Assembly (NCBI GenBank): GCA_019187105.1
Contig: JABAQM010000001.1
Coordinates: 930,001 to 994,000 of the forward strand
Length of the DNA: 64,000 bases
Source: Fimbriimonadaceae bacterium
GTDB lineage: Bacteria > Armatimonadota > Fimbriimonadia > Fimbriimonadales > Fimbriimonadaceae
Direction: 5' to 3'
The notes below the pieces were generated by a model that was not told where the DNA came from, searched no databases, and saw only the letters and a program-made list of their open reading frames with translations. Below are positions 1 to 64,000 of the stretch, one piece after another; the first letter of the stretch is position 1; every line of letters starts with the position of its first letter. The translations under genes and the position numbers were made by a program.

Positions 1-19
1 CACCATCGTCCAGATATAA

Positions 20-48
20 AGCGAGGATGCTCCGAGCCAATCGGAGCA
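20..48 (-). terminator. putative terminator of the secreted protein gene at 62-1147
   Basis: An 8-bp stem (28-35 with 41-48, 5-nt loop) lies just past the minus-strand stop codon at 62. On the minus strand it is followed by a pyrimidine-rich but interrupted T tract, so termination strength is uncertain. Confidence 0.4.
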
Positions 49-61
49 CCCTCGTGACGTG

Positions 62-1147
62 CTACGAAATCCCTATCTCGGCGTAATTGATCCTGCCCTG
101 GAACTTAACGCTGGGAAGGACCCCCACCTTGCGGTACTGAACCACCATGGTCATGCCGCCATCAGGCCGCACATAATCGCCCGGAGGCAGGCCGAGGTTG
201 GTCGTGTCCGCGTTGCGCTGGATATCAACGTTCGGCGAATAGTAGTTGAAGGTGTCGAAGCGCGTGAGGGTGGCGCCATCGTTCTTCAGCATGCTGAGTC
301 GCTGCTCGATATTGGCCCATTGGGTTTGCGCGACAACCTTGATCGCGATTTGCGATGGATTCAGGTTCGTCGTCTTGAATTCGAGGTTGTAGCGTAGCGG
401 CGGAATCTGGTTGCTGGCAACCTGGGTGTTCTCGCCAATTGCTCGGGCGGTATCCATCGCCTGGATTTTGGTGACGTCGTTCGCGCCTATCTCCTGGCCC
501 TGTGGACCCACTGAGTAGGCGACTGGAACGAGAACCTCGCCAAAGCTGGAGCCCAGCAGGGCGAACGTCGTGTCGCCCGTGAGCCAGTAAAACCGCGCCA
601 TTCCGGTACTGAAGTGGAAGTGCTGACCGTCGCCGCCGGTTCCAACCGCAATGCCCCAGTCCGGGTACACGGCTTGTCTTCCTTCGATTTTTAGCCAATA
701 CTTCACCCCCGCGGTCGCTACGAATGGCTGCGGCAGGGTGTAGTGGTAGTCGTAGAGTTGCTTGCCCCCAAACGTTCCGGCGCTGGTCTCGCCGGCGTTG
801 GTCATGAACTCATAGCAGGCAAGATAGATCGTCTCGTCCATGTCGGGGTTGCCACAGTAGGGCTGCCAATCTCCCTGAATCGAAGCATAAATCGTGATGT
901 CGAATCCTGTCAGCCTGCCGTAGAGGGCGTCGTGAATGTATCCGCCCCGCCAGCGAATCTCCTGGATCTCGGCATTTATCGGCAGAATGAAGCTCTCGTA
1001 GGCATACATATCGGAATCGGATCCGTCTTCCCAGACATGGGATGATGCGATAAGAGAGCCTGTGCCGTTGTGAGGGTACGTAAACAGCGTCGCTGCCCCG
1101 CTAACGGTACTCCCGGCAACCAGCAGCAGTAGCATGAGTCGCCTCAT
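62..1147 (-). CDS. secreted protein of unknown function
   Basis: A 361-residue protein that starts at the ATG at 1147, directly behind a strong AAGGAGG Shine-Dalgarno site; the open frame runs further upstream to 1804 but there it is only antisense to the DinB gene. Residues 1-20 (MRRLMLLLLVAGSTVSGAA) look like a signal peptide, so the protein should be exported. The rest is rich in aromatic residues and Gly and reads like a beta-sandwich surface protein (for example YDYHYTLPQPF and YWLKIEGRQAVYPDWG). I see no PEP-CTERM tail, lipobox or catalytic motif. It is divergent from the DinB gene. I do not recognise a family. Confidence 0.75.
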   Translation of the reverse strand: MRRLMLLLLVAGSTVSGAATLFTYPHNGTGSLIASSHVWEDGSDSDMYAYESFILPINAEIQEIRWRGGYIHDALYGRLTGFDITIYASIQGDWQPYCGNPDMDETIYLACYEFMTNAGETSAGTFGGKQLYDYHYTLPQPFVATAGVKYWLKIEGRQAVYPDWGIAVGTGGDGQHFHFSTGMARFYWLTGDTTFALLGSSFGEVLVPVAYSVGPQGQEIGANDVTKIQAMDTARAIGENTQVASNQIPPLRYNLEFKTTNLNPSQIAIKVVAQTQWANIEQRLSMLKNDGATLTRFDTFNYYSPNVDIQRNADTTNLGLPPGDYVRPDGGMTMVVQYRKVGVLPSVKFQGRINYAEIGIS

Positions 1148-1303
1148 TGAAACCTCCTTGGAGGGGTGCTTCCCACCTATAAGCTTGAACCAAGGACCGT
1201 AGCGATTCAAGTCGCCCTTTTCAAGTCCGCAATTCGCAGTGCGCGAGCCGGAGACAGTCGCCGGGTCGCCGGGATAGAATCCAAAGACTGGAGAAAGAAC
1301 CTC

Positions 1304-1798
1304 ATGAGTCAAGTAATGGAATCGATTGATGCAAAGGCGTTTTTGTCGGGTTGGTTGCACGGGCTGCAGGGCATGTACGCTGCCGATATCCGCGCGATCC
1401 CCGAGGAGAAATGGACCGCCACCTTCGGCGGCTGCACGCGGCCGGCCAACGAGCTCACGGGTGATGCCCTTGCCATGCTGGAATGGGTGACCGATGCCAT
1501 TCGGGGCAACGTGCGAGCCACCTATGGTCCGGAGGATATGGAAGGGCTTACCGAGAAGTGCCGCACGCGGGAAGGAGCGATCACTGCCCTCAAGGCCAGC
1601 ACCCAGGCCTTCAACGACGCGCTGAACGCGGCTAGCAACGAGACGCTTCTCAAGCCGATCATGGCGCCCTGGGGCATGGAGTCGCCACTCTATTCTCTGG
1701 CCCAGATCGCCGTTAGCCACATCTGGTACCACGACGGACAACTGAACTACATCCAGTGCCTTCTTGGCGACGACAAGGTTCACTGGATGGGCGACTAG
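1304..1798 (+). CDS. DinB family protein
   Basis: A 164-residue protein of the DinB/YfiT four-helix-bundle type (usual length 150-180). The start at 1304 follows GGAGAAAG at good spacing; a TAGAAT box at 1274-1279 could be its -10. The C-terminus has the typical IAVSHIWYHDGQLNYIQ helix with the conserved His pair region (SHxxYHxGQ) used for metal binding in the family. Members are thiol-dependent metalloenzymes such as bacillithiol or mycothiol transferases, but the substrate cannot be told here. A second DinB protein lies at 42637-43125. A perfect rho-independent terminator follows at once. Confidence 0.85.
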   Translation: MSQVMESIDAKAFLSGWLHGLQGMYAADIRAIPEEKWTATFGGCTRPANELTGDALAMLEWVTDAIRGNVRATYGPEDMEGLTEKCRTREGAITALKASTQAFNDALNAASNETLLKPIMAPWGMESPLYSLAQIAVSHIWYHDGQLNYIQCLLGDDKVHWMGD

Positions 1799-1813
1799 TC
1801 CCAAAGCAGGTTT

Positions 1814-1840
1814 GGACGCCGATGGAATCGGCGTCCTTTT
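1814..1840 (+). terminator. rho-independent terminator of the DinB gene
   Basis: Perfect 10-bp stem GGACGCCGAT / ATCGGCGTCC with a 3-nt loop followed by TTTT, 15 nt after the DinB stop codon. Confidence 0.9.
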
Positions 1841-1882
1841 ACTTGGTCGGCCACGCAGGCCACTTATGGCAGTCGGACAAGC

Positions 1883-2686
1883 CTACCGAGGGCGGCCGTC
1901 GTTCCCATCCAAGAGGGCGCGCTTGTTATCGCAATTCGACATGCTGTCGATAATCGTCGTGCTCTTCAACGTCCCATGCACGTAGAACTCGCGGGCGGCA
2001 AAACGCAGGATGACCTGACCGGTTCCATCGAAGTCCACCATCGGGCCAAGCTCTTTGAAGACGCCGGTGATTCGCTGGTCGAATAAGAGGTTGCCGGCAT
2101 TGTCAGAGGCGACCGAGAGCTGGGCCGTGCTCACTTGACCGTCGACGATGAATCGCAGCTCCGACATCGCGCGCTCTCCCGGTCTGACCGTGGTGAAGTC
2201 GACCTTTGCGAAAGTCTCAGGATTCATCTGGATAAGGAGACCGACCGGGGTCTCGAAATACTGCACTTCGAAGTTTGTAGAAGTTCCAGGCTCAAATGCG
2301 ATGTTTTCGCCGCTAAATCCCGGGCCAGTTTCGACATCCTCGTCGGGAGCCAGGAATGACGACCACCAAGCGGAGGCCTGGGCTGCGTACTTGGAGCCTT
2401 GAACATAGGTGGCGGTCCAGTTGCGGCGGTTGTACTGGCCACCCGAATACTCCCACCACTCGCGGGCGTTGGCCCAGGTGCTGGAATAGGAGGCCGGCGC
2501 GTAGCCGCTGTCTCCATAATCGGGCGCCTTCTTGAAGTTGTGGCTGCGGCGAATGCTCTTGTACCAAACCTTGGATTCGGCTTTAACCCAACCCGCTTCG
2601 GCTTCCGACATTACGATCGATGCGCAAACAATCCCGAGCAGTACCCTCGCGATCTTGCTGGTGTTAACAACGTAATTCACGAGCAA
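1883..2686 (-). CDS. secreted protein of unknown function
   Basis: A 267-residue protein with an N-terminal hydrophobic segment (ARVLLGIVCASIVMSEAEA) that reads as a signal peptide with an A-E-A cleavage site. The first in-frame start is TTG at 2686; GTG at 2680 or a later codon is possible, and no clear Shine-Dalgarno decides it. The mature part is Trp- and Tyr-rich (WANAREWWEYSGG) with beta-strand character and no known catalytic motif. It is the same strand as the pseudopilin upstream, with 68 nt between, so the two could be co-transcribed. Function not recognised. Confidence 0.65.
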   Translation of the reverse strand: MLVNYVVNTSKIARVLLGIVCASIVMSEAEAGWVKAESKVWYKSIRRSHNFKKAPDYGDSGYAPASYSSTWANAREWWEYSGGQYNRRNWTATYVQGSKYAAQASAWWSSFLAPDEDVETGPGFSGENIAFEPGTSTNFEVQYFETPVGLLIQMNPETFAKVDFTTVRPGERAMSELRFIVDGQVSTAQLSVASDNAGNLLFDQRITGVFKELGPMVDFDGTGQVILRFAAREFYVHGTLKSTTIIDSMSNCDNKRALLDGNDGRPR

Positions 2687-2754
2687 TAGAGGAGTCCGAG
2701 GCGTAACTCCTGTTGCAGATTGTCTAATTTTTCCAAGAACAGGGAGAGCAGCGA

Positions 2755-3570
2755 TTACTCCGCGTTGCAGAACGGAGCATAGATAGGTGCATCATTCAGC
2801 GGGATCTTGGGACAGAACAGTCTTGCCGGAACAGAATTCTGGCAGTCGCCAATCTTAGGCTTCTTAGCAGCCACAAACCGTTTGGCATGGCCGTCGAAGA
2901 AAGCGAAACTGGTTCCTCCTGTGTGCTGGTTTCCCGGACAATCCCGGGCTTCGCCTCCATCGAACGCGAGAAAGAAACTGTCGTTCAACGTCAGTTGCTC
3001 GTCGATGAGGACGACAAATTCGGCCGGCCGATCAACCTCGGATGCTGGAATATAACCCGCAATCGCATTCATTGAATAGCTCAGGCATTTCTCATAGCGG
3101 CGTTTATCCGACGGACAGGAAAAAACGGTCCATTCCCTCAGGTAGGGATAGAGAACTCCAGCCTTTGGTCCAGTGTCCTGCCAGATCTTTGTAACTTCGG
3201 ACATTGGATCCCACCATTTTTCCAAGATGCCATGGCATGGAACCCATGAAGACTGTGAGGATACGTGGATGCCTCGCATCCAGGTGGGATACCGATTGTC
3301 GAAAGCGGCCTTCTCGCACCGGCCTTGTTCGCCGGATCCGGGGTATCGCTCGCCATGGTCTGCGACGTAGAGCTGCAGCGCAGCTGACAGTTGCCTTATG
3401 TTCGACAGACAGGTCGCCTGGCGCCCCTTCTCCTTGGCCTCCGCCATAACCGGAAAGATCATTGCCGCCAAGATTGCGATAATTACGATCACGACAAGAA
3501 GCTCGACGAGCGTGAACCCATTGAACACTGACCGGGTGCGCTTGCCGCCTATTGGATATGGCCGGTACAT
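2755..3570 (-). CDS. pseudopilin with prepilin N-terminus and H-X9-DG motif
   Basis: A 271-residue type II secretion/type IV pilin-like protein. Residues 17-40 carry the prepilin peptidase site and helix (GFTLVELLVVIVIIAILAAM), with the usual Glu at mature position 5. The C-terminal part contains H-TGGTSFAFF-DG, the H-X9-DG motif of the DUF1559-like pilins that are abundant in Planctomycetes and Armatimonadota. Start at 3570 is fixed by a GGAGG site 6 nt upstream. These proteins are thought to form cell-surface fibres or minor pseudopilins; the genome normally encodes many, scattered singly as here. Cys pairs in the C-terminal domain suggest disulfides. Confidence 0.9.
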   Translation of the reverse strand: MYRPYPIGGKRTRSVFNGFTLVELLVVIVIIAILAAMIFPVMAEAKEKGRQATCLSNIRQLSAALQLYVADHGERYPGSGEQGRCEKAAFDNRYPTWMRGIHVSSQSSWVPCHGILEKWWDPMSEVTKIWQDTGPKAGVLYPYLREWTVFSCPSDKRRYEKCLSYSMNAIAGYIPASEVDRPAEFVVLIDEQLTLNDSFFLAFDGGEARDCPGNQHTGGTSFAFFDGHAKRFVAAKKPKIGDCQNSVPARLFCPKIPLNDAPIYAPFCNAE

Positions 3571-3664
3571 ACGAAACCTCCGCTACAAGAACGTTGGCGG
3601 CCGCTTAAGGTGTCATCCGGGTGGTCCTCCCGGATCCGAACGCTTGGATCCGTGGGGTGCTTGC

Positions 3665-3730
3665 CCTGCCGTTCGGCCAAGTCGGGATGGGAACGGGTGT
3701 ATCCTCCTCGCCATGACTCACGCAAACGGT
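3665..3730 (-). pseudogene. 5S rRNA remnant (5' half only)
   Basis: This segment matches the 5' half of the intact 5S gene (GGGATGGGAACGGGTGT, CCTCCTCGCCATGA, CACGC) but has a 7-nt insertion (CCAAGTC) and lacks the 3' half, so it cannot fold as 5S. It is the outermost of three tandem 5S-like units. Confidence 0.7.
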
Positions 3731-3741
3731 GCCGAACAAAT

Positions 3742-3775
3742 AGAAAGCCCCGACCTATCGATCGGGGCTTGAAAA
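3742..3775 (-). terminator. duplicated rRNA terminator
   Basis: A near-copy (offset exactly 169 nt) of the terminator at 3911-3944: stem GCCCCGA / TCGGGGC followed on the minus strand by TTTCTA. It sits behind the decayed 5S copy at 3779-3890 and probably backs up termination of the rRNA transcript. Confidence 0.8.
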
Positions 3776-3778
3776 TTG

Positions 3779-3890
3779 GTATCCGCGCAACGTGCCTATC
3801 TGCCGGGAGGCTGCCCTCCAAGTACTTCCGCCGCTGAGGAGCTTAACTGCCCCGCGGTTCGGCCAAGTCGGGATGGGAACGCGTGTCCGA
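3779..3890 (-). pseudogene. decayed second 5S rRNA copy
   Basis: Positions 3779-3851 are identical to the 3' half of the intact 5S gene at an offset of 169 nt. From 3852 on, the 5' half diverges (inserted CCAAGTC, GCGTGTCCGACAAGGTC in place of the normal sequence), which destroys helix I. Together with its terminator it is a tandem duplicate of the 5S-terminator unit in which one half has decayed. Confidence 0.75.
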
Positions 3891-3910
3891 CAAGGTCGAC
3901 TATCCCTAAT

Positions 3911-3944
3911 AGAAAGCCCCGACCTTCCGATCGGGGCTTAAAGT
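3911..3944 (-). terminator. rho-independent terminator after 5S rRNA
   Basis: GC-rich stem GCCCCGATCGG / CCTTCCGATCGGGGC reading on the minus strand, followed by a T-rich run (TTTCTA), directly behind the 3' end of the intact 5S gene. Confidence 0.85.
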
Positions 3945-3947
3945 TTG

Positions 3948-4071
3948 GTATCCGCGCAACGTGCCTATCTGCCGGGAGGCTGCCCTCCAAGTACTTCCGC
4001 CGCTGAGGAGCTTAACTGCCGTGTTCGGGATGGGAACGGGTGTGTCCTCCTCGCCATGACCACGCGAATAC
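3948..4071 (-). rRNA. rrf: 5S ribosomal RNA
   Basis: Recognised by the conserved 5S core: CCCGTTCCCATCCCGAAC, ACGGCAGTTAAGC and the GGCGG-AAGTACT segment on the minus strand. The ends pair as helix I (GTAT-CGCG with CGCG-ATAC). It lies about 90 nt behind the 23S gene, on the same strand. Two damaged copies follow downstream. Ends are estimated from helix I. Confidence 0.93.
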
Positions 4072-4116
4072 ACACTGTATAGCGCTAGGAAAGCGCTTTG
4101 ATAGTTGCACAGAGCA

Positions 4117-4161
4117 ATTGTTAGTGGAGGTACGCGACTTAGTCACCAGAAAAGTAAAGCT
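4117..4161 (-). other. 3' arm of the pre-23S processing stem
   Basis: This 45-nt segment is an almost perfect inverted repeat of 7114-7157: the blocks ATTGTTAGTGGA, ACGCG, CTTAG, CACCAGAAA and TAAAGCT pair in order, broken only by 1-3 nt bulges. Such stems bracket 23S rRNA and are cut by RNase III. Confidence 0.85.
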
Positions 4162-7113
<2,952 letters not shown>

Positions 7114-7157
7114 AGCTTTAAATTTCTGGTGTCTAAGACGCGTGTTCCACTAACAAT
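7114..7157 (-). other. 5' arm of the pre-23S processing stem
   Basis: Partner of 4117-4161. It lies about 60 nt downstream of the predicted transcription start and directly before the mature 23S 5' end. Confidence 0.85.
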
Positions 7158-7225
7158 ATTACTATGCAACTGTCAAAGTGCTCTCTAGCGGCCGAATCTG
7201 AACCTTCGTCCAGCGGCAAGAAGGA

Positions 7226-7254
7226 ATGATACCAACTTTCGCAGACGGTGTCAA
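7226..7254 (-). promoter_or_regulatory. sigma-70 promoter of the 23S-5S unit
   Basis: On the minus strand a consensus -35 TTGACA (7249-7254), a 17-nt spacer ending in TTGG and a -10 TATCAT (7226-7231). This is the best -35/-10 pair I see in the window and predicts a start near 7219, so the 23S-5S unit is transcribed without a 16S gene. Confidence 0.85.
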
Positions 7255-7356
7255 GCCCCTCTTCAGGGTTTCCCACCGCTTTTCCTCAGATTCGAGGTCG
7301 GCGCCCTCATTCAAACGTCGGGTATTCCCCTCAAGTTCCCCAGTCTCAAGACATAC

Positions 7357-7387
7357 TTGAACCTGAAAGAGCCGGATTTGAACCTGA
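7357..7387 (+). repeat. direct repeat before the glycosyltransferase gene
   Basis: TTGAACCTGA occurs twice, at 7357-7366 and 7378-7387, a 21-bp period (two helical turns), ending 3 nt before the GTG start at 7391. It could be a protein-binding site or chance; no promoter box is obvious here. Confidence 0.45.
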
Positions 7388-7390
7388 GTC

Positions 7391-8722
7391 GTGACCAAGG
7401 ACACTCGAAATTTGCCAAAAAACCAGCCAAACATCTACTGGATCTGGCTGATCTGGCCCGTCCTCGCCGCTATTGCCCTGCGCACGGCTTGGGCCTGGAC
7501 CTTCCGGCCGACCCCGGTAAGCGACTTTGCCTGGTACTTCGATCGCGCAGTCGGTATCGCCTCCGGCCACGGCTACAGCATCAACGACGCCCCGACCGCG
7601 TTCTGGCCGGTCGGCTTCCCCGGAACTCTCGGCATCCTCTTCACCATCACCGGCCCCTCGCTGCTCGCCGTCAAGATCCTGAACCTAGCCAGCGCGGCTA
7701 TGGCCGTCGGTTGGACCGGGATCATCGCGATGAGGCTCGGCTTACCCAAGGCAACCGGAATCGCCGCAGCCTGGATCGTCGCTCTCAGTCCAAACTCGAT
7801 CGCCTACGTATCCTTGGTGGCCAGCGAACCCCTCACGACGGCCCTGCTTCTGGCCGCGGTCGAGAGACATCTCGCCGGACTCGGTGGCGATCGGACGTGG
7901 AAATCCTGGCTCCTCGGCGGCCTTCTCTACGGAGCCGCCATCCTTTGCAAGCCACATATCGTCCTCGTTCCCCTCGCCGTGACCCTTGCCGCCAAGGGTG
8001 CCGCGAAATGGCGGTATGGAGTTTCCATCCTCGGCGTGGCCCTGGTAGCCGTCCTGCCCTGGTGCATCCGGAACACGGTGACCTTCGGCAGGCTCCTCTT
8101 CGTGTCCACTAACGGCGGTTACAACCTGCTGATCGGAGCGAACCCGGAAGCGGACGGAAGGTGGATGGAAGTCCGAACCGATGCGGAGCGGGGCGCCGCG
8201 GAGGGAGACTACGACCGCACCTTCCAACGCAAAGCAGTGGAATACATCTCGGCCCATCCGATGGATTATCTGAAGCTCGCACCCCTCAAGGTCCGTAATC
8301 TCTTCGTCCCCGGCAACGAGGGCTTGCATTGGACGGTTGCCGGTACCGACAAGCTCGACACCACCCGACGAACGACCCTGGCCAACTTGAAGCCACTCGC
8401 CTCGATCTATTCCGCCGGTCTCGGCCTGATCGCCATCATCGGACTCGGCCGAGGATTCAGGGCTCGATCGGCGTGGACTTGCGCCTCGATCGTCGCGGTC
8501 TTCCTCCTTACCGCCGCTATCTTCTTCGGCGAATCCCGTTTCATTTTGCCGGCCTCGCCATTCCTGGCCATCCTGGCAGCGATTGCCTTCACGGGACCAA
8601 GGCCGCGATCTCGCGAATCGGTTCCGGATCGAGCGCCCAGTGGGGACCATAGCTCACCTCGCCGGCAAGACGCGAAGTCGGGTCGAAAGCCTCGAAGAAA
8701 GGCCCAAGATGTACCTCGTTAA
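7391..8722 (+). CDS. multi-spanning membrane glycosyltransferase (GT39/GT83 ArnT-like)
   Basis: A 443-residue GTG-started integral membrane protein with about ten hydrophobic segments. After the first helix it has a VSDFAWYFDRAVGIASGHGY region, the position at which GT-C enzymes such as ArnT and PMT carry their catalytic Asp in the first outer loop, followed by FWPVGFPG. GT-C enzymes use polyprenyl-phosphate sugars to modify proteins or lipids outside the cytoplasmic membrane; acceptor unknown. The last helix ends near residue 400; the final 44 residues are a basic, low-complexity tail encoded by DNA antisense to cutC, so the original stop may have been lost. Confidence 0.75.
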   Translation: MTKDTRNLPKNQPNIYWIWLIWPVLAAIALRTAWAWTFRPTPVSDFAWYFDRAVGIASGHGYSINDAPTAFWPVGFPGTLGILFTITGPSLLAVKILNLASAAMAVGWTGIIAMRLGLPKATGIAAAWIVALSPNSIAYVSLVASEPLTTALLLAAVERHLAGLGGDRTWKSWLLGGLLYGAAILCKPHIVLVPLAVTLAAKGAAKWRYGVSILGVALVAVLPWCIRNTVTFGRLLFVSTNGGYNLLIGANPEADGRWMEVRTDAERGAAEGDYDRTFQRKAVEYISAHPMDYLKLAPLKVRNLFVPGNEGLHWTVAGTDKLDTTRRTTLANLKPLASIYSAGLGLIAIIGLGRGFRARSAWTCASIVAVFLLTAAIFFGESRFILPASPFLAILAAIAFTGPRPRSRESVPDRAPSGDHSSPRRQDAKSGRKPRRKAQDVPR

Positions 8723-9296
8723 CACCAGTCTCCTTTACCAGTCGCGGAACCTCGCCGGCACGGATGTGCCCACCCGGCAGAATTCCGATGACGCCAAGAT
8801 CGACCAGTTCCCTGAGCTTGCCCGCCCCGTCGATCGCCGCATCGCGGCCGCCCCCGGTCAACATTCGCGCAAAGCCGAGATCACGCAATTCCCGAGCCGT
8901 GTCGCCAAGATCTGGCGTCACATCGCATGCCCGGTGACAAACCAGCTCGCAATCCACCGCCCGTTCAGCCACCCGCCACATCGCCTTTCGGTCCAACCTT
9001 CCATCCTCGAGCAGAATGCCGAACACAACTCCACGGACGCCCATCTCGCGGAATCGGTTGACGTCGAACTCCATCGCCCGAATCTCGTCTTCGGAGTAGC
9101 AGAAGCCGCCCGGTCGGGGCCGGATCATGACCACGATCGGCAACTGAGTGACTGCCCGACAGGCCGCGTACAGCCCCGGCGATGGAGTCAGGCCACCGAG
9201 CTCGATCCCGCTGCACAGCTCGATCCTCGTCGCGCCCGCCTCGGCGGCAAGGCGACAATCCTCAGGCGTGCAGCAGACCACCTCAATCCCGATCAT
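8589..9296 (-). CDS. cutC: CutC family protein
   Basis: A 235-residue TIM-barrel protein matching CutC over its whole length (usual 240-250): N-terminal AGATRIELCSGIELGGLTPS, central MIRPRPGGFCYSEDEI, and RMLTGGG near the C-terminus. CutC was named for copper homeostasis, but its biochemical activity remains unsettled. The ATG at 9296 lies 6 nt behind a TAAACT box (9303-9308) with no Shine-Dalgarno, so the transcript is probably leaderless. Its 3' end overlaps the convergent glycosyltransferase by 134 bp; CutC is conserved through that overlap, so it is the constrained partner. Confidence 0.92.
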   Translation of the reverse strand: MIGIEVVCCTPEDCRLAAEAGATRIELCSGIELGGLTPSPGLYAACRAVTQLPIVVMIRPRPGGFCYSEDEIRAMEFDVNRFREMGVRGVVFGILLEDGRLDRKAMWRVAERAVDCELVCHRACDVTPDLGDTARELRDLGFARMLTGGGRDAAIDGAGKLRELVDLGVIGILPGGHIRAGEVPRLVKETGVNEVHLGPFFEAFDPTSRLAGEVSYGPHWALDPEPIREIAALVP

Positions 9297-9302
9297 GCCG
9301 CA

Positions 9303-9326
9303 AGTTTAAGCGATGATTGGTAATCT
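9303..9326. promoter_or_regulatory. divergent -10 boxes for cutC and the tricorn-type protease
   Basis: The 36-nt gap between the two divergent genes holds TAAACT (9303-9308, minus strand) 6 nt before the cutC ATG and TAATCT (9321-9326, plus strand) 6 nt before the protease GTG. Both would start transcription at or next to the first codon. No good -35 is visible for either. Confidence 0.6.
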
Positions 9327-9332
9327 CAGATC

Positions 9333-12300
9333 GTGCTTTCGGCCATTGCTTTGTTTCTCGTCACCCCTTCTCAGCAAGCTGCACCTGCCTTCCTGCGCCA
9401 TCCCGATATTCACGGCAATCAAGTGGCATTCGCATGCGAAGGCGACATTTGGCTCGGCGACCGTACAACCGGAAAGGCGAGCCGCCTAACATCCTCGCCG
9501 CTGCAGGAGCAGTACCCGCGCTTCTCCCCGGACGGGAAGTGGATTGCCTTCTCGGGCTTTTATCATGGCCTTGAGGAGGTCTATGTCATTCCCGTAACCG
9601 GGGGCACCCCTCGCCGAATCACATACTCCAACGACTATGCGTGGCTGCTCGATTGGACGCCGGATGGCCGCTCCGTCATCTACCGCAGCCGAACGTTTCC
9701 TCGCTCCTTTGCCATCTCGATCAAGGCCCTGGATGGCGGCATGCCCGAGCGATGGCCACTGGAGTTCGCAGCGTGGGCTTCGCCGGCACCGGATGGCAAG
9801 CGGATGGTGTTCACCCGGATCAACCGCGCCGATGAAGCATGGTTCCGATACGAAGGGGGGCGGTCAAACGCGGTCTGGGTCGGCGATGGAGCGACCTTCA
9901 CCAAAATCGTCGAGAGCCGGTTCACCAACGAGTACCCGACCTGGGTCGGTGACCGAATCGCTTTCGTGCGCGATGAAGGCAACGGCACCTTCAGCCTGAT
10001 GTCCTGCCAACCCGACGGGAAGGGACTGAAGCGGTGGGCCGGACCCTATCCATTCGAGATCCGGCGGCCGCAGGCTGATGGAATGACCGTCGTCTATGAA
10101 AAGGGCACGACCCTCGAAGCCTACGACCCGACCACCGGCAAAGCCGAGGCCATTCACTTCGATCTCCTCTCTGACCAGCCGCATACCGTCGCCTTCGCCG
10201 TAAAGGCAGAGGACTTCGTCGACACCGGCAGCCTCGGTCCGACCGGCAAGCGCGTCATCATCGGCGCACGGGGCCAGCTGATTAGCGTGCCCGCAAAGGA
10301 CGGGGATGCCAGGCTGCTGTTCAAAAAGGATGGCGCTCGATTGCGACACCCGTCCTTATCCCCGGATGGAAAGCAGCTGGCTTACCTCTCCGATGAAACC
10401 GGCGAGGTGCAGCTATACGTGGCGACATCGGAAGGCTTGAACCCCCGAGCACTCACAAACGACACCGGACGCCAGCTGTACGCGCCTACCTGGTCCCCGG
10501 ACGGAAAGTCGATCGCTGTCACCGATTCATCTCCATCGCTTCGACTGATCGACGTAGCGACAGGCGCCGCGACGTCCGTCGCGAAACAGCAGGGGTGGTA
10601 CTTCGGCCCTTACGAGTTCTCACCCGATTCGAAGTGGCTGGTGATGACCCAGAACGATCAGTTCCACGACTTCAATCGAATCGAGCTTTACGAGATTTCG
10701 ACCGGCAAACGCTTCGTCGTCAGCGATGGGCAATCCGACGACCCCGCCGCCGCGTTTGGAACCGACCAGCAGTATCTCGCCATGCTATCGCGACGCAATG
10801 TCGCCGTTCGCTGGGATGCGTTCCTGAACCAGATGGGTGCGGCGAACCCGGTCAAGGTCTACCTCGCCATGCTCCAGCCGGACGGCGCCAATCCTTTCCA
10901 GCTGACAAGTGACGAGGAGGGCGTGGAAAAGAAGCCGGAAAAGAAGGACGAGAACGCGAGCCAAAAGCCGATCGATCCGACCGGCATCCAAGACCGTTTC
11001 ATCGAGCTTCCGGTCCCGCCCGGTAACTACACCCAGATCGATATGGCCGGAGACCGGGTGATTCTGTATGGTGAGGGAACAATATCGTTTTACGACCTAA
11101 AGTCCAAAACCTTCGGGACCCTTGCGTCCGGCAATGGCTTCCAGCTCAGCGCGGACGGAAAGCGTATCGCCATCTGGGGAAATCCGATAAGGGTTCTCGA
11201 TGCAACCGTAACCGACGCGAAACCGCGCGATGGAGCAATCGACTTCGCCGGCCTGAAGCTCACGATCAATCCCCGCGACGAATGGAAGCAGATGTTTTGG
11301 GATGCCTGGAGGCTTCACCGGGACTACTTCTATGTCCGGAACATGCATGGTATCGACTGGAAGGCGATCGGCAACAAGTATGCCGCTTTCCTCCCCTCCA
11401 TCCGATCAAGGGACGAGCTGACAGAGCTCATCCGGTGGCTGCAGAGCGAGCTCGCGACGGGCCATATGTACCGAAACGAGGGAGACACCCGCGCGATTGT
11501 TCGACCAGAACTACCCAGTTTCCTGGGTGTCGACCTAACCCTTGATCCTTCGGGTTACTACCGCATCGCCAAGATCCTCCGCGGCGACGGTTATAAGGAA
11601 TCCGAACGATCTCCTCTGGCCGCTGCCGGGCTGAAGGCGAAGGAAGGTCACTACCTGATCGAAGTCGCCGGAATTCCTGCCCGGAAGGATATGAATTTCA
11701 TGGAGGGGCTAGTCGGCCGGGCCGGCAAAGTCGTCGCCCTGAAAATCAACGACAAGCCGTCCGCCGAAGGTGCCTGGACGATACACGTCAAGCCGATCGC
11801 CGATGAGAGAAGGCTCCGATATCTCGATTGGGTCGTGAAAAACCGGACCTACGTCACCAAGGCCAGCAGCGGCAAGATCGGATACATCCACTTGAGCGCC
11901 ATGAGCACCAACGACATGGCGGACTTCATCAAACAGTACTTCCAGCAACGCAGCAAGGACGCTCTGATCATCGACGTCCGTTTCAACGGCGGCGGAAACA
12001 TCAGCAACAACATCATTTCGGTTCTGAAACAGCGCCTCGTCGCGAACTTCAATCAGCGTGGGCGTCAGGTCCCATGGACCCGACAAAGCGATTACTTCCC
12101 CGGTCCCCTGGCGTGTTTGATGAACGAGTTCAGCGCCTCAAATGGCGAAGAATTTCCCCACCACTTTCGAGAGTTGAAGCTTGGACCACTGATTGGTCGC
12201 CGCACTTGGGGAGGCGAGGTCGGTTCAGATCCTGGTTGGCCCTTGGTCGACGGCGGGACCGTTAGTGTCCCTAACTACGGCGCCTTCACCGACAAGGACG

Positions 12301-12479
12301 GCTGGATCATCGAAGGTCCGGGCCTGTCGCCCGACATCGATGTGGAAAGCGACCCCAACGCCTGGGTGAAAGGTCGCGACCCGCAAATCGACAAGGCCAT
12401 CGAAGTCCTGCTTGCAGAACTGAAGCGAAACCCGGTCAAGCGCCCAACGAGCCCGCCCGATCCAATTCGGATCAGATAG
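9333..12479 (+). CDS. tricorn-type protease (S41 family, beta-propeller plus PDZ)
   Basis: A 1048-residue protein, close in size to archaeal tricorn (1071). Order: short hydrophobic N-terminus, TolB/PD40-type propeller repeats (FSPDGKW, WSPDGKSI, LSADGKRI) to about 620, a linker domain, a PDZ domain around 770-850 and the tail-specific protease core. Catalytic residues inferred by spacing to tricorn H746, S965 and E1023 are H711 (GHMY), S936 (FSASNGEE) and E994 (IIEGPGLSPD). Two accessory positions differ: Gly710 for tricorn S745 and Asn937 for D966. The N-terminus (SAIALFLVTPSQQAAP) may be a signal peptide, unlike cytosolic tricorn. The GTG start follows a -10 box by 6 nt. The end overlaps the next gene by 8 nt. 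Confidence 0.9.
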   Translation: MLSAIALFLVTPSQQAAPAFLRHPDIHGNQVAFACEGDIWLGDRTTGKASRLTSSPLQEQYPRFSPDGKWIAFSGFYHGLEEVYVIPVTGGTPRRITYSNDYAWLLDWTPDGRSVIYRSRTFPRSFAISIKALDGGMPERWPLEFAAWASPAPDGKRMVFTRINRADEAWFRYEGGRSNAVWVGDGATFTKIVESRFTNEYPTWVGDRIAFVRDEGNGTFSLMSCQPDGKGLKRWAGPYPFEIRRPQADGMTVVYEKGTTLEAYDPTTGKAEAIHFDLLSDQPHTVAFAVKAEDFVDTGSLGPTGKRVIIGARGQLISVPAKDGDARLLFKKDGARLRHPSLSPDGKQLAYLSDETGEVQLYVATSEGLNPRALTNDTGRQLYAPTWSPDGKSIAVTDSSPSLRLIDVATGAATSVAKQQGWYFGPYEFSPDSKWLVMTQNDQFHDFNRIELYEISTGKRFVVSDGQSDDPAAAFGTDQQYLAMLSRRNVAVRWDAFLNQMGAANPVKVYLAMLQPDGANPFQLTSDEEGVEKKPEKKDENASQKPIDPTGIQDRFIELPVPPGNYTQIDMAGDRVILYGEGTISFYDLKSKTFGTLASGNGFQLSADGKRIAIWGNPIRVLDATVTDAKPRDGAIDFAGLKLTINPRDEWKQMFWDAWRLHRDYFYVRNMHGIDWKAIGNKYAAFLPSIRSRDELTELIRWLQSELATGHMYRNEGDTRAIVRPELPSFLGVDLTLDPSGYYRIAKILRGDGYKESERSPLAAAGLKAKEGHYLIEVAGIPARKDMNFMEGLVGRAGKVVALKINDKPSAEGAWTIHVKPIADERRLRYLDWVVKNRTYVTKASSGKIGYIHLSAMSTNDMADFIKQYFQQRSKDALIIDVRFNGGGNISNNIISVLKQRLVANFNQRGRQVPWTRQSDYFPGPLACLMNEFSASNGEEFPHHFRELKLGPLIGRRTWGGEVGSDPGWPLVDGGTVSVPNYGAFTDKDGWIIEGPGLSPDIDVESDPNAWVKGRDPQIDKAIEVLLAELKRNPVKRPTSPPDPIRIR

Positions 12480-13482
12480 CTCGGGCCGGGGCCACCGGCT
12501 TGCCCGTCTTGGCGCTCTCCACCGCCGCCAGTGCGATGCTGAGCGCCATCCAGCCGTCAAGCCCGGTTACCGGCGGCTCGGTATCACCTTCGATCGCCCG
12601 AATAAAGTCGGAAAGCTCGCCGAAGTACGGGTCGTCGCCTGGGAGCAAGGGTGCCTCGGTCGTACCACCGCCGGCAACCTGACTTCTAAGCGTCGGCACC
12701 TTGCTCGAGTCGAATTCGATCATGCCATTGCTTCCGCAGACCTCATAGGCGGTTCGGAACGGCCCCGCATCCATCCAGGAGCCTTCCACATGGGCGATCG
12801 CCCCGTTGTCGAAGGTCAGGGTCGTAAGCGAATAGTCGCCCAGTGGCGGATCGGTTACCGAATCGTCGTGGAGGTCGCCCGGCACCCCCGCCAGAACGGA
12901 CCTGGCGTACAGGGACTTCACCTCGCCAAGCGTCCATCGGAGCCAGTCAAAGTCGTGGATCACGAGGTCGAGAAGGACGCCACCCGACCGGTCGAAGTCG
13001 AAGAACCAGCGTGCCGTTTCCCGGCTGGGTCCGGCGCCGCCGCGACGGGTTCTCGCTGCACCGGGAGTTCCGACAGCTCCCTGCTTAACCAAATCGTGAC
13101 CGGTTCGGAACTCAGGGAAGTAGCGGACGACCTGCCCCACCATCAGCTTGAGTCGTGCCTTGCTTGCGGCTTCCAGAATCGCGGTCCCTTCTGCGAGTGT
13201 CTTCGCCAACGGCTTCTCCAGGAAGACATGCTTGCCCTTGCCAATGGCTCGAAGTGCCGCCTCGGCATGAAGGTCGGTGGGCAGGCACACATCAATGGCA
13301 TCGCTAGCCTGCAGCAGCGCCTCCTCCGTTGCCACAGTGTCGATATCCAGACCCTTGGCTACCGCCTGAGCTTTCTCCTTGTCGATATCGAAGAGCCGCA
13401 CCTCGACCCCTGGCATCCGCTTATACTGGCTGGCGTGGCGTGAACCCATTCCGCCCGCACCTAGGACTCCAACCCGAATCAT
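12472..13482 (-). CDS. Gfo/Idh/MocA family oxidoreductase
   Basis: A 336-residue NAD(P)-dependent oxidoreductase. The Rossmann fingerprint GVLGAGGMGSRHA is at residues 4-16, the family motif EKPLAKTLAEG about residue 95, and the C-terminal domain has the usual FDFDRSGGVLLDLVIHDFDW region with catalytic His. The start at 13482 is chosen because the Rossmann strand begins there; the upstream extension is antisense to the TauE gene. TAAAAC lies 7 nt before the ATG and there is no Shine-Dalgarno. Substrates in this family are sugars or inositols; the specific one cannot be assigned. A second member is at 28013-29041. Confidence 0.9.
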   Translation of the reverse strand: MIRVGVLGAGGMGSRHASQYKRMPGVEVRLFDIDKEKAQAVAKGLDIDTVATEEALLQASDAIDVCLPTDLHAEAALRAIGKGKHVFLEKPLAKTLAEGTAILEAASKARLKLMVGQVVRYFPEFRTGHDLVKQGAVGTPGAARTRRGGAGPSRETARWFFDFDRSGGVLLDLVIHDFDWLRWTLGEVKSLYARSVLAGVPGDLHDDSVTDPPLGDYSLTTLTFDNGAIAHVEGSWMDAGPFRTAYEVCGSNGMIEFDSSKVPTLRSQVAGGGTTEAPLLPGDDPYFGELSDFIRAIEGDTEPPVTGLDGWMALSIALAAVESAKTGKPVAPARAI

Positions 13483-13516
13483 GCATTGGGTTTTACCCAT
13501 CCGCCAAACTGGGCGT

Positions 13517-13876
13517 ATGGTGGTAGCGATTTGTCTGGGGATCGGCCTCTTGGCCGGCGTCTGCGGCGGGCTGTTTGGAATCGGCGGTGGCCTGGTGATC
13601 GTCCCGGCCGCTATCCTCGCTCTCGGCTTTACCCAGCACAAGGCACAAGGAACCTCGCTCGCCCTGCTGATGATGCCGGTCGGAATCTTCGGCGTCGCCA
13701 ACTATTGGCGAGAGGGCCAAGTCGACATCGTCAAGGCGATTTGGATTGGCCTCGGATTCCTGGGCGGATCCTATTTGGGCTCGCGGCTTGCGCTCAATCT
13801 CGATCCACTGACCATGCGTCGCGTATTCGCCGCCTTTCTGATCATCGTCGCCGTCTATCTCCTTACCAAGAAGTGA
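13517..13876 (+). CDS. half-length TauE/SafE (TSUP) family membrane protein
   Basis: A 119-residue protein with four predicted membrane segments. It contains one complete TSUP repeat: the entry signature GLLAGVCGGLFGIGGGLVI and the closing GGSYLGSRLALNLDP-RRVFAAFLII. Typical TauE/SafE carriers have two repeats (about 250 residues), so this would have to act as a dimer. TSUP proteins export sulfite, sulfonates or related anions; substrate unknown. CAAACT lies 6 nt before the ATG and no Shine-Dalgarno is visible. Its TGA stop overlaps the GTG of the large regulator gene, so the two are translationally coupled. Confidence 0.8.
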   Translation: MVVAICLGIGLLAGVCGGLFGIGGGLVIVPAAILALGFTQHKAQGTSLALLMMPVGIFGVANYWREGQVDIVKAIWIGLGFLGGSYLGSRLALNLDPLTMRRVFAAFLIIVAVYLLTKK

Positions 13877-16800
13877 TCGAACCGACTGTCCATATCGGTC
13901 TCCTTGGAAAGGTTCAGCTTCGGATTGGCGAGCACCGCTTTAGCCGATTTCGGACGTCGAAAACAGCCTGCCTCCTGGCGTACCTTGCGATGCATGCCGG
14001 AGAGCCCTGCCCGCGTGATACGCTGATCGACCTTTTGTGGCCGGAGTCTGAACCTAACCTCTCTCGAAACAACCTGAGCCAGAGTCTGAGTGCCTTGCGA
14101 GCACAGTTCCTTTCGGCACTGGGTTCGGAAGAGTTACCGCTGTTCGCAGATCGCTTCGCCATTACGCTGAAAGTGCCTGCCGAGTCTGTGGATGCCCTCA
14201 AGGTCCAATCCTATGCTGAAGTCGCAGATCGGGCGAAGGTACGGGGCGACAGTGCCCAGGTCCGGGATCGCTCGCGTCAAGCGGCGGAGGCGTACACGGG
14301 CGCGTTCATGCCCGGATATTACGAGTCTTGGTGCGAGTCCATGGCACGAGACCTACAACTCGTCGCTTATCGCGCCGCGCTACAATGGTCCTCGTTCGAT
14401 GAGGGTTCAAACCGGGTTGAGGCCCTGCGTCGAGCCATTCGGATCGACCCGCTCGACGACGAAGCGTATCTGCTTGCCATATCCCAGCTGAAGTCGCTCG
14501 GCGATCTCGCTGGCGCGGAACGGATCGCGGCAGAAATGAAGCGGGCCTTTGAGGCAATCGGAATGGATGTTCCGACCGAGGTCGCCGCCCTTACCACTCG
14601 CGCGCTACCCGGAACTCCTCACGGACCACTCTCCGAGCTGCGCCCGATTCCGGAAATCGTCGCGTTGGTAGCCCTCTCCGTACCGGTGTCCCTCGAACCG
14701 ATTGAAAGCTGGCCAGTGGAACTGGCCGCCGGTCAGCACGGATGGGCGTTCGGCTCGCCCACATCGGCAATAAAGTGGGTAGCCGGGAACCTGGTCCAGT
14801 CGGGAACCAAAGCCGTTGTGACCATGGGAGAATCGGCCCGTTTAGCCGACCTCGACCAAGAAATCCAGTCCATCTGGGATTGGGTGCAGCCCGGCTTCGT
14901 GGTTGCCTCGGGAGCGGCAGCGATGCTCACCCCGCCGCCCGAAGGCTGCCGTTGGAAGGAGTTAGGCAGCAGTCTCTCGGCTTGGCGTGTGCTGGAAACA
15001 GCCGACGCCCCTATGCCCGCTGAACTCGCGGTTAACCCTCCCACGGGCGACGTCGAGGGCCTTGTACGGCCCATTTCACACTTCATAGGCAGGCAGGCGG
15101 TGATGGCGGCGGCTGAAGCGTGGCTAAGCGGTGACGGCCGGGTGCTTGTCGTCACCGGGCCCGGCGGGGTGGGCAAGACTCGCTTTACCCAGGAGCTGGC
15201 GCTTCGAAACTCGCGGACCACCGCCGTCCGCTGGATCTTCGTCGAGCTCGCGCCGGTCGCCACGTCAGAGTCGGCGATGCAGTCTCTGGCCGAAGCCTGG
15301 GTAAGCGACCAGAAGGTAAACGCTTCCGACCCGAAGGCGGTCGCGATGGCCGCAGACGGGCGTCCCACGATAGCAGTTCTCGATAATCTCGAGCACCTTC
15401 TCGCCGACAGCTCTCTCACCCAGTGGCTCCATCGGCTTCTGTCACTCGCACCAACCCTGAGGATCGTAGCCTCAAGCCGACGCCGTACGGGGATGCAATC
15501 CGAGGTCGAGCTTTCGCTGGAGCCCCTTGCCACCCCTTCGCTCGCAGATAGCCCGGGACAGCTCCGCCATGCGGAATCGATGCGGCTGCTTCTCGACCGC
15601 CTTTCGGGGAGCCTGCCGGACACCGCCATCGACGATACGAATCTCCTCGAGCTCGCTCAGATATGTCGGCGCCTGGAAGGATTGCCGCTCGCGATTGAAC
15701 TTGCCGCTGCCCGCCTCGCCGTGCTGTCGCCCCGAAAGCTCATCGAGCGCCTGGCTCGGCGCCTCGATGTCGACGGCAAGCAAAAGTCGCTGGAGTCCAC
15801 GGTGTCGTGGAGTTTGGACTTGGTGCCGGCCGATACCCGCGCGCTGTTCTGCGAGCTGTCGGTATTCCGTGGCGGATTCGACCTGGAGGCGGTCGAAACG
15901 ATCATGGGCAATCCCGACGCCGTCGACCACCTCGCCGAGTTGCGCGAAGTCTCGCTGCTTAGGTCCTCGGTGCAAGCCGGCAAGCACCGCTTTCAGATTC
16001 TGGAGGTGGTTCGCGAGTTCGGGGAGGCAGCCTTACCCGCGGAACGCCAGATCGAGCTGCGTGAGCGACATGCCGAGTTCTTTGCCAATCTCGCGTCTCG
16101 GGGCGACGCTCGTTTTGCGACAAGGGATCAGAGCCGATGGCTGACTTGGCTGGAACAGGACCACGATAACCTTCGGGTCGCCCTGGATTACTGGTGTGCC
16201 ACCGAAAACTGGGAGCGAGCGCTGAGGATGGGGGCCGAGCTGTGGCGCTTCTGGCATGTCCGAGCCCACCTATCCGAAGGTCGGTCTCGCCTCAATTCCA
16301 TCCTCCAGCGAGAAGAGACCCGGGCGTATCCGCGATGGAGGTCCCGCGCTTTGAACGGGCTCGGGCGACTAACCTACTTGCAGGGTGACTACAATGAAAG
16401 CCGCGAAATACATCAGGAGGCGCTCGTCCTAAGTCGGGAAGTGGAAGACCGGGACGCCGAAGCCCTGGCGCTGCAATCGATCGGTGCGATCGGATACGAG
16501 CTGGGAGACTATACAACCGCCCTTGGCAAGTACGAAGAGAGCCTCGCCATCAGACGTGAGCTGGGCGACCAGATCGGCATTGGCAACTCCCTTAACTGGC
16601 TCGGCATCGTCCTGACCGACCAGGGTCGATTCGATGAGGCGGAGGCCGCCCTGCAAGAGAGCTTGGCGATTCGTCGGGAGATTGGCGACATGGGGGGAGT
16701 CGCTCGGGCCCTCACATCCATGGGGATCATCGCTCGACAGACCCTACGCCCCGACGACGCCCGCCGTGCCTACCAAGAGGCTCTGGCCCTCCAGCGCGAA

Positions 16801-17310
16801 ATCGGCGACCAACGGGCGGTAGCCGGCCTCCTCAGCAACTTGTCGCTGATCGCGATGGCTGAAGGCGACCTAACCGAGGCCGAAGACCTCTTGCAAGAGG
16901 GTCTTGGAATTCAGCGATCGGTGGGTGACAAATGGGGAATCGCGACCCTGAACGCGAACCTTGCAACCGTTGAGCGAAAGAGGGGCAACCTTGTGGCGGC
17001 GGCAACCCACCTCAAGGAGAGCCTGCAGCTCCGACTGGAGATCGACAACCGTTGGGGCGTGGCCTTCTGCCTTGAAGGCGCGGCCAGCCTTGCATTATCA
17101 CGTGGCGACCCCGAAAGCTGCCTCAAGCTCCACCTTGCTGCCGCCGAGCTTCGCAAGACCATCGGTTCTCCCCTTCCCGAAAGTGAACGGACGGCAGTCG
17201 AAGCAGAAGTCGAAGCGGCAAGGAAAATCGCTCCCAGCGTCAAGCCGCTCTCCTTGGAGGACGCGGTGGACCATGCCTTCAGCGTGTTGGATCAAGCACT
17301 GGCAAGCTGA
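13873..17310 (+). CDS. SARP/AfsR-like regulator: winged helix, BTAD, NB-ARC-type ATPase, TPR
   Basis: A 1145-residue signalling ATPase. Residues 1-95 are an OmpR/SARP-type winged helix (IGLLGKVQLRIG, LIDLLWPE), 100-250 a bacterial transcriptional activation domain, then a linker of about 130 residues. The P-loop GPGGVGKT is at 429-436 and the Walker B-like IAVLDNLEHLL near 497-507, followed by the helical arm with GLPLAIELAAARL. From about 776 to 1120 there are tetratricopeptide repeats with about 40-residue spacing (SLAIRRELGD and variants). Start is the GTG at 13873, which overlaps the TauE stop as GTGA. In this STAND class, TPRs sense a ligand and nucleotide exchange frees the DNA-binding end. 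It overlaps convergent ispH by 19 nt. Confidence 0.88.
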   Translation: MIEPTVHIGLLGKVQLRIGEHRFSRFRTSKTACLLAYLAMHAGEPCPRDTLIDLLWPESEPNLSRNNLSQSLSALRAQFLSALGSEELPLFADRFAITLKVPAESVDALKVQSYAEVADRAKVRGDSAQVRDRSRQAAEAYTGAFMPGYYESWCESMARDLQLVAYRAALQWSSFDEGSNRVEALRRAIRIDPLDDEAYLLAISQLKSLGDLAGAERIAAEMKRAFEAIGMDVPTEVAALTTRALPGTPHGPLSELRPIPEIVALVALSVPVSLEPIESWPVELAAGQHGWAFGSPTSAIKWVAGNLVQSGTKAVVTMGESARLADLDQEIQSIWDWVQPGFVVASGAAAMLTPPPEGCRWKELGSSLSAWRVLETADAPMPAELAVNPPTGDVEGLVRPISHFIGRQAVMAAAEAWLSGDGRVLVVTGPGGVGKTRFTQELALRNSRTTAVRWIFVELAPVATSESAMQSLAEAWVSDQKVNASDPKAVAMAADGRPTIAVLDNLEHLLADSSLTQWLHRLLSLAPTLRIVASSRRRTGMQSEVELSLEPLATPSLADSPGQLRHAESMRLLLDRLSGSLPDTAIDDTNLLELAQICRRLEGLPLAIELAAARLAVLSPRKLIERLARRLDVDGKQKSLESTVSWSLDLVPADTRALFCELSVFRGGFDLEAVETIMGNPDAVDHLAELREVSLLRSSVQAGKHRFQILEVVREFGEAALPAERQIELRERHAEFFANLASRGDARFATRDQSRWLTWLEQDHDNLRVALDYWCATENWERALRMGAELWRFWHVRAHLSEGRSRLNSILQREETRAYPRWRSRALNGLGRLTYLQGDYNESREIHQEALVLSREVEDRDAEALALQSIGAIGYELGDYTTALGKYEESLAIRRELGDQIGIGNSLNWLGIVLTDQGRFDEAEAALQESLAIRREIGDMGGVARALTSMGIIARQTLRPDDARRAYQEALALQREIGDQRAVAGLLSNLSLIAMAEGDLTEAEDLLQEGLGIQRSVGDKWGIATLNANLATVERKRGNLVAAATHLKESLQLRLEIDNRWGVAFCLEGAASLALSRGDPESCLKLHLAAAELRKTIGSPLPESERTAVEAEVEAARKIAPSVKPLSLEDAVDHAFSVLDQALAS

Positions 17311-18233
17311 ATCAGGTCGCGAGGTGGCATGAAGTGCACCTCTTCGCGAATCGCTTCGACGACTTCGATGGGAACCCCGGGCTTGTCTTTGATTAACTCA
17401 CCAAGAACGTCCTGGACCAGTTGTTCGGGAGTCGAAGCACCACTGGTCACCCCGACGACGCGATAGTTCGTCTTCCATTCAGGGCGGATCTCAGCGGGAG
17501 AGAGAATCAGGTGGCTCTCAACCCCCAGGGACTCGGCGACTTCCCGGAGACGATTGCTGTTGGAGGACATCCGCGAGCCGATCACGAGCACGAGGTTGCA
17601 TTTCGCGGCAAGCTCTCGCACGGCTGATTGGCGATTTGTCGTCGCGTAGCAAATGTCTTCTTTCTTGGGCATCTCAAGGTGTGGAAACCTTCGTCTCAGG
17701 ACAGCCAGCGTCCGCTGAACCTCATCGACCGACAGCGTCGTTTGGGTGAGGACGGCGAGCTTCTCATGGTGCGGAAGCTGTAGGTTCTCGGCGTCTTCTG
17801 GCGTTTCCACCAGTACCATCCGGTCGGGGGCTTCGCCCATTGTCCCAACCGCCTCGACGTGCCCGGCGTGACCAATGTAGATGAAGAAGTAGCCCTTGGC
17901 GGCATAGCGCTTGGCTTCGTTATGCACCTTCGTCACCAAAGGACACGTGGCATCGATAACCCTAAGGTTGCGAGCCGCTGCCTCTTCCCTAACCGCCGGC
18001 GAGACGCCGTGAGCGCTGAATACGATGGTGGAGCCCACCGGGACATCCGCCAGGTCCTCGACGAATTGAACACCACGAGCCTCGAAACTCTTGACGACCC
18101 ACTCATTGTGGACAATCGCGTGGCGCACGAACAAGGGCGTGCCGTGAGCTTTGAGGGCAAGGTCGACGACTTCGATGGCGAAGGCGACGCCGGCACAAAA
18201 GCCTCTGGGTGCGGCAAGGAGGATCTGTTCCAC
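17292..18233 (-). CDS. ispH: 4-hydroxy-3-methylbut-2-enyl diphosphate reductase
   Basis: A 313-residue IspH/LytB, the last enzyme of the MEP isoprenoid pathway, which reduces HMBPP to IPP and DMAPP. The three cluster-binding cysteines are present: Cys13 (RGFCAGV), the Cys of DATCPLV near 97 and the Cys of ICYATTNRQ near 193. The active-site HNEWVV and SSNSNRL segments are also intact. Start is GTG at 18233, 6 nt behind a TAGAAT box with no Shine-Dalgarno, so leaderless. A prenyl diphosphate synthase that would use its product is at 39864-40727. Confidence 0.97.
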   Translation of the reverse strand: MEQILLAAPRGFCAGVAFAIEVVDLALKAHGTPLFVRHAIVHNEWVVKSFEARGVQFVEDLADVPVGSTIVFSAHGVSPAVREEAAARNLRVIDATCPLVTKVHNEAKRYAAKGYFFIYIGHAGHVEAVGTMGEAPDRMVLVETPEDAENLQLPHHEKLAVLTQTTLSVDEVQRTLAVLRRRFPHLEMPKKEDICYATTNRQSAVRELAAKCNLVLVIGSRMSSNSNRLREVAESLGVESHLILSPAEIRPEWKTNYRVVGVTSGASTPEQLVQDVLGELIKDKPGVPIEVVEAIREEVHFMPPRDLIQLASA

Positions 18234-18239
18234 CTATAG

Positions 18240-18245
18240 ATTCTA
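18240..18245 (-). promoter_or_regulatory. -10 box of ispH (leaderless)
   Basis: TAGAAT on the minus strand, 6 nt before the GTG start; predicts initiation at the start codon. Confidence 0.65.
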
Positions 18246-18249
18246 CGCA

Positions 18250-18287
18250 AAAACAAAAAAGCCAGACCCTTTGGCGGGGGTCTGGCT
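18250..18287 (-). terminator. rho-independent terminator of the first PEP-CTERM gene
   Basis: Stem AGCCAGACCC / GGGTCTGGCT with a GC-rich loop, followed on the minus strand by TTTTTTGTTTTT. Confidence 0.92.
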
Positions 18288-18307
18288 AATAATTGTTGCT
18301 CTAGGTC

Positions 18308-18958
18308 TTACTTGCGGCGTCGTCGAGCTAGGGCAGCAAGGCCAAGGCCGACGGCTGCAATCGAAGCGGGCTCAGGCACAGCCTCGAAGCTGGCGAGAGC
18401 ATAGTCGCCCGATGCGTCGTTGATGAATTCGAATACGAGCTGATCGACATCATTCACGTCGCCGGTACCGACGAAGTTGGCAAGCGGCACGAGCACCTGG
18501 AAGGTGTTCAGCTGGTTGCCAGCGACGTTTACGTTGGCGACCGATGTGCCCGAACCATTCGTGATGATATAGATGTTCATCGACAGGTCAAGGTCGTTGA
18601 AGTCGAAGTTGACCGCGATGTCGGTGGCCTGAGAGGCCAAATTCCAGTTGAGATCGGCAGTGTTGCCGGCCAGGTCGAAACCATAACCGGATTGAACCAG
18701 CGATCGGACGCGGTTACCGTTCGAGGAAATCGCGAACCCGTTCGAGATCGAGAAATCCAGGAACTGGTTCTGGGGGTTCGATAGAACCTCTACGTAGGTG
18801 CCGCGCACACCGCCAGGAACATTGGCGGCGGCTTCAAAATTGAGGTCCGAACCGCTCTGTAGGGAGACGGCGTAAGGTCCTTGTGTGAAATCGTCAATAA
18901 CAATGGCCTGCGACGCGGCCGAAACCAAGATGCCAGCGAGCAAAATCGTCTTTTTCAT
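18308..18958 (-). CDS. PEP-CTERM exported protein, paralogue 1 of 4
   Basis: A 216-residue exported protein. Signal peptide at 1-18 (KTILLAGILVSAASQAIV), a beta-rich body that begins VIDDFTQGPYAVSLQSG, and a PEP-CTERM tail: VPEPASI, a short hydrophobic stretch (AAVGLGLAALA) and terminal RRRRK. Such tails are cut by an exosortase, and the proteins go to the surface or to an exopolysaccharide layer. No exosortase is in the window. The body shares its start motif (DDF-G-SV-L-SG), the VPGG-RG block and the DVDQLVFEF-N block with the three proteins upstream. It has its own promoter (18997-19025) and terminator. Confidence 0.88.
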   Translation of the reverse strand: MKKTILLAGILVSAASQAIVIDDFTQGPYAVSLQSGSDLNFEAAANVPGGVRGTYVEVLSNPQNQFLDFSISNGFAISSNGNRVRSLVQSGYGFDLAGNTADLNWNLASQATDIAVNFDFNDLDLSMNIYIITNGSGTSVANVNVAGNQLNTFQVLVPLANFVGTGDVNDVDQLVFEFINDASGDYALASFEAVPEPASIAAVGLGLAALARRRRK

Positions 18959-18996
18959 GACTCTCCTAAACCAAGTAAAAAGTTACTTCGACTCTC

Positions 18997-19025
18997 ATTA
19001 TATCAAAGATCGGGCCAACCCGCAA
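18997..19025 (-). promoter_or_regulatory. promoter of PEP-CTERM paralogue 1
   Basis: Minus-strand -10 TATAAT (18997-19002), 17-nt spacer and -35 TTGCGG (19020-19025). Leader of about 35 nt with an AGGAGA-type ribosome site before the ATG at 18958. Confidence 0.7.
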
Positions 19026-19114
19026 TCCTTGACACTCAGCAACTTTACCAGTTTCACGCTGATGGAGTCTACAGTGACCGCAATTTTTTCGGAGAAAAAC
19101 TCCTGCTTGTGAGC

Positions 19115-19780
19115 CTACTGTCGATGCCTTCGTGAACGGCTCAATCCAACGAGGGCAAGTCCGACCCCGACAATCGTCGTGGGTTCCGGAACGACGCCAA
19201 ACGACCCGATGCCATAAGTTCCATCGGGTTCATTGATCAATTCTACAATAATTTGGTCGATATCGGTGAAACTTGCCGATCCCGAGAACTGGGAAAATGG
19301 CGCACTCTGCGTGAAGGCGATCCCATTGCGCCCTCCCGGCACGCTCACCGAGAACTCGGATTGATCGGATCCTGAGTTTGAAAAGACCCTGACCGTCATC
19401 GCCAACGGCTGCACATTCGACAGGAACTTGAATTCAAAGGCACTCAAGCTACCGAAGTCGAGGTTCAGGTCCGTAAGGCTGCCGAACTCGTCAAAGCCAT
19501 AGGCCACGATCGTGGTCGTGCGAGCCCGACTCCCAGTGCTGCTGACCGACAGTCCGGGAACGATCGCCAACGTAACGAATTCGTCTTCCGGATTGGAAAG
19601 GACATCGAAGAATGTCGTCCGCACGCCTCCAGGAACGTTCGCGGCAGCAGTTGCCTTGTAATCTGAGCCCGATTGAAGCGTGACGCTATACTGGCCTTGC
19701 GTAAAGTCATCGATCGTTATTGCGCTTGCAATGGCAAAAGCGCTTAACGACAGACAGGTCGCAACCCATTTCAATACCAT
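19115..19780 (-). CDS. PEP-CTERM exported protein, paralogue 2 of 4
   Basis: A 221-residue protein. The ATG at 19780 is preferred to the two upstream in-frame ATGs because GGAGG lies 9 nt before it and the signal peptide (VLKWVATCLSLSAFAIASA) then starts cleanly. The body begins ITIDDFTQGQYSVTLQSG and carries the shared VPGGVR and DIDQIIVELIN blocks. The tail is VPEPTTIVGVGLALVGL followed by SRSRRHRQ, a more diverged version of the PEP-CTERM signal than in the other three. Substitutions such as EFKF for NFDF mark it as the most divergent paralogue. I see no convincing terminator before paralogue 1. Confidence 0.85.
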   Translation of the reverse strand: MVLKWVATCLSLSAFAIASAITIDDFTQGQYSVTLQSGSDYKATAAANVPGGVRTTFFDVLSNPEDEFVTLAIVPGLSVSSTGSRARTTTIVAYGFDEFGSLTDLNLDFGSLSAFEFKFLSNVQPLAMTVRVFSNSGSDQSEFSVSVPGGRNGIAFTQSAPFSQFSGSASFTDIDQIIVELINEPDGTYGIGSFGVVPEPTTIVGVGLALVGLSRSRRHRQ

Positions 19781-19884
19781 AATCCTCATCCTCCAAGAAA
19801 GCAAGTGGAGAATCACACCTTCCCCAAAATTCACCTTACCCTCAATGGGGCGGAATTCACGCGAAAATTCTTGTGAAAATGAAG

Positions 19885-19917
19885 GACACCTCTCAGCCGG
19901 AAAAGCTGAGAGGTGTC
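19885..19917 (-). terminator. terminator of PEP-CTERM paralogue 3
   Basis: A perfect 13-bp stem GACACCTCTCAGC / GCTGAGAGGTGTC with a 7-nt loop, followed on the minus strand by CTTCATTTTC. Confidence 0.8.
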
Positions 19918-19940
19918 AAGGCCATCACTAGATCTTGGAC

Positions 19941-20597
19941 TTAGCGTCGGCGTCGTCTGGCGAGAGCCGCCAGACCAAGTCCGATGACCGCGATCGAGGC
20001 AGGCTCGGGAACGGCTTCGAAGCCTTCAAGCGCGTAGTCGCCGCCAGGAGAGTTTTCGAACTCGATCACGAGCTGGTCAACGTCGCTAAAGTTCGCCCCA
20101 GTGAAGTCACTGAAGCTGAACGTCTCGGTGAAAGGCGTTTCGTTCCGGCCGCCCGCAACCAGCCTCGTTACCGTCGTGTACCCATTGGTGAACGAACCAA
20201 CGTAGATCGTCATCTGCAGGTCGAGGTCATTGGAATCGAAATGGAATCGGAATTCATTGAAGCTGGACAAGTCCAGATTCAGGTCGTCGGTGATAAAACC
20301 ACCGCTGCCGTCCGATTCGAAGCCATACGCCACTTGGGCGTTGGTCATCGTGCGGACGCCGGCAGACTCCGTAAACTTGCCGCCAGCAACGTAAATCTCG
20401 CCCAGCTGGTCGCGAGGATTGTCAACAATCGCCAGATAGAGGCCACGCGTTCCTCCCGGAACCGAAGCAGGCTGAAAATCAAACTGGTCGCCGGTGGACA
20501 AAACTACCGACGTGTTGCCGTCCGAAAAATCATCTAAAACCAAAGCCTGAGCGCTAGCCACTGTCGCCAGGGCAGTCAGGAAAAGCAGCTTCTTCAT
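19941..20597 (-). CDS. PEP-CTERM exported protein, paralogue 3 of 4
   Basis: A 218-residue protein with signal peptide (KKLLFLTALATVASAQA), a body starting VLDDFSDGNTSVVLSTG, and the PEP-CTERM tail VPEPASIAVIGLGLAALA-RRRRR. It is very similar to paralogue 4 along the whole length (shared ESAGVR, YGFESDGSGGF, TDDLNLDLS, RLVAGGRNETPFTETFS), so these two are a recent duplication. An AGAGGAGA ribosome site precedes the ATG at 20597. The function of this beta-rich domain is unknown; it probably forms a surface or matrix protein. Confidence 0.88.
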   Translation of the reverse strand: MKKLLFLTALATVASAQALVLDDFSDGNTSVVLSTGDQFDFQPASVPGGTRGLYLAIVDNPRDQLGEIYVAGGKFTESAGVRTMTNAQVAYGFESDGSGGFITDDLNLDLSSFNEFRFHFDSNDLDLQMTIYVGSFTNGYTTVTRLVAGGRNETPFTETFSFSDFTGANFSDVDQLVIEFENSPGGDYALEGFEAVPEPASIAVIGLGLAALARRRRR

Positions 20598-20706
20598 TTA
20601 TAGTCTCCTCTAAAGCCAAGTCAAATCAAGCTCAGCATAAACGGCAGGACGCGACCTGCCGCTCTTATTTTGGCACGTCGCACTCAAAACAGCAATAGGA
20701 CGGGCG

Positions 20707-20748
20707 AAAAAACAAAAAAGCCACCTCGGATGACGAGCCGAGGTGGCT
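20707..20748 (-). terminator. rho-independent terminator of PEP-CTERM paralogue 4
   Basis: An 11-bp stem AGCCACCTCGG / CCGAGGTGGCT followed on the minus strand by TTTTTTGTTTTTT. Confidence 0.93.
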
Positions 20749-20772
20749 ATTCAGATGAGTTGGCTTTCTAGA

Positions 20773-21429
20773 TTACTTGCGTCGTCGTCGAGCGAGAGCA
20801 GCGAGGCCGAGGCCAACCGCAGCGATCGATGCCGGCTCCGGAACTGCTTCCCAGTTCTCGAGGGCATAGTCGCCGCCAGCGCTGTTGTCGAACACGATAG
20901 CGATCTGGTCGATGTCGGCGAGATTCAAGCCGGTGAAGTCACCAAGGCTGAAGGTCTCGGTGAACGGCGTCTCGTTGCGGCCGCCTGCCACCAAGCGAGT
21001 GACCGATGAATATCCATTGGTGAAAGAACCAAGGAAGACGGTCATCTGCAAATCGAGGTCGTTCGAGTCAAAGTTAAAATTGAGATCGGTGTAACCGGTC
21101 AAGTTCAGGTTCAGGTCATCGGTAACGAAACCGCCAGAGCCGTCACTCTCAAATCCGTAGCCCAATTCGACGTGGGTCTTAACCCGGACGCCAGCCGACT
21201 CCGTAAACTTGCCGCCGGCGACATAGACTTCGCCGATCTGGTTTCGGGGATTGTCGACGATGCTGAGAATCACTCCTCGGGTTCCACCGGGGACAGAGGC
21301 GGCCTTAAAGTCAACCTGGCTGCCTGATCCCAGGACCACCGAGGTATCGCCGTCTGCAAACTCGTCGAGAACAACTGCATTCGCTGCGGTGACGCTGACC
21401 GCGGCTGCCAAAAGCATCAACTTCTTCAT
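20773..21429 (-). CDS. PEP-CTERM exported protein, paralogue 4 of 4
   Basis: A 218-residue protein. The start at 21429 puts the Lys-rich signal peptide (KKLMLLAAAVSVTAANA) first; the ATG 21 nt upstream is less likely, and GAGGAG lies before 21429. The body begins VVLDEFADGDTSVVLGSG and ends with VPEPASIAAVGLGLAALA and RRRRK. It is a near-duplicate of paralogue 3 at protein level, whereas the promoter and terminator regions differ, so the copies are separately controlled. Upstream, TTGCAG and TTAACT at 18-nt spacing could be the promoter. Confidence 0.88.
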   Translation of the reverse strand: MKKLMLLAAAVSVTAANAVVLDEFADGDTSVVLGSGSQVDFKAASVPGGTRGVILSIVDNPRNQIGEVYVAGGKFTESAGVRVKTHVELGYGFESDGSGGFVTDDLNLNLTGYTDLNFNFDSNDLDLQMTVFLGSFTNGYSSVTRLVAGGRNETPFTETFSLGDFTGLNLADIDQIAIVFDNSAGGDYALENWEAVPEPASIAAVGLGLAALARRRRK

Positions 21430-21569
21430 TCTAATTCGGTCTCTCCTCAAATAGTTAATCGCTCACGTGCGAAACACTGCAACCATTTTAGCGCGACTTT
21501 TCCCAAATGTGAAGAGGGGCGCGTGAACTTTCTACCTGCTTTGTCAGAAACCTGTGATCTTTTACAGGT

Positions 21570-21929
21570 CTATGGCCGAGAAAAACCGCACGTCACGCCC
21601 GCTGCTCCCACAATGTCTACCGTGGGAGGAGGCAGTTTCGCAAGGCTAACTTGAACGAAACTGACCTGCGCATAGCTGCCAAAGATCGTGTGGGCCAGCC
21701 GCGCCGCAACCGCTTCGAGGGTCTTCGCCGGAGCCGATTCTACCGCTTCGCGAGCAGCTTGGATCAGCTTCGAATAGTCGACGATTTGATGGACGGAGTC
21801 GTCCGTGGGGGGAGCCTTTTCCACCGAGATTTCCACCGACAAACGCAGCCTGGAGCCGACTTCTCGCTCGGCTTCGGTCACCCCGACCCGAGCGAATAAC
21901 AGGAGGTCGCTAAACCAGACTTTATACAA
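21570..21929 (-). CDS. folB: dihydroneopterin aldolase
   Basis: A 119-residue FolB (usual 115-125), which cleaves dihydroneopterin to hydroxymethyl-dihydropterin in folate synthesis. Family features: a first strand followed by ARVGVTEAEREVGSRL, IVDYSKLI, the helix motif TLEAVAARLA and, at the C-terminus, the substrate Lys in VSLAKLPPP. The first start is a TTG at 21929 and no ribosome site is obvious, so the exact N-terminus is uncertain by a few residues. It is divergent from nusA. Confidence 0.9.
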   Translation of the reverse strand: MYKVWFSDLLLFARVGVTEAEREVGSRLRLSVEISVEKAPPTDDSVHQIVDYSKLIQAAREAVESAPAKTLEAVAARLAHTIFGSYAQVSFVQVSLAKLPPPTVDIVGAAGVTCGFSRP

Positions 21930-21958
21930 TGTCGTTCCCTGACCCGAGGCCGAATACG

Positions 21959-21988
21959 TTGCGAAGCCACCGTGCCTTCGGGTACATT
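21959..21988 (+). promoter_or_regulatory. putative promoter of nusA-ylxR-infB
   Basis: TTGCGA (21959-21964), 18-nt spacer, TACATT (21983-21988). It would give a leader of about 75 nt before nusA. Confidence 0.5.
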
Positions 21989-22003
21989 AGCATTAATTCG
22001 GGT

Positions 22004-22040
22004 GCGGTGAGAACGGCTGGCCTATGGCCGCTTTTTTTTT
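22004..22040 (+). promoter_or_regulatory. possible attenuator in the nusA leader
   Basis: A short GC-rich hairpin (GGCC-tat-GGCC, with alternative pairing GCGG / CCGC) is followed directly by a run of nine T residues at 22032-22040, 30 nt before the nusA ATG. It looks like an intrinsic terminator inside the leader of a gene whose product modulates termination. Confidence 0.45.
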
Positions 22041-22070
22041 CGCTCCCAAGCGTAAGAACGGGAAAGCGCG

Positions 22071-23138
22071 ATGGATCCTTTGCAGCAGCTACACCAGATT
22101 GCACAAGAGCGAGAGCTCGGCGAAGAAGACCTAATTCGCGAGCTTGAGGAAGCCCTTGCCCTAGCCTATAAGCGCTTCGTGGGCGCAGCCGGCGAAATCT
22201 CGGTTCGGGTGGATCCCAAGAACAAATGGGCGATCTACGTGCAGAAAGAGGTTGTCGGCGAGGTCATGGAGCCGATGTACCAAATCTCTCTCCAAGACGC
22301 ACGCCGCAAGCGCGCCGATATCGAGATTGGCGACTTCGTAGATATCGAAGTCGATCCACACCGGTTTGGGCGAATTGCCGCACAGACATTTAAACAGGTT
22401 CTTCAGCAAAAACTTCGCGAGGCCGAACACCGCAAGGTCCACGGCGCCTTCAGCGAGTCGATCGGAGAGGTCGTGAGCGGAACCGTTACACGGCGGGAAG
22501 AAATGGTGACCTTTGTGGAGGTCAGTCGCGTCGAGGCCGAACTGCCAAAGCGCGAACAGGTGCCGACCGAGCACTACCGGGCCAACGAACGCATTCGCGT
22601 CTATGTCTTGCGTGTCGACGACACCCCCCGCGGCTTGAAAGTTATTGTCAGCCGAACGCACCCCAACCTGCTGCGGAAGCTGTTCGAACTCGAAGTCCCC
22701 GAGATCGCGGATGGCACCGTTCTCATAAAGAGCGTTGCCAGAGAGCCCGGCCAGCGCAGCAAGATCGCGGTGATGAGCACCGACGAGCGCATCGACGCCG
22801 TTGGCGCCTGCGTGGGCCAGCGCGGAACGCGCGTCCAGGCTATTGTGGATGAGCTTCACGATGAGAAAGTCGACATCGTTCCGTACAGCGACGATGCCAA
22901 GACGTTCATCACCAACGCCCTCAGCCCGGCCAAGGTGAACTCCATTAAGCTCGACGAGGAAAACAAGAGCGCCTACGTCGTCGTCCCCGACACCCAGCTC
23001 AGCCTGGCCATCGGCAAGGGCGGCCAAAACGTAAGGCTGGCCGCTCGACTCACGGATTGGAAGATCGACATTCGAAGCGAGACCCAAGCGGCAGCGGAAG
23101 CCAATGAAAAGGCCAAAGCCCCGGCGGGTGGGGAGTAA
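22071..23138 (+). CDS. nusA: transcription termination/antitermination factor NusA
   Basis: A 355-residue NusA of the short bacterial type, without the C-terminal acidic repeats of E. coli. Order: N-terminal RNA polymerase-binding domain (1-125), S1 domain (about 130-200, GEVVSGTVTRREEMVTFVEV), then two KH domains (about 205-340) with VGACVGQRGTRVQAIVDEL and AIGKGGQNVRLAARLT. It binds elongating RNA polymerase and tunes pausing, termination and rRNA antitermination. First gene of nusA-ylxR-infB; rimP, usually upstream, is not here. Confidence 0.97.
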   Translation: MDPLQQLHQIAQERELGEEDLIRELEEALALAYKRFVGAAGEISVRVDPKNKWAIYVQKEVVGEVMEPMYQISLQDARRKRADIEIGDFVDIEVDPHRFGRIAAQTFKQVLQQKLREAEHRKVHGAFSESIGEVVSGTVTRREEMVTFVEVSRVEAELPKREQVPTEHYRANERIRVYVLRVDDTPRGLKVIVSRTHPNLLRKLFELEVPEIADGTVLIKSVAREPGQRSKIAVMSTDERIDAVGACVGQRGTRVQAIVDELHDEKVDIVPYSDDAKTFITNALSPAKVNSIKLDEENKSAYVVVPDTQLSLAIGKGGQNVRLAARLTDWKIDIRSETQAAAEANEKAKAPAGGE

Positions 23139-23144
23139 TGCGCC

Positions 23145-23414
23145 GTGTCGCAAACGGCTCCCATCCGCACCTGTATCGGCTGTAGGCGACGCGCGCCGCA
23201 GCACGAACTGATACGGCTTTCGCGGGTGGGTGACGAACTCGCGCAGGCGTCGCCAAGCGAGCGGAGTGGCAGAAGCCTTTACCTCTGCCCATCCGTGGAA
23301 TGCGTGCAGCGGGGCCTTCAGGCAAAGAAGGTCCATCACGCGCTCCGAGCCGCCGTTTCCAATCAAGCGATCGAACGAATTCAGAAGGAGATAATTTGCA
23401 GACAAAAGTCATGA
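23145..23414 (+). CDS. ylxR: YlxR/RnpM family RNA-binding protein
   Basis: An 89-residue protein with the YlxR hallmarks: RTCIGCRRR at the N-terminus, ELIRLSRV, GRSLYLCPSVECVQRG. The GTG start at 23145 follows GGGGAG and lies 6 nt after the nusA stop. YlxR homologues sit between nusA and infB in most bacteria; the B. subtilis protein binds RNase P RNA. Its C-terminal 19 nt overlap the proposed infB start. Confidence 0.93.
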   Translation: MSQTAPIRTCIGCRRRAPQHELIRLSRVGDELAQASPSERSGRSLYLCPSVECVQRGLQAKKVHHALRAAVSNQAIERIQKEIICRQKS

Positions 23415-25339
23415 CCACGGGCACTCAATGGGAAATCTCGGACCTGGCAAAAGAATGGGGCATCCTCCCCGGCCAGATCATCGGAGTGCTCTCCGACCTC
23501 GGCCTTGAAACGGACGGGGTGATGTTCGAAGCCGACGAGGAGACGCTTGCCCTCATCCAGGAGGCAGCCGAATCCTACAAGGGCTCGAAAGTCCTTCCCC
23601 TGCTGCCCAACCGTACGCCGAGGGACATCGCCCATGCATTGGGAGTTCCCCAGCCTCAGGTTCAAAAGGACCTCATGACCAAGCTAAAGGTCATGGCCAC
23701 CCTGACCACCACCCTCAAGCCGGAGGTGGCCGAGAAGCTCGTCGAGCTCCAAGGCTATGAGGTCAAATGGCTTGAGCCGAGCGCACCGAAGCCTGCTGCG
23801 CGGGCCGCCGCCAAAGCAAAGAGTGCGACAGGCGCTCAAACCCGGCCGCCGGTCGTTACCATTCTCGGTCACGTCGACCACGGCAAGACCTCGCTTCTGG
23901 ACTACATCCGGAAGGCCAATGTCGCATCCGGAGAAGCCGGTGGCATCACCCAGCATATCGGCGCTTATCAAGTCCAGCTGCCGGAAGGGACCATCACCTT
24001 CCTCGACACCCCGGGCCACGCGGCATTCACTGCGATGCGTGCGCGAGGCGCCCAGGTCACCGACATCGCGATTTTGGTGGTCGCCGCCGATGACGGCATC
24101 ATGCCTCAGACTATCGAGGCGATCAACCACGTCAAAAACGCCAATGTCCCGCTGATCGTCGCCGTCAACAAGATCGACAAGCCTGACGCCAATCCCGACC
24201 GGGTGCTAACCCAACTCCCCGAACATGGCGTCATCCCCGAGGCATACGGCGGCCAGGTCATCACCTGCCCCGTCTCGGCGATCACCGGCGAGGGCGTTCC
24301 CCAGCTGCTGGAGATGATCCTTCTCCAGGCAGAGGTCATGCAGCTCACCGCGGATCCGAAAGGCGATTGCGAGGGCATCGTCATCGAAGCAAAGCTGGAA
24401 AAGGGGCGCGGCCCCGTTGCTACGATTCTCGTTCAGCAGGGCACATTGGAAATCGGCGATATCGCCGTGGTCGGCACGACCTGGGGCCGCATGAAGGCAA
24501 TGACCGACTACCGCGGCGAACGGATGAAAGAGGCCGGCCCTTCCATGCCGGTGGAAATCCTCGGTCTCAACGAGGTCCCGCTTGCCGGCGACAAACTGGA
24601 AGTTATTCCGGACGAGCGGCAAGCTCGAACGACCGCCGAGGAGCGGGCTGCAGCCGATCGCCTCAGCAAACTCGCCGGCGACCGAAAGCGGGTGACCCTT
24701 ACCGACCTCCGGCGGAAAATCACGGAGGGCGAGACCAAGGACCTCAATCTTGTCGTCAAAGCCGATGTTCAAGGCTCAGTGGAAGCGGTGCGCGGGATGC
24801 TCGAAAAGCTTGAGCACGAAGAAGTCTCCGTGCATGTCATCCATAGTGGCGTCGGCACGATTACGGAAAGCGACATTCTCCTTGCCGGAGCGGCCGATGC
24901 GATCGTCGTCGGGTTCAATGTCCGTCCCGAGGGAGGGGCCAAGACGGCCGCCGAGCGGTCCAAGGTGGAAATCCGCACCTACACCATCATTTACGAGCTG
25001 ATCGAAGACATCGAGCTTGCCATCAAGGGCATGCTCGCGCCCAAGTTCGTTGAGGACTATCTGGGTCTGGTCGAGATCCGCGTCGTCTTCAACCTTTCAA
25101 GCAAGGGCAAGGTCGCCGGAAGCCACGTCGTCGACGGGAAGATCATCCGTGGATGCTCGTGCAGGGTCAAGCGGAACAAGGAAGTCGTCTGGGAAGGCAA
25201 GGTTGCCTCTCTGAAAAACGTCAAGCAGGACGCCAGAGAAATGTTTGCCGGGCAAGACTGCGGCATCCAGTTCGAAGGATGGACCGATTTCAAGGAAGGC
25301 GACGAGATCGAAGCCTTCGAAATGGTCCAGATCAACTAG
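23396..25339 (+). CDS. infB: translation initiation factor IF-2
   Basis: A 647-residue GTPase that places initiator tRNA on the 30S subunit. I place the start at TTG 23396 because AAGGAG lies 5 nt before it; the ATG at 23411 is in frame but 20 nt from that site. A short N-terminal region (no long linker) precedes the G domain: G1 GHVDHGKT at 158-165, G2 [10 protein letters not shown]3 DTPGH, G4 NKID, G5 SAITG. Domains II, III and the C-terminal fMet-tRNA-binding domain follow ([16 protein letters not shown]). Overlaps ylxR by 19 nt; rbfA and truB are not downstream. Its stop overlaps the convergent GH15 gene by 8 nt. Confidence 0.97.
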
Positions 25340-27191
25340 TCGCCGCTCGGTATTCCAGAATGGTCTGGACGAACTCGGCGTGCGACCACGTTAGCGGCGA
25401 CACGCTGAGCGGTTCACCCGTCTCCGGATGCAACTGCTCGGGAAGCATTCCTGTTGGACTGGCGTGCCGAACCGTCCAGTCGATCCAGCGCCTCGCTTCA
25501 TCCAATTCGCCGAACCTGATGGCTGCCTGGGCCACCCATAGCGTTGAGATAATCCAAGGATTGCCAGGATAGCCGTCGCTCTTTCGGAAGTAATAGTCGC
25601 CTTCATAGCGGGCAAAGCCTCCCACGGCCGAATGGACGCGGAGCGCCTTCCGGACGGCCTCGTAACTCGACCGCAGCAAGTCGCTGTGGTTGCCTCGAAA
25701 GACGTGAAGTAGGCCAACCACCAAGGTGGAGGCGTCGATCGTTCGGTCTGGACTGCCGTCTGCCGCCAGCCGTCTATAAAAACAACCCCGATCCGGATCC
25801 CAAAGGCGCGTGGCAAGGCCATCCTCGATCTCATTGGCCGCTTCCAACCAGGCTGCACGGGGCTCTTGTCCGACCGCTTCCGCCATCTGGCACGCGGACC
25901 GCAGGCCGGCAATCACCGCAGCAACGGTGAAGGTGTGAACACCGCGACGCTCTTCCCACAAATCGTAGCTGGGGAGCGGGAGGCCGGTCTCGGGATCACG
26001 ATAGGCCACCAAGTGGTCCGCCATTGGGCAAACCAGGTCCTGGAACAGGAGGTCAAGCTCGGGGTCGTCGGGAAGGAGTTTGGCGTGTTCGCCGAGTGCA
26101 TGAATCATCAGTGCCGATTCATCCTGCTGAAAAGGAACCTCTGCCTTCCCATCGACGATCCACGGATGCCAGGTCGCCCCCCAGGCGCCGTCGGCATGAT
26201 ACTTTTGCAGGAGAAACGGCTGATCGTCTCGGATGAGGCTCCGGCAAAGATTGAAGAATTTTCGCGAGTAATCGCTTCTTCCGGTTCGATCCAGCACCAG
26301 CGCGACGAACGATCCGTCCCGTGGCCACATGTAGGCGTAATTGGCCCGGTTCGTTTCCATAATGTCGGAATCAATCGCGGCCATCACCGCACCGCCCGAG
26401 TCAATGTGGGCCCGAAGCATGCTGAGGCTCAGGTCAAACATCCTGTCGAGAGGCTCCTGGCCGCTCGGGTCGTGCCAAGGGATGAATTCGGTACCGTTCC
26501 GCGGCTCGACAACGGCAGGAAGGTCAGGCGCCGCCGTCAAGATCCATCGAAACGACGATGAAGCACGCGCCGGAACCCGAACTGTCCATCCACAGGTGCT
26601 GTCTACCGATCCCTGTGCAATCGGGTTCATACTCAGTTGGCCATCCTCCGCGTCCCGCCAGGTGCCCTCGAGGCCACCAAAGCCCTTGATTCCGCACGCC
26701 CACTGGTCCAGTTCAATCCCTTCGCCTTCGATGTGGATCCGCAGATAGACCCTGTCTTTGTAGTGGATCAAGCTGTGTGAGGCGGCATGGTAAAAGCTGG
26801 TGTCGCCGATGTCGGTTTCATTGATGCGAAAGTCGTGGGAGCTGAAAAAGCGCAGCTCGCGATCCTCCGAACCATCGTTCTGGATCGTCACCATTCGAAT
26901 AAACCGATCGTCGCCGGGCTCGATCCACTCGTCGATCGTTACGGTCAGTCCAATTTGCTCGCTGGTCCAAGATTGCCGCCCGACCCTGGCGTCGCTGCCG
27001 TAAGCCTGATTGCGGTCGGCGACCTGGTCGGCCCACTGAAAGCGTCCTTCAATCCAGTAACCGAACTTGATGGCATGCCCGGAAAGGTGATTCCACTGGC
27101 CGATGCGAGGGTAGAAAAGGTCCCTGATCCGACCGCGTTCATCAAACGCGACCAGCAAGCGGCCGTTGGAATACACCAGCGATCGAGGCAT
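25332..27191 (-). CDS. glycoside hydrolase family 15 protein (glucoamylase/trehalase type)
   Basis: A 619-residue GH15 enzyme without signal peptide, so cytoplasmic. The N-terminal beta-sandwich (1-230, GRLLVAFDERGRIRDLFYPRIG) is followed by the (alpha/alpha)6 barrel, with NRANYAYMWPRDGSF, the QQDESALMIHAL segment, and LPSYDLWEERRGVHTFT, which holds a probable catalytic Glu, and a C-terminal SPLTWSHAEFV. These residues are those used to hydrolyse terminal alpha-glucosidic bonds; substrate could be glycogen oligosaccharides or trehalose. It is 6 nt downstream of the esterase gene on the same strand, so they form an operon read from the promoter at 27998. Confidence 0.92.
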   Translation of the reverse strand: MPRSLVYSNGRLLVAFDERGRIRDLFYPRIGQWNHLSGHAIKFGYWIEGRFQWADQVADRNQAYGSDARVGRQSWTSEQIGLTVTIDEWIEPGDDRFIRMVTIQNDGSEDRELRFFSSHDFRINETDIGDTSFYHAASHSLIHYKDRVYLRIHIEGEGIELDQWACGIKGFGGLEGTWRDAEDGQLSMNPIAQGSVDSTCGWTVRVPARASSSFRWILTAAPDLPAVVEPRNGTEFIPWHDPSGQEPLDRMFDLSLSMLRAHIDSGGAVMAAIDSDIMETNRANYAYMWPRDGSFVALVLDRTGRSDYSRKFFNLCRSLIRDDQPFLLQKYHADGAWGATWHPWIVDGKAEVPFQQDESALMIHALGEHAKLLPDDPELDLLFQDLVCPMADHLVAYRDPETGLPLPSYDLWEERRGVHTFTVAAVIAGLRSACQMAEAVGQEPRAAWLEAANEIEDGLATRLWDPDRGCFYRRLAADGSPDRTIDASTLVVGLLHVFRGNHSDLLRSSYEAVRKALRVHSAVGGFARYEGDYYFRKSDGYPGNPWIISTLWVAQAAIRFGELDEARRWIDWTVRHASPTGMLPEQLHPETGEPLSVSPLTWSHAEFVQTILEYRAATS

Positions 27192-27197
27192 TACTGG

Positions 27198-27989
27198 CTA
27201 GGCCGGAGCTCCTACCGAATCGCCAACCCAGTTGAGATAGAGACTTCGAATGCGGAACCAGCCTTCCAGGGAGAAGCTGTGCATTTCACCGTGCAGAACC
27301 TCCAGAGCCGTCTGGGCTCCAGCCGTGGTCAAGGCCTCCGCCAATCGCTGGCTTTGCTCCACGGGCACGACGTCATCTTCATCCCCATGGATGATCAACA
27401 GAGGCGATGCCGTGCCTGATACGTGATGAAGGGGCGATGCCTGGTGCCAGAGCAGCTCATGCCCTTCAAAGGGACACGCCATGAACTGCTCCAGGAACGA
27501 CCAGGCAATCGGTAAGTGCTGCCCGCGGGGATCGGTGAGGTCGGTTATCGGACTAATCGCAACCGCCGTATCCGCCTTGGGAGAAAACCCTCCAAGGTCG
27601 AGCTTCGGATCGAGCGGATGATCAAGCAGAGCCGTCATGGCCGCCAGGTGCCCGCCCGCCGAGTTGCCAATCACCGCGACGCAAGTGGGGTCGATTGCCA
27701 AACTCGACGATTCGCGGCGAGCGTAAGCGACCATCGTCTGCACATCGGAGACTGCGGCCGGAAACGGATGAAGCGGCGCAAGCCGATAGGATGGGCAGGC
27801 GCACGCATAGCCCTTCTCTGCCAGCCAGATCGCCTCGTCGCGGAACATCGTGCGATCGCCGCTGATCCACCCGCCGCCGTGAACGAACACCACGAGTGGC
27901 AGCGTTTCGTCATGGTCTGGCCGGAAGAAGTCGAACTCAAGTTCCGACGGTCCGGTCTCGTGATAAGGAATGCCGTACTGTGCCCTCAC
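27198..27989 (-). CDS. alpha/beta hydrolase (HSL/BD-FAE-type esterase)
   Basis: A 263-residue cytoplasmic hydrolase. Oxyanion motif VFVHGGGWISGDR near residue 35, nucleophile elbow GNSAGGH near 108 (Ser), an Asp in IHGDEDDVVPVEQSQ near 212, and the terminal His of GEMHSF near 245, so the catalytic triad is complete. It resembles acyl esterases acting on small esters; natural substrate unknown. The GTG start at 27989 is 8 nt behind a minus-strand TATAAT, without a Shine-Dalgarno, so it is close to leaderless. Operon with the GH15 gene. Confidence 0.88.
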   Translation of the reverse strand: MRAQYGIPYHETGPSELEFDFFRPDHDETLPLVVFVHGGGWISGDRTMFRDEAIWLAEKGYACACPSYRLAPLHPFPAAVSDVQTMVAYARRESSSLAIDPTCVAVIGNSAGGHLAAMTALLDHPLDPKLDLGGFSPKADTAVAISPITDLTDPRGQHLPIAWSFLEQFMACPFEGHELLWHQASPLHHVSGTASPLLIIHGDEDDVVPVEQSQRLAEALTTAGAQTALEVLHGEMHSFSLEGWFRIRSLYLNWVGDSVGAPA

Positions 27990-27997
27990 TCGTCGCT

Positions 27998-28005
27998 ATT
28001 ATAAT
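27998..28005. promoter_or_regulatory. palindromic bidirectional -10 element
   Basis: ATTATAAT is its own reverse complement and contains TATAAT on both strands (plus 28000-28005, minus 27998-28003). The plus copy is 7 nt before the GTG of the oxidoreductase at 28013, the minus copy 8 nt before the GTG of the esterase at 27989. It can serve both genes; no strong -35 is visible on either side. Confidence 0.7.
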
Positions 28006-28012
28006 TGGCCTG

Positions 28013-29041
28013 GTGGCAAAGTGGCGCGCAATTCTCGTCGGGGCAGGCGCCATGGGCAAGGGTTGGGGCCGCCTCTTATCCAATCATGACCGCGTCACCC
28101 TTGCCGCCTGGGTCGACCCGGACCGGGCGGCCCTTGAAGAGTCGCTGCGACAAGTCCAATCGACCGGCACCGAGCCATTGAGTCACCTCCGCGAGGCGAT
28201 CCAGGCCGGAGTCGGCGACTTCGTGGTCGATGTCACCCCGCCCGATGTCCACGAATCCATTGCGGTCGAGGCTATGGAATTCGGGCTCCCCGTCTTGGGC
28301 GAGAAGCCGCTGGCAAACAGCATGGAATCGGCTGCGCGCATCGTTGCCTGCAGCCAACGAACGGGCGTGCTCCACGCGGTCAGCCAGAACCGCCGCTATA
28401 ACCGGGGCCTGCACCAATTCCGCGACTGCGTCCGACAAATCGGACCGCCCCAGATTCTCGCCGCCGATTTCTTCATCGGTCCCCACTTTGGCGGCTTCAG
28501 AGATGAGATGGAAAGCCCCTTGCTGCTCGACATGGCCATCCACACCTTCGACGCCGCCAGATTCATCCTGAAGGAAGACGCCACCACCGTCTTGTGCGAA
28601 GAATTCAATCCGGCCGGAAGCTGGTACCGGGGCAACGCCTGCGCGACGGCGTCTTTCCGCTTCGAGTCCGGGGCTCGCTTCCTTTTCCGCGGCTCATGGT
28701 GTGCGGAGGGCCTACCCACGAGCTGGGACTCGGAGTGGCGCTGCGTGTGCCAGGGGGGCAGTGCGAAATGGAACGGCAACGAAGCGCCGAGCGGTGAGCG
28801 GGTGATCGACCAAGAGGGCTTCCTTCATTCGGTGGAGCCGGTCGAGCCAGACGAAGTATCGGTCACCGAGTGGATCGCAGGACCGCTCGCCGATTTCTTG
28901 AAATTCCTCGAAGGTGGCCCCAAGCCGCCGACCCATTGCGAGGACAATTTGAAAAGCCTGGCCATGGTGTTTGCCGCTCAGCGCTCGGCAAAGGAGGGCC
29001 GCCCTGTGGCGCTCGCCGAGGTCATGCCGCCGTGCGACTGA
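28013..29041 (+). CDS. Gfo/Idh/MocA family oxidoreductase
   Basis: A 342-residue NAD(P)-dependent dehydrogenase. Rossmann motif ILVGAGAMGKGWG at 5-17, GEKPLANSMESAARIV near 96-111 with the family's Lys, and LLLDMAIHTFDAARFI in the C-terminal domain with the conserved Asp and His. The GTG at 28013 is chosen because the Rossmann fold begins there and the -10 TATAAT lies 7 nt before. The next gene begins 10 nt before this one ends, so they form an operon. Substrate probably a sugar or cyclitol; not determinable. Confidence 0.88.
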   Translation: MAKWRAILVGAGAMGKGWGRLLSNHDRVTLAAWVDPDRAALEESLRQVQSTGTEPLSHLREAIQAGVGDFVVDVTPPDVHESIAVEAMEFGLPVLGEKPLANSMESAARIVACSQRTGVLHAVSQNRRYNRGLHQFRDCVRQIGPPQILAADFFIGPHFGGFRDEMESPLLLDMAIHTFDAARFILKEDATTVLCEEFNPAGSWYRGNACATASFRFESGARFLFRGSWCAEGLPTSWDSEWRCVCQGGSAKWNGNEAPSGERVIDQEGFLHSVEPVEPDEVSVTEWIAGPLADFLKFLEGGPKPPTHCEDNLKSLAMVFAAQRSAKEGRPVALAEVMPPCD

Positions 29042-29496
29042 TTGTCGCGTTTCCCGATCCAGCCTTCGTCTTCTCGCGCTTACCGGACGCGCCTCCGGAT
29101 CTGGTCCTTGGGCTGACCCCCGAGCGGGTCGTCGAACACGTTCAATCCTACCGGCAGATGGTTCAGAGAGCCACCCCTGCCAGCGCCGTCCTGATCGATG
29201 CCATCGACGACCACGGCGATTTGCTCGCTTGGTCGCTCGCGATGGTGAGGAATGAGATCGAGGACTCCTGCCTCGCGCTGGAAGACCTGCTTGAGGTCCC
29301 GGTTACCGAGGTTCTCGTTCCCGCCGCCGGAGCAAAGACCGGTGATGGCCACGACCTCCTCGAAATCGTCCTGCCTCCTGGACGGAAATGGCTACCGATT
29401 TCCTTGCAGGACGTCGTCCATCCGGCCACCGCTGAAGACTTGCCAGACCTGGGCGGCCCCGGTTCCTGGTACGACCTCCGCCAGGTGCAAAGGTAG
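29032..29496 (+). CDS. conserved-looking protein of unknown function
   Basis: A 154-residue soluble protein starting at GTG 29032, 10 nt inside the end of the oxidoreductase gene. The N-terminus has short hydrophobic strands (LIVAFPDPAFVF) and the middle is acidic and helical (SLAMVRNEIEDSCLALEDLLEV), with a Gly/Pro-rich end (GGPGSWYD). No motif is recognised and there are no membrane segments. Its position suggests a role with the oxidoreductase; the MFS gene that follows has its own promoter. Confidence 0.6.
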   Translation: MRLIVAFPDPAFVFSRLPDAPPDLVLGLTPERVVEHVQSYRQMVQRATPASAVLIDAIDDHGDLLAWSLAMVRNEIEDSCLALEDLLEVPVTEVLVPAAGAKTGDGHDLLEIVLPPGRKWLPISLQDVVHPATAEDLPDLGGPGSWYDLRQVQR

Positions 29497-29504
29497 TTGC
29501 CGAA

Positions 29505-29510
29505 TATACT
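29505..29510 (+). promoter_or_regulatory. -10 box of the MFS gene (leaderless)
   Basis: TATACT 9 nt before the ATG at 29520; no Shine-Dalgarno in the gap. Confidence 0.55.
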
Positions 29511-29519
29511 CGCCTCTGG

Positions 29520-30707
29520 ATGAGAAGGCCGTCCCCCGTCATCGCGATTTTCATGACGGTCTTCCTCGACATGCTCGCCTTCGGGCTTGTCATCCCCGAC
29601 ATCCAGGTGAGAGCCGACAGCCTCGGCGGCGAGGGCTTCGTCCGCGGGTTCCTCCTCGCCACCTACAGCATCGCGCAAACCCCTGTGGCGCCTTTCTTAG
29701 GCAGGTGGAGCGACCAAATCGGCCGACGACCGATCATGCTTGTCACCACTGCGGTCTTTGCTATCTCCTGGCTCTTCTATGCCAATGCCGAGACGCTCTG
29801 GATCATGTTCGCGTCCCGCGCCCTCTGCGGCATCGCCGGGGCGAATATGAGCGTGGCCTACGCCTATGTCGCCGACGCCACCGCCGAATCAGACCGAACC
29901 AAGGCGATGGGGTTGCTGGGAGCGGCATTCGGTCTCGGATTCATTTTTGGTCCCGTGATCGGCGCCCAGCTTCTCGCCGCCGGCAACGATAAGCCGGCCC
30001 TCATGGCCTACGTCTCCTTTGCTCTTGCCTGCGTGAACTTCGCGTTCATCTACTTCTTCCTTCCCGAGCCGAAGCAGCACGACGCCACCGCCGGACGCCG
30101 GGCGACCCTCAAGAATCTCCAGCGAGCCCTCACCACGCCGACCCTCGGCCTCCTCATCGGGCTCTTTTTCGCGTACAGCTTCGCCTTCTCCAACCTCGAA
30201 AGCACCTACTTCCTGCTCGCCGTCAATTACTTCGGCCTGACCAAGCTCCAGGGCTCGTACGTTCTCGCCGTGGTCGGCATCACGTCGGCGATCATGCAGG
30301 GAGGGCTGGTCCGCCTCTTCAGCGCGAGATTTGGCGACGTCAAGTGTCTGCGAGCTGCGTTCCTCATCCAAGCCCCCGCGCTCTTCTTGATCCCGTGGGC
30401 GCCGCCATGGTTCTGGCACCTGTTCGGCGCGGTCGCGCTCGCGTTCGGTTCGGGCCTCGGCCAGCCTTGCCTTAGCAGCCTGGTGTCCAAAGTCGCGCCC
30501 CCGGACATGCGCGGCGCGATCTTCGGCGTCAATCAGTCGGTGGGAGCGTTCGCGCGAATCCTCGGACCCGTCGTGGCAAGCGCGCTGTACGACATGCGGT
30601 TCTTCCTGCCCTACGCCCTCGCCGGCATCGTGACCCTCATCCCTGCAATGGGCATGTTCGCCATCCGCGAGCCCGAGTCCGTGCCAGTTGCAGCTGTCGA
30701 AGGCTAA
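29520..30707 (+). CDS. MFS transporter, DHA1/TetA-like
   Basis: A 395-residue major facilitator with 12 predicted membrane helices. Motif A in loop 2-3 is GRWSDQIGRRPIM, and helix 5 carries the antiporter motif C (GAAFGLGFIFGPVIGAQL), so it is a drug- or metabolite-proton antiporter of the TetA/TCR group. The first helix (AIFMTVFLDMLAFGLVIPDI) also matches that group, including the conserved Asp. Substrate unknown; the family name does not prove drug resistance. The gene stands alone between its own -10 box and that of the next gene. Confidence 0.9.
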   Translation: MRRPSPVIAIFMTVFLDMLAFGLVIPDIQVRADSLGGEGFVRGFLLATYSIAQTPVAPFLGRWSDQIGRRPIMLVTTAVFAISWLFYANAETLWIMFASRALCGIAGANMSVAYAYVADATAESDRTKAMGLLGAAFGLGFIFGPVIGAQLLAAGNDKPALMAYVSFALACVNFAFIYFFLPEPKQHDATAGRRATLKNLQRALTTPTLGLLIGLFFAYSFAFSNLESTYFLLAVNYFGLTKLQGSYVLAVVGITSAIMQGGLVRLFSARFGDVKCLRAAFLIQAPALFLIPWAPPWFWHLFGAVALAFGSGLGQPCLSSLVSKVAPPDMRGAIFGVNQSVGAFARILGPVVASALYDMRFFLPYALAGIVTLIPAMGMFAIREPESVPVAAVEG

Positions 30708-30743
30708 TCAGCTTGGTCGCAGCAGCAGGCCTACGTTTCAGCG

Positions 30744-30749
30744 TAGATT
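30744..30749 (+). promoter_or_regulatory. -10 box of the ARC/Mpa-like ATPase gene (leaderless)
   Basis: TAGATT 8 nt before the ATG at 30758; no ribosome-binding site. Confidence 0.55.
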
Positions 30750-30757
30750 AGGACTAT

Positions 30758-32416
30758 ATGGACGACCCCCGACGGCCCGAGACGATCGAGCTCATCGAGC
30801 GCCTCGCCGCCGAAATCCCCGCCGACCGCGCCAAGGCTCAGATCTATCTGACCGCACTCAAGGACGCGATCGAACGCGACACGCTGCGGCAGGAAGAGCG
30901 GGAGCGGCTCATGAGGGAATACGAGGAAGCCTACGAAAAGCTGACCGCGCCCGCAAACCGCATCGGCATCTTCTTGCGCTGGCTCGAAAACCAGCGGGCG
31001 GTCGTCGCCCTCGGCGATACCGAGTACGTGGCAATGGTAGACCCCGCCATCAAGCCCGAGGATCTTCTCACCGGGTCGCGCGTGCTTTTCAACGAAGCCT
31101 ACGCCGTCATCGGCGTCATGCCCGCCCACGAAGGCGGAGCGCTGGTCAAGGTATCGGAAGCCCTTGAGGACGGCCGGCTGAGGGTGGGCAGCGATCCCCA
31201 GAACCAGATGGGACGAATCGTCCATCGTGCCGATCACCTGGCGGGAGCAACGATCAAGAAGGGCGACGAGGTCCGCGTCGAGCCGTTCGGGAAGCTCGCC
31301 GTCGAACACTTCCCGGGCCAGGACGTGCAGGACTACTTCGTCGAGGAAGTCCCCGAGGTGCCGTGGAGCGCGATCGGCGGCCAGGAGGACGCCATCGCAT
31401 TGATCCGCGACACGATCGAGCACCCTCTCCTCTATCCCGAGCTGTACGAGAAGTTCGATAAGAAGCCGGTCAAGGGCATTCTGCTTTACGGCCCTCCCGG
31501 CTGCGGCAAAACCCTGATCGGAAAGGCCACCGCCTATAACCTCGCCCAAGAGTATTCACTTCGGGTAGGTCACGAAGTCAAAGAGTATTTCATGCATATT
31601 TCCGGGCCAAAGATTCTCAATATGTGGCTCGGCGAAACCGAGCGCATGGTCCGGGAGATTTTCGAAATCGCCCGGCAGCGGGCCAAAGAGGGCCGCCTGG
31701 TCGTGATCTTCATGGACGAAGCCGAATCCGTGCTTCGCACTCGCTCGAGCGGGCGCTGGCTCAACATCAGCAACACGGTGGTACCGCAGTTCTGTGCTGA
31801 GCTCGACGGTATGGTCAGCCTCGACAATGTCGTCCTGATTCTCACTTCGAACCGGCCCGATTACATCGACCCTGCCGTCCTCCGCCCCGAGCGCATCGAC
31901 CGCAAGGTCAAGGTTCGCCGCCCGGATCGCGAATCGAGCCGGACGATCTTCTCGATCTATCTACACGACCGCCTGCCGATTGATCCCGACCTGCTTCGCC
32001 AAGAGGACGACGAACCGTCCTGTGCAAGGAAGGCGCTGATCGAAACGGCGACGGCCTACCTCTTCCAGAAAACCAAGGACACGGAGTTTCTGCACCTGAC
32101 CCTTCGCAATGGTCAGACTCAGGTTCTCTACTGGGGAGACCTCGTCAGTGGCGCCCTGATCAAGTCGGTCGTTGACCGGGCCAAGGACATTGCCATCCGC
32201 CGGGCGATTGCCAAACCCGATACCGTCCACGGTCTCCGGATCGCCGACCTTGAGGAGGCGATTGCCGCCGAATACCGTGAGAACGAGATCTTCCCCAAAT
32301 CGGACGTCGTCGACGACTGGCTCAAGCTGATCGACGTCGAGCCCGAGAATGTGGTGGCGGTACGACCGGTCACCCAGTCCGGTGGCAAGCGCTACGAGCG
32401 CTCGCCCATCATCTAA
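30758..32416 (+). CDS. proteasomal-type AAA ATPase (ARC/Mpa family)
   Basis: A 552-residue AAA unfoldase. An N-terminal coiled coil (about 10-65) is followed by two OB-type domains (70-190), as in mycobacterial Mpa and Rhodococcus ARC. The AAA domain begins EVPWSAIGGQEDAI; Walker A GPPGCGKT is at 245-252, Walker B IFMDEAES with Asp320-Glu321, then SRHs and TSNRPDYIDPAVLRPERIDR. The pore-loop position reads MWLGE, so Trp-Leu-Gly where Mpa has Tyr-Val-Gly. The C-terminus ends RYERSPII and lacks the GQYL tail that Mpa inserts into the 20S core. No pup, dop, pafA or prcBA lies nearby. Overlaps the TPR gene by 8 nt. Confidence 0.9.
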   Translation: MDDPRRPETIELIERLAAEIPADRAKAQIYLTALKDAIERDTLRQEERERLMREYEEAYEKLTAPANRIGIFLRWLENQRAVVALGDTEYVAMVDPAIKPEDLLTGSRVLFNEAYAVIGVMPAHEGGALVKVSEALEDGRLRVGSDPQNQMGRIVHRADHLAGATIKKGDEVRVEPFGKLAVEHFPGQDVQDYFVEEVPEVPWSAIGGQEDAIALIRDTIEHPLLYPELYEKFDKKPVKGILLYGPPGCGKTLIGKATAYNLAQEYSLRVGHEVKEYFMHISGPKILNMWLGETERMVREIFEIARQRAKEGRLVVIFMDEAESVLRTRSSGRWLNISNTVVPQFCAELDGMVSLDNVVLILTSNRPDYIDPAVLRPERIDRKVKVRRPDRESSRTIFSIYLHDRLPIDPDLLRQEDDEPSCARKALIETATAYLFQKTKDTEFLHLTLRNGQTQVLYWGDLVSGALIKSVVDRAKDIAIRRAIAKPDTVHGLRIADLEEAIAAEYRENEIFPKSDVVDDWLKLIDVEPENVVAVRPVTQSGGKRYERSPII

Positions 32417-33329
32417 AACCCGAGCGATTGAGTTCGACCAAGGCGATGGCGTGGTGCGGATCGAAGTTAAGGACTTCTTCAAACTGAGCCCGGGCTTCGG
32501 TGTTTCGGCCCAGCCGTCGAAGCGCGATCCCCTTCCCCGCCAACGCCTCGACATACTGTGGATTCGTGGAGAGCGCGGCTTCGAACTCCCGAACCGCCAA
32601 CGCCGGCTCGTCAGTTTCTAGATAGATTTGGCCAAGTCTGCATCGAATATCGGCATACTCAGGCGAAATCGCGATGGCTTTCGCATACTCGGAAATGGCT
32701 TCGCTGTATAGGTGCTTCTTGGCGAACGAATCGGCGATTCGGGCGTGGAAATTGGCATCGTCGTCTTCAGCCGCACCCAAGGATTCGAGAGCGGCAATCG
32801 TACGGGAAGTATCGCCCTTTCGGTGGCACTCCATCGCGAACTCGTAACGCTGCCTATTCAGACCCGGGTCGTAGTCGATGGCCTTGCCGATGTTCTCCAA
32901 TCCCTCGTCGAAATTGCCGGATTGGAACTCCAGCAACCCCCGATGCAGGGTGGCCGCCGCATAGCGCGGGTTTAACTCCAGCGCCCTGTCGAGTGAATGG
33001 CGCTGCAACTCGGTTTGGCCGAGGCGCCGATAGGCAAGGCTGAGGTGCAGATGCAGATCGGGATACTCTGGGTGGGTCACCAAAGCCGCTTTGAACTGAG
33101 CGATGGCCTCCTCCGGCTGATCCGCTTTCAAAAGGGCCAGTCCGTACCGTGCCCTTGCCTCGGCTAAATAGTGCTCGGCTTGCCGGAGGGTGGTCGGATC
33201 GGAAACCTGTCGTCGACAAGATTCCAAGGCTTCTATGGCTGTTGGATAATCGTCGGCTTCGAACGCCCTCAGGCCCCGGTCATAGTCCTCATTTTTTCCG
33301 AAGCCAAACCATTTTGAAACGTTAGCCAC
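32409..33329 (-). CDS. TPR-repeat protein
   Basis: A 306-residue soluble protein made almost wholly of tetratricopeptide repeats (about eight helix pairs, with the 34-residue pattern ALELNPRYAAA, AIAISPEYADI, ALSTNPQYVEA). The GTG start at 33329 gives a short Lys/Gly N-terminus (SKWFGFGKNEDYDRG) and no signal peptide. TPRs bind partner proteins; no catalytic part is present. It is convergent with the ARC-like ATPase and overlaps its stop, which is not evidence of a shared pathway. The 259-nt gap upstream to 33588 shows no gene. Confidence 0.85.
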   Translation of the reverse strand: MANVSKWFGFGKNEDYDRGLRAFEADDYPTAIEALESCRRQVSDPTTLRQAEHYLAEARARYGLALLKADQPEEAIAQFKAALVTHPEYPDLHLHLSLAYRRLGQTELQRHSLDRALELNPRYAAATLHRGLLEFQSGNFDEGLENIGKAIDYDPGLNRQRYEFAMECHRKGDTSRTIAALESLGAAEDDDANFHARIADSFAKKHLYSEAISEYAKAIAISPEYADIRCRLGQIYLETDEPALAVREFEAALSTNPQYVEALAGKGIALRRLGRNTEARAQFEEVLNFDPHHAIALVELNRSGFR

Positions 33330-33588
33330 CGGTTCAATGGGAAGCGTACACCGTCCTCCCTTCCTAACTGTTCGACTACCTGAAATTTTAGGGCATTTTG
33401 AGTAGGCCCGTATCAGAGGGTTTAAGGCCGTCCTAGCCTTCCCCGCCGGCCATCCAATGGCAATCTTCTAGACGGCCCTCGAACCTCGAATGAAGCGCCG
33501 GCTTCGAAAAGTCGATCCTTACCGATCAGAACTGTTGTACAGTTTCATGGGGACAAGCGATGGCTGCTTGTGCTAGGAGGCTCATCAA

Positions 33589-34431
33589 TTGACTGTTAAA
33601 AGGAGTATCTCCATTGCGGGCCTGGCGCTGATCGGCGTCCCCGCAATGTCGGCTGACATGTGGGGCATTGAGTGGGACACCGGCAAGATCTTTGAAATCG
33701 ACAAGGATAACGCCAAGCTCACCTTGCTCATGGAAAGCACGGAGCTTCGTTTCGCGGGCGATCTCGTCTATCGGCCCGCCGACAAGAAGCTTTACACCTT
33801 CATCACCGGCGTTGACCCTGCCCTGTACCAGATCGACCCGGTTGCTAAGACCTTAACCAAGGTCGCCGTCATCGACACGAAAGGCGCCTTCCTTTATGAA
33901 GGAGCGATGGCGCTCTCCTCCGACGGAAAGAACGCCTACTGCACGCACCAGGGTGAGGCCACCCAACAGAACGGGTTCCTGTTGGATGTCACCACCGGAA
34001 AGTTTACGAACATGCTCATCAACAAGAACCCCACCGATATCAACGGATGGACGGTCTTGGATGCGGTGGAGAACCTGATTGGCATCGATCGGGAGCTGAA
34101 AGCGACCGTTAAATACAGTCCGGACAACGGCAGCGTGACCAAGCTGAAGGACATTGGATTCGACATCGGGGAAACCGGTGGGTTTACGACTTGGAAGAGT
34201 TCAAAGCACTACATGGCTACGGGCGGTCCCGCCGGCATCTTCAAGGGCAGCAACTCGCTCTATACCGTTGCCAACGACGGCACCGCAACGGTGGTCGGCG
34301 CCTTTGACGCCACGACCATCAAGGGATTTGGGTTCAGCGGAATCGCCGCCGTTCCCGAACCCTCCACGATGGCTGCATTCGGCCTCGGCGCTGCGCTCTT
34401 AGCCCGCCGGAGGATTGGGAGGAGGAAATGA
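33589..34431 (+). CDS. PEP-CTERM exported protein with beta-propeller-like repeats
   Basis: A 280-residue protein started by TTG at 33589, 9 nt after AGGAGG. Signal peptide at 1-22 (SISIAGLALIGVPAMSA), then beta-strand repeats of a propeller kind (GIEWDTGKIFEIDKDNAKLT; LYQIDPVAKTLTKV; YKFTVANDGTATVV-like blades), and the tail AAVPEPSTMAAFGLGAALLA-RRRIGRRK. Members of this type are predicted surface proteins sorted by an exosortase. It is unrelated in body sequence to the four paralogues at 18.3-21.4 kb. The next gene overlaps it as ATGA, so both are made together. Confidence 0.85.
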   Translation: MTVKRSISIAGLALIGVPAMSADMWGIEWDTGKIFEIDKDNAKLTLLMESTELRFAGDLVYRPADKKLYTFITGVDPALYQIDPVAKTLTKVAVIDTKGAFLYEGAMALSSDGKNAYCTHQGEATQQNGFLLDVTTGKFTNMLINKNPTDINGWTVLDAVENLIGIDRELKATVKYSPDNGSVTKLKDIGFDIGETGGFTTWKSSKHYMATGGPAGIFKGSNSLYTVANDGTATVVGAFDATTIKGFGFSGIAAVPEPSTMAAFGLGAALLARRRIGRRK

Positions 34432-36950
34432 AAGTCCGCGCGCTATTCTTGGCCGGCGCCCTGGTCGCAGCCGTGCCAGCTACCGCATATGTTCAATGGG
34501 TGGGAGTCAATCGCCTCGCCGCTTGCGCCATCGAAAGGGAGCTTCGAAAGGTCAGCCAAGATGGGCTCCGGGAATCCTACAGTCGGTACAAGGCCTTCCT
34601 GACCGCTAAGGGAGTCGTCGGCCAGCTACGCGGCGAGGACGAAGCCGTTGCCGGCCGCGAGATCCGAGTATTGGAGTTCCTGCGCGAACGGGCGTACCCC
34701 TTTGACACCGTCGATTGGGACTATTACAACCGCCGACTCGCCAATTTCGAGGCCATGCGGCGCTTCACATTAAGAAAGATTCACCCCGAAGCCGCCAAGT
34801 GGAATCAGGTTGGTCCCACGAACTACCTGTTCGAAAAAAACGCGGGAGATCTCAAGGACAACCGAATGTTTCAAACCGCCGGCCCCGTGACCGGCCGCGC
34901 CACGGCGCTGACCTTCGAGAACAAGTCCACGGCCGTCATGTACATGGGATCGGCGAACGGCGGACTCTGGAAGTCGACCGACATGGGTGTGAACTGGACG
35001 CCCCTGATCGACACCCATAAGGACTGGACCCGCTTAACGATCAGTTCGATCTGTATCGACCCGAGAGATCAAAAGACGGTATACGTTGGCACCGGCGACT
35101 TCTGGGGAGTTGACCAGCCCGGTTACGGCCTGATGTACACCTACGATGGCGGTACAACCTGGAAGAAGGATGCCGATTTTGGGACCGAGTCGATCAGCAA
35201 GATCGTCCTCGATCACGACAATCCCGACATCCTCGTCGTAACCAGCGGCCGAGGCAAGCAGCAGACCGACACCGGCGAGATCAGGGTCTGGGACCCAGTC
35301 AATCTGGTTTACCAAAAGAAGGCGCTGAGGGTCGCCGCCTGGGCCAACGTGATCCAATCCGTGCCGAGCCGGTCGATCGGTCGGCGCATTTACTACGCCG
35401 TCGGGCATCGTGCGGGAGGCGCCATGCAGCGCTGCATCGACCCACTCGGGACGTGGACTGACCTGACCGCGAAGCTGCCTTGCGGCGGCGGCATGCAGTT
35501 CCTTCAGGTTGCGGTGTCGCCGACCGACGCTAACGTCGTTTTTCTAAAGTCCAACACGGATAAAAAGATATGGCGCAGCCTGGACTACGGCGACAACTGG
35601 AAGGAATTGAAGACGACGGACATCGCCGAGTTCAACCAGGATTGGTACAACAACTGCCTGATTGCTGCCAGCGCAAAGTACTTCGACACGACCCGTGGCC
35701 ACTTCCTCTTTGCCGGCCAGGTCGGTCTTTACGACAACGACGATGCCCAGGCCGACGATCCGACCACGCTGTCGTGGTCGCGTTTCAGCAAGGATGACAC
35801 CGTGGACCCCGTACTGCACTCGGACCAGCATTCCCATGCCATGCACCCGGTGGACGAGGCACTCATGCTGCAAGGCAATGACGGAGGTGTCTTCGTCTTC
35901 AGCTTCGATGGGTTCTCCTGGGACGCCAAAACGCTCAACAAGAACCTCTGCATCTCGGAGTTCTACCACTGCGATTGGAGCCCCACGGAAGAGTTCTATA
36001 TCGCCGGTGGCTGCCAAGACGTCGGCAGTCCGACCTGCCGAGGAACCGCTGGAAACTGGTTCGGTGTCCAAATGGGTGATGGATCGACAGCGGCAATCGC
36101 CCACGAGGACAAGGACCTCCAGTACACCAGCAGACTCTTTGGATTCAACGGCAACAGCTTCGTCATCAATGTGACAACTGACGCCTGGGCCAGCAAGGCA
36201 CGAGACGTTTCCCAAACTTCTGCGGAGCCCGCGAATGCTCGGCCCCCGCTAGTGGTCAACCCCGGCAACGGCAAGGATCCGCTGCTAGCCCGGCAGAGCC
36301 TCTTCTATCTAAAGGATTTCGCAGCAGGGACCTGGGATGTCTGGAGCAACAACAAGATCGCCACAAACTTCGCCACCGCAATGGCGTGGTCCACGAAGGA
36401 CACCCAGGTTGTATACACCGGCTCCAACGACGGCGAGGTCTATTACTCCGAGAACCAAGGTGCGGACTTGATTCGGATCGACTGGAAAGACCCCGCCGAC
36501 CATACGAAGGGTAGCTTCCTAAACGGCCGCCCCGTCGGCCATATCGACATCGACCCCGACAATCCCAAGCGCATCATCCTCGTGCTGCAGGGCGCCCCCT
36601 CGACCGATGACGCCGGCAAGCAAATGCGAGTCTGGACCGCTGAAGTCACCGATCCGGCGACGGGCAAGGCAACCTGGAAGAACGTGGATGCCGGAAAAGT
36701 GCCGGTCGACATGCCCGCACACTGCTGTGCCTTCGATCCCACCAGTCCGGCAAACACCTGGTATGTGGGTACCGAGGTCGGGTTCTTCTGGACCAAGAAC
36801 GGCGGAACCGCCTATGTCGACGACGCGGTCACCAATGGCCTTCCAAAAGTGAGCACTCGCTCGATGAAGGTCACCAAGCACGGAACCAAGCGCTATATCA
36901 ACGTCGCCACCTATGGGCGTGGCGTATGGCGCGCTGAGCTTCCTCTATAA
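34428..36950 (+). CDS. secreted BNR-repeat (sialidase/VPS10-like propeller) protein
   Basis: An 840-residue exported protein. The ATG at 34428 follows GGAGGA and overlaps the previous stop. A signal peptide (KVRALFLAGALVAAVPATA) is followed by a helical region of about 120 residues, then a large beta-propeller with BNR/Asp-box blades (GLWKSTDMGVNWTPL, GTTWKKD, IWRSLDYGDNWKEL) and several Cys in the mid part. Such propellers occur in sialidases, xyloglucanases and VPS10-type adhesins; I cannot place sialidase catalytic Arg residues, so enzyme activity is not claimed. It has no PEP-CTERM tail, so it may be secreted with its PEP-CTERM partner. Confidence 0.8.
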   Translation: MKVRALFLAGALVAAVPATAYVQWVGVNRLAACAIERELRKVSQDGLRESYSRYKAFLTAKGVVGQLRGEDEAVAGREIRVLEFLRERAYPFDTVDWDYYNRRLANFEAMRRFTLRKIHPEAAKWNQVGPTNYLFEKNAGDLKDNRMFQTAGPVTGRATALTFENKSTAVMYMGSANGGLWKSTDMGVNWTPLIDTHKDWTRLTISSICIDPRDQKTVYVGTGDFWGVDQPGYGLMYTYDGGTTWKKDADFGTESISKIVLDHDNPDILVVTSGRGKQQTDTGEIRVWDPVNLVYQKKALRVAAWANVIQSVPSRSIGRRIYYAVGHRAGGAMQRCIDPLGTWTDLTAKLPCGGGMQFLQVAVSPTDANVVFLKSNTDKKIWRSLDYGDNWKELKTTDIAEFNQDWYNNCLIAASAKYFDTTRGHFLFAGQVGLYDNDDAQADDPTTLSWSRFSKDDTVDPVLHSDQHSHAMHPVDEALMLQGNDGGVFVFSFDGFSWDAKTLNKNLCISEFYHCDWSPTEEFYIAGGCQDVGSPTCRGTAGNWFGVQMGDGSTAAIAHEDKDLQYTSRLFGFNGNSFVINVTTDAWASKARDVSQTSAEPANARPPLVVNPGNGKDPLLARQSLFYLKDFAAGTWDVWSNNKIATNFATAMAWSTKDTQVVYTGSNDGEVYYSENQGADLIRIDWKDPADHTKGSFLNGRPVGHIDIDPDNPKRIILVLQGAPSTDDAGKQMRVWTAEVTDPATGKATWKNVDAGKVPVDMPAHCCAFDPTSPANTWYVGTEVGFFWTKNGGTAYVDDAVTNGLPKVSTRSMKVTKHGTKRYINVATYGRGVWRAELPL

Positions 36951-36951
36951 G

Positions 36952-36993
36952 CAAAAGCCCTCCTGAAGGCCCCAAAGGGAACCTTGGGAGGGC
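36952..36993 (-). terminator. terminator between convergent genes
   Basis: Stem GCCCTCC (36957-36963) / GGAGGGC (36987-36993) followed on the minus strand by TTTTGC, just past the stop of the YciI-like gene. Confidence 0.65.
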
Positions 36994-37000
36994 AGTTCGG

Positions 37001-37684
37001 TTACTTGTCCCCGAACGTTCCCTTCGAAGTGAGCCAGGTGTACGGCTCGACCTCCAGCCGCCCGGCCTTCACCGCCGGGTCCTCTGAACACGCCTTCCGA
37101 ATCGCATCCTTGTCGGCCTTGCGGAAGATCAGGATTCCCCGCCTGGCCCCGGCTCCACCAAGCGGCCCCGCTGCCAGCAGACCATTGTCCTTGGCCATCT
37201 TGCCAAGGTGTGCCATGTGACCCTTCTGGATCTCTTGAAGCTTCGCCTCGTCATAGTCCGGAGCATTCTCTGGTCGTCGATAAAAGGCGAAAGCGAAGGT
37301 ATCGAGGTCTAGGAACTTGGGCGCCTTCTTGATCATGTAGGTCTGCATCCAAAGGTCGTAGACAGCAGGTGACAGCTGGCCCGAGCGAACAAACGGGTCC
37401 TTGTCCATCCATGATTTCGCTTCATCCTTATCCTTTGCCTTCAGGATCAGGATTCCACGAAGGTCCTTTCCATCGGTTATCGGACCGACCAGCAGCGCCT
37501 TGCCCTCGGCCCACAGCGATTCAAGGTACTTGAGGTGCTCGCCCTGCATCCTTTGCAGCGCCGATCCTTCGACCTTGGGTGCTTCCTTGGCCGTCATCAG
37601 CATCACCAGCTGAAGGTTTTCAAGCGGCGGCTGCGGCTGTTGCTGTTGAAGTCCGATGACGAAACCGAGCAGGGTTGCAAGCAT
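37001..37684 (-). CDS. exported protein with two YciI-like domains
   Basis: A 227-residue protein with a short signal peptide (LATLLGFVIGLQQQQPQPP) and two tandem YciI/DGPF-type ferredoxin-like domains, about 25-115 and 120-215. Each has the typical helix-strand pattern: HLKYLESLWAEGKALLVGPITDG with RGILILKAKDKDEAKSWMDKDPFVRSGQL, and HMAHLGKMAKDNGLLAAGPLGG with GILIFRKADKDAI. YciI proteins normally are single-domain and cytosolic (about 95 residues), so the fused, exported form is unusual. TAACAT lies 9 nt before the ATG. Function unknown; the family binds small ligands. Confidence 0.75.
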   Translation of the reverse strand: MLATLLGFVIGLQQQQPQPPLENLQLVMLMTAKEAPKVEGSALQRMQGEHLKYLESLWAEGKALLVGPITDGKDLRGILILKAKDKDEAKSWMDKDPFVRSGQLSPAVYDLWMQTYMIKKAPKFLDLDTFAFAFYRRPENAPDYDEAKLQEIQKGHMAHLGKMAKDNGLLAAGPLGGAGARRGILIFRKADKDAIRKACSEDPAVKAGRLEVEPYTWLTSKGTFGDK

Positions 37685-37693
37685 GGTCGCCTG

Positions 37694-37699
37694 ATGTTA
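37694..37699 (-). promoter_or_regulatory. -10 box of the YciI-like gene
   Basis: TAACAT on the minus strand, 9 nt before the ATG at 37684; no Shine-Dalgarno. Confidence 0.5.
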
Positions 37700-37725
37700 C
37701 TGTGATTTAGCCTGCCGTAGTGCCG

Positions 37726-38532
37726 CTAAAGCTGAAGTACCATGCCGTCGTATCCCGGCTCGATCCCTTCCGGCAACAGGATCGCCTCCAACTGAATGTG
37801 GGTGGCGTTGCCGTTCTGGCTGTGGTGGGTGGTGACGACCCGCGACGATGGCTTGAGCGTCCCCATCTTTCGCAGGCGCGAAACAGCTTCTACGCATTCG
37901 GGAAGGTCGAGATGACCTGCGTAACCCGTTCGGGCAAACCCTTCCGTACATTCGATCACCAATCCATCCAATTGCACGCCCTGCAGGAATTCCCAGGTCT
38001 CATCGAACCAAACTCCCGTGTCCGTTGCATAGAGAAAGATCTTCGAACCGTCGTCGAAGATCAGGTTTTGGCTGTCCTCATCGGTCTTGTGGTTGGCGTG
38101 GATCGGCGTGATCGTATAACCGGCATGGTGGAACGCCTGGAAACTGCAGGTCCGGACGACCTCTAGTGGCCATTCGGGATAGCGGCAATGGATAAGGTCG
38201 CAAATTGTCTGGTTGCCATAAATCGTGAACTCGGCATACTCGAGTTCAGTAAACGGGTACATCGCATACTGAAGCTCGCTCAGGCAAAGATGGTCCTCAT
38301 GGCTGTGGGTAAACACGATGGCCGACCAGTCCGACATGTCCAATTTTTCGCGTTGCAACTGGCACAGCGTGTCCGGACCCAGGTCGACCTTGATATGGTC
38401 ATCGACCAATGCGGCTGCTCTTGTCCTGACATCCTTGCCCCCATGAAGCAAGGCATGATGGCTCACCGGAGTGTTCGCGTAGTAGGCGGGAATACCATCC
38501 GCCGCCCCGGTCCCGAGCAGACAAATCTTCAT
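37726..38532 (-). CDS. metallo-beta-lactamase-fold hydrolase, PhnP-like
   Basis: A 268-residue cytoplasmic MBL-fold hydrolase. Start at 38532 (MKICLLGTGAADGIPA) overlaps the stop of the upstream gene as ATGA. Metal ligands: THSHEDHL (H-x-H-x-D-H), a later His in HAGYTITPIHANH, the Asp in LYATDTG, and a C-terminal His in VVTTHHS. The GTGAADGIP start and general layout match PhnP, a cyclic phosphodiesterase. It is translationally coupled to the DUF1015 gene. Confidence 0.85.
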   Translation of the reverse strand: MKICLLGTGAADGIPAYYANTPVSHHALLHGGKDVRTRAAALVDDHIKVDLGPDTLCQLQREKLDMSDWSAIVFTHSHEDHLCLSELQYAMYPFTELEYAEFTIYGNQTICDLIHCRYPEWPLEVVRTCSFQAFHHAGYTITPIHANHKTDEDSQNLIFDDGSKIFLYATDTGVWFDETWEFLQGVQLDGLVIECTEGFARTGYAGHLDLPECVEAVSRLRKMGTLKPSSRVVTTHHSQNGNATHIQLEAILLPEGIEPGYDGMVLQL

Positions 38533-39812
38533 GCTTCGAAGTCGGCGAGCGACCACAGTAGCAGGCCGCTCAAGATCTTAGGATAGTAATAGGTGCTTTT
38601 CTGTGGCATCTTCTCCCCACCGAGGGCGATTTGCCGCATATCGTCCACCGTCGGCGGGTTCATGAGGAACGAAGCCCTTGCTCCCGCATTGACCGCCGCT
38701 ATGGCTTCGCCCGCGTCGCGGGTGTAGGAGAAGAAGTCGTGCCCGGTAAGGCCTAGCAATTCCTCAAACATCAGCTTGTGGAGAATCGTCACGTCCAAGC
38801 CCTTAAGGCGGTCGCTTTCCGAACCCTTAATCTGAAGGATACGTTCACGAACATCGCCAATTCGGAGCCCTAGGCCTTTAGTCCCAGGCAGAGCTACTCC
38901 AAAGGCCCGTTGTCCACCCGTTGCGTTGGCCTCGATCCACTCCACAAGGTCGCTGTTTTCCACCTCTTCGTGGGGGAAGTTCGCACGCATCGTGCTTGCG
39001 ATCTCATCAGAAGTCAGACTGACCTTATCGAGAATTCGGTGCGTCGGCAGCAAGACGAGCCCAGGATCGGCGATGCTGCTGAGCGCCATCATCATGTAAT
39101 CCTCGGCCACCTCGCCCTGTGCGCTGCCCAGTGCCTGACGAAAGGCAAGAGCAGTTTCATAGCGATGGTGGCCATCGGCAATCCAGATTTTCTTCGGCTC
39201 CATCGCGGAAAGGATCCGGTCCAAAACGTTGCCGTCGTCGATTACTTCGATCTGGTGGGTCACGCCGTCGTCGGTGGCAACCGAGGCCACCGTAGTGGCT
39301 GGCGCGGATTTGACTTCCTGCAGGATGCCTTGGGACTCATCCTCGTAAAGTCCATAGATGCACTCCAGGTGAGCCCGGGTCGCTTCCAAAATCCTGAGCC
39401 GGTCTTCCTTGTGCTTCGGAAACGTCTGCTCATGGGGCAGCACGACTCCCTTCTCATACGGCTCGACCTTGATGAGCGTGATGAGGGCCAGTCGTTCGTG
39501 CCGCTCCGTATCACCAGGGATGCTGAACGTCTGTCGATAGCGATAGAGCGACGGAGACCCCTCGGCCGCAAGCTGTCCCTCCCGCCTCCACTCTTCTAAT
39601 CTCGCCGCCGCTCGGGCGTACTTGACGAACTTGCTACGATCATCCTCATTCTGCTCCGGAAGCGTGAGGTGGACGACATTGTGCGGACTCCGGGCGGCGT
39701 ACTCGTTACGCTCCTCCTGCGACAGAACATCGTACGGCGGCGCCACGAGGGCTTCGAGCGGGCCGGCCGCAGCCGAGTATCGAAGGCCACGGAAGGGCCG
39801 GATCGTTGCCAT
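38529..39812 (-). CDS. DUF1015 family protein
   Basis: A 427-residue cytoplasmic protein of the DUF1015 family (members 400-430 residues): opening IRPFRGLRYS, VAPPYDVLS, a central HEQTFPKHKEDR-L and the family hallmark IADGHHRYETAL near residue 215, whose Asp and two His look like a metal or phosphate site. Its function is not established. The ATG at 39812 is 8 nt behind TAGACT and there is no Shine-Dalgarno, so leaderless. The downstream MBL hydrolase overlaps it by 4 nt, which suggests linked activities. It is divergent from the prenyl synthase gene. Confidence 0.88.
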   Translation of the reverse strand: MATIRPFRGLRYSAAAGPLEALVAPPYDVLSQEERNEYAARSPHNVVHLTLPEQNEDDRSKFVKYARAAARLEEWRREGQLAAEGSPSLYRYRQTFSIPGDTERHERLALITLIKVEPYEKGVVLPHEQTFPKHKEDRLRILEATRAHLECIYGLYEDESQGILQEVKSAPATTVASVATDDGVTHQIEVIDDGNVLDRILSAMEPKKIWIADGHHRYETALAFRQALGSAQGEVAEDYMMMALSSIADPGLVLLPTHRILDKVSLTSDEIASTMRANFPHEEVENSDLVEWIEANATGGQRAFGVALPGTKGLGLRIGDVRERILQIKGSESDRLKGLDVTILHKLMFEELLGLTGHDFFSYTRDAGEAIAAVNAGARASFLMNPPTVDDMRQIALGGEKMPQKSTYYYPKILSGLLLWSLADFEA

Positions 39813-39820
39813 GCCAAGCG

Positions 39821-39857
39821 AGTCTACCCAGGACCCTTTTGGACCCAAAGGTACACT
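39821..39857. promoter_or_regulatory. divergent -10 boxes for the DUF1015 and prenyl synthase genes
   Basis: TAGACT on the minus strand (39821-39826) is 8 nt before the DUF1015 ATG, and TACACT on the plus strand (39852-39857) is 6 nt before the prenyl synthase GTG. Both starts would be leaderless; the gap is 51 nt. Confidence 0.6.
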
Positions 39858-39863
39858 TGGCGG

Positions 39864-40727
39864 GTGACGGTCGAGGCGACCTTGGCAAGCTGGAAGCAGC
39901 AGGTCGACGCCTCTTTAGACCGCATCCTCCCTCGTGAGTCGGAAATGCCGAGCAGGCTCCATGCCGCCATGCGCTACTCCGCTCTCGCTCCCGGCAAGCG
40001 CATCAGGCCGCTCCTCGCTATGGCCTCGGCGGTGGCCGTCGGTGGTAGGGCCGAAGATGCGCTTGAACCTGGTTGCGCTCTGGAACTGGTCCATGCCTTC
40101 TCCCTGATCCACGACGACCTGCCCGCCATCGATGACGACGACCTGCGCCGCGGCCGGCCGACATGCCATATCGAATTTGGTGAAGGACTCGCCATCCTCG
40201 CCGGCGATGCCCTCTTCGCTCTGGCATTCGAAGTCACCGCGAGGACGCTCCCACAAACGGATGCGGTAACCGTTTTGGCCGAAGCCTCCGGATCGTATGG
40301 TCTCGTCGGGGGTGAAGTGATCGACATCGAAGGGGAGAAGAAGCTGCCTTCATCGGATCTGGTCGAGCTCATCCACCGTAGGAAGACCGGAGCGCTCATT
40401 GGGGCGTCCTGCGTTTTCGGGGCCATCGCCTCCGGCAGGCTTGACCTGCGACCGGCACTTGCAGGCATCGGGATGGGAATCGGCCTTGCTTTTCAGATCC
40501 AAGACGACATTCTCAACGCCACATCTACACCCGAGGCCCTGGGGAAGTCTGCCGGATCGGATCATGCCCGAGGCAAGCAAACCTATCCCGCCGTGTTCGG
40601 CGTGGATGCTTCGCGGCGGGCGGCAAACGACAACTTGAGCCAAGCGCTCAACCTTATCGACAGCCTGCCTGGCAACACCCAGCCCCTACGGATCCTGGCT
40701 CAGTCGGCAGTCGACAGGAGCCACTAA
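39864..40727 (+). CDS. ispA: polyprenyl diphosphate synthase (FPP/GGPP type)
   Basis: A 287-residue trans-prenyltransferase that condenses IPP with allylic diphosphates. The GTG at 39864 follows TACACT by 6 nt; the frame is open upstream but antisense there to the DUF1015 gene. Motifs: GKRIRPLL, first aspartate-rich region DDLPAIDDDD with RRGRPT, Lys of HRRKTGALI, and second aspartate-rich region FQIQDDILN. The DDxxxxD insertion of the first motif fits bacterial IspA-like enzymes (C15-C20). It uses the product of ispH. Confidence 0.93.
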   Translation: MTVEATLASWKQQVDASLDRILPRESEMPSRLHAAMRYSALAPGKRIRPLLAMASAVAVGGRAEDALEPGCALELVHAFSLIHDDLPAIDDDDLRRGRPTCHIEFGEGLAILAGDALFALAFEVTARTLPQTDAVTVLAEASGSYGLVGGEVIDIEGEKKLPSSDLVELIHRRKTGALIGASCVFGAIASGRLDLRPALAGIGMGIGLAFQIQDDILNATSTPEALGKSAGSDHARGKQTYPAVFGVDASRRAANDNLSQALNLIDSLPGNTQPLRILAQSAVDRSH

Positions 40728-40815
40728 AAATCCGGGTGTTCCTTTAAAAGGTCGTGCTGTACACTGGAAGGGTGAGGGCCAATTGGCCCTTCCTTTTGAT
40801 AGGAGGAGATTCTTA

Positions 40816-42570
40816 ATGCTTCAACTGCGATTAGCCGCTCTCGCGGCGATTGCCACGGCCGCCCTGTCGGCTTCGGCAACATCCAATGTCTTCGGGGTCG
40901 CTTTGCCCGACCAGTTCGGCGGATGGACGACCGAGCACATTCTCGTTCGATTTGAGAGAGGTGTCGTCCCGATCGAGCTTCCGTTTGAGCGATACACCAC
41001 GCTTAACAAGGGCCTCGACCAAGCTTTTGCGAAGTGGAGTGTGACGAAGGTCGCCCCAACCGCGCCTTTCGGGTTTGGCGATGCCGAACTCGCCGACCGG
41101 CTTGGACTTAGCCGCACCTACATTGTTTCGGTTCCAAAGGGCACCGACACCGTGAAGATGGCAGCCGACATCAATAAGCTCGATGGCGTGGAACTTGCCG
41201 AAATCGACGGCATTGGTGGCGTCGCGCTCGTCCCCAACGATGCGACCATCAGCAACTGCTGGGGCCTTAACAACACCGGTCAGACTGGCGGGACCGTCGA
41301 CGCCGACATCGACGCCTACGAGGCGTGGGATCGGTTCGTCGGCACCAACAACATTATCCTCGCCGTGGTTGATACCGGTATCGACGGCAACCATCCGGAA
41401 ATGGCTGGGAAGCAGGTTGCCGGTTGGAATACGAATGCCAACAACAGCAACACCTTCGACAATTACGGCCACGGCACCCACGTCGCAGGAACGGCCGGCG
41501 CCAACACCAATAACGCGATTGGTCTAGGCGGAGTGAGCTGGGGCGTGCAACTGATGCCTATCCGCGTTCTAAACAACAGCGGTGGTGGCACGGAAGCCCA
41601 ATGCGGAGATGGCATGGTTTGGGCGGCAGACCACGGGGCAAACATCTGTACGATGAGCCTCCAGTACTACACCGGTTCAACCTATTTCCGGAACTGCGTG
41701 GACTACGCCTTCAACAAAGGCGTCCTGCTGATCGCAGCCAATGGCAACAATGCCGGCAACACGATCGCTTGGCCGGCCAAGTTCACGAACTGCTACGGCG
41801 TTGGCGCAACCACTCACCGGGACTTGATCGCTGGCTTTAGCAACTACGGCCCTGAGTGCGACGTTTCCGCCCCTGGTGAAAATGTCTGGTCCTGCATTCC
41901 GAATAACGGCTATGCCTACTACTCCGGAACCTCGATGGCAACCCCGCATACCAGCGGCCTCGCCTCCCTCCTCTGGTCATATGACCGCGGCATGAAGAAC
42001 ACCGAAGTCTTCGCTGCGATCAAGTCGACCGCCGAGGATAAGGGCAACGCCGGATGGGACCAGTGGTTCGGTCAGGGACGGATCAATGCGAAGCTCGCCC
42101 TTGACAAGGTCCACGCCGCGCTCAACCCGGTCACGGCAGTCACCGTCGTTCGAGGAAATCTCGATTCGGGGAACGCCAGCCAGCTCTTCCTGAGCGACGA
42201 CCAAGGCATGCGGATCCGAGCCCAGTACGTGGCCGCATCGGTGGACTCCCCGGTTAACGTGGAGTTCAACGGCACGGTAAACGTGACTCCGACCACAGCC
42301 CTTGAGGTTCAGGTCGAAGCCCTCGCTAGCCTCGGCAACATCGATCACCGTGTCCAGCTCTTCAACTTCCAGAACAGCACCTACGAAACGCTGCATGCTG
42401 GATTGCTGGGAACGGCCGATGGCTTCATCGCCGTCCGCACGACCGGCGACTTCAATCGCTTCATTGGACCGAGCAGCGAATTCAAAGCTCGAGTCACCGC
42501 CAAGAACACGGGCCCGGTACCTGGACCCTGGTCTGTCCGCTTCGACCAGGTTCGCGTCGCTTCGCGCTAA
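40816..42570 (+). CDS. secreted subtilisin-like serine protease (S8)
   Basis: A 584-residue exported protease. The start at 40816 follows GGAGGAGA. Signal peptide about 1-22 (LQLRLAALAAIATAALSASA), then a pro-region to about 140 (inhibitor I9-like). Catalytic Asp186 (VVDTGID), His219 (GHGTHVAG) and Ser373 (GTSMATPH), with the oxyanion Asn in AANGNN. From about 450 a C-terminal beta domain (about 130 residues) without a PEP-CTERM tail. The many Asn/Gly and Cys residues suit an extracellular enzyme. A TACACT box lies about 60 nt upstream and a strong terminator follows. Confidence 0.93.
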   Translation: MLQLRLAALAAIATAALSASATSNVFGVALPDQFGGWTTEHILVRFERGVVPIELPFERYTTLNKGLDQAFAKWSVTKVAPTAPFGFGDAELADRLGLSRTYIVSVPKGTDTVKMAADINKLDGVELAEIDGIGGVALVPNDATISNCWGLNNTGQTGGTVDADIDAYEAWDRFVGTNNIILAVVDTGIDGNHPEMAGKQVAGWNTNANNSNTFDNYGHGTHVAGTAGANTNNAIGLGGVSWGVQLMPIRVLNNSGGGTEAQCGDGMVWAADHGANICTMSLQYYTGSTYFRNCVDYAFNKGVLLIAANGNNAGNTIAWPAKFTNCYGVGATTHRDLIAGFSNYGPECDVSAPGENVWSCIPNNGYAYYSGTSMATPHTSGLASLLWSYDRGMKNTEVFAAIKSTAEDKGNAGWDQWFGQGRINAKLALDKVHAALNPVTAVTVVRGNLDSGNASQLFLSDDQGMRIRAQYVAASVDSPVNVEFNGTVNVTPTTALEVQVEALASLGNIDHRVQLFNFQNSTYETLHAGLLGTADGFIAVRTTGDFNRFIGPSSEFKARVTAKNTGPVPGPWSVRFDQVRVASR

Positions 42571-42585
42571 AGGCACCAAAAAATC

Positions 42586-42619
42586 GGCCCACCTCCATTC
42601 GGGGTGGGCCTTTCTGTTT
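42586..42619 (+). terminator. rho-independent terminator of the subtilisin gene
   Basis: Stem GGCCCACC / GGTGGGCC followed by TTTCTGTTT, 16 nt past the stop codon. Confidence 0.9.
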
Positions 42620-42636
42620 GCGGGCGGGGAGTCGCG

Positions 42637-43125
42637 TTAATGCATGTCCTTGTCGCCGTAGAGCGTCTGGATGTAGGAAATCTGGCCCAAGTGGTAGTTG
42701 TAGTTCCAGCGCGGGTAGTCCATCATTTCCGCTACGGTAAAGTCCCTGCCACCGTCATACGGCAGCCACTTCGTTTCCTTCAGCTTTTCATCGGGCAACG
42801 CCTTGAAAATCTCAAAGAGTGTGTCCATTCGTTGCTTGCATTCCTGCTCGCATGCCTCGACCGTTGACCAGCCCTCCATCAGCTTCTGTTGCTCAGCCTG
42901 GCTCGCCTCATCCCATTCGTTGCCCTCCGCCGGTTTCCCGACACTGCTGATGATTTCCGCTGCCCAAGTGGCGCACATGGCCATTTCCTGGCAAAGGTTC
43001 AATACGGACCGTCCCGCATCGAGCGGTTTCCAATCGACCTTGTCGATTGGAACTGCCTTGGCGTAACGAAAGGCCTCCTCGGCCGCAGCTTTGGTCACGT
43101 CGATCATGTGGTCTTGAAATCTCAT
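42637..43125 (-). CDS. DinB family protein
   Basis: A 162-residue DinB/DUF664-type four-helix protein. AAGGAG lies 6 nt before the ATG at 43125. Helix 1 has MIDVTKAAAEEAFRYA, and the C-terminal helix has YPRWNYNYHLGQISYIQTLYG with the conserved His followed by a GQxxYI motif, much as in the DinB protein at 1304-1798. The middle is rich in Glu and Cys. The family includes metal-dependent thiol transferases; exact role unknown. The gene has a good promoter overlapped by an inverted repeat, so it is probably regulated. Confidence 0.83.
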   Translation of the reverse strand: MRFQDHMIDVTKAAAEEAFRYAKAVPIDKVDWKPLDAGRSVLNLCQEMAMCATWAAEIISSVGKPAEGNEWDEASQAEQQKLMEGWSTVEACEQECKQRMDTLFEIFKALPDEKLKETKWLPYDGGRDFTVAEMMDYPRWNYNYHLGQISYIQTLYGDKDMH

Positions 43126-43138
43126 CGGTTCTCCTTAA

Positions 43139-43183
43139 CTAGTAGACGTATAGATACTAGCACGCAAAATCGCTGATTGCCAA
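43139..43183 (-). promoter_or_regulatory. promoter and possible operator of the second DinB gene
   Basis: Minus-strand -35 TTGGCA (43178-43183), 18-nt spacer and -10 TAGTAT (43154-43159). The inverted repeat CTAGTA-N10-TACTAG (43139-43144, 43155-43160) overlaps the -10 and would let a dimeric repressor block it. Confidence 0.55.
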
Positions 43184-43193
43184 GAGCTGCCTT

Positions 43194-43604
43194 TCAGATT
43201 CCTAGAATCTTCACAACCACTCGCTTCCGGCGCTGTCCGTCGAACTCCGCATAGAAGATCTGCTGCCAGGGCCCGAGGTCGAGTGACCCGCTCGTGATCG
43301 GCAGGATGACCTGGTGGTGGAGAACCAGATTCTTGAGGTGGGCCTCACCGTTATCTTCCCCCGTGCGGTGGTGGCGGTAGTCCTTCTTCGGCGCAAGGCC
43401 GGCGAGCCATTCCTGAATGTCCGCGATCAAGCCAGACTCAAGGTCGTTGACGTAAACGGCGGCCGTAATGTGCATGGCGCTGACCAGCGCCATGCCGTCG
43501 GTGATAGCACTCCGCTGAACGATGCTGGCGATCTCGTCGGTGATGCAGACGAACTCTTCGCGTCTCTGGGTTTGAAAGGTCAAGTACTCGGTGTGGGCTC
43601 TCAT
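43194..43604 (-). CDS. YjbQ/UPF0047 family protein
   Basis: A 136-residue protein of the YjbQ family (usual 130-140), small trimeric proteins for which some members show weak thiamine-phosphate synthase activity. Motifs: [17 protein letters not shown], the [18 protein letters not shown] segment and [17 protein letters not shown] near the C-terminus. No signal peptide. The true cellular function of the family is not settled. It lies upstream of the DinB gene on the same strand, but the DinB gene has its own promoter. Confidence 0.9.
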
Positions 43605-43708
43605 CGGCGATGAAGGGAGCTTACCGACGACAACCCCGTATTCATCCTTGCCCGAAACTTCACCAAACCCGGAAAGAGCTTTCCAGCGCTGGGCTGGCGC
43701 TTGGGCTC

Positions 43709-44344
43709 ATGAGGAAGTTACTGGCATTGGCGATCACGGCTGCGGCGGCTGCGGCGGCCCAAGCGTGGCCGACGAGCCTGATCGTAATCCCGATCGCGGA
43801 CATTCTTCGGAACCGCGAGGTCTATCTGAACTATGCCGTCTCCGGGAACGAGCAGCACGTCGACAACATGACCTATCACGCGCATGCGGTGACGGTCGGG
43901 CTGTTCGATCGGATCGAAGTCGGCTACGACAATGACACGCTTGGCACGACGATCTATAACGCCAAGCTTCTGCTCTACGAGGAGCCTAGCACCGGAAAGT
44001 ATGCGGTAAGCGCGGGGGTTATCAACTGGAAGGATGGTAGGGGCGACGGTTACCTTGTTGGGCGATACGACTTCGACCGCGTCCGCATCCATGTGGGATG
44101 GCTCAAAAACGACATGAACCGCCTGATGGCGGGATTGGATGTCGACCTTGGGTCGCGCTGGGGTCTTGAGCTGAGTGCTCTCGCCGACTTCGTGAGCGGG
44201 CCAAGCTCGCGCACCTGGCTGGCCCCGAACGTCAACTTCGAGAAGGTCCCAGGTTTGGGAATCATGGTTGGAGTCGGGTTTCCGGCCGATAAGCCGGAAG
44301 GCATCCAGTACACCGTTTCAATCGGCTACGGCTTCAAGTTCTAG
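43709..44344 (+). CDS. exported beta-rich protein, possible outer-membrane barrel
   Basis: A 211-residue protein with signal peptide (RKLLALAITAAAAAAAQA) starting at ATG 43709. The body shows alternating strands with turns typical of small outer-membrane barrels or YjbH-like surface proteins (VGLFDRIEVGYDN, VGWLKNDMNRLMAGLDVDLG, IQYTVSIGYGFKF) and ends in Phe, the usual outer-membrane assembly signal. No enzymatic motif is seen. Its stop overlaps the convergent small gene by 4 nt (CTAG). Confidence 0.7.
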   Translation: MRKLLALAITAAAAAAAQAWPTSLIVIPIADILRNREVYLNYAVSGNEQHVDNMTYHAHAVTVGLFDRIEVGYDNDTLGTTIYNAKLLLYEEPSTGKYAVSAGVINWKDGRGDGYLVGRYDFDRVRIHVGWLKNDMNRLMAGLDVDLGSRWGLELSALADFVSGPSSRTWLAPNVNFEKVPGLGIMVGVGFPADKPEGIQYTVSIGYGFKF

Positions 44345-44640
44345 TCGGCGCGCCGAATCTGGCTCCGCTCGATTCGAGCTGTGCTTCCCTCAAGTCCGTG
44401 ATCGATTTCCACCAGTTCGCCGGACCGGAGATCGAGATCCCTGCCAAAGCGTGTGTGGAACGGCTCGATAACGACCGTAACGTCGCGACCGCCAACTTTG
44501 ACTCGGATGTCCCCGGAGACGCGACGTCCCCATTTGCCGGCGAAGGCACGATGGAGTCGTACGTCGATGATTTCAGCGACCTGAGTGATCGTCGAGGAAG
44601 CCATTGCCGTGCCCCAAACGAGAGTCGAAACGATGGTCAT
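44341..44640 (-). CDS. small exported protein of unknown function
   Basis: A 99-residue protein. The ATG at 44640 is preferred to that at 44649 because a TATAGA box ends 8 nt before it and the second ATG overlaps that box. Residues 1-20 (TIVSTLVWGTAMASSTITQ) look like a signal peptide. The mature part has strands such as GDIRVKVGGRDVTVVIEPF and ELVEIDHGLEGSTARIERSQ, an SH3-like or OB-like pattern. No known family. It faces the putative outer-membrane protein gene, overlapping by 4 nt. Confidence 0.55.
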   Translation of the reverse strand: MTIVSTLVWGTAMASSTITQVAEIIDVRLHRAFAGKWGRRVSGDIRVKVGGRDVTVVIEPFHTRFGRDLDLRSGELVEIDHGLEGSTARIERSQIRRAD

Positions 44641-44648
44641 ACCCACCA

Positions 44649-44654
44649 TCTATA
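44649..44654 (-). promoter_or_regulatory. -10 box of the small exported protein gene
   Basis: TATAGA on the minus strand, 8 nt before the ATG at 44640; no Shine-Dalgarno. Confidence 0.45.
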
Positions 44655-44729
44655 GCAGTTTCGATGCCAATGGCCTCAAGTCGAGCAACATTGCCGGGGG
44701 TTCCGGTAGGGGTAGGATTCGCTGAAGCG

Positions 44730-46058
44730 ATGAAGCACATGACTTGGTTCGGCGCCCTTGCCGCCGGCCTTCTCCTCTCCGGCTGCTCTCCGAAAGAATC
44801 GACGACGACCGGCCCCTCGTCGAGTGGCGCCGACAAGCAGATGGTCGAGGTCGCCGCGTTCCAGGGTGGATACGGCATCGACTTTTATGGCGCCGCGGCT
44901 CAGGAATATGCGACCAAGAACAACGTGGAAGTCAACGTGTGGGGCAATCCCCGGGTGTGGGAGCAGCTTCGACCACGCTTCATCGGAGGCGACCCACCCG
45001 ACCTCGTGTTCCCCGGTTGGGGAATGGACCACTGGGCGCTCGTGGCCGAGGATCAGCTGGAACCGCTCGATAAGTACCTCGACGGGCCGGCGCCGGAAGG
45101 CGAGGGAACGTGGCGCGATACGTTTGAGCCCTCGATTCTGGCCCTTGGCAAGCAAGACGGCAAGCAGTGGATTCTTCCGTTCTATTTCAATATTCAGGGT
45201 TGGTGGTACGACCCAGGGGTGTTCGCCAAGAACGGCTGGGTTCCGCCCAAAACCTGGGACGAGCTCCTCGCCCTCTGCGAGAAAATCAAAGCATCCGGCA
45301 TCGCGCCGATGACTTTCCAGGGGAAGTATCCCTATTACATGGTTGAAGGCATGCTGCTGCCGTGGGTGATGAGCATCGGTGGCAAGCCCGCCGCTGACGC
45401 GCTTCAAAACCTGGAGCCAGGCGCATGGAAGTCTCCGGCAATCCTTCGCGCGGCGCAAATGATCGACGAGCTCAATAAGAAGGGTTACTTCATGGAGGGT
45501 TCGGTCGCGCTGTCGCACACCGAGTCGCAATCGGCCTTCCTGAACGGCAAGGCGGCAATGATCCCGTGTGGAACTTGGCTTTACTCCGAAATGAAGAGCA
45601 ATATGCCCGCCAACGCGAAGATCGAGTTTTTTGTACCGCCGGTAATCCCAGGTGGCCAAGGCGAACCGACCGCGATCATCATCGGTATCGAACCATGGAT
45701 GGTTCCCAGCAAGTCGACCGCCAAAGAACATGCCGTGGGCATCTTCAAACATATGACTTCGCTGTCAAAGGCAAAGCAGTTTGTCGAAGAGAAAGGCACG
45801 TTGACCGCCATCAAGGGCTCGGATGAAGCGAAACTGCCAGAAGTCCTGATAAAGCCGAAGGAGGCTTTCAAGGCGAGCAAGGCCGTGTGGTCGGTCGAGT
45901 TCAAGTACTGGTACCCGGCGATGTATACGGAGATTCAGAATGCGTTGACCGCCATGCTCAACGGGCAGTTGGATCCGGCTGGATTTGTCGACCGCTGCGA
46001 GAAGGAAGCCGAGAAGGCCCGGAACGACGCCTCGCTAGTCAAGCATAAGGTGCCATAG
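44730..46058 (+). CDS. ABC transporter solute-binding lipoprotein (carbohydrate type)
   Basis: A 442-residue family-1 (MalE/UgpB-like) binding protein. Lipobox LLLSGCS gives an acylated Cys19, so it is anchored outside the membrane. The mature part follows the family: WGNPRVWEQLRPRFIGGDPPDLVF, WILPFYFNIQGWWYDPGVF, PPKTWDELLALCEKIKASGI and FLNGKAAMIPCGTWLYSEM. The Trp-rich site fits sugar or glycoside ligands. No permease or ATPase gene is adjacent, so the rest of the transporter must be elsewhere. A TAGGAT box lies 11 nt before the ATG. Confidence 0.92.
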   Translation: MKHMTWFGALAAGLLLSGCSPKESTTTGPSSSGADKQMVEVAAFQGGYGIDFYGAAAQEYATKNNVEVNVWGNPRVWEQLRPRFIGGDPPDLVFPGWGMDHWALVAEDQLEPLDKYLDGPAPEGEGTWRDTFEPSILALGKQDGKQWILPFYFNIQGWWYDPGVFAKNGWVPPKTWDELLALCEKIKASGIAPMTFQGKYPYYMVEGMLLPWVMSIGGKPAADALQNLEPGAWKSPAILRAAQMIDELNKKGYFMEGSVALSHTESQSAFLNGKAAMIPCGTWLYSEMKSNMPANAKIEFFVPPVIPGGQGEPTAIIIGIEPWMVPSKSTAKEHAVGIFKHMTSLSKAKQFVEEKGTLTAIKGSDEAKLPEVLIKPKEAFKASKAVWSVEFKYWYPAMYTEIQNALTAMLNGQLDPAGFVDRCEKEAEKARNDASLVKHKVP

Positions 46059-46105
46059 CACCGACGTCGCCTGGCCCGTGAATGAGATTGTTTCGGCCTT
46101 AGAGG

Positions 46106-47506
46106 CTATCGGCCACCCGTGCCGCCGCCGGTTCCGCCACCGTTCGAACCTGAGTTGCCGCGATCGACGCCTTCTTCTTCCTCGTCGACGAACACGTCGC
46201 CCTGGATGCCCTCACCTTCCCACGATTCGTCGTCTTCCTTGGTGGACACCTGGAACCATGAGGCAACAAGGTCGTCACCCAGCGAAGTCTTGACCCGGAC
46301 GTCCTTCTTGCCATCCGAAGCGAGGAGCCGAAGCGTGTCCTTCTCACCATCGTAAAGTGCCCGGTTGGCCCAGCCCATTCGCCACCTTCCCGCCGCCATC
46401 TCTTGGCGCGCTTGCGGCGAACCGGTGATGATCGCGCGGCGTTCGCCGCGCTGGTACCAATATTCGACCTTCTCGCAATACACGAACGTCGGGTACTTTC
46501 GCCGCGAATCGCCGCTACGTACTTCGTCATCCAATGCCTTCTCGTCCTGGACGATAGGAGCAGGCGGTCGATCTTTCGCGATGTCGTCCGGAACGATCGG
46601 ACGGATCGGCGGAATCTCGCCTACCTCCAGCTTCTCCTGGTCCTTCGGCTTGATCACCATCTGGACATTTCCGGTTGCCACCGCGCGTCGGTCCTTTCGG
46701 TAGACGACGACCTTCTCGCACGTCATATTGGACTTGGCACTGAAGTACCGTACGTTTCCAGTCGCAGTGATCACGTCGGTCTTGACGTTCCGCTCAAGCC
46801 GATCCGCGAATACGACGACCTCTCCATCGGTCGCTTCCGCCTTGCCCCAAGTCTCGGTATCGCCGATTCGCTTGGCGATGCCCTGTGTCTTGATCGTCCA
46901 CTTGGTCTTGCCCTTCTCGGCGGGTGTCTGGACTTGCCCTACCCAGGTCGCCGGCCCGATCTGATACTCCTTCTTATCGAGCTGGTAGACGAAGGAAATC
47001 GCTTCCACCTGCCCGTCACCCAGGCGTCCCGTCACCTTGCCGGGAACGCTCAAGTTTCGCCGATTCTGGTTGTAACTGAAGTAGCCGGACGCCAAGTCGA
47101 AGTCCTTATTCTTGATCTTCGCGCCTTCGTTCGCCACCAAAAGGTTGTTGGCGGCAAACCACTCGGCCCGGTCAGCTACGAAATCGAATTGCGACTCCTT
47201 ATCCTTCCCGATATAGTGGCCCTGGTCGATTCCGTCGAGCAAAATTCTGTCCCGGGCTCGCGTCACCGTGGCCTGATGGACATGGGCCTTCCCTGCCAGT
47301 CGCGAACCCTCGTAATGCCACAGTTCGACATCTCGAAGCTTGATGCCCACGTCGCCCCCCAGGATCGGATCAGACTTCGCAAGATAGGAATAGGGATCCA
47401 TCTTCACGTAGCGCGTGATGGAGTCCCAATGCCATCGGACGTAGCCAGCGACCCCGATTGCGGGAATCAGCCATACCATCCAGCGAAGCTTATTGAAGCG
47501 CGACAT
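46106..47506 (-). CDS. LptC/LptA-like lipopolysaccharide transport protein
   Basis: A 466-residue protein with an N-terminal membrane anchor (LRWMVWLIPAIGVAGYVRW), then a long series of LptA/OstA-type beta-jellyroll strands: GIKLRDVELWHYEGSRLAGKA in the LptC-like part and DVITATGNVRYFSAKSNMTCEKVVVYRKD plus AIITGSPQAR in the LptA-like part. It ends in an acidic stretch and a Gly/Ser-rich tail (GGGTGGGTGGR). Typical LptC is 190 and LptA 180 residues, so this looks like both in one chain, forming a bridge for lipopolysaccharide through the periplasm. It overlaps the upstream lipoprotein gene by 17 nt and is the last gene of a four-gene operon. Confidence 0.8.
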   Translation of the reverse strand: MSRFNKLRWMVWLIPAIGVAGYVRWHWDSITRYVKMDPYSYLAKSDPILGGDVGIKLRDVELWHYEGSRLAGKAHVHQATVTRARDRILLDGIDQGHYIGKDKESQFDFVADRAEWFAANNLLVANEGAKIKNKDFDLASGYFSYNQNRRNLSVPGKVTGRLGDGQVEAISFVYQLDKKEYQIGPATWVGQVQTPAEKGKTKWTIKTQGIAKRIGDTETWGKAEATDGEVVVFADRLERNVKTDVITATGNVRYFSAKSNMTCEKVVVYRKDRRAVATGNVQMVIKPKDQEKLEVGEIPPIRPIVPDDIAKDRPPAPIVQDEKALDDEVRSGDSRRKYPTFVYCEKVEYWYQRGERRAIITGSPQARQEMAAGRWRMGWANRALYDGEKDTLRLLASDGKKDVRVKTSLGDDLVASWFQVSTKEDDESWEGEGIQGDVFVDEEEEGVDRGNSGSNGGGTGGGTGGR

Positions 47507-48386
47507 CCTTGCGTATCACCGTGTCGCTCGAGGGTAGCGTCACGCTTTGGTCGGCTGCGGTTTTACCGTTGCCCGGATTGTTGGCCCGGATCACGTAGTT
47601 GCCGGCAACGATCCAAAACGCGTACTTGCCATCGGCGCCCACAGTGAATTGACGTATGGGAACACCATTCTCTAGCAGTTGAACGATCGTTCCGCTGGCA
47701 AACTCGCTCGGCGACACCGTTCCCCAGATGTTGAAGGGCGATGGCGGCGGGTCAGGGTCGCTCTCCGGCGACATGAGAATGTCGGGAATCGTCACCACTC
47801 CCCCGATGGCTCCCTGTACAGGGAAAAACGTCGTGGCATTGAAGCCCGCTTTGGAGACCTTCCCTTGAATCCCAAGAAACGAGGCGAGGTCGGTCGACGA
47901 GTAAGCGATGTTCGTCAACGTCCACGTGCCGTCGATCCCGGTCTTGGTCGATCGTCCGCCGAATGAGACCTCTGCATCGGCGATCGGCACATTGTCTGCA
48001 GTGCTCAGCACACGGCCAGTTACCGTAGTGGTTTCCGGGCCGATCCACAGGTCGCCAAGATCGGTCGTATCCGACCCTGCAGCCACCGGAAACGTGAACA
48101 CCACCGGGCTGGAGTTAGGCGTAGCTCTCCAAACCACCACGATTTCCGTGGCAGTCTCAGGCGCGGCGATCTCAAACGAGCCGTCATCGAGATTGGTTTG
48201 AGCGGTAGCGGTACCCACCTGAACCGTCGATTCCGGATTCGTGGGCGCGCCTGTCGGCACCCAGAGCACGCGACCGACAAGCAGTCGCGAACCGCCGCCG
48301 CCCGTGTCCGTTCCCCCGCCTCCGCCACCGCCTCCACAGCCGATGAGAACCAGTAGGGCAAAAAGAACCAGCGTCAGAGTTCTCAC
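47490..48386 (-). CDS. lipoprotein with carboxypeptidase-regulatory-like domains
   Basis: A 298-residue lipoprotein. The GTG at 48386 overlaps the previous stop as GTGA and puts the lipobox LVLIGC-GGGGGGGG at the start of the mature protein; the upstream extension is antisense-like noise. After a Gly spacer come three beta-sandwich repeats of the CarboxypepD_reg type (VTGRVLSTADNVPIADAEVSFGG, WGTVSPSEFASGTIVQLLENG). Such domains bind partners at the cell surface. Same domain class as the lipoprotein at 51110-52420. Confidence 0.8.
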   Translation of the reverse strand: MRTLTLVLFALLVLIGCGGGGGGGGTDTGGGGSRLLVGRVLWVPTGAPTNPESTVQVGTATAQTNLDDGSFEIAAPETATEIVVVWRATPNSSPVVFTFPVAAGSDTTDLGDLWIGPETTTVTGRVLSTADNVPIADAEVSFGGRSTKTGIDGTWTLTNIAYSSTDLASFLGIQGKVSKAGFNATTFFPVQGAIGGVVTIPDILMSPESDPDPPPSPFNIWGTVSPSEFASGTIVQLLENGVPIRQFTVGADGKYAFWIVAGNYVIRANNPGNGKTAADQSVTLPSSDTVIRKDVALQ

Positions 48387-51094
48387 GGTCGGGCGCCTCC
48401 GGTGTAGAGGTCGATCGACTCGTTGGAGCCGCGTGCCACGAAGACGTAGTAACCGGAGTTGTTCAGCTTCATCGGCCGCGCGGTCCCATGCTTCAGCCAC
48501 ATTTGGCCGGCTTGACCAATTGCAGATTTGAGAGTCAGGACATATTTTGTTCCGCGGCGAAGTCCAGATAGGTTCATGCGGTAAATCTCTGCGCTCCGCC
48601 ATGCTCGGACGTCTCGCGACAGGGTCTCACCGCTTACGATCTGCATGCCACCCATCCCCGGCGCCATCTGGGCGTCTTCTAGCTTGTCGAAGCTCTTGCT
48701 GCCGCCTCTTGCCTGAGCGAGCGTCATGCTGGCGCGGTGGCTGCCGTCGTAGAGCGTCACCTTAAGTTCCCATCGCGGTCCTGGCCGAGGGCGCTCGGGG
48801 AGACCGCGGGACCGCAGGTCGGGCGGGGAGAAGAGGAGCGTGGCTCCTTCCGGTGAAAGGCACCGGACGTAATATCCCTTCCCCGGTTCGAAGCTGCCGG
48901 CCGCCGCCATCGTGCCGACTTCCGGCGCACCGCTCACGGGATCGTTGGGTCCTGGTTGGAACGTGAAGAACTCGTTGCCAATGGTGACGCCACGAGATTC
49001 GGCATAGGTAACCGGACTCTCTCGTCCCACCACCACCTGAACGCTGCTCGTCAGGATGGTTGCCGACGCCGGTGGCGAGATTAAATTCCAGCCGGGCCGC
49101 AAGGCAACCGCCATCGGCGTGGCGCCGTGACCGTACCCGGGGATCTCGATCGTCTTCGCCTCGTTCATGCGAACGAAATGGCCGTGACCGAGCCGGAAAC
49201 CGGTGACGCTTGGAAAGAGATCGTAGCGGCTTCGAGCCGGATTCCATCGGGCGGCCAAGGTCTGGGCGGCCGGGATGCCAAGGGTCTCGGGAATACCGGC
49301 CACGTCCGGCTCATGCGGCATCCCGATGAGCGAAATGCCCTTGGGAATGTTGACGTTCAACGTGGAGTAGCCGGTCGTTCGGAGGTCGAGGGCAAGAGAT
49401 CCCGGTCCCTTGTTGACCTCTCGCGTATAAACCACCTCGTCCGCGCCGCGAATGACCTCGACCAGCAAAGGGGTCGCCAGCGAATATTCGGGATGCAGGA
49501 TGCGGGTTCCAAAGGCGAAATTGACCACGCTGATTCCATCCACAACCTTGCCCGCGAACGAAACCCTGACCCGAAGCGGACGCGTATCTGTGGGCGCGAT
49601 GCCCGCGATCGTGCCATAGAAGTCATTGGGAGTTGTCTGGTTGGCGGTGGCGATCGCTCCGGCCGGCAGGTACACCCTTGCCAGGTGGTCCTGAATCGGC
49701 AGATCGCAAGCCACGCGATAGATCGCCCCGTCGGTAACGCTGCTTGGGAAATTGGGCACGACCGAGCCGTACGCCCCGGCGACGTCCATTTGCTCGTCCT
49801 GGATGCTGGTGAAGATTCGAATGAAGTCGTGGCCCCAGAAGATGGGGAAGCAGGTTCCGGAAAGCAGCACCTCGTTCCCGTTGGTTTGCGTTTCGAAGTA
49901 CGTCGCCTGGACGGCGAAGACCCCGAAGTCATCCCCCTGCAACTCACTCAAGATGGGGAAAGGCTGGTTCAGCAATTTGATCCCCGCTGAAAAGGTGGGG
50001 TCCAAAACGTGCTGCCGGCGACTCCAGTCGGCAAACATCTGCCCCTCGAGCTTGGCATCGGGAACCCCGGATAGGGCAACGATCGATTGCTGGCCAATGG
50101 CACGAACACCTTCGAGCGATTGCGCGGCATTGAAGTTGGCCCGATACAGCTCGTTGAATTTCGCCGCAAAGGCCGGGTACTGGACCAGCGCCTTTTGGAA
50201 GGCCGATCCCGCCATCTGAAATCGAAGCAGGTAGATTCCCCCGAGACTTCCGCCGTCAGGTAGGGGGATTGAGCGAAGATTCGGAGCGATGAGATTGGGC
50301 CCGCTCAGCGCTTTCTGGTTGTACCAGTCGTAGAACGTTCCGACATCGTAGGTGCTCTCCAGCACCGCTTCCACCTGGTTGAGGTTCAGGTCAGCCGGAA
50401 GTGAACCCGCGGTTCTCGCCACCTTCATGGTCACCGCCCGGACGAGACCCTCATTCCAGCTCTCAAACGGTAGCGGGCGGGGTCCCAGATAAGCGAGTAG
50501 CAGCGTGTGAATGAAGTTCACGGCTCCGGCCTCGGGGCTGTTGTAGATTGGGAAACGGATTTCCATCTGGTTCTGCCCGTTATTCGGCAGAAAGTAGCCG
50601 CCGGCAACCGCATCGCGGTCGCCTATATCGGCATCGTAGTTCGTGACGCGAACCGGGCCGCCTTGGGCAGGGGGCCCGAATAAGGCGTCCATGGTCGGCT
50701 TGGCCTTGTCGAAAACACCCTGCAGGAAGCTGCGGTAACTCGTCGGAAAGACGCGGTCGCCGGTGTCGTCGAAGGCGAGCGTGATGTCGCCCCCTTCCCG
50801 CGAATCCCCATTGGCCGGGCCGATCCACCGGCCATTCTGCATCAGGTAGACCGCTGTCGGAAAGCCGGTCGAAAACGGCAGTCCCCGGCCCGTGGCCCTG
50901 AGTTGCCGTTCAAGGATTTGGCGGGTAAGTTTGCCGGCGTTCGCTCCGTACCGGGCGAAGGCTGCGTCCGAGGCCGCCACGGCTTCGTCGGCACTGCGGC
51001 TGGTCGAAACGTCGACCATCAAGCCACCGATTGGCTGGGCGGCAGCGAAGACACATGCGATGAGCGCGCCTAAGAGCGCAAGGGCCTTGGTCAT
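48383..51094 (-). CDS. large exported protein with a gluzincin-like remnant
   Basis: A 903-residue protein with signal peptide (TKALALLGALIACVFAAAQ). Residues 190-222 read FIHTLLLAYLGPRPLPFESW-NEGL: His196 and Glu215 sit as in MA-clan metallopeptidases (HExxH followed by W-x-EGL), but the catalytic Glu is Thr and the second His is Leu, so catalysis is not expected. The rest holds beta-sandwich domains (to about 620) and a C-terminal region of repeats with LYDGSHRASMTLAQ and MWLKHGTARP. No PEP-CTERM tail. It lies between two lipoprotein genes in one operon. Function unknown. Confidence 0.75.
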   Translation of the reverse strand: MTKALALLGALIACVFAAAQPIGGLMVDVSTSRSADEAVAASDAAFARYGANAGKLTRQILERQLRATGRGLPFSTGFPTAVYLMQNGRWIGPANGDSREGGDITLAFDDTGDRVFPTSYRSFLQGVFDKAKPTMDALFGPPAQGGPVRVTNYDADIGDRDAVAGGYFLPNNGQNQMEIRFPIYNSPEAGAVNFIHTLLLAYLGPRPLPFESWNEGLVRAVTMKVARTAGSLPADLNLNQVEAVLESTYDVGTFYDWYNQKALSGPNLIAPNLRSIPLPDGGSLGGIYLLRFQMAGSAFQKALVQYPAFAAKFNELYRANFNAAQSLEGVRAIGQQSIVALSGVPDAKLEGQMFADWSRRQHVLDPTFSAGIKLLNQPFPILSELQGDDFGVFAVQATYFETQTNGNEVLLSGTCFPIFWGHDFIRIFTSIQDEQMDVAGAYGSVVPNFPSSVTDGAIYRVACDLPIQDHLARVYLPAGAIATANQTTPNDFYGTIAGIAPTDTRPLRVRVSFAGKVVDGISVVNFAFGTRILHPEYSLATPLLVEVIRGADEVVYTREVNKGPGSLALDLRTTGYSTLNVNIPKGISLIGMPHEPDVAGIPETLGIPAAQTLAARWNPARSRYDLFPSVTGFRLGHGHFVRMNEAKTIEIPGYGHGATPMAVALRPGWNLISPPASATILTSSVQVVVGRESPVTYAESRGVTIGNEFFTFQPGPNDPVSGAPEVGTMAAAGSFEPGKGYYVRCLSPEGATLLFSPPDLRSRGLPERPRPGPRWELKVTLYDGSHRASMTLAQARGGSKSFDKLEDAQMAPGMGGMQIVSGETLSRDVRAWRSAEIYRMNLSGLRRGTKYVLTLKSAIGQAGQMWLKHGTARPMKLNNSGYYVFVARGSNESIDLYTGGARP

Positions 51095-51109
51095 ATTGGT
51101 ATTTGCTTC

Positions 51110-52420
51110 TTAGCGAGCGACGAACGAGCCGACCTCGCTGATCGTACGTGCAGTCTGGCCGTCGGCAAGGCCCAGCACCAAGTAATAATACGTCCTTCCC
51201 GGGCTGAGTGCCGGCCCGGTGTATTCCAGCTCCAGATCGAACGTGGGCTGGTCGGCGTTGTTCCAGAACGACTCGACACCGATGGCGGGATACCGGTCGA
51301 AGAGGAAAACGACGAATTCTTCGGCGCCGGAACTGTTCGTCCATCGGAAGGTTGTCGGGTTGTCGAGCACGGAGAGAAGGTCCAGCCGGTTGAGGGTGAT
51401 AACCGTCACCAGTTCGCTGGGGTCGCTCTCTCCATTCTGCTGATCGTCCGGATAGAGCGTGTTCAGGCTGGTTACCCGGTAGCCGTAGGCTGAGTTTTCA
51501 CGCAGGTTCGGATCGAGGTCGATATACGCGCCCGCAAGGGGGTCTCGAAGAAATGTCACTTCGGCGAACTGATTGTTTGCTCCCCGATAAATTCCGTAAC
51601 CTAATAGATCCACAGATAGTATGGGGTCCCAATAGAGGTCGACTTCGACCACAGCAAAGGATCCCCGATCTCGGGTGACGGTGACCGGTCGCTTCTTGTC
51701 GAACAGCCGCTTCACCGCTTCGATCGCCTGTGCCTCCTGATCGTTGTCAGAGCGGGAGTCGGCAAAGGGCGAGACCCAGCTGACCGCAGAAAGGTTGCTT
51801 GGCGGGGGCAGTAGCGTGGAGAGCGCTTCACCCATCTGGAAATCGATTTGTTTGGACTCACCGCTACGAACGCTGGTGTCAAGGAAGTCGGAGCTGTATC
51901 CGAAGGCGGAAGCCGAGACCGTGTAGATCAGTCCGGCTGCCAAACCGTGTATCTCGTACCGTCCACGGCCATCGGTTTTCGTCATCGCCGACGACAAGCC
52001 GGCGCCGGAAGCGAAGACACGGGCGTTGGCCACTTCACGGCCCACGCGATCGTAGACCGTTCCAAAGATCGCCCCTTGGCGGTCGATTCGTTCGACGGCG
52101 ATGTTCACGTTCTGGGCGAGCGTGTCCTTGAACGAGGTCGCGACGTTCTGCCCCGTGTAGTGGACGCCATCCTGGTCGACTTCGGCAAAGATCTCCACAA
52201 ACTCGTCGTCCCGTACTTGAAGGCTGTACGCGCCGCTCGAACCGGAGAAGGTGACGTTCGGGCCGGAGGAGACGCGAGCGCCGCGCACCGGATTTCCGTC
52301 GATATCCGTGATCAGGCCGGTGATTTCTCGGTTGAGAACCTCGCCATCGAGGCTTTTGCCGCCGCAACCTGCAAGGACAAACAAGGAAATCGATATGACC
52401 AACCCAATTAGGCGATTCAT
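51110..52420 (-). CDS. lipoprotein with carboxypeptidase-regulatory and Fn3-like domains
   Basis: A 436-residue lipoprotein: the ATG at 52420 is preferred to the TTG 6 nt upstream. Lipobox FVLAGC at 15-20. Two CarboxypepD_reg-like beta domains follow (ITGLITDIDGNPVRGARVSSG and IFGTVYDRVGREVANARVFASG) and then an Fn3-like region (VDLYWDPILSVDLLGYGIYRG; YGYRVTSLNTLYPDDQQNGESDPSE). First gene of the four-gene envelope operon; the next starts 15 nt after its stop. Likely a surface scaffold; no enzyme motif is present. Confidence 0.82.
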   Translation of the reverse strand: MNRLIGLVISISLFVLAGCGGKSLDGEVLNREITGLITDIDGNPVRGARVSSGPNVTFSGSSGAYSLQVRDDEFVEIFAEVDQDGVHYTGQNVATSFKDTLAQNVNIAVERIDRQGAIFGTVYDRVGREVANARVFASGAGLSSAMTKTDGRGRYEIHGLAAGLIYTVSASAFGYSSDFLDTSVRSGESKQIDFQMGEALSTLLPPPSNLSAVSWVSPFADSRSDNDQEAQAIEAVKRLFDKKRPVTVTRDRGSFAVVEVDLYWDPILSVDLLGYGIYRGANNQFAEVTFLRDPLAGAYIDLDPNLRENSAYGYRVTSLNTLYPDDQQNGESDPSELVTVITLNRLDLLSVLDNPTTFRWTNSSGAEEFVVFLFDRYPAIGVESFWNNADQPTFDLELEYTGPALSPGRTYYYLVLGLADGQTARTISEVGSFVAR

Positions 52421-52529
52421 CTGCAAATAGGGAAGACGACTAATTAGGATGCGAGTTACCGGCTCGTGTCTTTAGTCCCCGAAACGATCGACCGATACCG
52501 AAGAGAGAGGTATCATATTGACCCGGTCT

Positions 52530-52615
52530 GGGGAGTTGCCCGAGTGGCCAATGGGAACAGACTGTAAATCTGTCGGCGAATGCCTTCGCTGGTTCGAATC
52601 CAGCACTCCCCACCA
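52530..52615 (+). tRNA. tRNA-Tyr (anticodon GTA)
   Basis: Class II tRNA of 86 nt including an encoded CCA. Acceptor GGGGAGT / ACTCCCC, D arm with GCCCGAGTGGCC, anticodon loop CTGTAAA with GTA, a long variable arm (GGCGAATGCC), and TPsiC arm GGTTCGAATCC. A TATCAT box at 52511-52516 fits as -10. Confidence 0.96.
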
Positions 52616-52625
52616 TATTCCTCTC

Positions 52626-53168
52626 TCAATCTTCAATCCAGAGCGTCCAGCCGTTTGGCATCGCAACAGGCTCGTATTGGGCGCCCGGGCTCGCTTGATT
52701 TCGAGTCAAGCACGCATTGCCGTCATACAGGAAAATGACCGGTTCGCCTCTGTCCAGTCTAACTTCACGGATCGGAACGACTCCCGCAAGCATGAATTGC
52801 TTGCTTGTATGCCCCCTTTTCGCGTCGTCCCAAACCTGGCTGAGCTTCCCGTCCGACGCCATCACCACAGCGGCCACTGGCCAATGAGTCAAGAAGCCGG
52901 CGAATCCCATTGCGACGCAAAATCCGCTCACCGTACAAGGCCATGCCGGGTCGATGCCGGTTCGTGCCTGGCTCACAATCGCGTAAATGACCACGGCAAG
53001 AGCAGCTCCTGCCGATAGGAGGAAGAAGAACCAGAGGCCAAAGAAGCCCGGCCAGAATACGGTTCCGATCGTGTAGATGGCCAATGGACTCCAGCAGATC
53101 CAATCGAGCCGTTTCGACCGGGAGCCGGCAGTCGTTTGTGGTTGAGTTGACGCAGGGATTTGCGACAC
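52626..53168 (-). CDS. membrane protein of unknown function, paralogue a
   Basis: A 180-residue protein with three hydrophobic segments (SPLAIYTIGTVFW, GLWFFFLLSAGAALAVVIYAI, and GFCVAMGFAGFLTHWPVAAVV) and a soluble C-terminal part with VIFLYDGNACLTRNQ, ending TLWIED. It resembles its upstream neighbour in layout and in the end motif (W-L-ED), in the RWP/HWP turn after the last helix and in the PIR-T/R element. Function not recognised. The two genes are 6 nt apart and form an operon. Confidence 0.65.
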   Translation of the reverse strand: MSQIPASTQPQTTAGSRSKRLDWICWSPLAIYTIGTVFWPGFFGLWFFFLLSAGAALAVVIYAIVSQARTGIDPAWPCTVSGFCVAMGFAGFLTHWPVAAVVMASDGKLSQVWDDAKRGHTSKQFMLAGVVPIREVRLDRGEPVIFLYDGNACLTRNQASPGAQYEPVAMPNGWTLWIED

Positions 53169-53174
53169 CGGAGT

Positions 53175-53693
53175 TTAGTCCTCGACCACAAGGCTCCAAC
53201 CCGCAATGAGATCAGCCCGGTCGGCCCAGTCCCTTTGAGTGGCGTTTGTGCGCATCAAATACGCTGCCCCCGAGGGATCGTCATCCAGCACGATTACGGG
53301 CCACACCCCGTAGAGTCTGGTTGTACTGCGAATCGGCGTGAGCCCTGCAAAGCTTGGTTCGCGGACCACGTTTCCGGCCTTGGCGGCGTCGATCAGGCGT
53401 TCCAGGTTCGATGAAGAAGCCGCAACGACCAGCTGAAGCGGCCACCGTGTCGCCGCAACCGAAACGATCGCGATGCCCACCAGAAGGCCGTGGATCCAAA
53501 TTGGCGCGGCCTTTTCACCACGATGGGCCATTGCAAGCGATCCAAACGCTACCACAATCCCGGCAACCCACAGCGCGATAAAGGCGGATGGGATCAGGTG
53601 CGTTAACATGGGCCACCGGATGGATGCCAGCACCACGGCCGCCAAAATCAACCAGAGAAGCCGAATCACGTTCACACAGGCAATCTGGCGCAT
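53175..53693 (-). CDS. membrane protein of unknown function, paralogue b
   Basis: A 172-residue protein with three or four membrane segments (IRLLWLILAAVVLASI, FIALWVAGIVVAFGSLAMA, IWIHGLLVGIAIVSVAA) and a soluble C-terminal domain ending SLVVED. The domain order and ends (ATRWPLQLVVAASS, then LTPIRSTTRLYG-VIVLDDDPSGAAYLMR) parallel those of the next gene, so these look like an old tandem duplication. The 266-nt gap upstream, to 53959, has no gene that I can support. Confidence 0.62.
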   Translation of the reverse strand: MRQIACVNVIRLLWLILAAVVLASIRWPMLTHLIPSAFIALWVAGIVVAFGSLAMAHRGEKAAPIWIHGLLVGIAIVSVAATRWPLQLVVAASSSNLERLIDAAKAGNVVREPSFAGLTPIRSTTRLYGVWPVIVLDDDPSGAAYLMRTNATQRDWADRADLIAGWSLVVED

Positions 53694-53959
53694 TCGCTTA
53701 CCTTGGCGGGGAGACCGCTACTTTGTATCGACGTCGACCACCAGGTTGGCGTCTCCGCTAACCAGCAGCTGCCCGCTAGCCTCCCTTTCTGAACGCCGAT
53801 TTCGTGGGCTGTTTGGAACCGGCTACTTACAAGGGCGCACAGGCTGATGTCCTAAATTTCGCGGACAATTCCAGGTTTCTGAAATTCAACGGCGAGCCCA
53901 CAAGACAACCCACATCCGTGCAAAGGTAGCATGACGGTTGTCGGGGAGATGACGGATAG

Positions 53960-55111
53960 ATGATCATCGCAGTACCGAAAGAAACTTCGCCAGGAGAACG
54001 AAGGGTCGCACTCTCACCAGAAGGAGTGAAATCCCTCGTTTCCGAAAATGTCAAAGTCAATGTTGAAGCAGGCGCCGGAGACGGCGCTTTTTTTGCGGAT
54101 AAGGATTATGCCGATGTGGGCGCCACCATATGCGGCGGTTATGGAGATACCGTTGGTAACGCCGACCTCGTCCTCAAAGTGACCCCACCGATCGTGGAAA
54201 GCGGTGAGGTTGCGGGTCTGAGGAAGGGATCGGCCCTGATCAGTTTCCTGTTCCCCATAAGCAACCCACCGATCGTCCATGCCCTGGCCGAAGCCGGCAT
54301 CGACGCCTTCGCCATGGACCTCATGCCGAGGATTTCACGCGCCCAGGTCATGGACGCCCTCAGCTCGATGAGCACCATCGGCGGCTATAAGGCGTCCCTC
54401 TTGGCAGCCGACCACGTCACCCGGTTCTTTCCGATGCTCATGACCGCCGCCGGCACGATGCCGCCTGCCCGAGTATTCGTTCTCGGCGCCGGGGTAGCTG
54501 GCCTCCAGGCGATCGCTACCTGCAAGCGTCTGGGAGCGATCGTGGAGGCATTCGACGTGCGGCCCGCCGTCAAGGAGCAGGTGGAAAGCCTTGGTGGGAA
54601 GTTTATCGGGATGTCGCTCCTTAGTGAGGAGGCAGAGGACGTCGGCGGCTACGCCAAAGAAGTGACCGGCGACACCCACGCGAAGGAGCTTGAGCTGATT
54701 GCCAGCCGGTTGCCGCAGTCCGACGCCGTCATCACGACGGCCCTGATTCCCGGCAAGCGCGCGCCGATCCTCATCACGAACGACATGCTCGAGAGGATGA
54801 AGCCGGGATCGGTGGTGGTGGATTTGGCCGCCCCTGCCGGCGGCAACTGTGAGGCAACCGTTCCCGGCGAAGTCGTTCAGCACAACGGCGTATCGGTCGT
54901 TGGACGGGTCGACCTTATCTCGTCGATGGCATCGGATGCCAGCAAGATGTATTCGAAGAACCTCACCGCGTTTCTCGCCCTGCTGATCAAGGAAGGCAAA
55001 TTGGAATGGGACATGGAAGACGAAATCGTTAAGGGCACCTTGGTGACTCACGAGGGGAAGATCGTTCACGACGTCACGCGCTTGGCGCTGCAATCGGGAG
55101 GTGGGGCATGA
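53960..55111 (+). CDS. pntAA: NAD(P) transhydrogenase subunit alpha, part 1 (NAD-binding)
   Basis: A 383-residue dI component of proton-translocating transhydrogenase, which binds NAD(H). N-terminus IAVPKETSPGERRVALSPEGV, the AlaDh/PNT N-domain, then the Rossmann motif RVFVLGAGVAGLQAIATCKRLGA at about 172-193 and the mobile-loop region SLLSEEAEDVGGYAKE. The start at 53960 is the first ATG and has GGGGAG 12 nt before it. In this organism subunit alpha is split from its membrane part, as in Rhodospirillum rubrum. The next gene overlaps by 4 nt (ATGA). Confidence 0.95.
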   Translation: MIIAVPKETSPGERRVALSPEGVKSLVSENVKVNVEAGAGDGAFFADKDYADVGATICGGYGDTVGNADLVLKVTPPIVESGEVAGLRKGSALISFLFPISNPPIVHALAEAGIDAFAMDLMPRISRAQVMDALSSMSTIGGYKASLLAADHVTRFFPMLMTAAGTMPPARVFVLGAGVAGLQAIATCKRLGAIVEAFDVRPAVKEQVESLGGKFIGMSLLSEEAEDVGGYAKEVTGDTHAKELELIASRLPQSDAVITTALIPGKRAPILITNDMLERMKPGSVVVDLAAPAGGNCEATVPGEVVQHNGVSVVGRVDLISSMASDASKMYSKNLTAFLALLIKEGKLEWDMEDEIVKGTLVTHEGKIVHDVTRLALQSGGGA

Positions 55112-55413
55112 CGCTGATTGCCGTTGTAACCATCTTTATCCTCGCCGTGTTTGTGGGGCTGGAGGTCATCGCCAAAGTGCCTCAAACCCTCCATACGCCC
55201 TTGATGTCGGCGACCAACGCCATCCACGGCGTCATCCTGATCGGCGGCGTGATCGTCCTCGGCCAAGCCACTGATACCCTTTCGATCATCATCGGCTTCG
55301 CGGCCACTCTGTTCGGCGTCCTCAACGTCGTCGGCGGATTCGTGGTAACCGACCGGATGCTTGAGATGTTCAAGCGAAAGCCCAAGAAGGAGGTGGCTCG
55401 TGAGCAGTCATGA
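55108..55413 (+). CDS. pntAB: NAD(P) transhydrogenase subunit alpha, part 2 (membrane)
   Basis: A 101-residue membrane subunit with three helices (VVTIFILAVFVGLEVI, IHGVILIGGVIVLG, IIIGFAATLFGVLNVVGGFVV) and the family-typical end GGFVVTDRMLEMFKRKPKK. It forms half of the dII proton channel with PntB. Overlaps both neighbours: ATGA with pntAA and 14 nt with pntB. Confidence 0.93.
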   Translation: MTLIAVVTIFILAVFVGLEVIAKVPQTLHTPLMSATNAIHGVILIGGVIVLGQATDTLSIIIGFAATLFGVLNVVGGFVVTDRMLEMFKRKPKKEVAREQS

Positions 55414-56821
55414 CCTGATCAATATCGCCTATCTCCTTACCGCCGTCACCTTCATGCTGGCGCTCAAGCTGATGAACGGCCCAAAGACGGCGCGCCAAGG
55501 CAACCTGCTGGCCGCCGCCGGCATGGGCATCGCCCTGGTCGCAACCTTCTTCCTCCGCGACCCCCAAGGCAATCCCGCGATTGGGAACCTCGGCTGGATC
55601 GCTCTCGCCTTTGTCGTGGGTTCGATACTGGGCGCATGGTCCGCCCGCACCGTCCAGATGACGGCGATGCCGCAAATGGTGGCGCTGTTCAATGGTCTTG
55701 GCGGCGGCGCGGTGGCTCTGGTCGCGCTAGCCGAATACCCGCACCTGTTTGGTGAGGCTTCGGCCGATGCCATGCCACTCGCCGTGCGGCTGACGACGAC
55801 GGTGCTGAGCCTCCTGATTGGCTGTATCAGCTTCTCGGGCAGCCTGATCGCCTTCGCCAAGCTCCAAGAGCTCATGACCGGACGGCCACTAACCTTCCCC
55901 GGCCAGAAGGCAGTCAACTTTCTCCTCTTTGTCGCGACCATCGCGCTCATCGTGATGCTGCTCTCGGGTGTCCAACAGAATCCAATCTTCTATGGGCTGC
56001 TTGCGGCATCCCTGGTGCTCGGAGTCACGCTCGTGCTGCCGATAGGCGGCGCGGACATGCCGGTCGTGATCTCCCTGCTCAACTCGTTCACGGGCTGTGC
56101 GGCCGGCCTTGCCGGCTTCGTACTCGGCAACACCGCCCTCCTTATCGGCGGTGGCCTGGTGGGAGCAAGCGGTCTTATCCTGACACTCGAAATGTGCAAG
56201 GCGATGAATCGCCCGCTAAGTAACGTCATCTTCGGCGCCTTCGGCTCCGATGTGTCGGCCATTGGCGGCGCTTCTTCCACCCATACGGGAACGGTCAGAA
56301 GCTACTCGGTCGAGGACGCCGCCATCATCTTCTCCAGCGCAAACTCCGTGGTCATCGTCCCCGGTTACGGCATGGCCGTCGCCCAGGCCCAGCACGTGGT
56401 GAAGGAACTGGCCACAAAATTGATGGAGAAGGGCATCGACGTCAAGTACGCGATCCACCCCGTCGCCGGACGCATGCCCGGTCATATGAACGTGCTGCTC
56501 GCCGAAGCGGATGTGCCGTACGAGCAGCTCCATGACCTCGACGAGATTAACCCCAGCTTCCCGGAGACGGACGTGGCCCTGGTTATTGGCGCGAACGATG
56601 TCGTGAACCCGGCCGCGCGCTACGACAAGAGCAGCCCCATCTATGGCATGCCGATCTTGGATGTCGACAAGGCCCGCACCGTCATCGTCTCCAAACGAAG
56701 CATGAACCCGGGCTTTGCCGGTATCGACAACGAGCTCTTCCTGCTGCCCAACACGATCATGGTGTTCGGGAACGCGAAGACGACGATGGCCAAGCTGGTC
56801 AGCGCGGTCGACGCGATCTAG
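55400..56821 (+). CDS. pntB: NAD(P) transhydrogenase subunit beta
   Basis: A 473-residue subunit: eight or nine membrane helices in the N-terminal half and the NADP(H)-binding dIII domain from about 290 (VIVPGYGMAVAQAQHVVKEL, HPVAGRMPGHMNVLLAEA, VIGANDVVNPAA, SKRSMNPGFAGIDN). The GTG at 55400 has AGGAGGTGG before it. The complex transfers hydride from NADH to NADP+ driven by protons. It overlaps the convergent korB gene by 4 nt (CTAG). Confidence 0.95.
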   Translation: MSSHDLINIAYLLTAVTFMLALKLMNGPKTARQGNLLAAAGMGIALVATFFLRDPQGNPAIGNLGWIALAFVVGSILGAWSARTVQMTAMPQMVALFNGLGGGAVALVALAEYPHLFGEASADAMPLAVRLTTTVLSLLIGCISFSGSLIAFAKLQELMTGRPLTFPGQKAVNFLLFVATIALIVMLLSGVQQNPIFYGLLAASLVLGVTLVLPIGGADMPVVISLLNSFTGCAAGLAGFVLGNTALLIGGGLVGASGLILTLEMCKAMNRPLSNVIFGAFGSDVSAIGGASSTHTGTVRSYSVEDAAIIFSSANSVVIVPGYGMAVAQAQHVVKELATKLMEKGIDVKYAIHPVAGRMPGHMNVLLAEADVPYEQLHDLDEINPSFPETDVALVIGANDVVNPAARYDKSSPIYGMPILDVDKARTVIVSKRSMNPGFAGIDNELFLLPNTIMVFGNAKTTMAKLVSAVDAI

Positions 56822-57873
56822 CGGAACCGCTTCTGAAGATCCTCCAGAGCCCGGCTTCCCGGGCAGAGGTCTTCATAAGGAAGATTGAATAGCGGCGTTT
56901 CCACAAGCGCGTTCTGGGCGACCATGTCGTTGTCGTCGTCGGTTACGAAGAGCAGACCCGTGGCAATCTCGCCTCTCGTCTGCAATTCACGGATATACCC
57001 GTAGGCGTTGTCACGGTCGGTTGGGTCGTAATCCTCATTGATCTTCCGCAGCCGGATCATGCTGCCGTCAAACATCTCAACCTCAGTGAGCGAACCGGGT
57101 TCATAGGCAATATTGATCGGCTGTCGGCTTGGAACGAAGTCCGCCTGGACAACTTCAATCTGGTGCTCCCTAGTGTAGGCGTAGCTCTTCGTGGAACCCT
57201 CGTGATCGTTGAAGGTGACGCACGGCGAAATGACGTCGATAAACGCGAAACCCTTATGGGCAAGCCCGGCCTTGATGATCGGCACAAGCTGCTCTTTGTC
57301 CCCAGAGAAACTCCGCGCCACGAACGTCGCACCCAACGACAGGGCAAGCAGGACTCCATCGATCGGAGTCATGGAATTGGCCTCGCCCTTCTTGCTCAAC
57401 GAACCAAAATCCGCGGAGGCCGAAAACTGGCCCTTGGTTAGACCGTAGACCCCGTTGTTTTCCAAAACGTAAAGCAAATCGACGTTACGCCGAATGCAAT
57501 GGCAAAGCTGGCCAAGTCCGATGGAAAGCGAGTCGCCGTCGCCGGAGACGCCGATCAGAATGAGGTCGCGGTTGGCCGCACTCGCCCCGGCCGCGATCGA
57601 CGGCATGCGGCCGTGAACACTGTTAAAACCGTGGGCTTCCTTGAGGAAGTAAGCGGGCGTCTTTGAAGAACAGCCGATACCCGACAGCTTGGCAACCTTG
57701 TGAGGCGCAATCTCAAGCTCCCAAAACGCCTGGATGATGGCCGCAGTGATCGAGTCGTGGCCACAGCCGGCACAAAGTGTCGATAGCGAGCCTTCGTAAT
57801 CCCGCCGCGTCAGGCCAAGCCTATTCTTTCGAAGCGAGGGATGATGGACCTTGGGTTTCGTCAGATAACTCAA
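56818..57873 (-). CDS. korB: 2-oxoacid:acceptor oxidoreductase, beta subunit (KorB-like)
   Basis: A 351-residue thiamine-diphosphate subunit. TPP motifs: LCAGCGHDSITAAI, GIGCSSKTPAYF, GVSGDGDSLSIGLGQL and LENNGVYGLTKGQ (GDGx-NN pattern with Asp and Asn ligands of Mg-TPP). Length fits KorB/OorB (280-350). It is the last gene of the operon; ATGA overlap with korA. I infer 2-oxoglutarate as the substrate from operon composition and the adjacent isocitrate dehydrogenase; pyruvate cannot be excluded by inspection. Confidence 0.88.
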   Translation of the reverse strand: MSYLTKPKVHHPSLRKNRLGLTRRDYEGSLSTLCAGCGHDSITAAIIQAFWELEIAPHKVAKLSGIGCSSKTPAYFLKEAHGFNSVHGRMPSIAAGASAANRDLILIGVSGDGDSLSIGLGQLCHCIRRNVDLLYVLENNGVYGLTKGQFSASADFGSLSKKGEANSMTPIDGVLLALSLGATFVARSFSGDKEQLVPIIKAGLAHKGFAFIDVISPCVTFNDHEGSTKSYAYTREHQIEVVQADFVPSRQPINIAYEPGSLTEVEMFDGSMIRLRKINEDYDPTDRDNAYGYIRELQTRGEIATGLLFVTDDDNDMVAQNALVETPLFNLPYEDLCPGSRALEDLQKRFR

Positions 57874-59669
57874 ACCGTGACCTCCTCGCGATCCCGGATG
57901 CCAGATACGATGTGGTGGGCGCTCATCGGGAAGCCTTCATAGTAGAGCAAGGAGGCGGTCTTCGTCATCGGCACGCCAGTCTCGGTGGTAAGCATCCGAC
58001 GGAGCTGTCCCGTTCGGTTCTGCTCGACGATGATGTTGGTGTCGTGCTGCTCGAGAAAGTCCGTGACTTCCTCGCTGAACGGGAAGCCACGAATCCGCAT
58101 ATAGTCCACTTTCACCCCTTCGGCGGAAAGCTGGTCGATCGCCTCGACGCATGCGGCGTGGCAACCGCCGATCGTCACCAGTCCAAGCGTGGCTCCCTCC
58201 TGCCATTGGAATTGAGGTCCCGGCACGGCCCGCGCAGCATTCTGGATCTTTTGGCCAATCCGGTCCACAACCTCCTGGTACTCGCGAGCGTCCTCGGTAT
58301 ACGCGCCGAACTTGTTGTGTCCCGATCCACGAGTGAAATAGGCGCCCTTAGGATGCACGCCTGGCAGGGTCCGCTGCGGAATGCCATCGCCGTCCACATC
58401 CATGTATCGATAGAACTTCTCTGCCGCCTCCAGCTCGTCCGCAGTCAGCACCTTGCCACGATCGGGCCGATAGGAATCGTCCCATGCCAGCTTTGGCACC
58501 ATCCAGTCGTTCATGCCGATGTCGAGGTCGGTGAGAACCAGCACGGGGGTCTGGAATCGCTCGCTGAGGTCGAAGGCGACCACCGCCATTTCAAAGGCCT
58601 CGCGCGGATCGCTTGGATAGAGGCAAATATGCTTCGTATCTCCGTGCGACGCATAGGCGCAGAGCTCCAGATCGCCCTGCTGGGTTCGGGTGGGCATACC
58701 GGTCGACGGACCGGTCCGCTGAACGTCGAACACCACCGCCGGCACCTCAGCATAGTAGGCCAAGCCGAGGAATTCGCTCATCAGCGAGATCCCCGGTCCG
58801 GAAGTTGGCGTGAAGGCTCTTGCACCTGCCCACGACGCTCCGATGACCATGCCGATTGCGGCAAGCTCGTCCTCCGCCTGGAGGATCGCATAACGGTTCT
58901 GTTTCGTATCGGGGTCGACGCGATAGCGGCTGCAGAAGCCCTTGAAGCCCTCCATCAGGGAGGTTGCCGGGGTGATCGGATACCAAGCGCCGACCGTTGC
59001 CCCAGCATAGAGGCATCCAAGCGACGCCGCCGTGTTGCCGTCGATCAGGATCGAATCCTTGGTCGCGTCCATCCTCTCAAGGTGAATGGGAAGCGGACAG
59101 TCGAAATTGTCCAGTGCATACCGATAACCCAACTCGATGGCTTGCCGGTTCGATTCCAATAGCGCGGGCTTCTTGGCGAACTTCTCGCGGGTGAGCTCTT
59201 CGATGATCTCCGTGTCCATCGCCAGAAACGCGGCCAGCGCTCCCGCATAGGCGATGTTCTTCATCAGAATCCGCTCTCGTACGCCCCGAAACGTGCTGTT
59301 GCACATGTCGGCAAGCGGTACGCCAAGGAAGTTGACGTCTTCCCTGGCAAGTCGGTCATCCAGGGGCCACGTCGAGTCGTAAAGAAGCCAGCCACCCGGT
59401 CTGACCTCCGCCACGTCTTGGGCATACGTCGCCGGGTTCAGGGCAGCCATAAGGTCGAAGATCGGCGTGCGTGCGGTGTATCCGTTCTTGTTGACGCGAA
59501 TCTCGTACCAAGTCGGCAGGCCCTGGATGTTCGACGGGAAGATATTCTTTCCCGTCACGGGGATGCCCATGCGGAAAATTGCCTGCATGATCAGACCGTT
59601 TGCGCTCGCCGAGCCGGTCCCGTTGGCAGTGGCAATCTTGAAGGCGAAATCGTTGACTTGGCTTCTCAT
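57870..59669 (-). CDS. korA: 2-oxoacid:acceptor oxidoreductase, fused gamma-alpha subunit (KorA-like)
   Basis: A 599-residue chain. Residues 1-190 are the gamma domain (KIATANGTGSASANGLIM, GKNIFPSNIQGLPTWYEIRV) and 200-599 the alpha domain (DGNTAASLGCLYAGA, WYPITPATSLMEGF, SGPGISLMSEFLGLAYYAEVP, GMPTRTQQGDLE). Such a gamma-alpha fusion is known in many bacterial 2-oxoglutarate:ferredoxin oxidoreductases. The operon korC-korA-korB has 4-nt overlaps at both junctions (59666-59669 and 57870-57873), so the three subunits are made in equal amounts. Confidence 0.9.
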   Translation of the reverse strand: MRSQVNDFAFKIATANGTGSASANGLIMQAIFRMGIPVTGKNIFPSNIQGLPTWYEIRVNKNGYTARTPIFDLMAALNPATYAQDVAEVRPGGWLLYDSTWPLDDRLAREDVNFLGVPLADMCNSTFRGVRERILMKNIAYAGALAAFLAMDTEIIEELTREKFAKKPALLESNRQAIELGYRYALDNFDCPLPIHLERMDATKDSILIDGNTAASLGCLYAGATVGAWYPITPATSLMEGFKGFCSRYRVDPDTKQNRYAILQAEDELAAIGMVIGASWAGARAFTPTSGPGISLMSEFLGLAYYAEVPAVVFDVQRTGPSTGMPTRTQQGDLELCAYASHGDTKHICLYPSDPREAFEMAVVAFDLSERFQTPVLVLTDLDIGMNDWMVPKLAWDDSYRPDRGKVLTADELEAAEKFYRYMDVDGDGIPQRTLPGVHPKGAYFTRGSGHNKFGAYTEDAREYQEVVDRIGQKIQNAARAVPGPQFQWQEGATLGLVTIGGCHAACVEAIDQLSAEGVKVDYMRIRGFPFSEEVTDFLEQHDTNIIVEQNRTGQLRRMLTTETGVPMTKTASLLYYEGFPMSAHHIVSGIRDREEVTV

Positions 59670-61477
59670 GAAATCGCAGGTTCGGGGGTAGGAAGGGTCT
59701 CCGGAGGGACGGGTTCACCCGCATAAGGCAAGTGCAGCACGAAACGGCGCATGTCCCAGGCATAGGTGGGGCACCGCTCGGCGCAGAGACCGCAGTGGAG
59801 GCACAGATTCTCGTCTTTCACCATCACGCGGCTGGTCTGCTTGAGGGCGTCGGAGACGAAGAGCCCCTGTTCCAGGTTCTCCGCAGGCGCAGTTAGATTC
59901 TGGCGGAGCTCAGCCTCATCCGCGTTCGCGGTAATTGTCAGGCAGTCCGTGGGACAAATGTCGATGCAGGCGTCGCACTCGATGCAAAGGGAGTCGGTGA
60001 AGTGCGTCTGCACGTCGCAGTTCAGGCAGCGCTCGACCTCCTGCCGCGTCTGCTCCGCGGTGAAGCCCTTCTCGACCTCGGCAGTCATATCGGCGAAGCG
60101 CTCGGGCAGCTCGATGTGGATCATCTTCTGGCGCTTGGCGCCGTCGTAATAGTTGCTGTACGACCACTCGTGAAGGCCCATCTTGGTGCTGACGAGGGTC
60201 TGGCCGTGGGGTGGACGGTCGGAAACGGGCTTGCCGGTGCAGTACTGGTGGATGGAAATCGCAGCCTGGTGGCCATGCTCCACCGCCCAGATGATATTGG
60301 CGGGACCGAACGCGGCATCACCGCCGAAGAACACGCCGTCCCGCGTGGACATGAACGTGGTGCGGTCCACCACCGGCATATCCCATTTGTCGAACTCAAG
60401 TCCGATGTCGCGCTCGATCCAGGGAAATGCGTTTTCCTGCCCGATCGCTAGCACCACCGTATCGCAGGGAATCGTCACCCGGCCGGCTGGATCCTGGATG
60501 AGCTTGCCATCTTCCTCGCGCGAAGTGAACTTCTCGAACTCCATGCCCGTGAGCTTGCCGTTCTCCACGACAAACTGGACCGGCGACAGGTTTTCGAGAA
60601 TCTCGACGAGTTCCTCTTCCGCGTCCTCCAATTCCCATGGCGACGCCTTGAAGTACTTGCGGGTCTTGCGGGCAATGACTTTGACTTCGGTCGCGCCGAG
60701 GCGCTTTGCCGACCGACAGCAGTCCATCGCCGTGTTTCCAACGCCGATGATCAGCACTCGTTTGCCAACGCTGTCGATGTGGCCGAAGTGGATGGACTCA
60801 AGCCACTCGATGCCGATGAAAATCTGGTCGGTGTCATGTCTGCCGGGGAGTTCGAGTTCCTTGCCCTTCGGGGCGCCGCTCCCCACAAAGACGGCATCGA
60901 ATTCCTTCGAGTCGACCATCTCCTTCAGACTGGTTACCGGCGTGTCGTACTTCATCGTGACGCCTTGATCGACGATGTAGCCGATCTCCTCGTCCAGGAC
61001 TTCCTCAGGCAAGCGGAAGGCGGGGATGTTGATCCGCATCAGCCCGCCAGGTCTGGGTCCCTTCTCGAAGATCGTAAGGTCGTAACCCAGAGGCGCAAGA
61101 TCATTGGCGACGGTGAGGGAGGCCGGTCCGGCGCCGATTAAGGCGATCTTCTTACCGTTCTTGCTCGTCGGGGGACCCGGGATGCGGCTGCGAACATCGC
61201 CCTTGTGATCGGCAGCGACGCGCTTGAGGCGGCAAATGGCAACGGGCTGTCCATCGACGCGAGTTCTTCGGCATGCCGGCTCGCAAGGTCGGTCGCAGGT
61301 TCGCCCCAAAATGCCGGGAAAAACGTTCGAGTTTCGATTAAGGATGTAGGCGTCGCTGAATCGACCTTGGGCGATAAGTCGGATGTATTCCGGCACGTTC
61401 GTATGTGCGGGACACGCCCACTGACAATCGACGACCTTATGGTAATAGTCCGGACCTCTCTGATCCGTCCGTCGCAT
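59666..61477 (-). CDS. korC: NAD(P)H/FAD/Fe-S oxidoreductase subunit of the 2-oxoacid oxidoreductase
   Basis: A 603-residue flavoprotein of the glutamate-synthase small-subunit type. Residues 14-85 hold a Cys-rich N-terminal domain (DCQWACPAHTNVPEYI; RTCDRPCEPACRR). FAD-binding ALIGAGPASLTVANDLA lies near 110-128 and the NAD(P) fold LIIGVGNTAMDCC near 245. From 470 there are two [4Fe-4S] motifs: CIECDACIDICPTDCL and CLHCGLCAERCP. As the third subunit in a KorABC complex it would pass electrons from the 2-oxoacid to NAD(P)+. Start at 61477: CATAAT ends 6 nt before the ATG, no Shine-Dalgarno. A three-subunit 2-oxoglutarate:NADP+ enzyme of this kind is known from Azoarcus evansii. Confidence 0.88.
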   Translation of the reverse strand: MRRTDQRGPDYYHKVVDCQWACPAHTNVPEYIRLIAQGRFSDAYILNRNSNVFPGILGRTCDRPCEPACRRTRVDGQPVAICRLKRVAADHKGDVRSRIPGPPTSKNGKKIALIGAGPASLTVANDLAPLGYDLTIFEKGPRPGGLMRINIPAFRLPEEVLDEEIGYIVDQGVTMKYDTPVTSLKEMVDSKEFDAVFVGSGAPKGKELELPGRHDTDQIFIGIEWLESIHFGHIDSVGKRVLIIGVGNTAMDCCRSAKRLGATEVKVIARKTRKYFKASPWELEDAEEELVEILENLSPVQFVVENGKLTGMEFEKFTSREEDGKLIQDPAGRVTIPCDTVVLAIGQENAFPWIERDIGLEFDKWDMPVVDRTTFMSTRDGVFFGGDAAFGPANIIWAVEHGHQAAISIHQYCTGKPVSDRPPHGQTLVSTKMGLHEWSYSNYYDGAKRQKMIHIELPERFADMTAEVEKGFTAEQTRQEVERCLNCDVQTHFTDSLCIECDACIDICPTDCLTITANADEAELRQNLTAPAENLEQGLFVSDALKQTSRVMVKDENLCLHCGLCAERCPTYAWDMRRFVLHLPYAGEPVPPETLPTPEPAIS

Positions 61478-61483
61478 ACGCTA

Positions 61484-61489
61484 ATTATG
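61484..61489 (-). promoter_or_regulatory. -10 box of the korC-korA-korB operon (leaderless)
   Basis: CATAAT on the minus strand, 6 nt before the ATG at 61477; no ribosome-binding site in between. Confidence 0.55.
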
Positions 61490-61558
61490 ACCCTGCTTGA
61501 ACCTGCGCGAGAGGTGCAAATTTCAGGCTTGGCGTGAATGTCGACGGCGCGTCGCCAT

Positions 61559-62560
61559 TTATGCCCTCATCTCGCTGCAAATGGCGTCGGCAAAGCCGGA
61601 CGTCGTAGCATCGCCGCCAAGGTCATAAGTCTTGATTCCCTTGCCAAGCGTGGTGTAGAGGGCGCCCTCGATATGGGTTCTCGCCGCTGATTCGCCGATA
61701 TGGTCCAGCATGAGCGTTGCCGAGAGCAGAAGCGCAGTCGGGTTCACTTTGTTCATGCCGGTGTACTTCGGCGCGGATCCATGCACGGCTTCGAACAGCG
61801 CGCAGTTCTTTCCGTAGTTCGCACCCGGGGCAACGCCAAGACCACCCATCATGCCGGCAGCAAGGTCGCTGACGATATCGCCATAGAGGTTGGGCATCAC
61901 CAGAACGTCGTACAGCTTCCAGCGGTTTACGAGCTGCATGCACTGGTTGTCGACGATGTTGTCCCAAGACTCGATCTCGGGGTAGTCCTCTTTCACCCGG
62001 TTGAAAACGCGAAGGAACAGGCCATCGGCGATCTTCATGATATTGGCCTTGTGGACCCCTACCACCTTCTTGCGACCGTTCTTACGGGCATATTCGAAGG
62101 CGGCGCGGATGATTCGCTCGGATCCAAAATCGCTGATGATCTTCACGCTCTGTGCCACATGAGGCGTGCTCATGTACTCGATCTGGGCATAGAGATCCTC
62201 GGTGTTCTCACGGAAGATCACCATGTCGAGGCCGTCGAACGGGGTAGGCACGCCCGGCATTGCCTTTACCGGCCGCACGCAGGCATACAAGTCCAGCCGC
62301 TTTCGAAGCGTAACGTTCGGACTGACGCTGCCCTTGCCGATCGGCGTTGTCATCGGACCCTTCAGGGCGACCCCGATCTCCTTGATCTTCTGGATCGTTT
62401 CCTCGGGAACGATCGACTTGCCGGCTTCAATGCACTTGAGTCCGGCCTCGACCTCGATCCAATCGATCTCGACGCCGGCAGCTTTGATGATCTGTTCGAC
62501 GGCGGCCACGAGCTCCGGGCCCGTGCCGTCGCCGCGAATGAGGCACACTTTGGTCGCCAT
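61559..62560 (-). CDS. icd: isocitrate dehydrogenase, catalytic core (Thermus-type, NADP-like)
   Basis: A 333-residue beta-decarboxylating dehydrogenase. The ATG at 62560 overlaps the region of the previous stop and follows a GAGG site. Substrate motif VSPNVTLRKRLDLYACVRPV and FRENTEDLYAQIEY mark isocitrate dehydrogenase. The cofactor site has Lys-Tyr in GSAPKYTGMNKVNP, as in NADP enzymes (E. coli K344, Y345); NAD enzymes have Asp-Ile there. The chain stops after GFADAICSEMRA, without the extra C-terminal domain of about 140 residues found in Thermus IDH; that domain is the next gene. Confidence 0.92.
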   Translation of the reverse strand: MATKVCLIRGDGTGPELVAAVEQIIKAAGVEIDWIEVEAGLKCIEAGKSIVPEETIQKIKEIGVALKGPMTTPIGKGSVSPNVTLRKRLDLYACVRPVKAMPGVPTPFDGLDMVIFRENTEDLYAQIEYMSTPHVAQSVKIISDFGSERIIRAAFEYARKNGRKKVVGVHKANIMKIADGLFLRVFNRVKEDYPEIESWDNIVDNQCMQLVNRWKLYDVLVMPNLYGDIVSDLAAGMMGGLGVAPGANYGKNCALFEAVHGSAPKYTGMNKVNPTALLLSATLMLDHIGESAARTHIEGALYTTLGKGIKTYDLGGDATTSGFADAICSEMRA

Positions 62561-62561
62561 A

Positions 62562-62864
62562 TTAGTAGGCCTCCGAATAGAGGTTGTTGCCGTCCTCACG
62601 GAAGAGCTTCTGGCACTTCGTCCAGCGGAATCCAAGGCCGGTGAGGTGATTCACCAAGGCATCGATGTCGGCATCCGTTACTTCGGTTTCCGAAACAAAA
62701 CGGCACCTCGGCCAGTCGAGAAGATCCATTTCGGGCGCAGGGCCCGGATAGATACGCGTACCGCGGTTGGAAATCAATTTGAGTTCAAAACCGCCGTGGT
62801 TCTTGGGGACATCGGGCGTCGTATCGCTCCAGATGTAAACGTCCACTCCATGCAGGGTCATCAT
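62562..62864 (-). CDS. stand-alone Thermus-type isocitrate dehydrogenase C-terminal domain
   Basis: A 100-residue protein encoded immediately upstream of the catalytic core; its TAA is 1 nt from the core's ATG. From memory of the Thermus thermophilus IDH tail the match is clear block by block: GVDVYIWSDTTP, FELKLISNRGTRIYPG (Thermus FRLKMISNRGTQVYPP), LLDWPRCRF (LVDHYRCRF), DIDALVNHLTGLGFRW and KLFREDG (KLQEFDG). In Thermus this domain follows the catalytic core in one chain; here it is a separate protein and comes first. Start is one of two tandem ATGs. Confidence 0.8.
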   Translation of the reverse strand: MMTLHGVDVYIWSDTTPDVPKNHGGFELKLISNRGTRIYPGPAPEMDLLDWPRCRFVSETEVTDADIDALVNHLTGLGFRWTKCQKLFREDGNNLYSEAY

Positions 62865-62922
62865 AAGAAAACTCGTCGCCAGTGGGGATGGCTGTGAGTT
62901 GAATTATGGCTTGGAATGGCTG

Positions 62923-64000
62923 CTAGCCGCTGTGGGCCAGAGCCTTTCGGTAAACGCCCTGAAGACCCGAAATCATCTGCCGCATCGTGAACTTTTCTTC
63001 CACCAGCCGCCGCCCGGAATCGCCCATTTCCTGGCGTCGGATTGGCGAGTCCAACATGGTGTTCATGGCGCCCGCGAGCGCTTCCGGAGTTCGATCGATC
63101 AGCAATCCGGTCTCCTCGTGGAGCACCACCTCCGTCAAACCACCGACACGCGACGCCACCACCGGACGGCTCCGCGCCATCGCTTCGATGGCCGCGAGGC
63201 CGAAGGTTTCCATCTGGGACGGCATGGCCGTAAATTCACACGCGTCGATTAATTGGGCGACATCGGCGCGATTGCCGGTCAGCGTGATGCGGTTTCGAAC
63301 GCCATGGTCGTCGATGGCCTCTTGGAGCTCTTGCTCGAATTCCGGTTCGATCCGCCCCACGAACATCATGTGAGCCTCGGGATGGGCGCTCAAGAGCTTC
63401 GGCATGGCCTCGACGGCCAGCAGCTGCCCCTTCTCTCGGCATACGCGGCCCACGAGGCCGACCAGCCGCCGTTCGGCCGGGATCTGGAGTTCGGAGTAAA
63501 CCGCTGTCTTGTCTCCGGGCGCAAAGTCATGGAAGTCCGTGCCGTTGTAAACCACGTCGATAAACCGATCGGGCACGCCCCGACCGTGGAGAACGCCGCG
63601 TACGAAGCTGCTGACAGCGATCAGGCGATTTCTCCCGCGCGCCATCAGACGGTAGATGTTGTCGTGGTTGGCGACGTGAACCGAGGCGACCACCGGCGTC
63701 TTCGTCATCTGGCCGGCCAGGAATCCGAGATACGTGGCTCGCGTCAGGTGGGTATGCACGACATCGACCTTCTGCTCGCGCATCATTCGTCGCATGAAGG
63801 CGATGGTCTGAAGGTAGCCGTACTTCCGCATTTGGCGCGGATAAGCGCGGACACCGAGTTCCTGAATGTGATCGGCGAAAAAGCCAGACTCCGGGCAGAT
63901 CACTTCAACGTGGTGGCCCTGCTCGCTTAAATACTTGGCTAAGTGTAAGGCGTGTCGCTCAGCACCCGAAGTAGCCGAACTAGACACGACTTGGAGAATT
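62923..64000 (-). CDS. GT4 family glycosyltransferase (5' end beyond the window)
   Basis: At least 359 residues of a GT-B family 4 glycosyltransferase. The gene continues past the end of the window: the frame reads LQVVSSSATSGAERHALHLA at the edge, and family 4 proteins have a few residues before. The donor side shows LVGLVGRVCREKGQLLAVEAMPKL, then FGLAAIEAMARSRPVVASRVGG with the EX7E motif (E-A-I-E region) and ETGLLIDRTPEA. Likely transfers a sugar to a cell-surface polysaccharide or lipid carrier. It is 58 nt upstream of the small IDH domain gene on the same strand. Confidence 0.88.
   Translation of the reverse strand, partial: ILQVVSSSATSGAERHALHLAKYLSEQGHHVEVICPESGFFADHIQELGVRAYPRQMRKYGYLQTIAFMRRMMREQKVDVVHTHLTRATYLGFLAGQMTKTPVVASVHVANHDNIYRLMARGRNRLIAVSSFVRGVLHGRGVPDRFIDVVYNGTDFHDFAPGDKTAVYSELQIPAERRLVGLVGRVCREKGQLLAVEAMPKLLSAHPEAHMMFVGRIEPEFEQELQEAIDDHGVRNRITLTGNRADVAQLIDACEFTAMPSQMETFGLAAIEAMARSRPVVASRVGGLTEVVLHEETGLLIDRTPEALAGAMNTMLDSPIRRQEMGDSGRRLVEEKFTMRQMISGLQGVYRKALAHSG

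Follow-up and report, generated by a model that had tools for sequence, protein, structure and literature searches.

Can one -10 box serve two divergent genes, both of which would be transcribed with little or no leader? The question is raised by a 23-bp interval (27990-28012) that separates the start codons of an esterase-like gene and an oxidoreductase gene in the window, meaning the whole 64,000-nucleotide stretch of a Fimbriimonadaceae genome that was analysed. The features concerned are as follows.

27198..27989, minus strand: alpha/beta hydrolase, BD-FAE / Abhydrolase_3 (esterase-like), GTG start (Pfam PF20434, E 3.5e-43; orthologs)
28013..29041, plus strand: Gfo/Idh/MocA family oxidoreductase, GTG start (Pfam PF01408, E 1.1e-12, and PF02894; ortholog N-termini)
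27998..28005, common to both directions: palindromic box ATTATAAT, 8 bp, perfect (direct reading)
28000..28005, plus strand: putative -10 element TATAAT of the oxidoreductase gene, 7 nt before GTG 28013-28015 (TANNNT excess 6-9 nt before starts)
27998..28003, minus strand: putative -10 element TATAAT of the esterase gene, 8 nt before GTG 27989-27987
27980..28012, plus strand: 11 further codons that the oxidoreductase would gain by starting at GTG 27980, unlikely; AAGGA 10 nt upstream

The shared box and its geometry

Read directly, positions 27987-28015 consist of CAC, TCGTCGCT, ATTATAAT, TGGCCTG and GTG (in full, CACTCGTCGCTATTATAATTGGCCTGGTG). A preliminary description of this DNA had reported TATAAT on both strands of ATTATAAT, 7 nt from the oxidoreductase GTG and 8 nt from the esterase GTG, with the two start codons 23 bp apart, and all of this proved exact to the base. 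The opposite-strand hexamers overlap by 4 bp (28000-28003) within ATTATAAT, which is the symmetric element expected of a bidirectional promoter; the T at -7 of each box, 28005 on the plus strand and 27998 on the minus strand, lies outside the other box. The gaps of 7 and 8 nt both lie within the range that defines a start-adjacent -10 box (TANNNT at about 5-9 nt from the start codon). Neither GTG is preceded by a Shine-Dalgarno sequence, the stretches between box and codon being merely TGGCCTG and AGCGACGA, and there is no recognisable match to a -35 element on either side of ATTATAAT, so that directionality would not be set by a -35. The T at -18 that is an accessory, not a defining, feature of bidirectional promoters is absent from the predicted -18 on both strands, and the predicted +1 is not clearly A on either strand.

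The symmetric -10 is probably a bidirectional promoter feeding two leaderless or nearly leaderless genes. Housekeeping RNA polymerase would bind ATTATAAT in either orientation, and each binding event would lead to a transcription start about 7 nt downstream, 0-2 nt from a GTG on both sides, so both mRNAs would be leaderless or nearly so. The starts are predicted at 28012-28013 on the plus strand and at 27991-27989 on the minus strand, with a start-to-start spacing of 21 bp if both lie at the optimal distance of 7 bp, or 21-24 bp if they fall nearer the codons. Activity in both directions, the exact transcription starts and leaderless translation from GUG are all predictions drawn from the sequence. 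The two polymerase orientations would alternate, simultaneous occupancy being excluded, and opposed polymerases at a bidirectional promoter are indeed sterically prevented from binding together (PMC12825309). The earlier suggestion of a single opened bubble for the two genes does not agree with this, since a bubble runs toward the start of one gene and opposed polymerases exclude each other (PMC12825309). The accompanying idea, that expression of the two genes would be tied or opposed, can be kept only conditionally: it depends on promoter strength, which is not given by sequence, and no measurable competition was seen at low basal activity in the E. coli cases tested (PMC12825309).

Assignment of the start codons

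The prediction depends on where the two proteins begin. The esterase ORF offers no start codon earlier than GTG 27989, the first one after a stop, and the esterase orthologs of two other genomes (L062 and G031) start within a few residues of its position. The oxidoreductase frame also has earlier starts, GTG 27980 and GTG 27896, but ortholog alignment placed residue 1 at GTG 28013, where the initiators of many orthologs align. Both start codons thus appear to be correctly assigned by alignment, proteomics being the stronger form of evidence. This reliance on alignment is what favours the explanation that the esterase or the oxidoreductase start lies elsewhere and one message has a normal leader, but with the esterase GTG being the earliest start after a stop, and with ortholog N-termini agreeing on both sides of the interval, that explanation is scarcely credible.

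The start at GTG 27980 was the choice of a crude codon-based gene caller; it was judged unlikely, the extension it would add being missing from the orthologs. It bears on the leading alternative, namely that the box is a -10 for one gene only, most likely the esterase, with the other direction silent or noise, and that oxidoreductase transcription begins at an upstream promoter within the esterase gene, with translation from either GTG 27980 or GTG 28013. TATAAT-type -10 elements are near-symmetric by nature (PMC10268837), and the codon-based caller favours GTG 27980, an in-frame codon preceded by AAGGA at 10 nt; against this, the ortholog N-termini fit GTG 28013 and not 27980.

Start-adjacent -10 boxes in the Fimbriimonadaceae

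Upstream boxes were counted with a simple gene caller over 864 kb of the host genome and, for three relatives, 400 kb each. Of the host's 443 first-in-unit genes, 82 had TANNNT at 5-9 nt from the start, whereas control distances gave 17 and 27 (Fisher p < 1e-8), and in the four genomes pooled it lay 6-9 nt before 184 of 1044 first-in-unit starts, against 30-35 at control distances. This excess, about five- to six-fold over background at 6-9 nt, indicates that start-adjacent -10 boxes are a normal mode of expression in the Fimbriimonadaceae (Armatimonadota). Within-operon genes, which were fewer, showed a weaker excess. Since 11 of the host's 82 boxed genes begin with GTG (the other 71 with ATG), a GTG start at the present locus is not exceptional. 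Together with the predicted leaders of 0-2 nt and the ortholog starts, this habit of the lineage upholds the earlier proposal that one palindromic -10 is positioned for two near-leaderless genes.

Boxes of the form TA-N3-C showed no overall enrichment in the four genomes (31, against 29-30 at control distances), which makes the TACAAC or TAAAAC found before some ortholog starts, L062's included, only suggestive. Among hexamers at 6-9 nt from first-in-unit starts, CATAAT showed the strongest enrichment, with 21 occurrences where the control distances predict about 0.5 (G000, G007, G062 and G018). CACAAT was likewise enriched before starts in this clade. Given the CATAAT enrichment, the clade may use a -10 variant with C at -12.

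Orthologs of the pair and the origin of the shared box

Of the esterase orthologs with at least 40% identity, about half carry TANNNT at 5-9 nt from the aligned start codon, mostly at 8-9 nt, and the motif is almost absent at other distances. Several Armatimonadota orthologs of the oxidoreductase have TACCCT, TACACT or TATCAT 6-8 nt before the start, while most of those from outside the Armatimonadota (Chloroflexi, Firmicutes) have a Shine-Dalgarno-like motif instead. The start-adjacent signal is thus stronger in the esterase orthologs than in those of the oxidoreductase, which would suit a box acting for the esterase gene alone, but the presence of such boxes before several Armatimonadota oxidoreductase genes argues the other way.

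The divergent esterase/oxidoreductase pair is retained in two other genomes, G031 and L062. In G031 (L004) the genes are 41 bp apart, and TATAAT precedes the esterase start with a gap of 8 nt and CACAAT the oxidoreductase start with a gap of 7 nt; these gaps are identical to those at the window pair, but the boxes are separate. That the oxidoreductase gene of G031 has a CACAAT box of its own, with this gap of 7 nt, is also evidence against a box for one gene only, and on balance that alternative is unlikely. In L062 the separation is 87 bp, and both starts have TACAAC at 6 nt. A third apparently syntenic pair (L071) was dropped, its match having 33% identity and being likely a paralog.

Deleting 18 bp between the boxes of G031 would give the overlapping arrangement found in the window, and with the same 8- and 7-nt spacings in both genomes, the shared box looks like a merger of two start-adjacent boxes. 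The shared-box form itself is not conserved, the relatives that keep the pair having two boxes, and the best ortholog has 53% identity.

Rarity and recurrence of the palindrome

The 3,307,380 bases of the host genome, with a G+C content of 59%, contain two copies of ATTATAAT, the other of which (C1:2904533) sits within an 814-aa ORF. A looser form, CAY-N6-9-ANTATANT-N6-9-RTG, matches once genome-wide in the host, at the present site. With the 8-mer found only twice in a 3.3-Mb genome, and its other copy in coding sequence, it is very unlikely that a random copy would be spaced so suitably between genuine starts of two divergent genes.

Across 113 Fimbriimonadales genomes there are 544 copies of ATTATAAT. 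Two 1.5-Mb genomes of the same family, G093 and G029, which appear to be AT-rich and reduced, account for 192 of these (110 and 82, respectively), against 0-10 in most relatives. Twelve copies in the 113 genomes have RTG 6-9 nt away on both sides. At six of these, the present locus included, both codons open ORFs of 90 aa or more, and the gene pairs are unrelated; the other six were set aside, one or both flanking ORFs being short. ORF length was the sole gene criterion for this count, and one of the six retained loci (L193) has an ambiguous start. Four of the six, and a seventh locus, are listed here.

G040: serine hydroxymethyltransferase / AraC-type regulator, shared ATTATAAT
G062: GAF-domain protein / SIS-domain protein, shared ATTATAAT
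G023: GNAT acetyltransferase / protein without Pfam match, shared ATTATAAT
G080: polysaccharide deacetylase / long ORF without Pfam match, shared ATTATAAT
G012 (L158, around 1501; the seventh locus): L-fucose isomerase / ThyX thymidylate synthase, apparently divergent from one ATTATAAT, gaps 6 and 5

A control palindrome of the same composition and similar frequency, TAATATTA, had eight start-flanked copies, and at none of them did the codons 6-9 nt away on either side both open ORFs of 90 aa or more. The difference from the control gave a Fisher p of 0.019 for six loci and 0.009 for seven, with the two AT-rich genomes left out. About five flanked copies of ATTATAAT are expected from base composition alone, and it is only the requirement for an ORF on both sides that separates signal from control; the recurrence statistics are supportive, not overwhelming.

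These counts bear on the explanation that ATTATAAT is no promoter element and its AT-rich palindrome is due to chance or has a structural role, for example as an operator. A perfect 8-bp palindrome would fit that description, but its spacing from the two starts (7 and 8 nt), the rarity of the sequence in the genome, the clade-wide TANNNT excess at exactly that distance and the recurrence at unrelated gene pairs make it very improbable.

The alternative overlap ATTATATAAT, in which the boxes overlap by 2 bp (the 23-bp class), had no match with start codons on both sides in the 113 genomes. Among the divergent pairs sampled, the usual compact form was two separate back-to-back boxes at 31-68 bp, and the window pair alone had overlapping boxes. 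Examples of the two-box form are L038:13008-13049 and L044:6446-6482 (host) and L271:10662-10694 (G018), where the starts are 32-41 bp apart and each has its own TANNNT at 6-8 nt.

Relation to known systems

As a probable bidirectional promoter, the box resembles those described by Warman, Grainger and colleagues, where one near-palindromic -10 is readable both ways and the starts flank the shared element (PMC12825309, PMC10268837). It differs from them in geometry: the known start spacings are 18, 10 and 23 bp, with small variations allowed (PMC12825309), whereas the 4-bp overlap of the boxes here predicts 21 bp (21-24). It also differs in its products, both of which are predicted leaderless mRNAs of enzymes; neither paper treats leaderless pairs, and the word 'leaderless' is absent from PMC12825309. 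In having TANNNT about 6-7 nt before the start without a Shine-Dalgarno sequence, the two genes are like leaderless genes of Deinococcus-Thermus (PMC12340547) and Actinobacteria (PMC3160421), but they belong to the Armatimonadota, which neither paper mentions, and have one box for two genes. On sequence evidence, start-adjacent -10 expression would thereby be extended from Deinococcus-Thermus and Actinobacteria to Armatimonadota.

That both products might be leaderless had been called striking. The arrangement is unusual, yet it has a precedent in the divergent genes Rv1129c and Rv1130 (prpD) of Mycobacterium tuberculosis, both of whose mRNAs were mapped as leaderless (PMC3898074); a single shared -10 is not stated in the available part of that source. 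Searches of the open-access literature found no published case in which two leaderless genes share one -10. Bidirectional promoters and leaderless genes are each established, and it is their compact combination that is unusual.

If both directions are active, this would be a near-smallest regulatory region for two divergent genes, with one -10 box and no leaders. It would also provide a clean natural test of how polymerase chooses its orientation, since neither a recognisable -35 nor a leader would complicate the interpretation, and a single-base change should affect one gene only. A wider proposal, offered tentatively and at slightly less than even confidence, is that in the Fimbriimonadales a single 8-bp palindrome lying between two start codons may form a recurrent, independently evolved minimal divergon of about 23 bp, comprising the promoter and the 5' end of two leaderless genes, which would arise by box merger and couple the genes through polymerase exclusion.

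Two neighbouring genes of the window may be mentioned. A GH15-type glycoside hydrolase gene (25332-27191) lies directly downstream of the esterase gene on the same strand and is possibly co-transcribed with it, and a 552-aa ORF at 30758-32416 resembles, by eye only, a proteasome-type AAA ATPase (ARC/Mpa-like).
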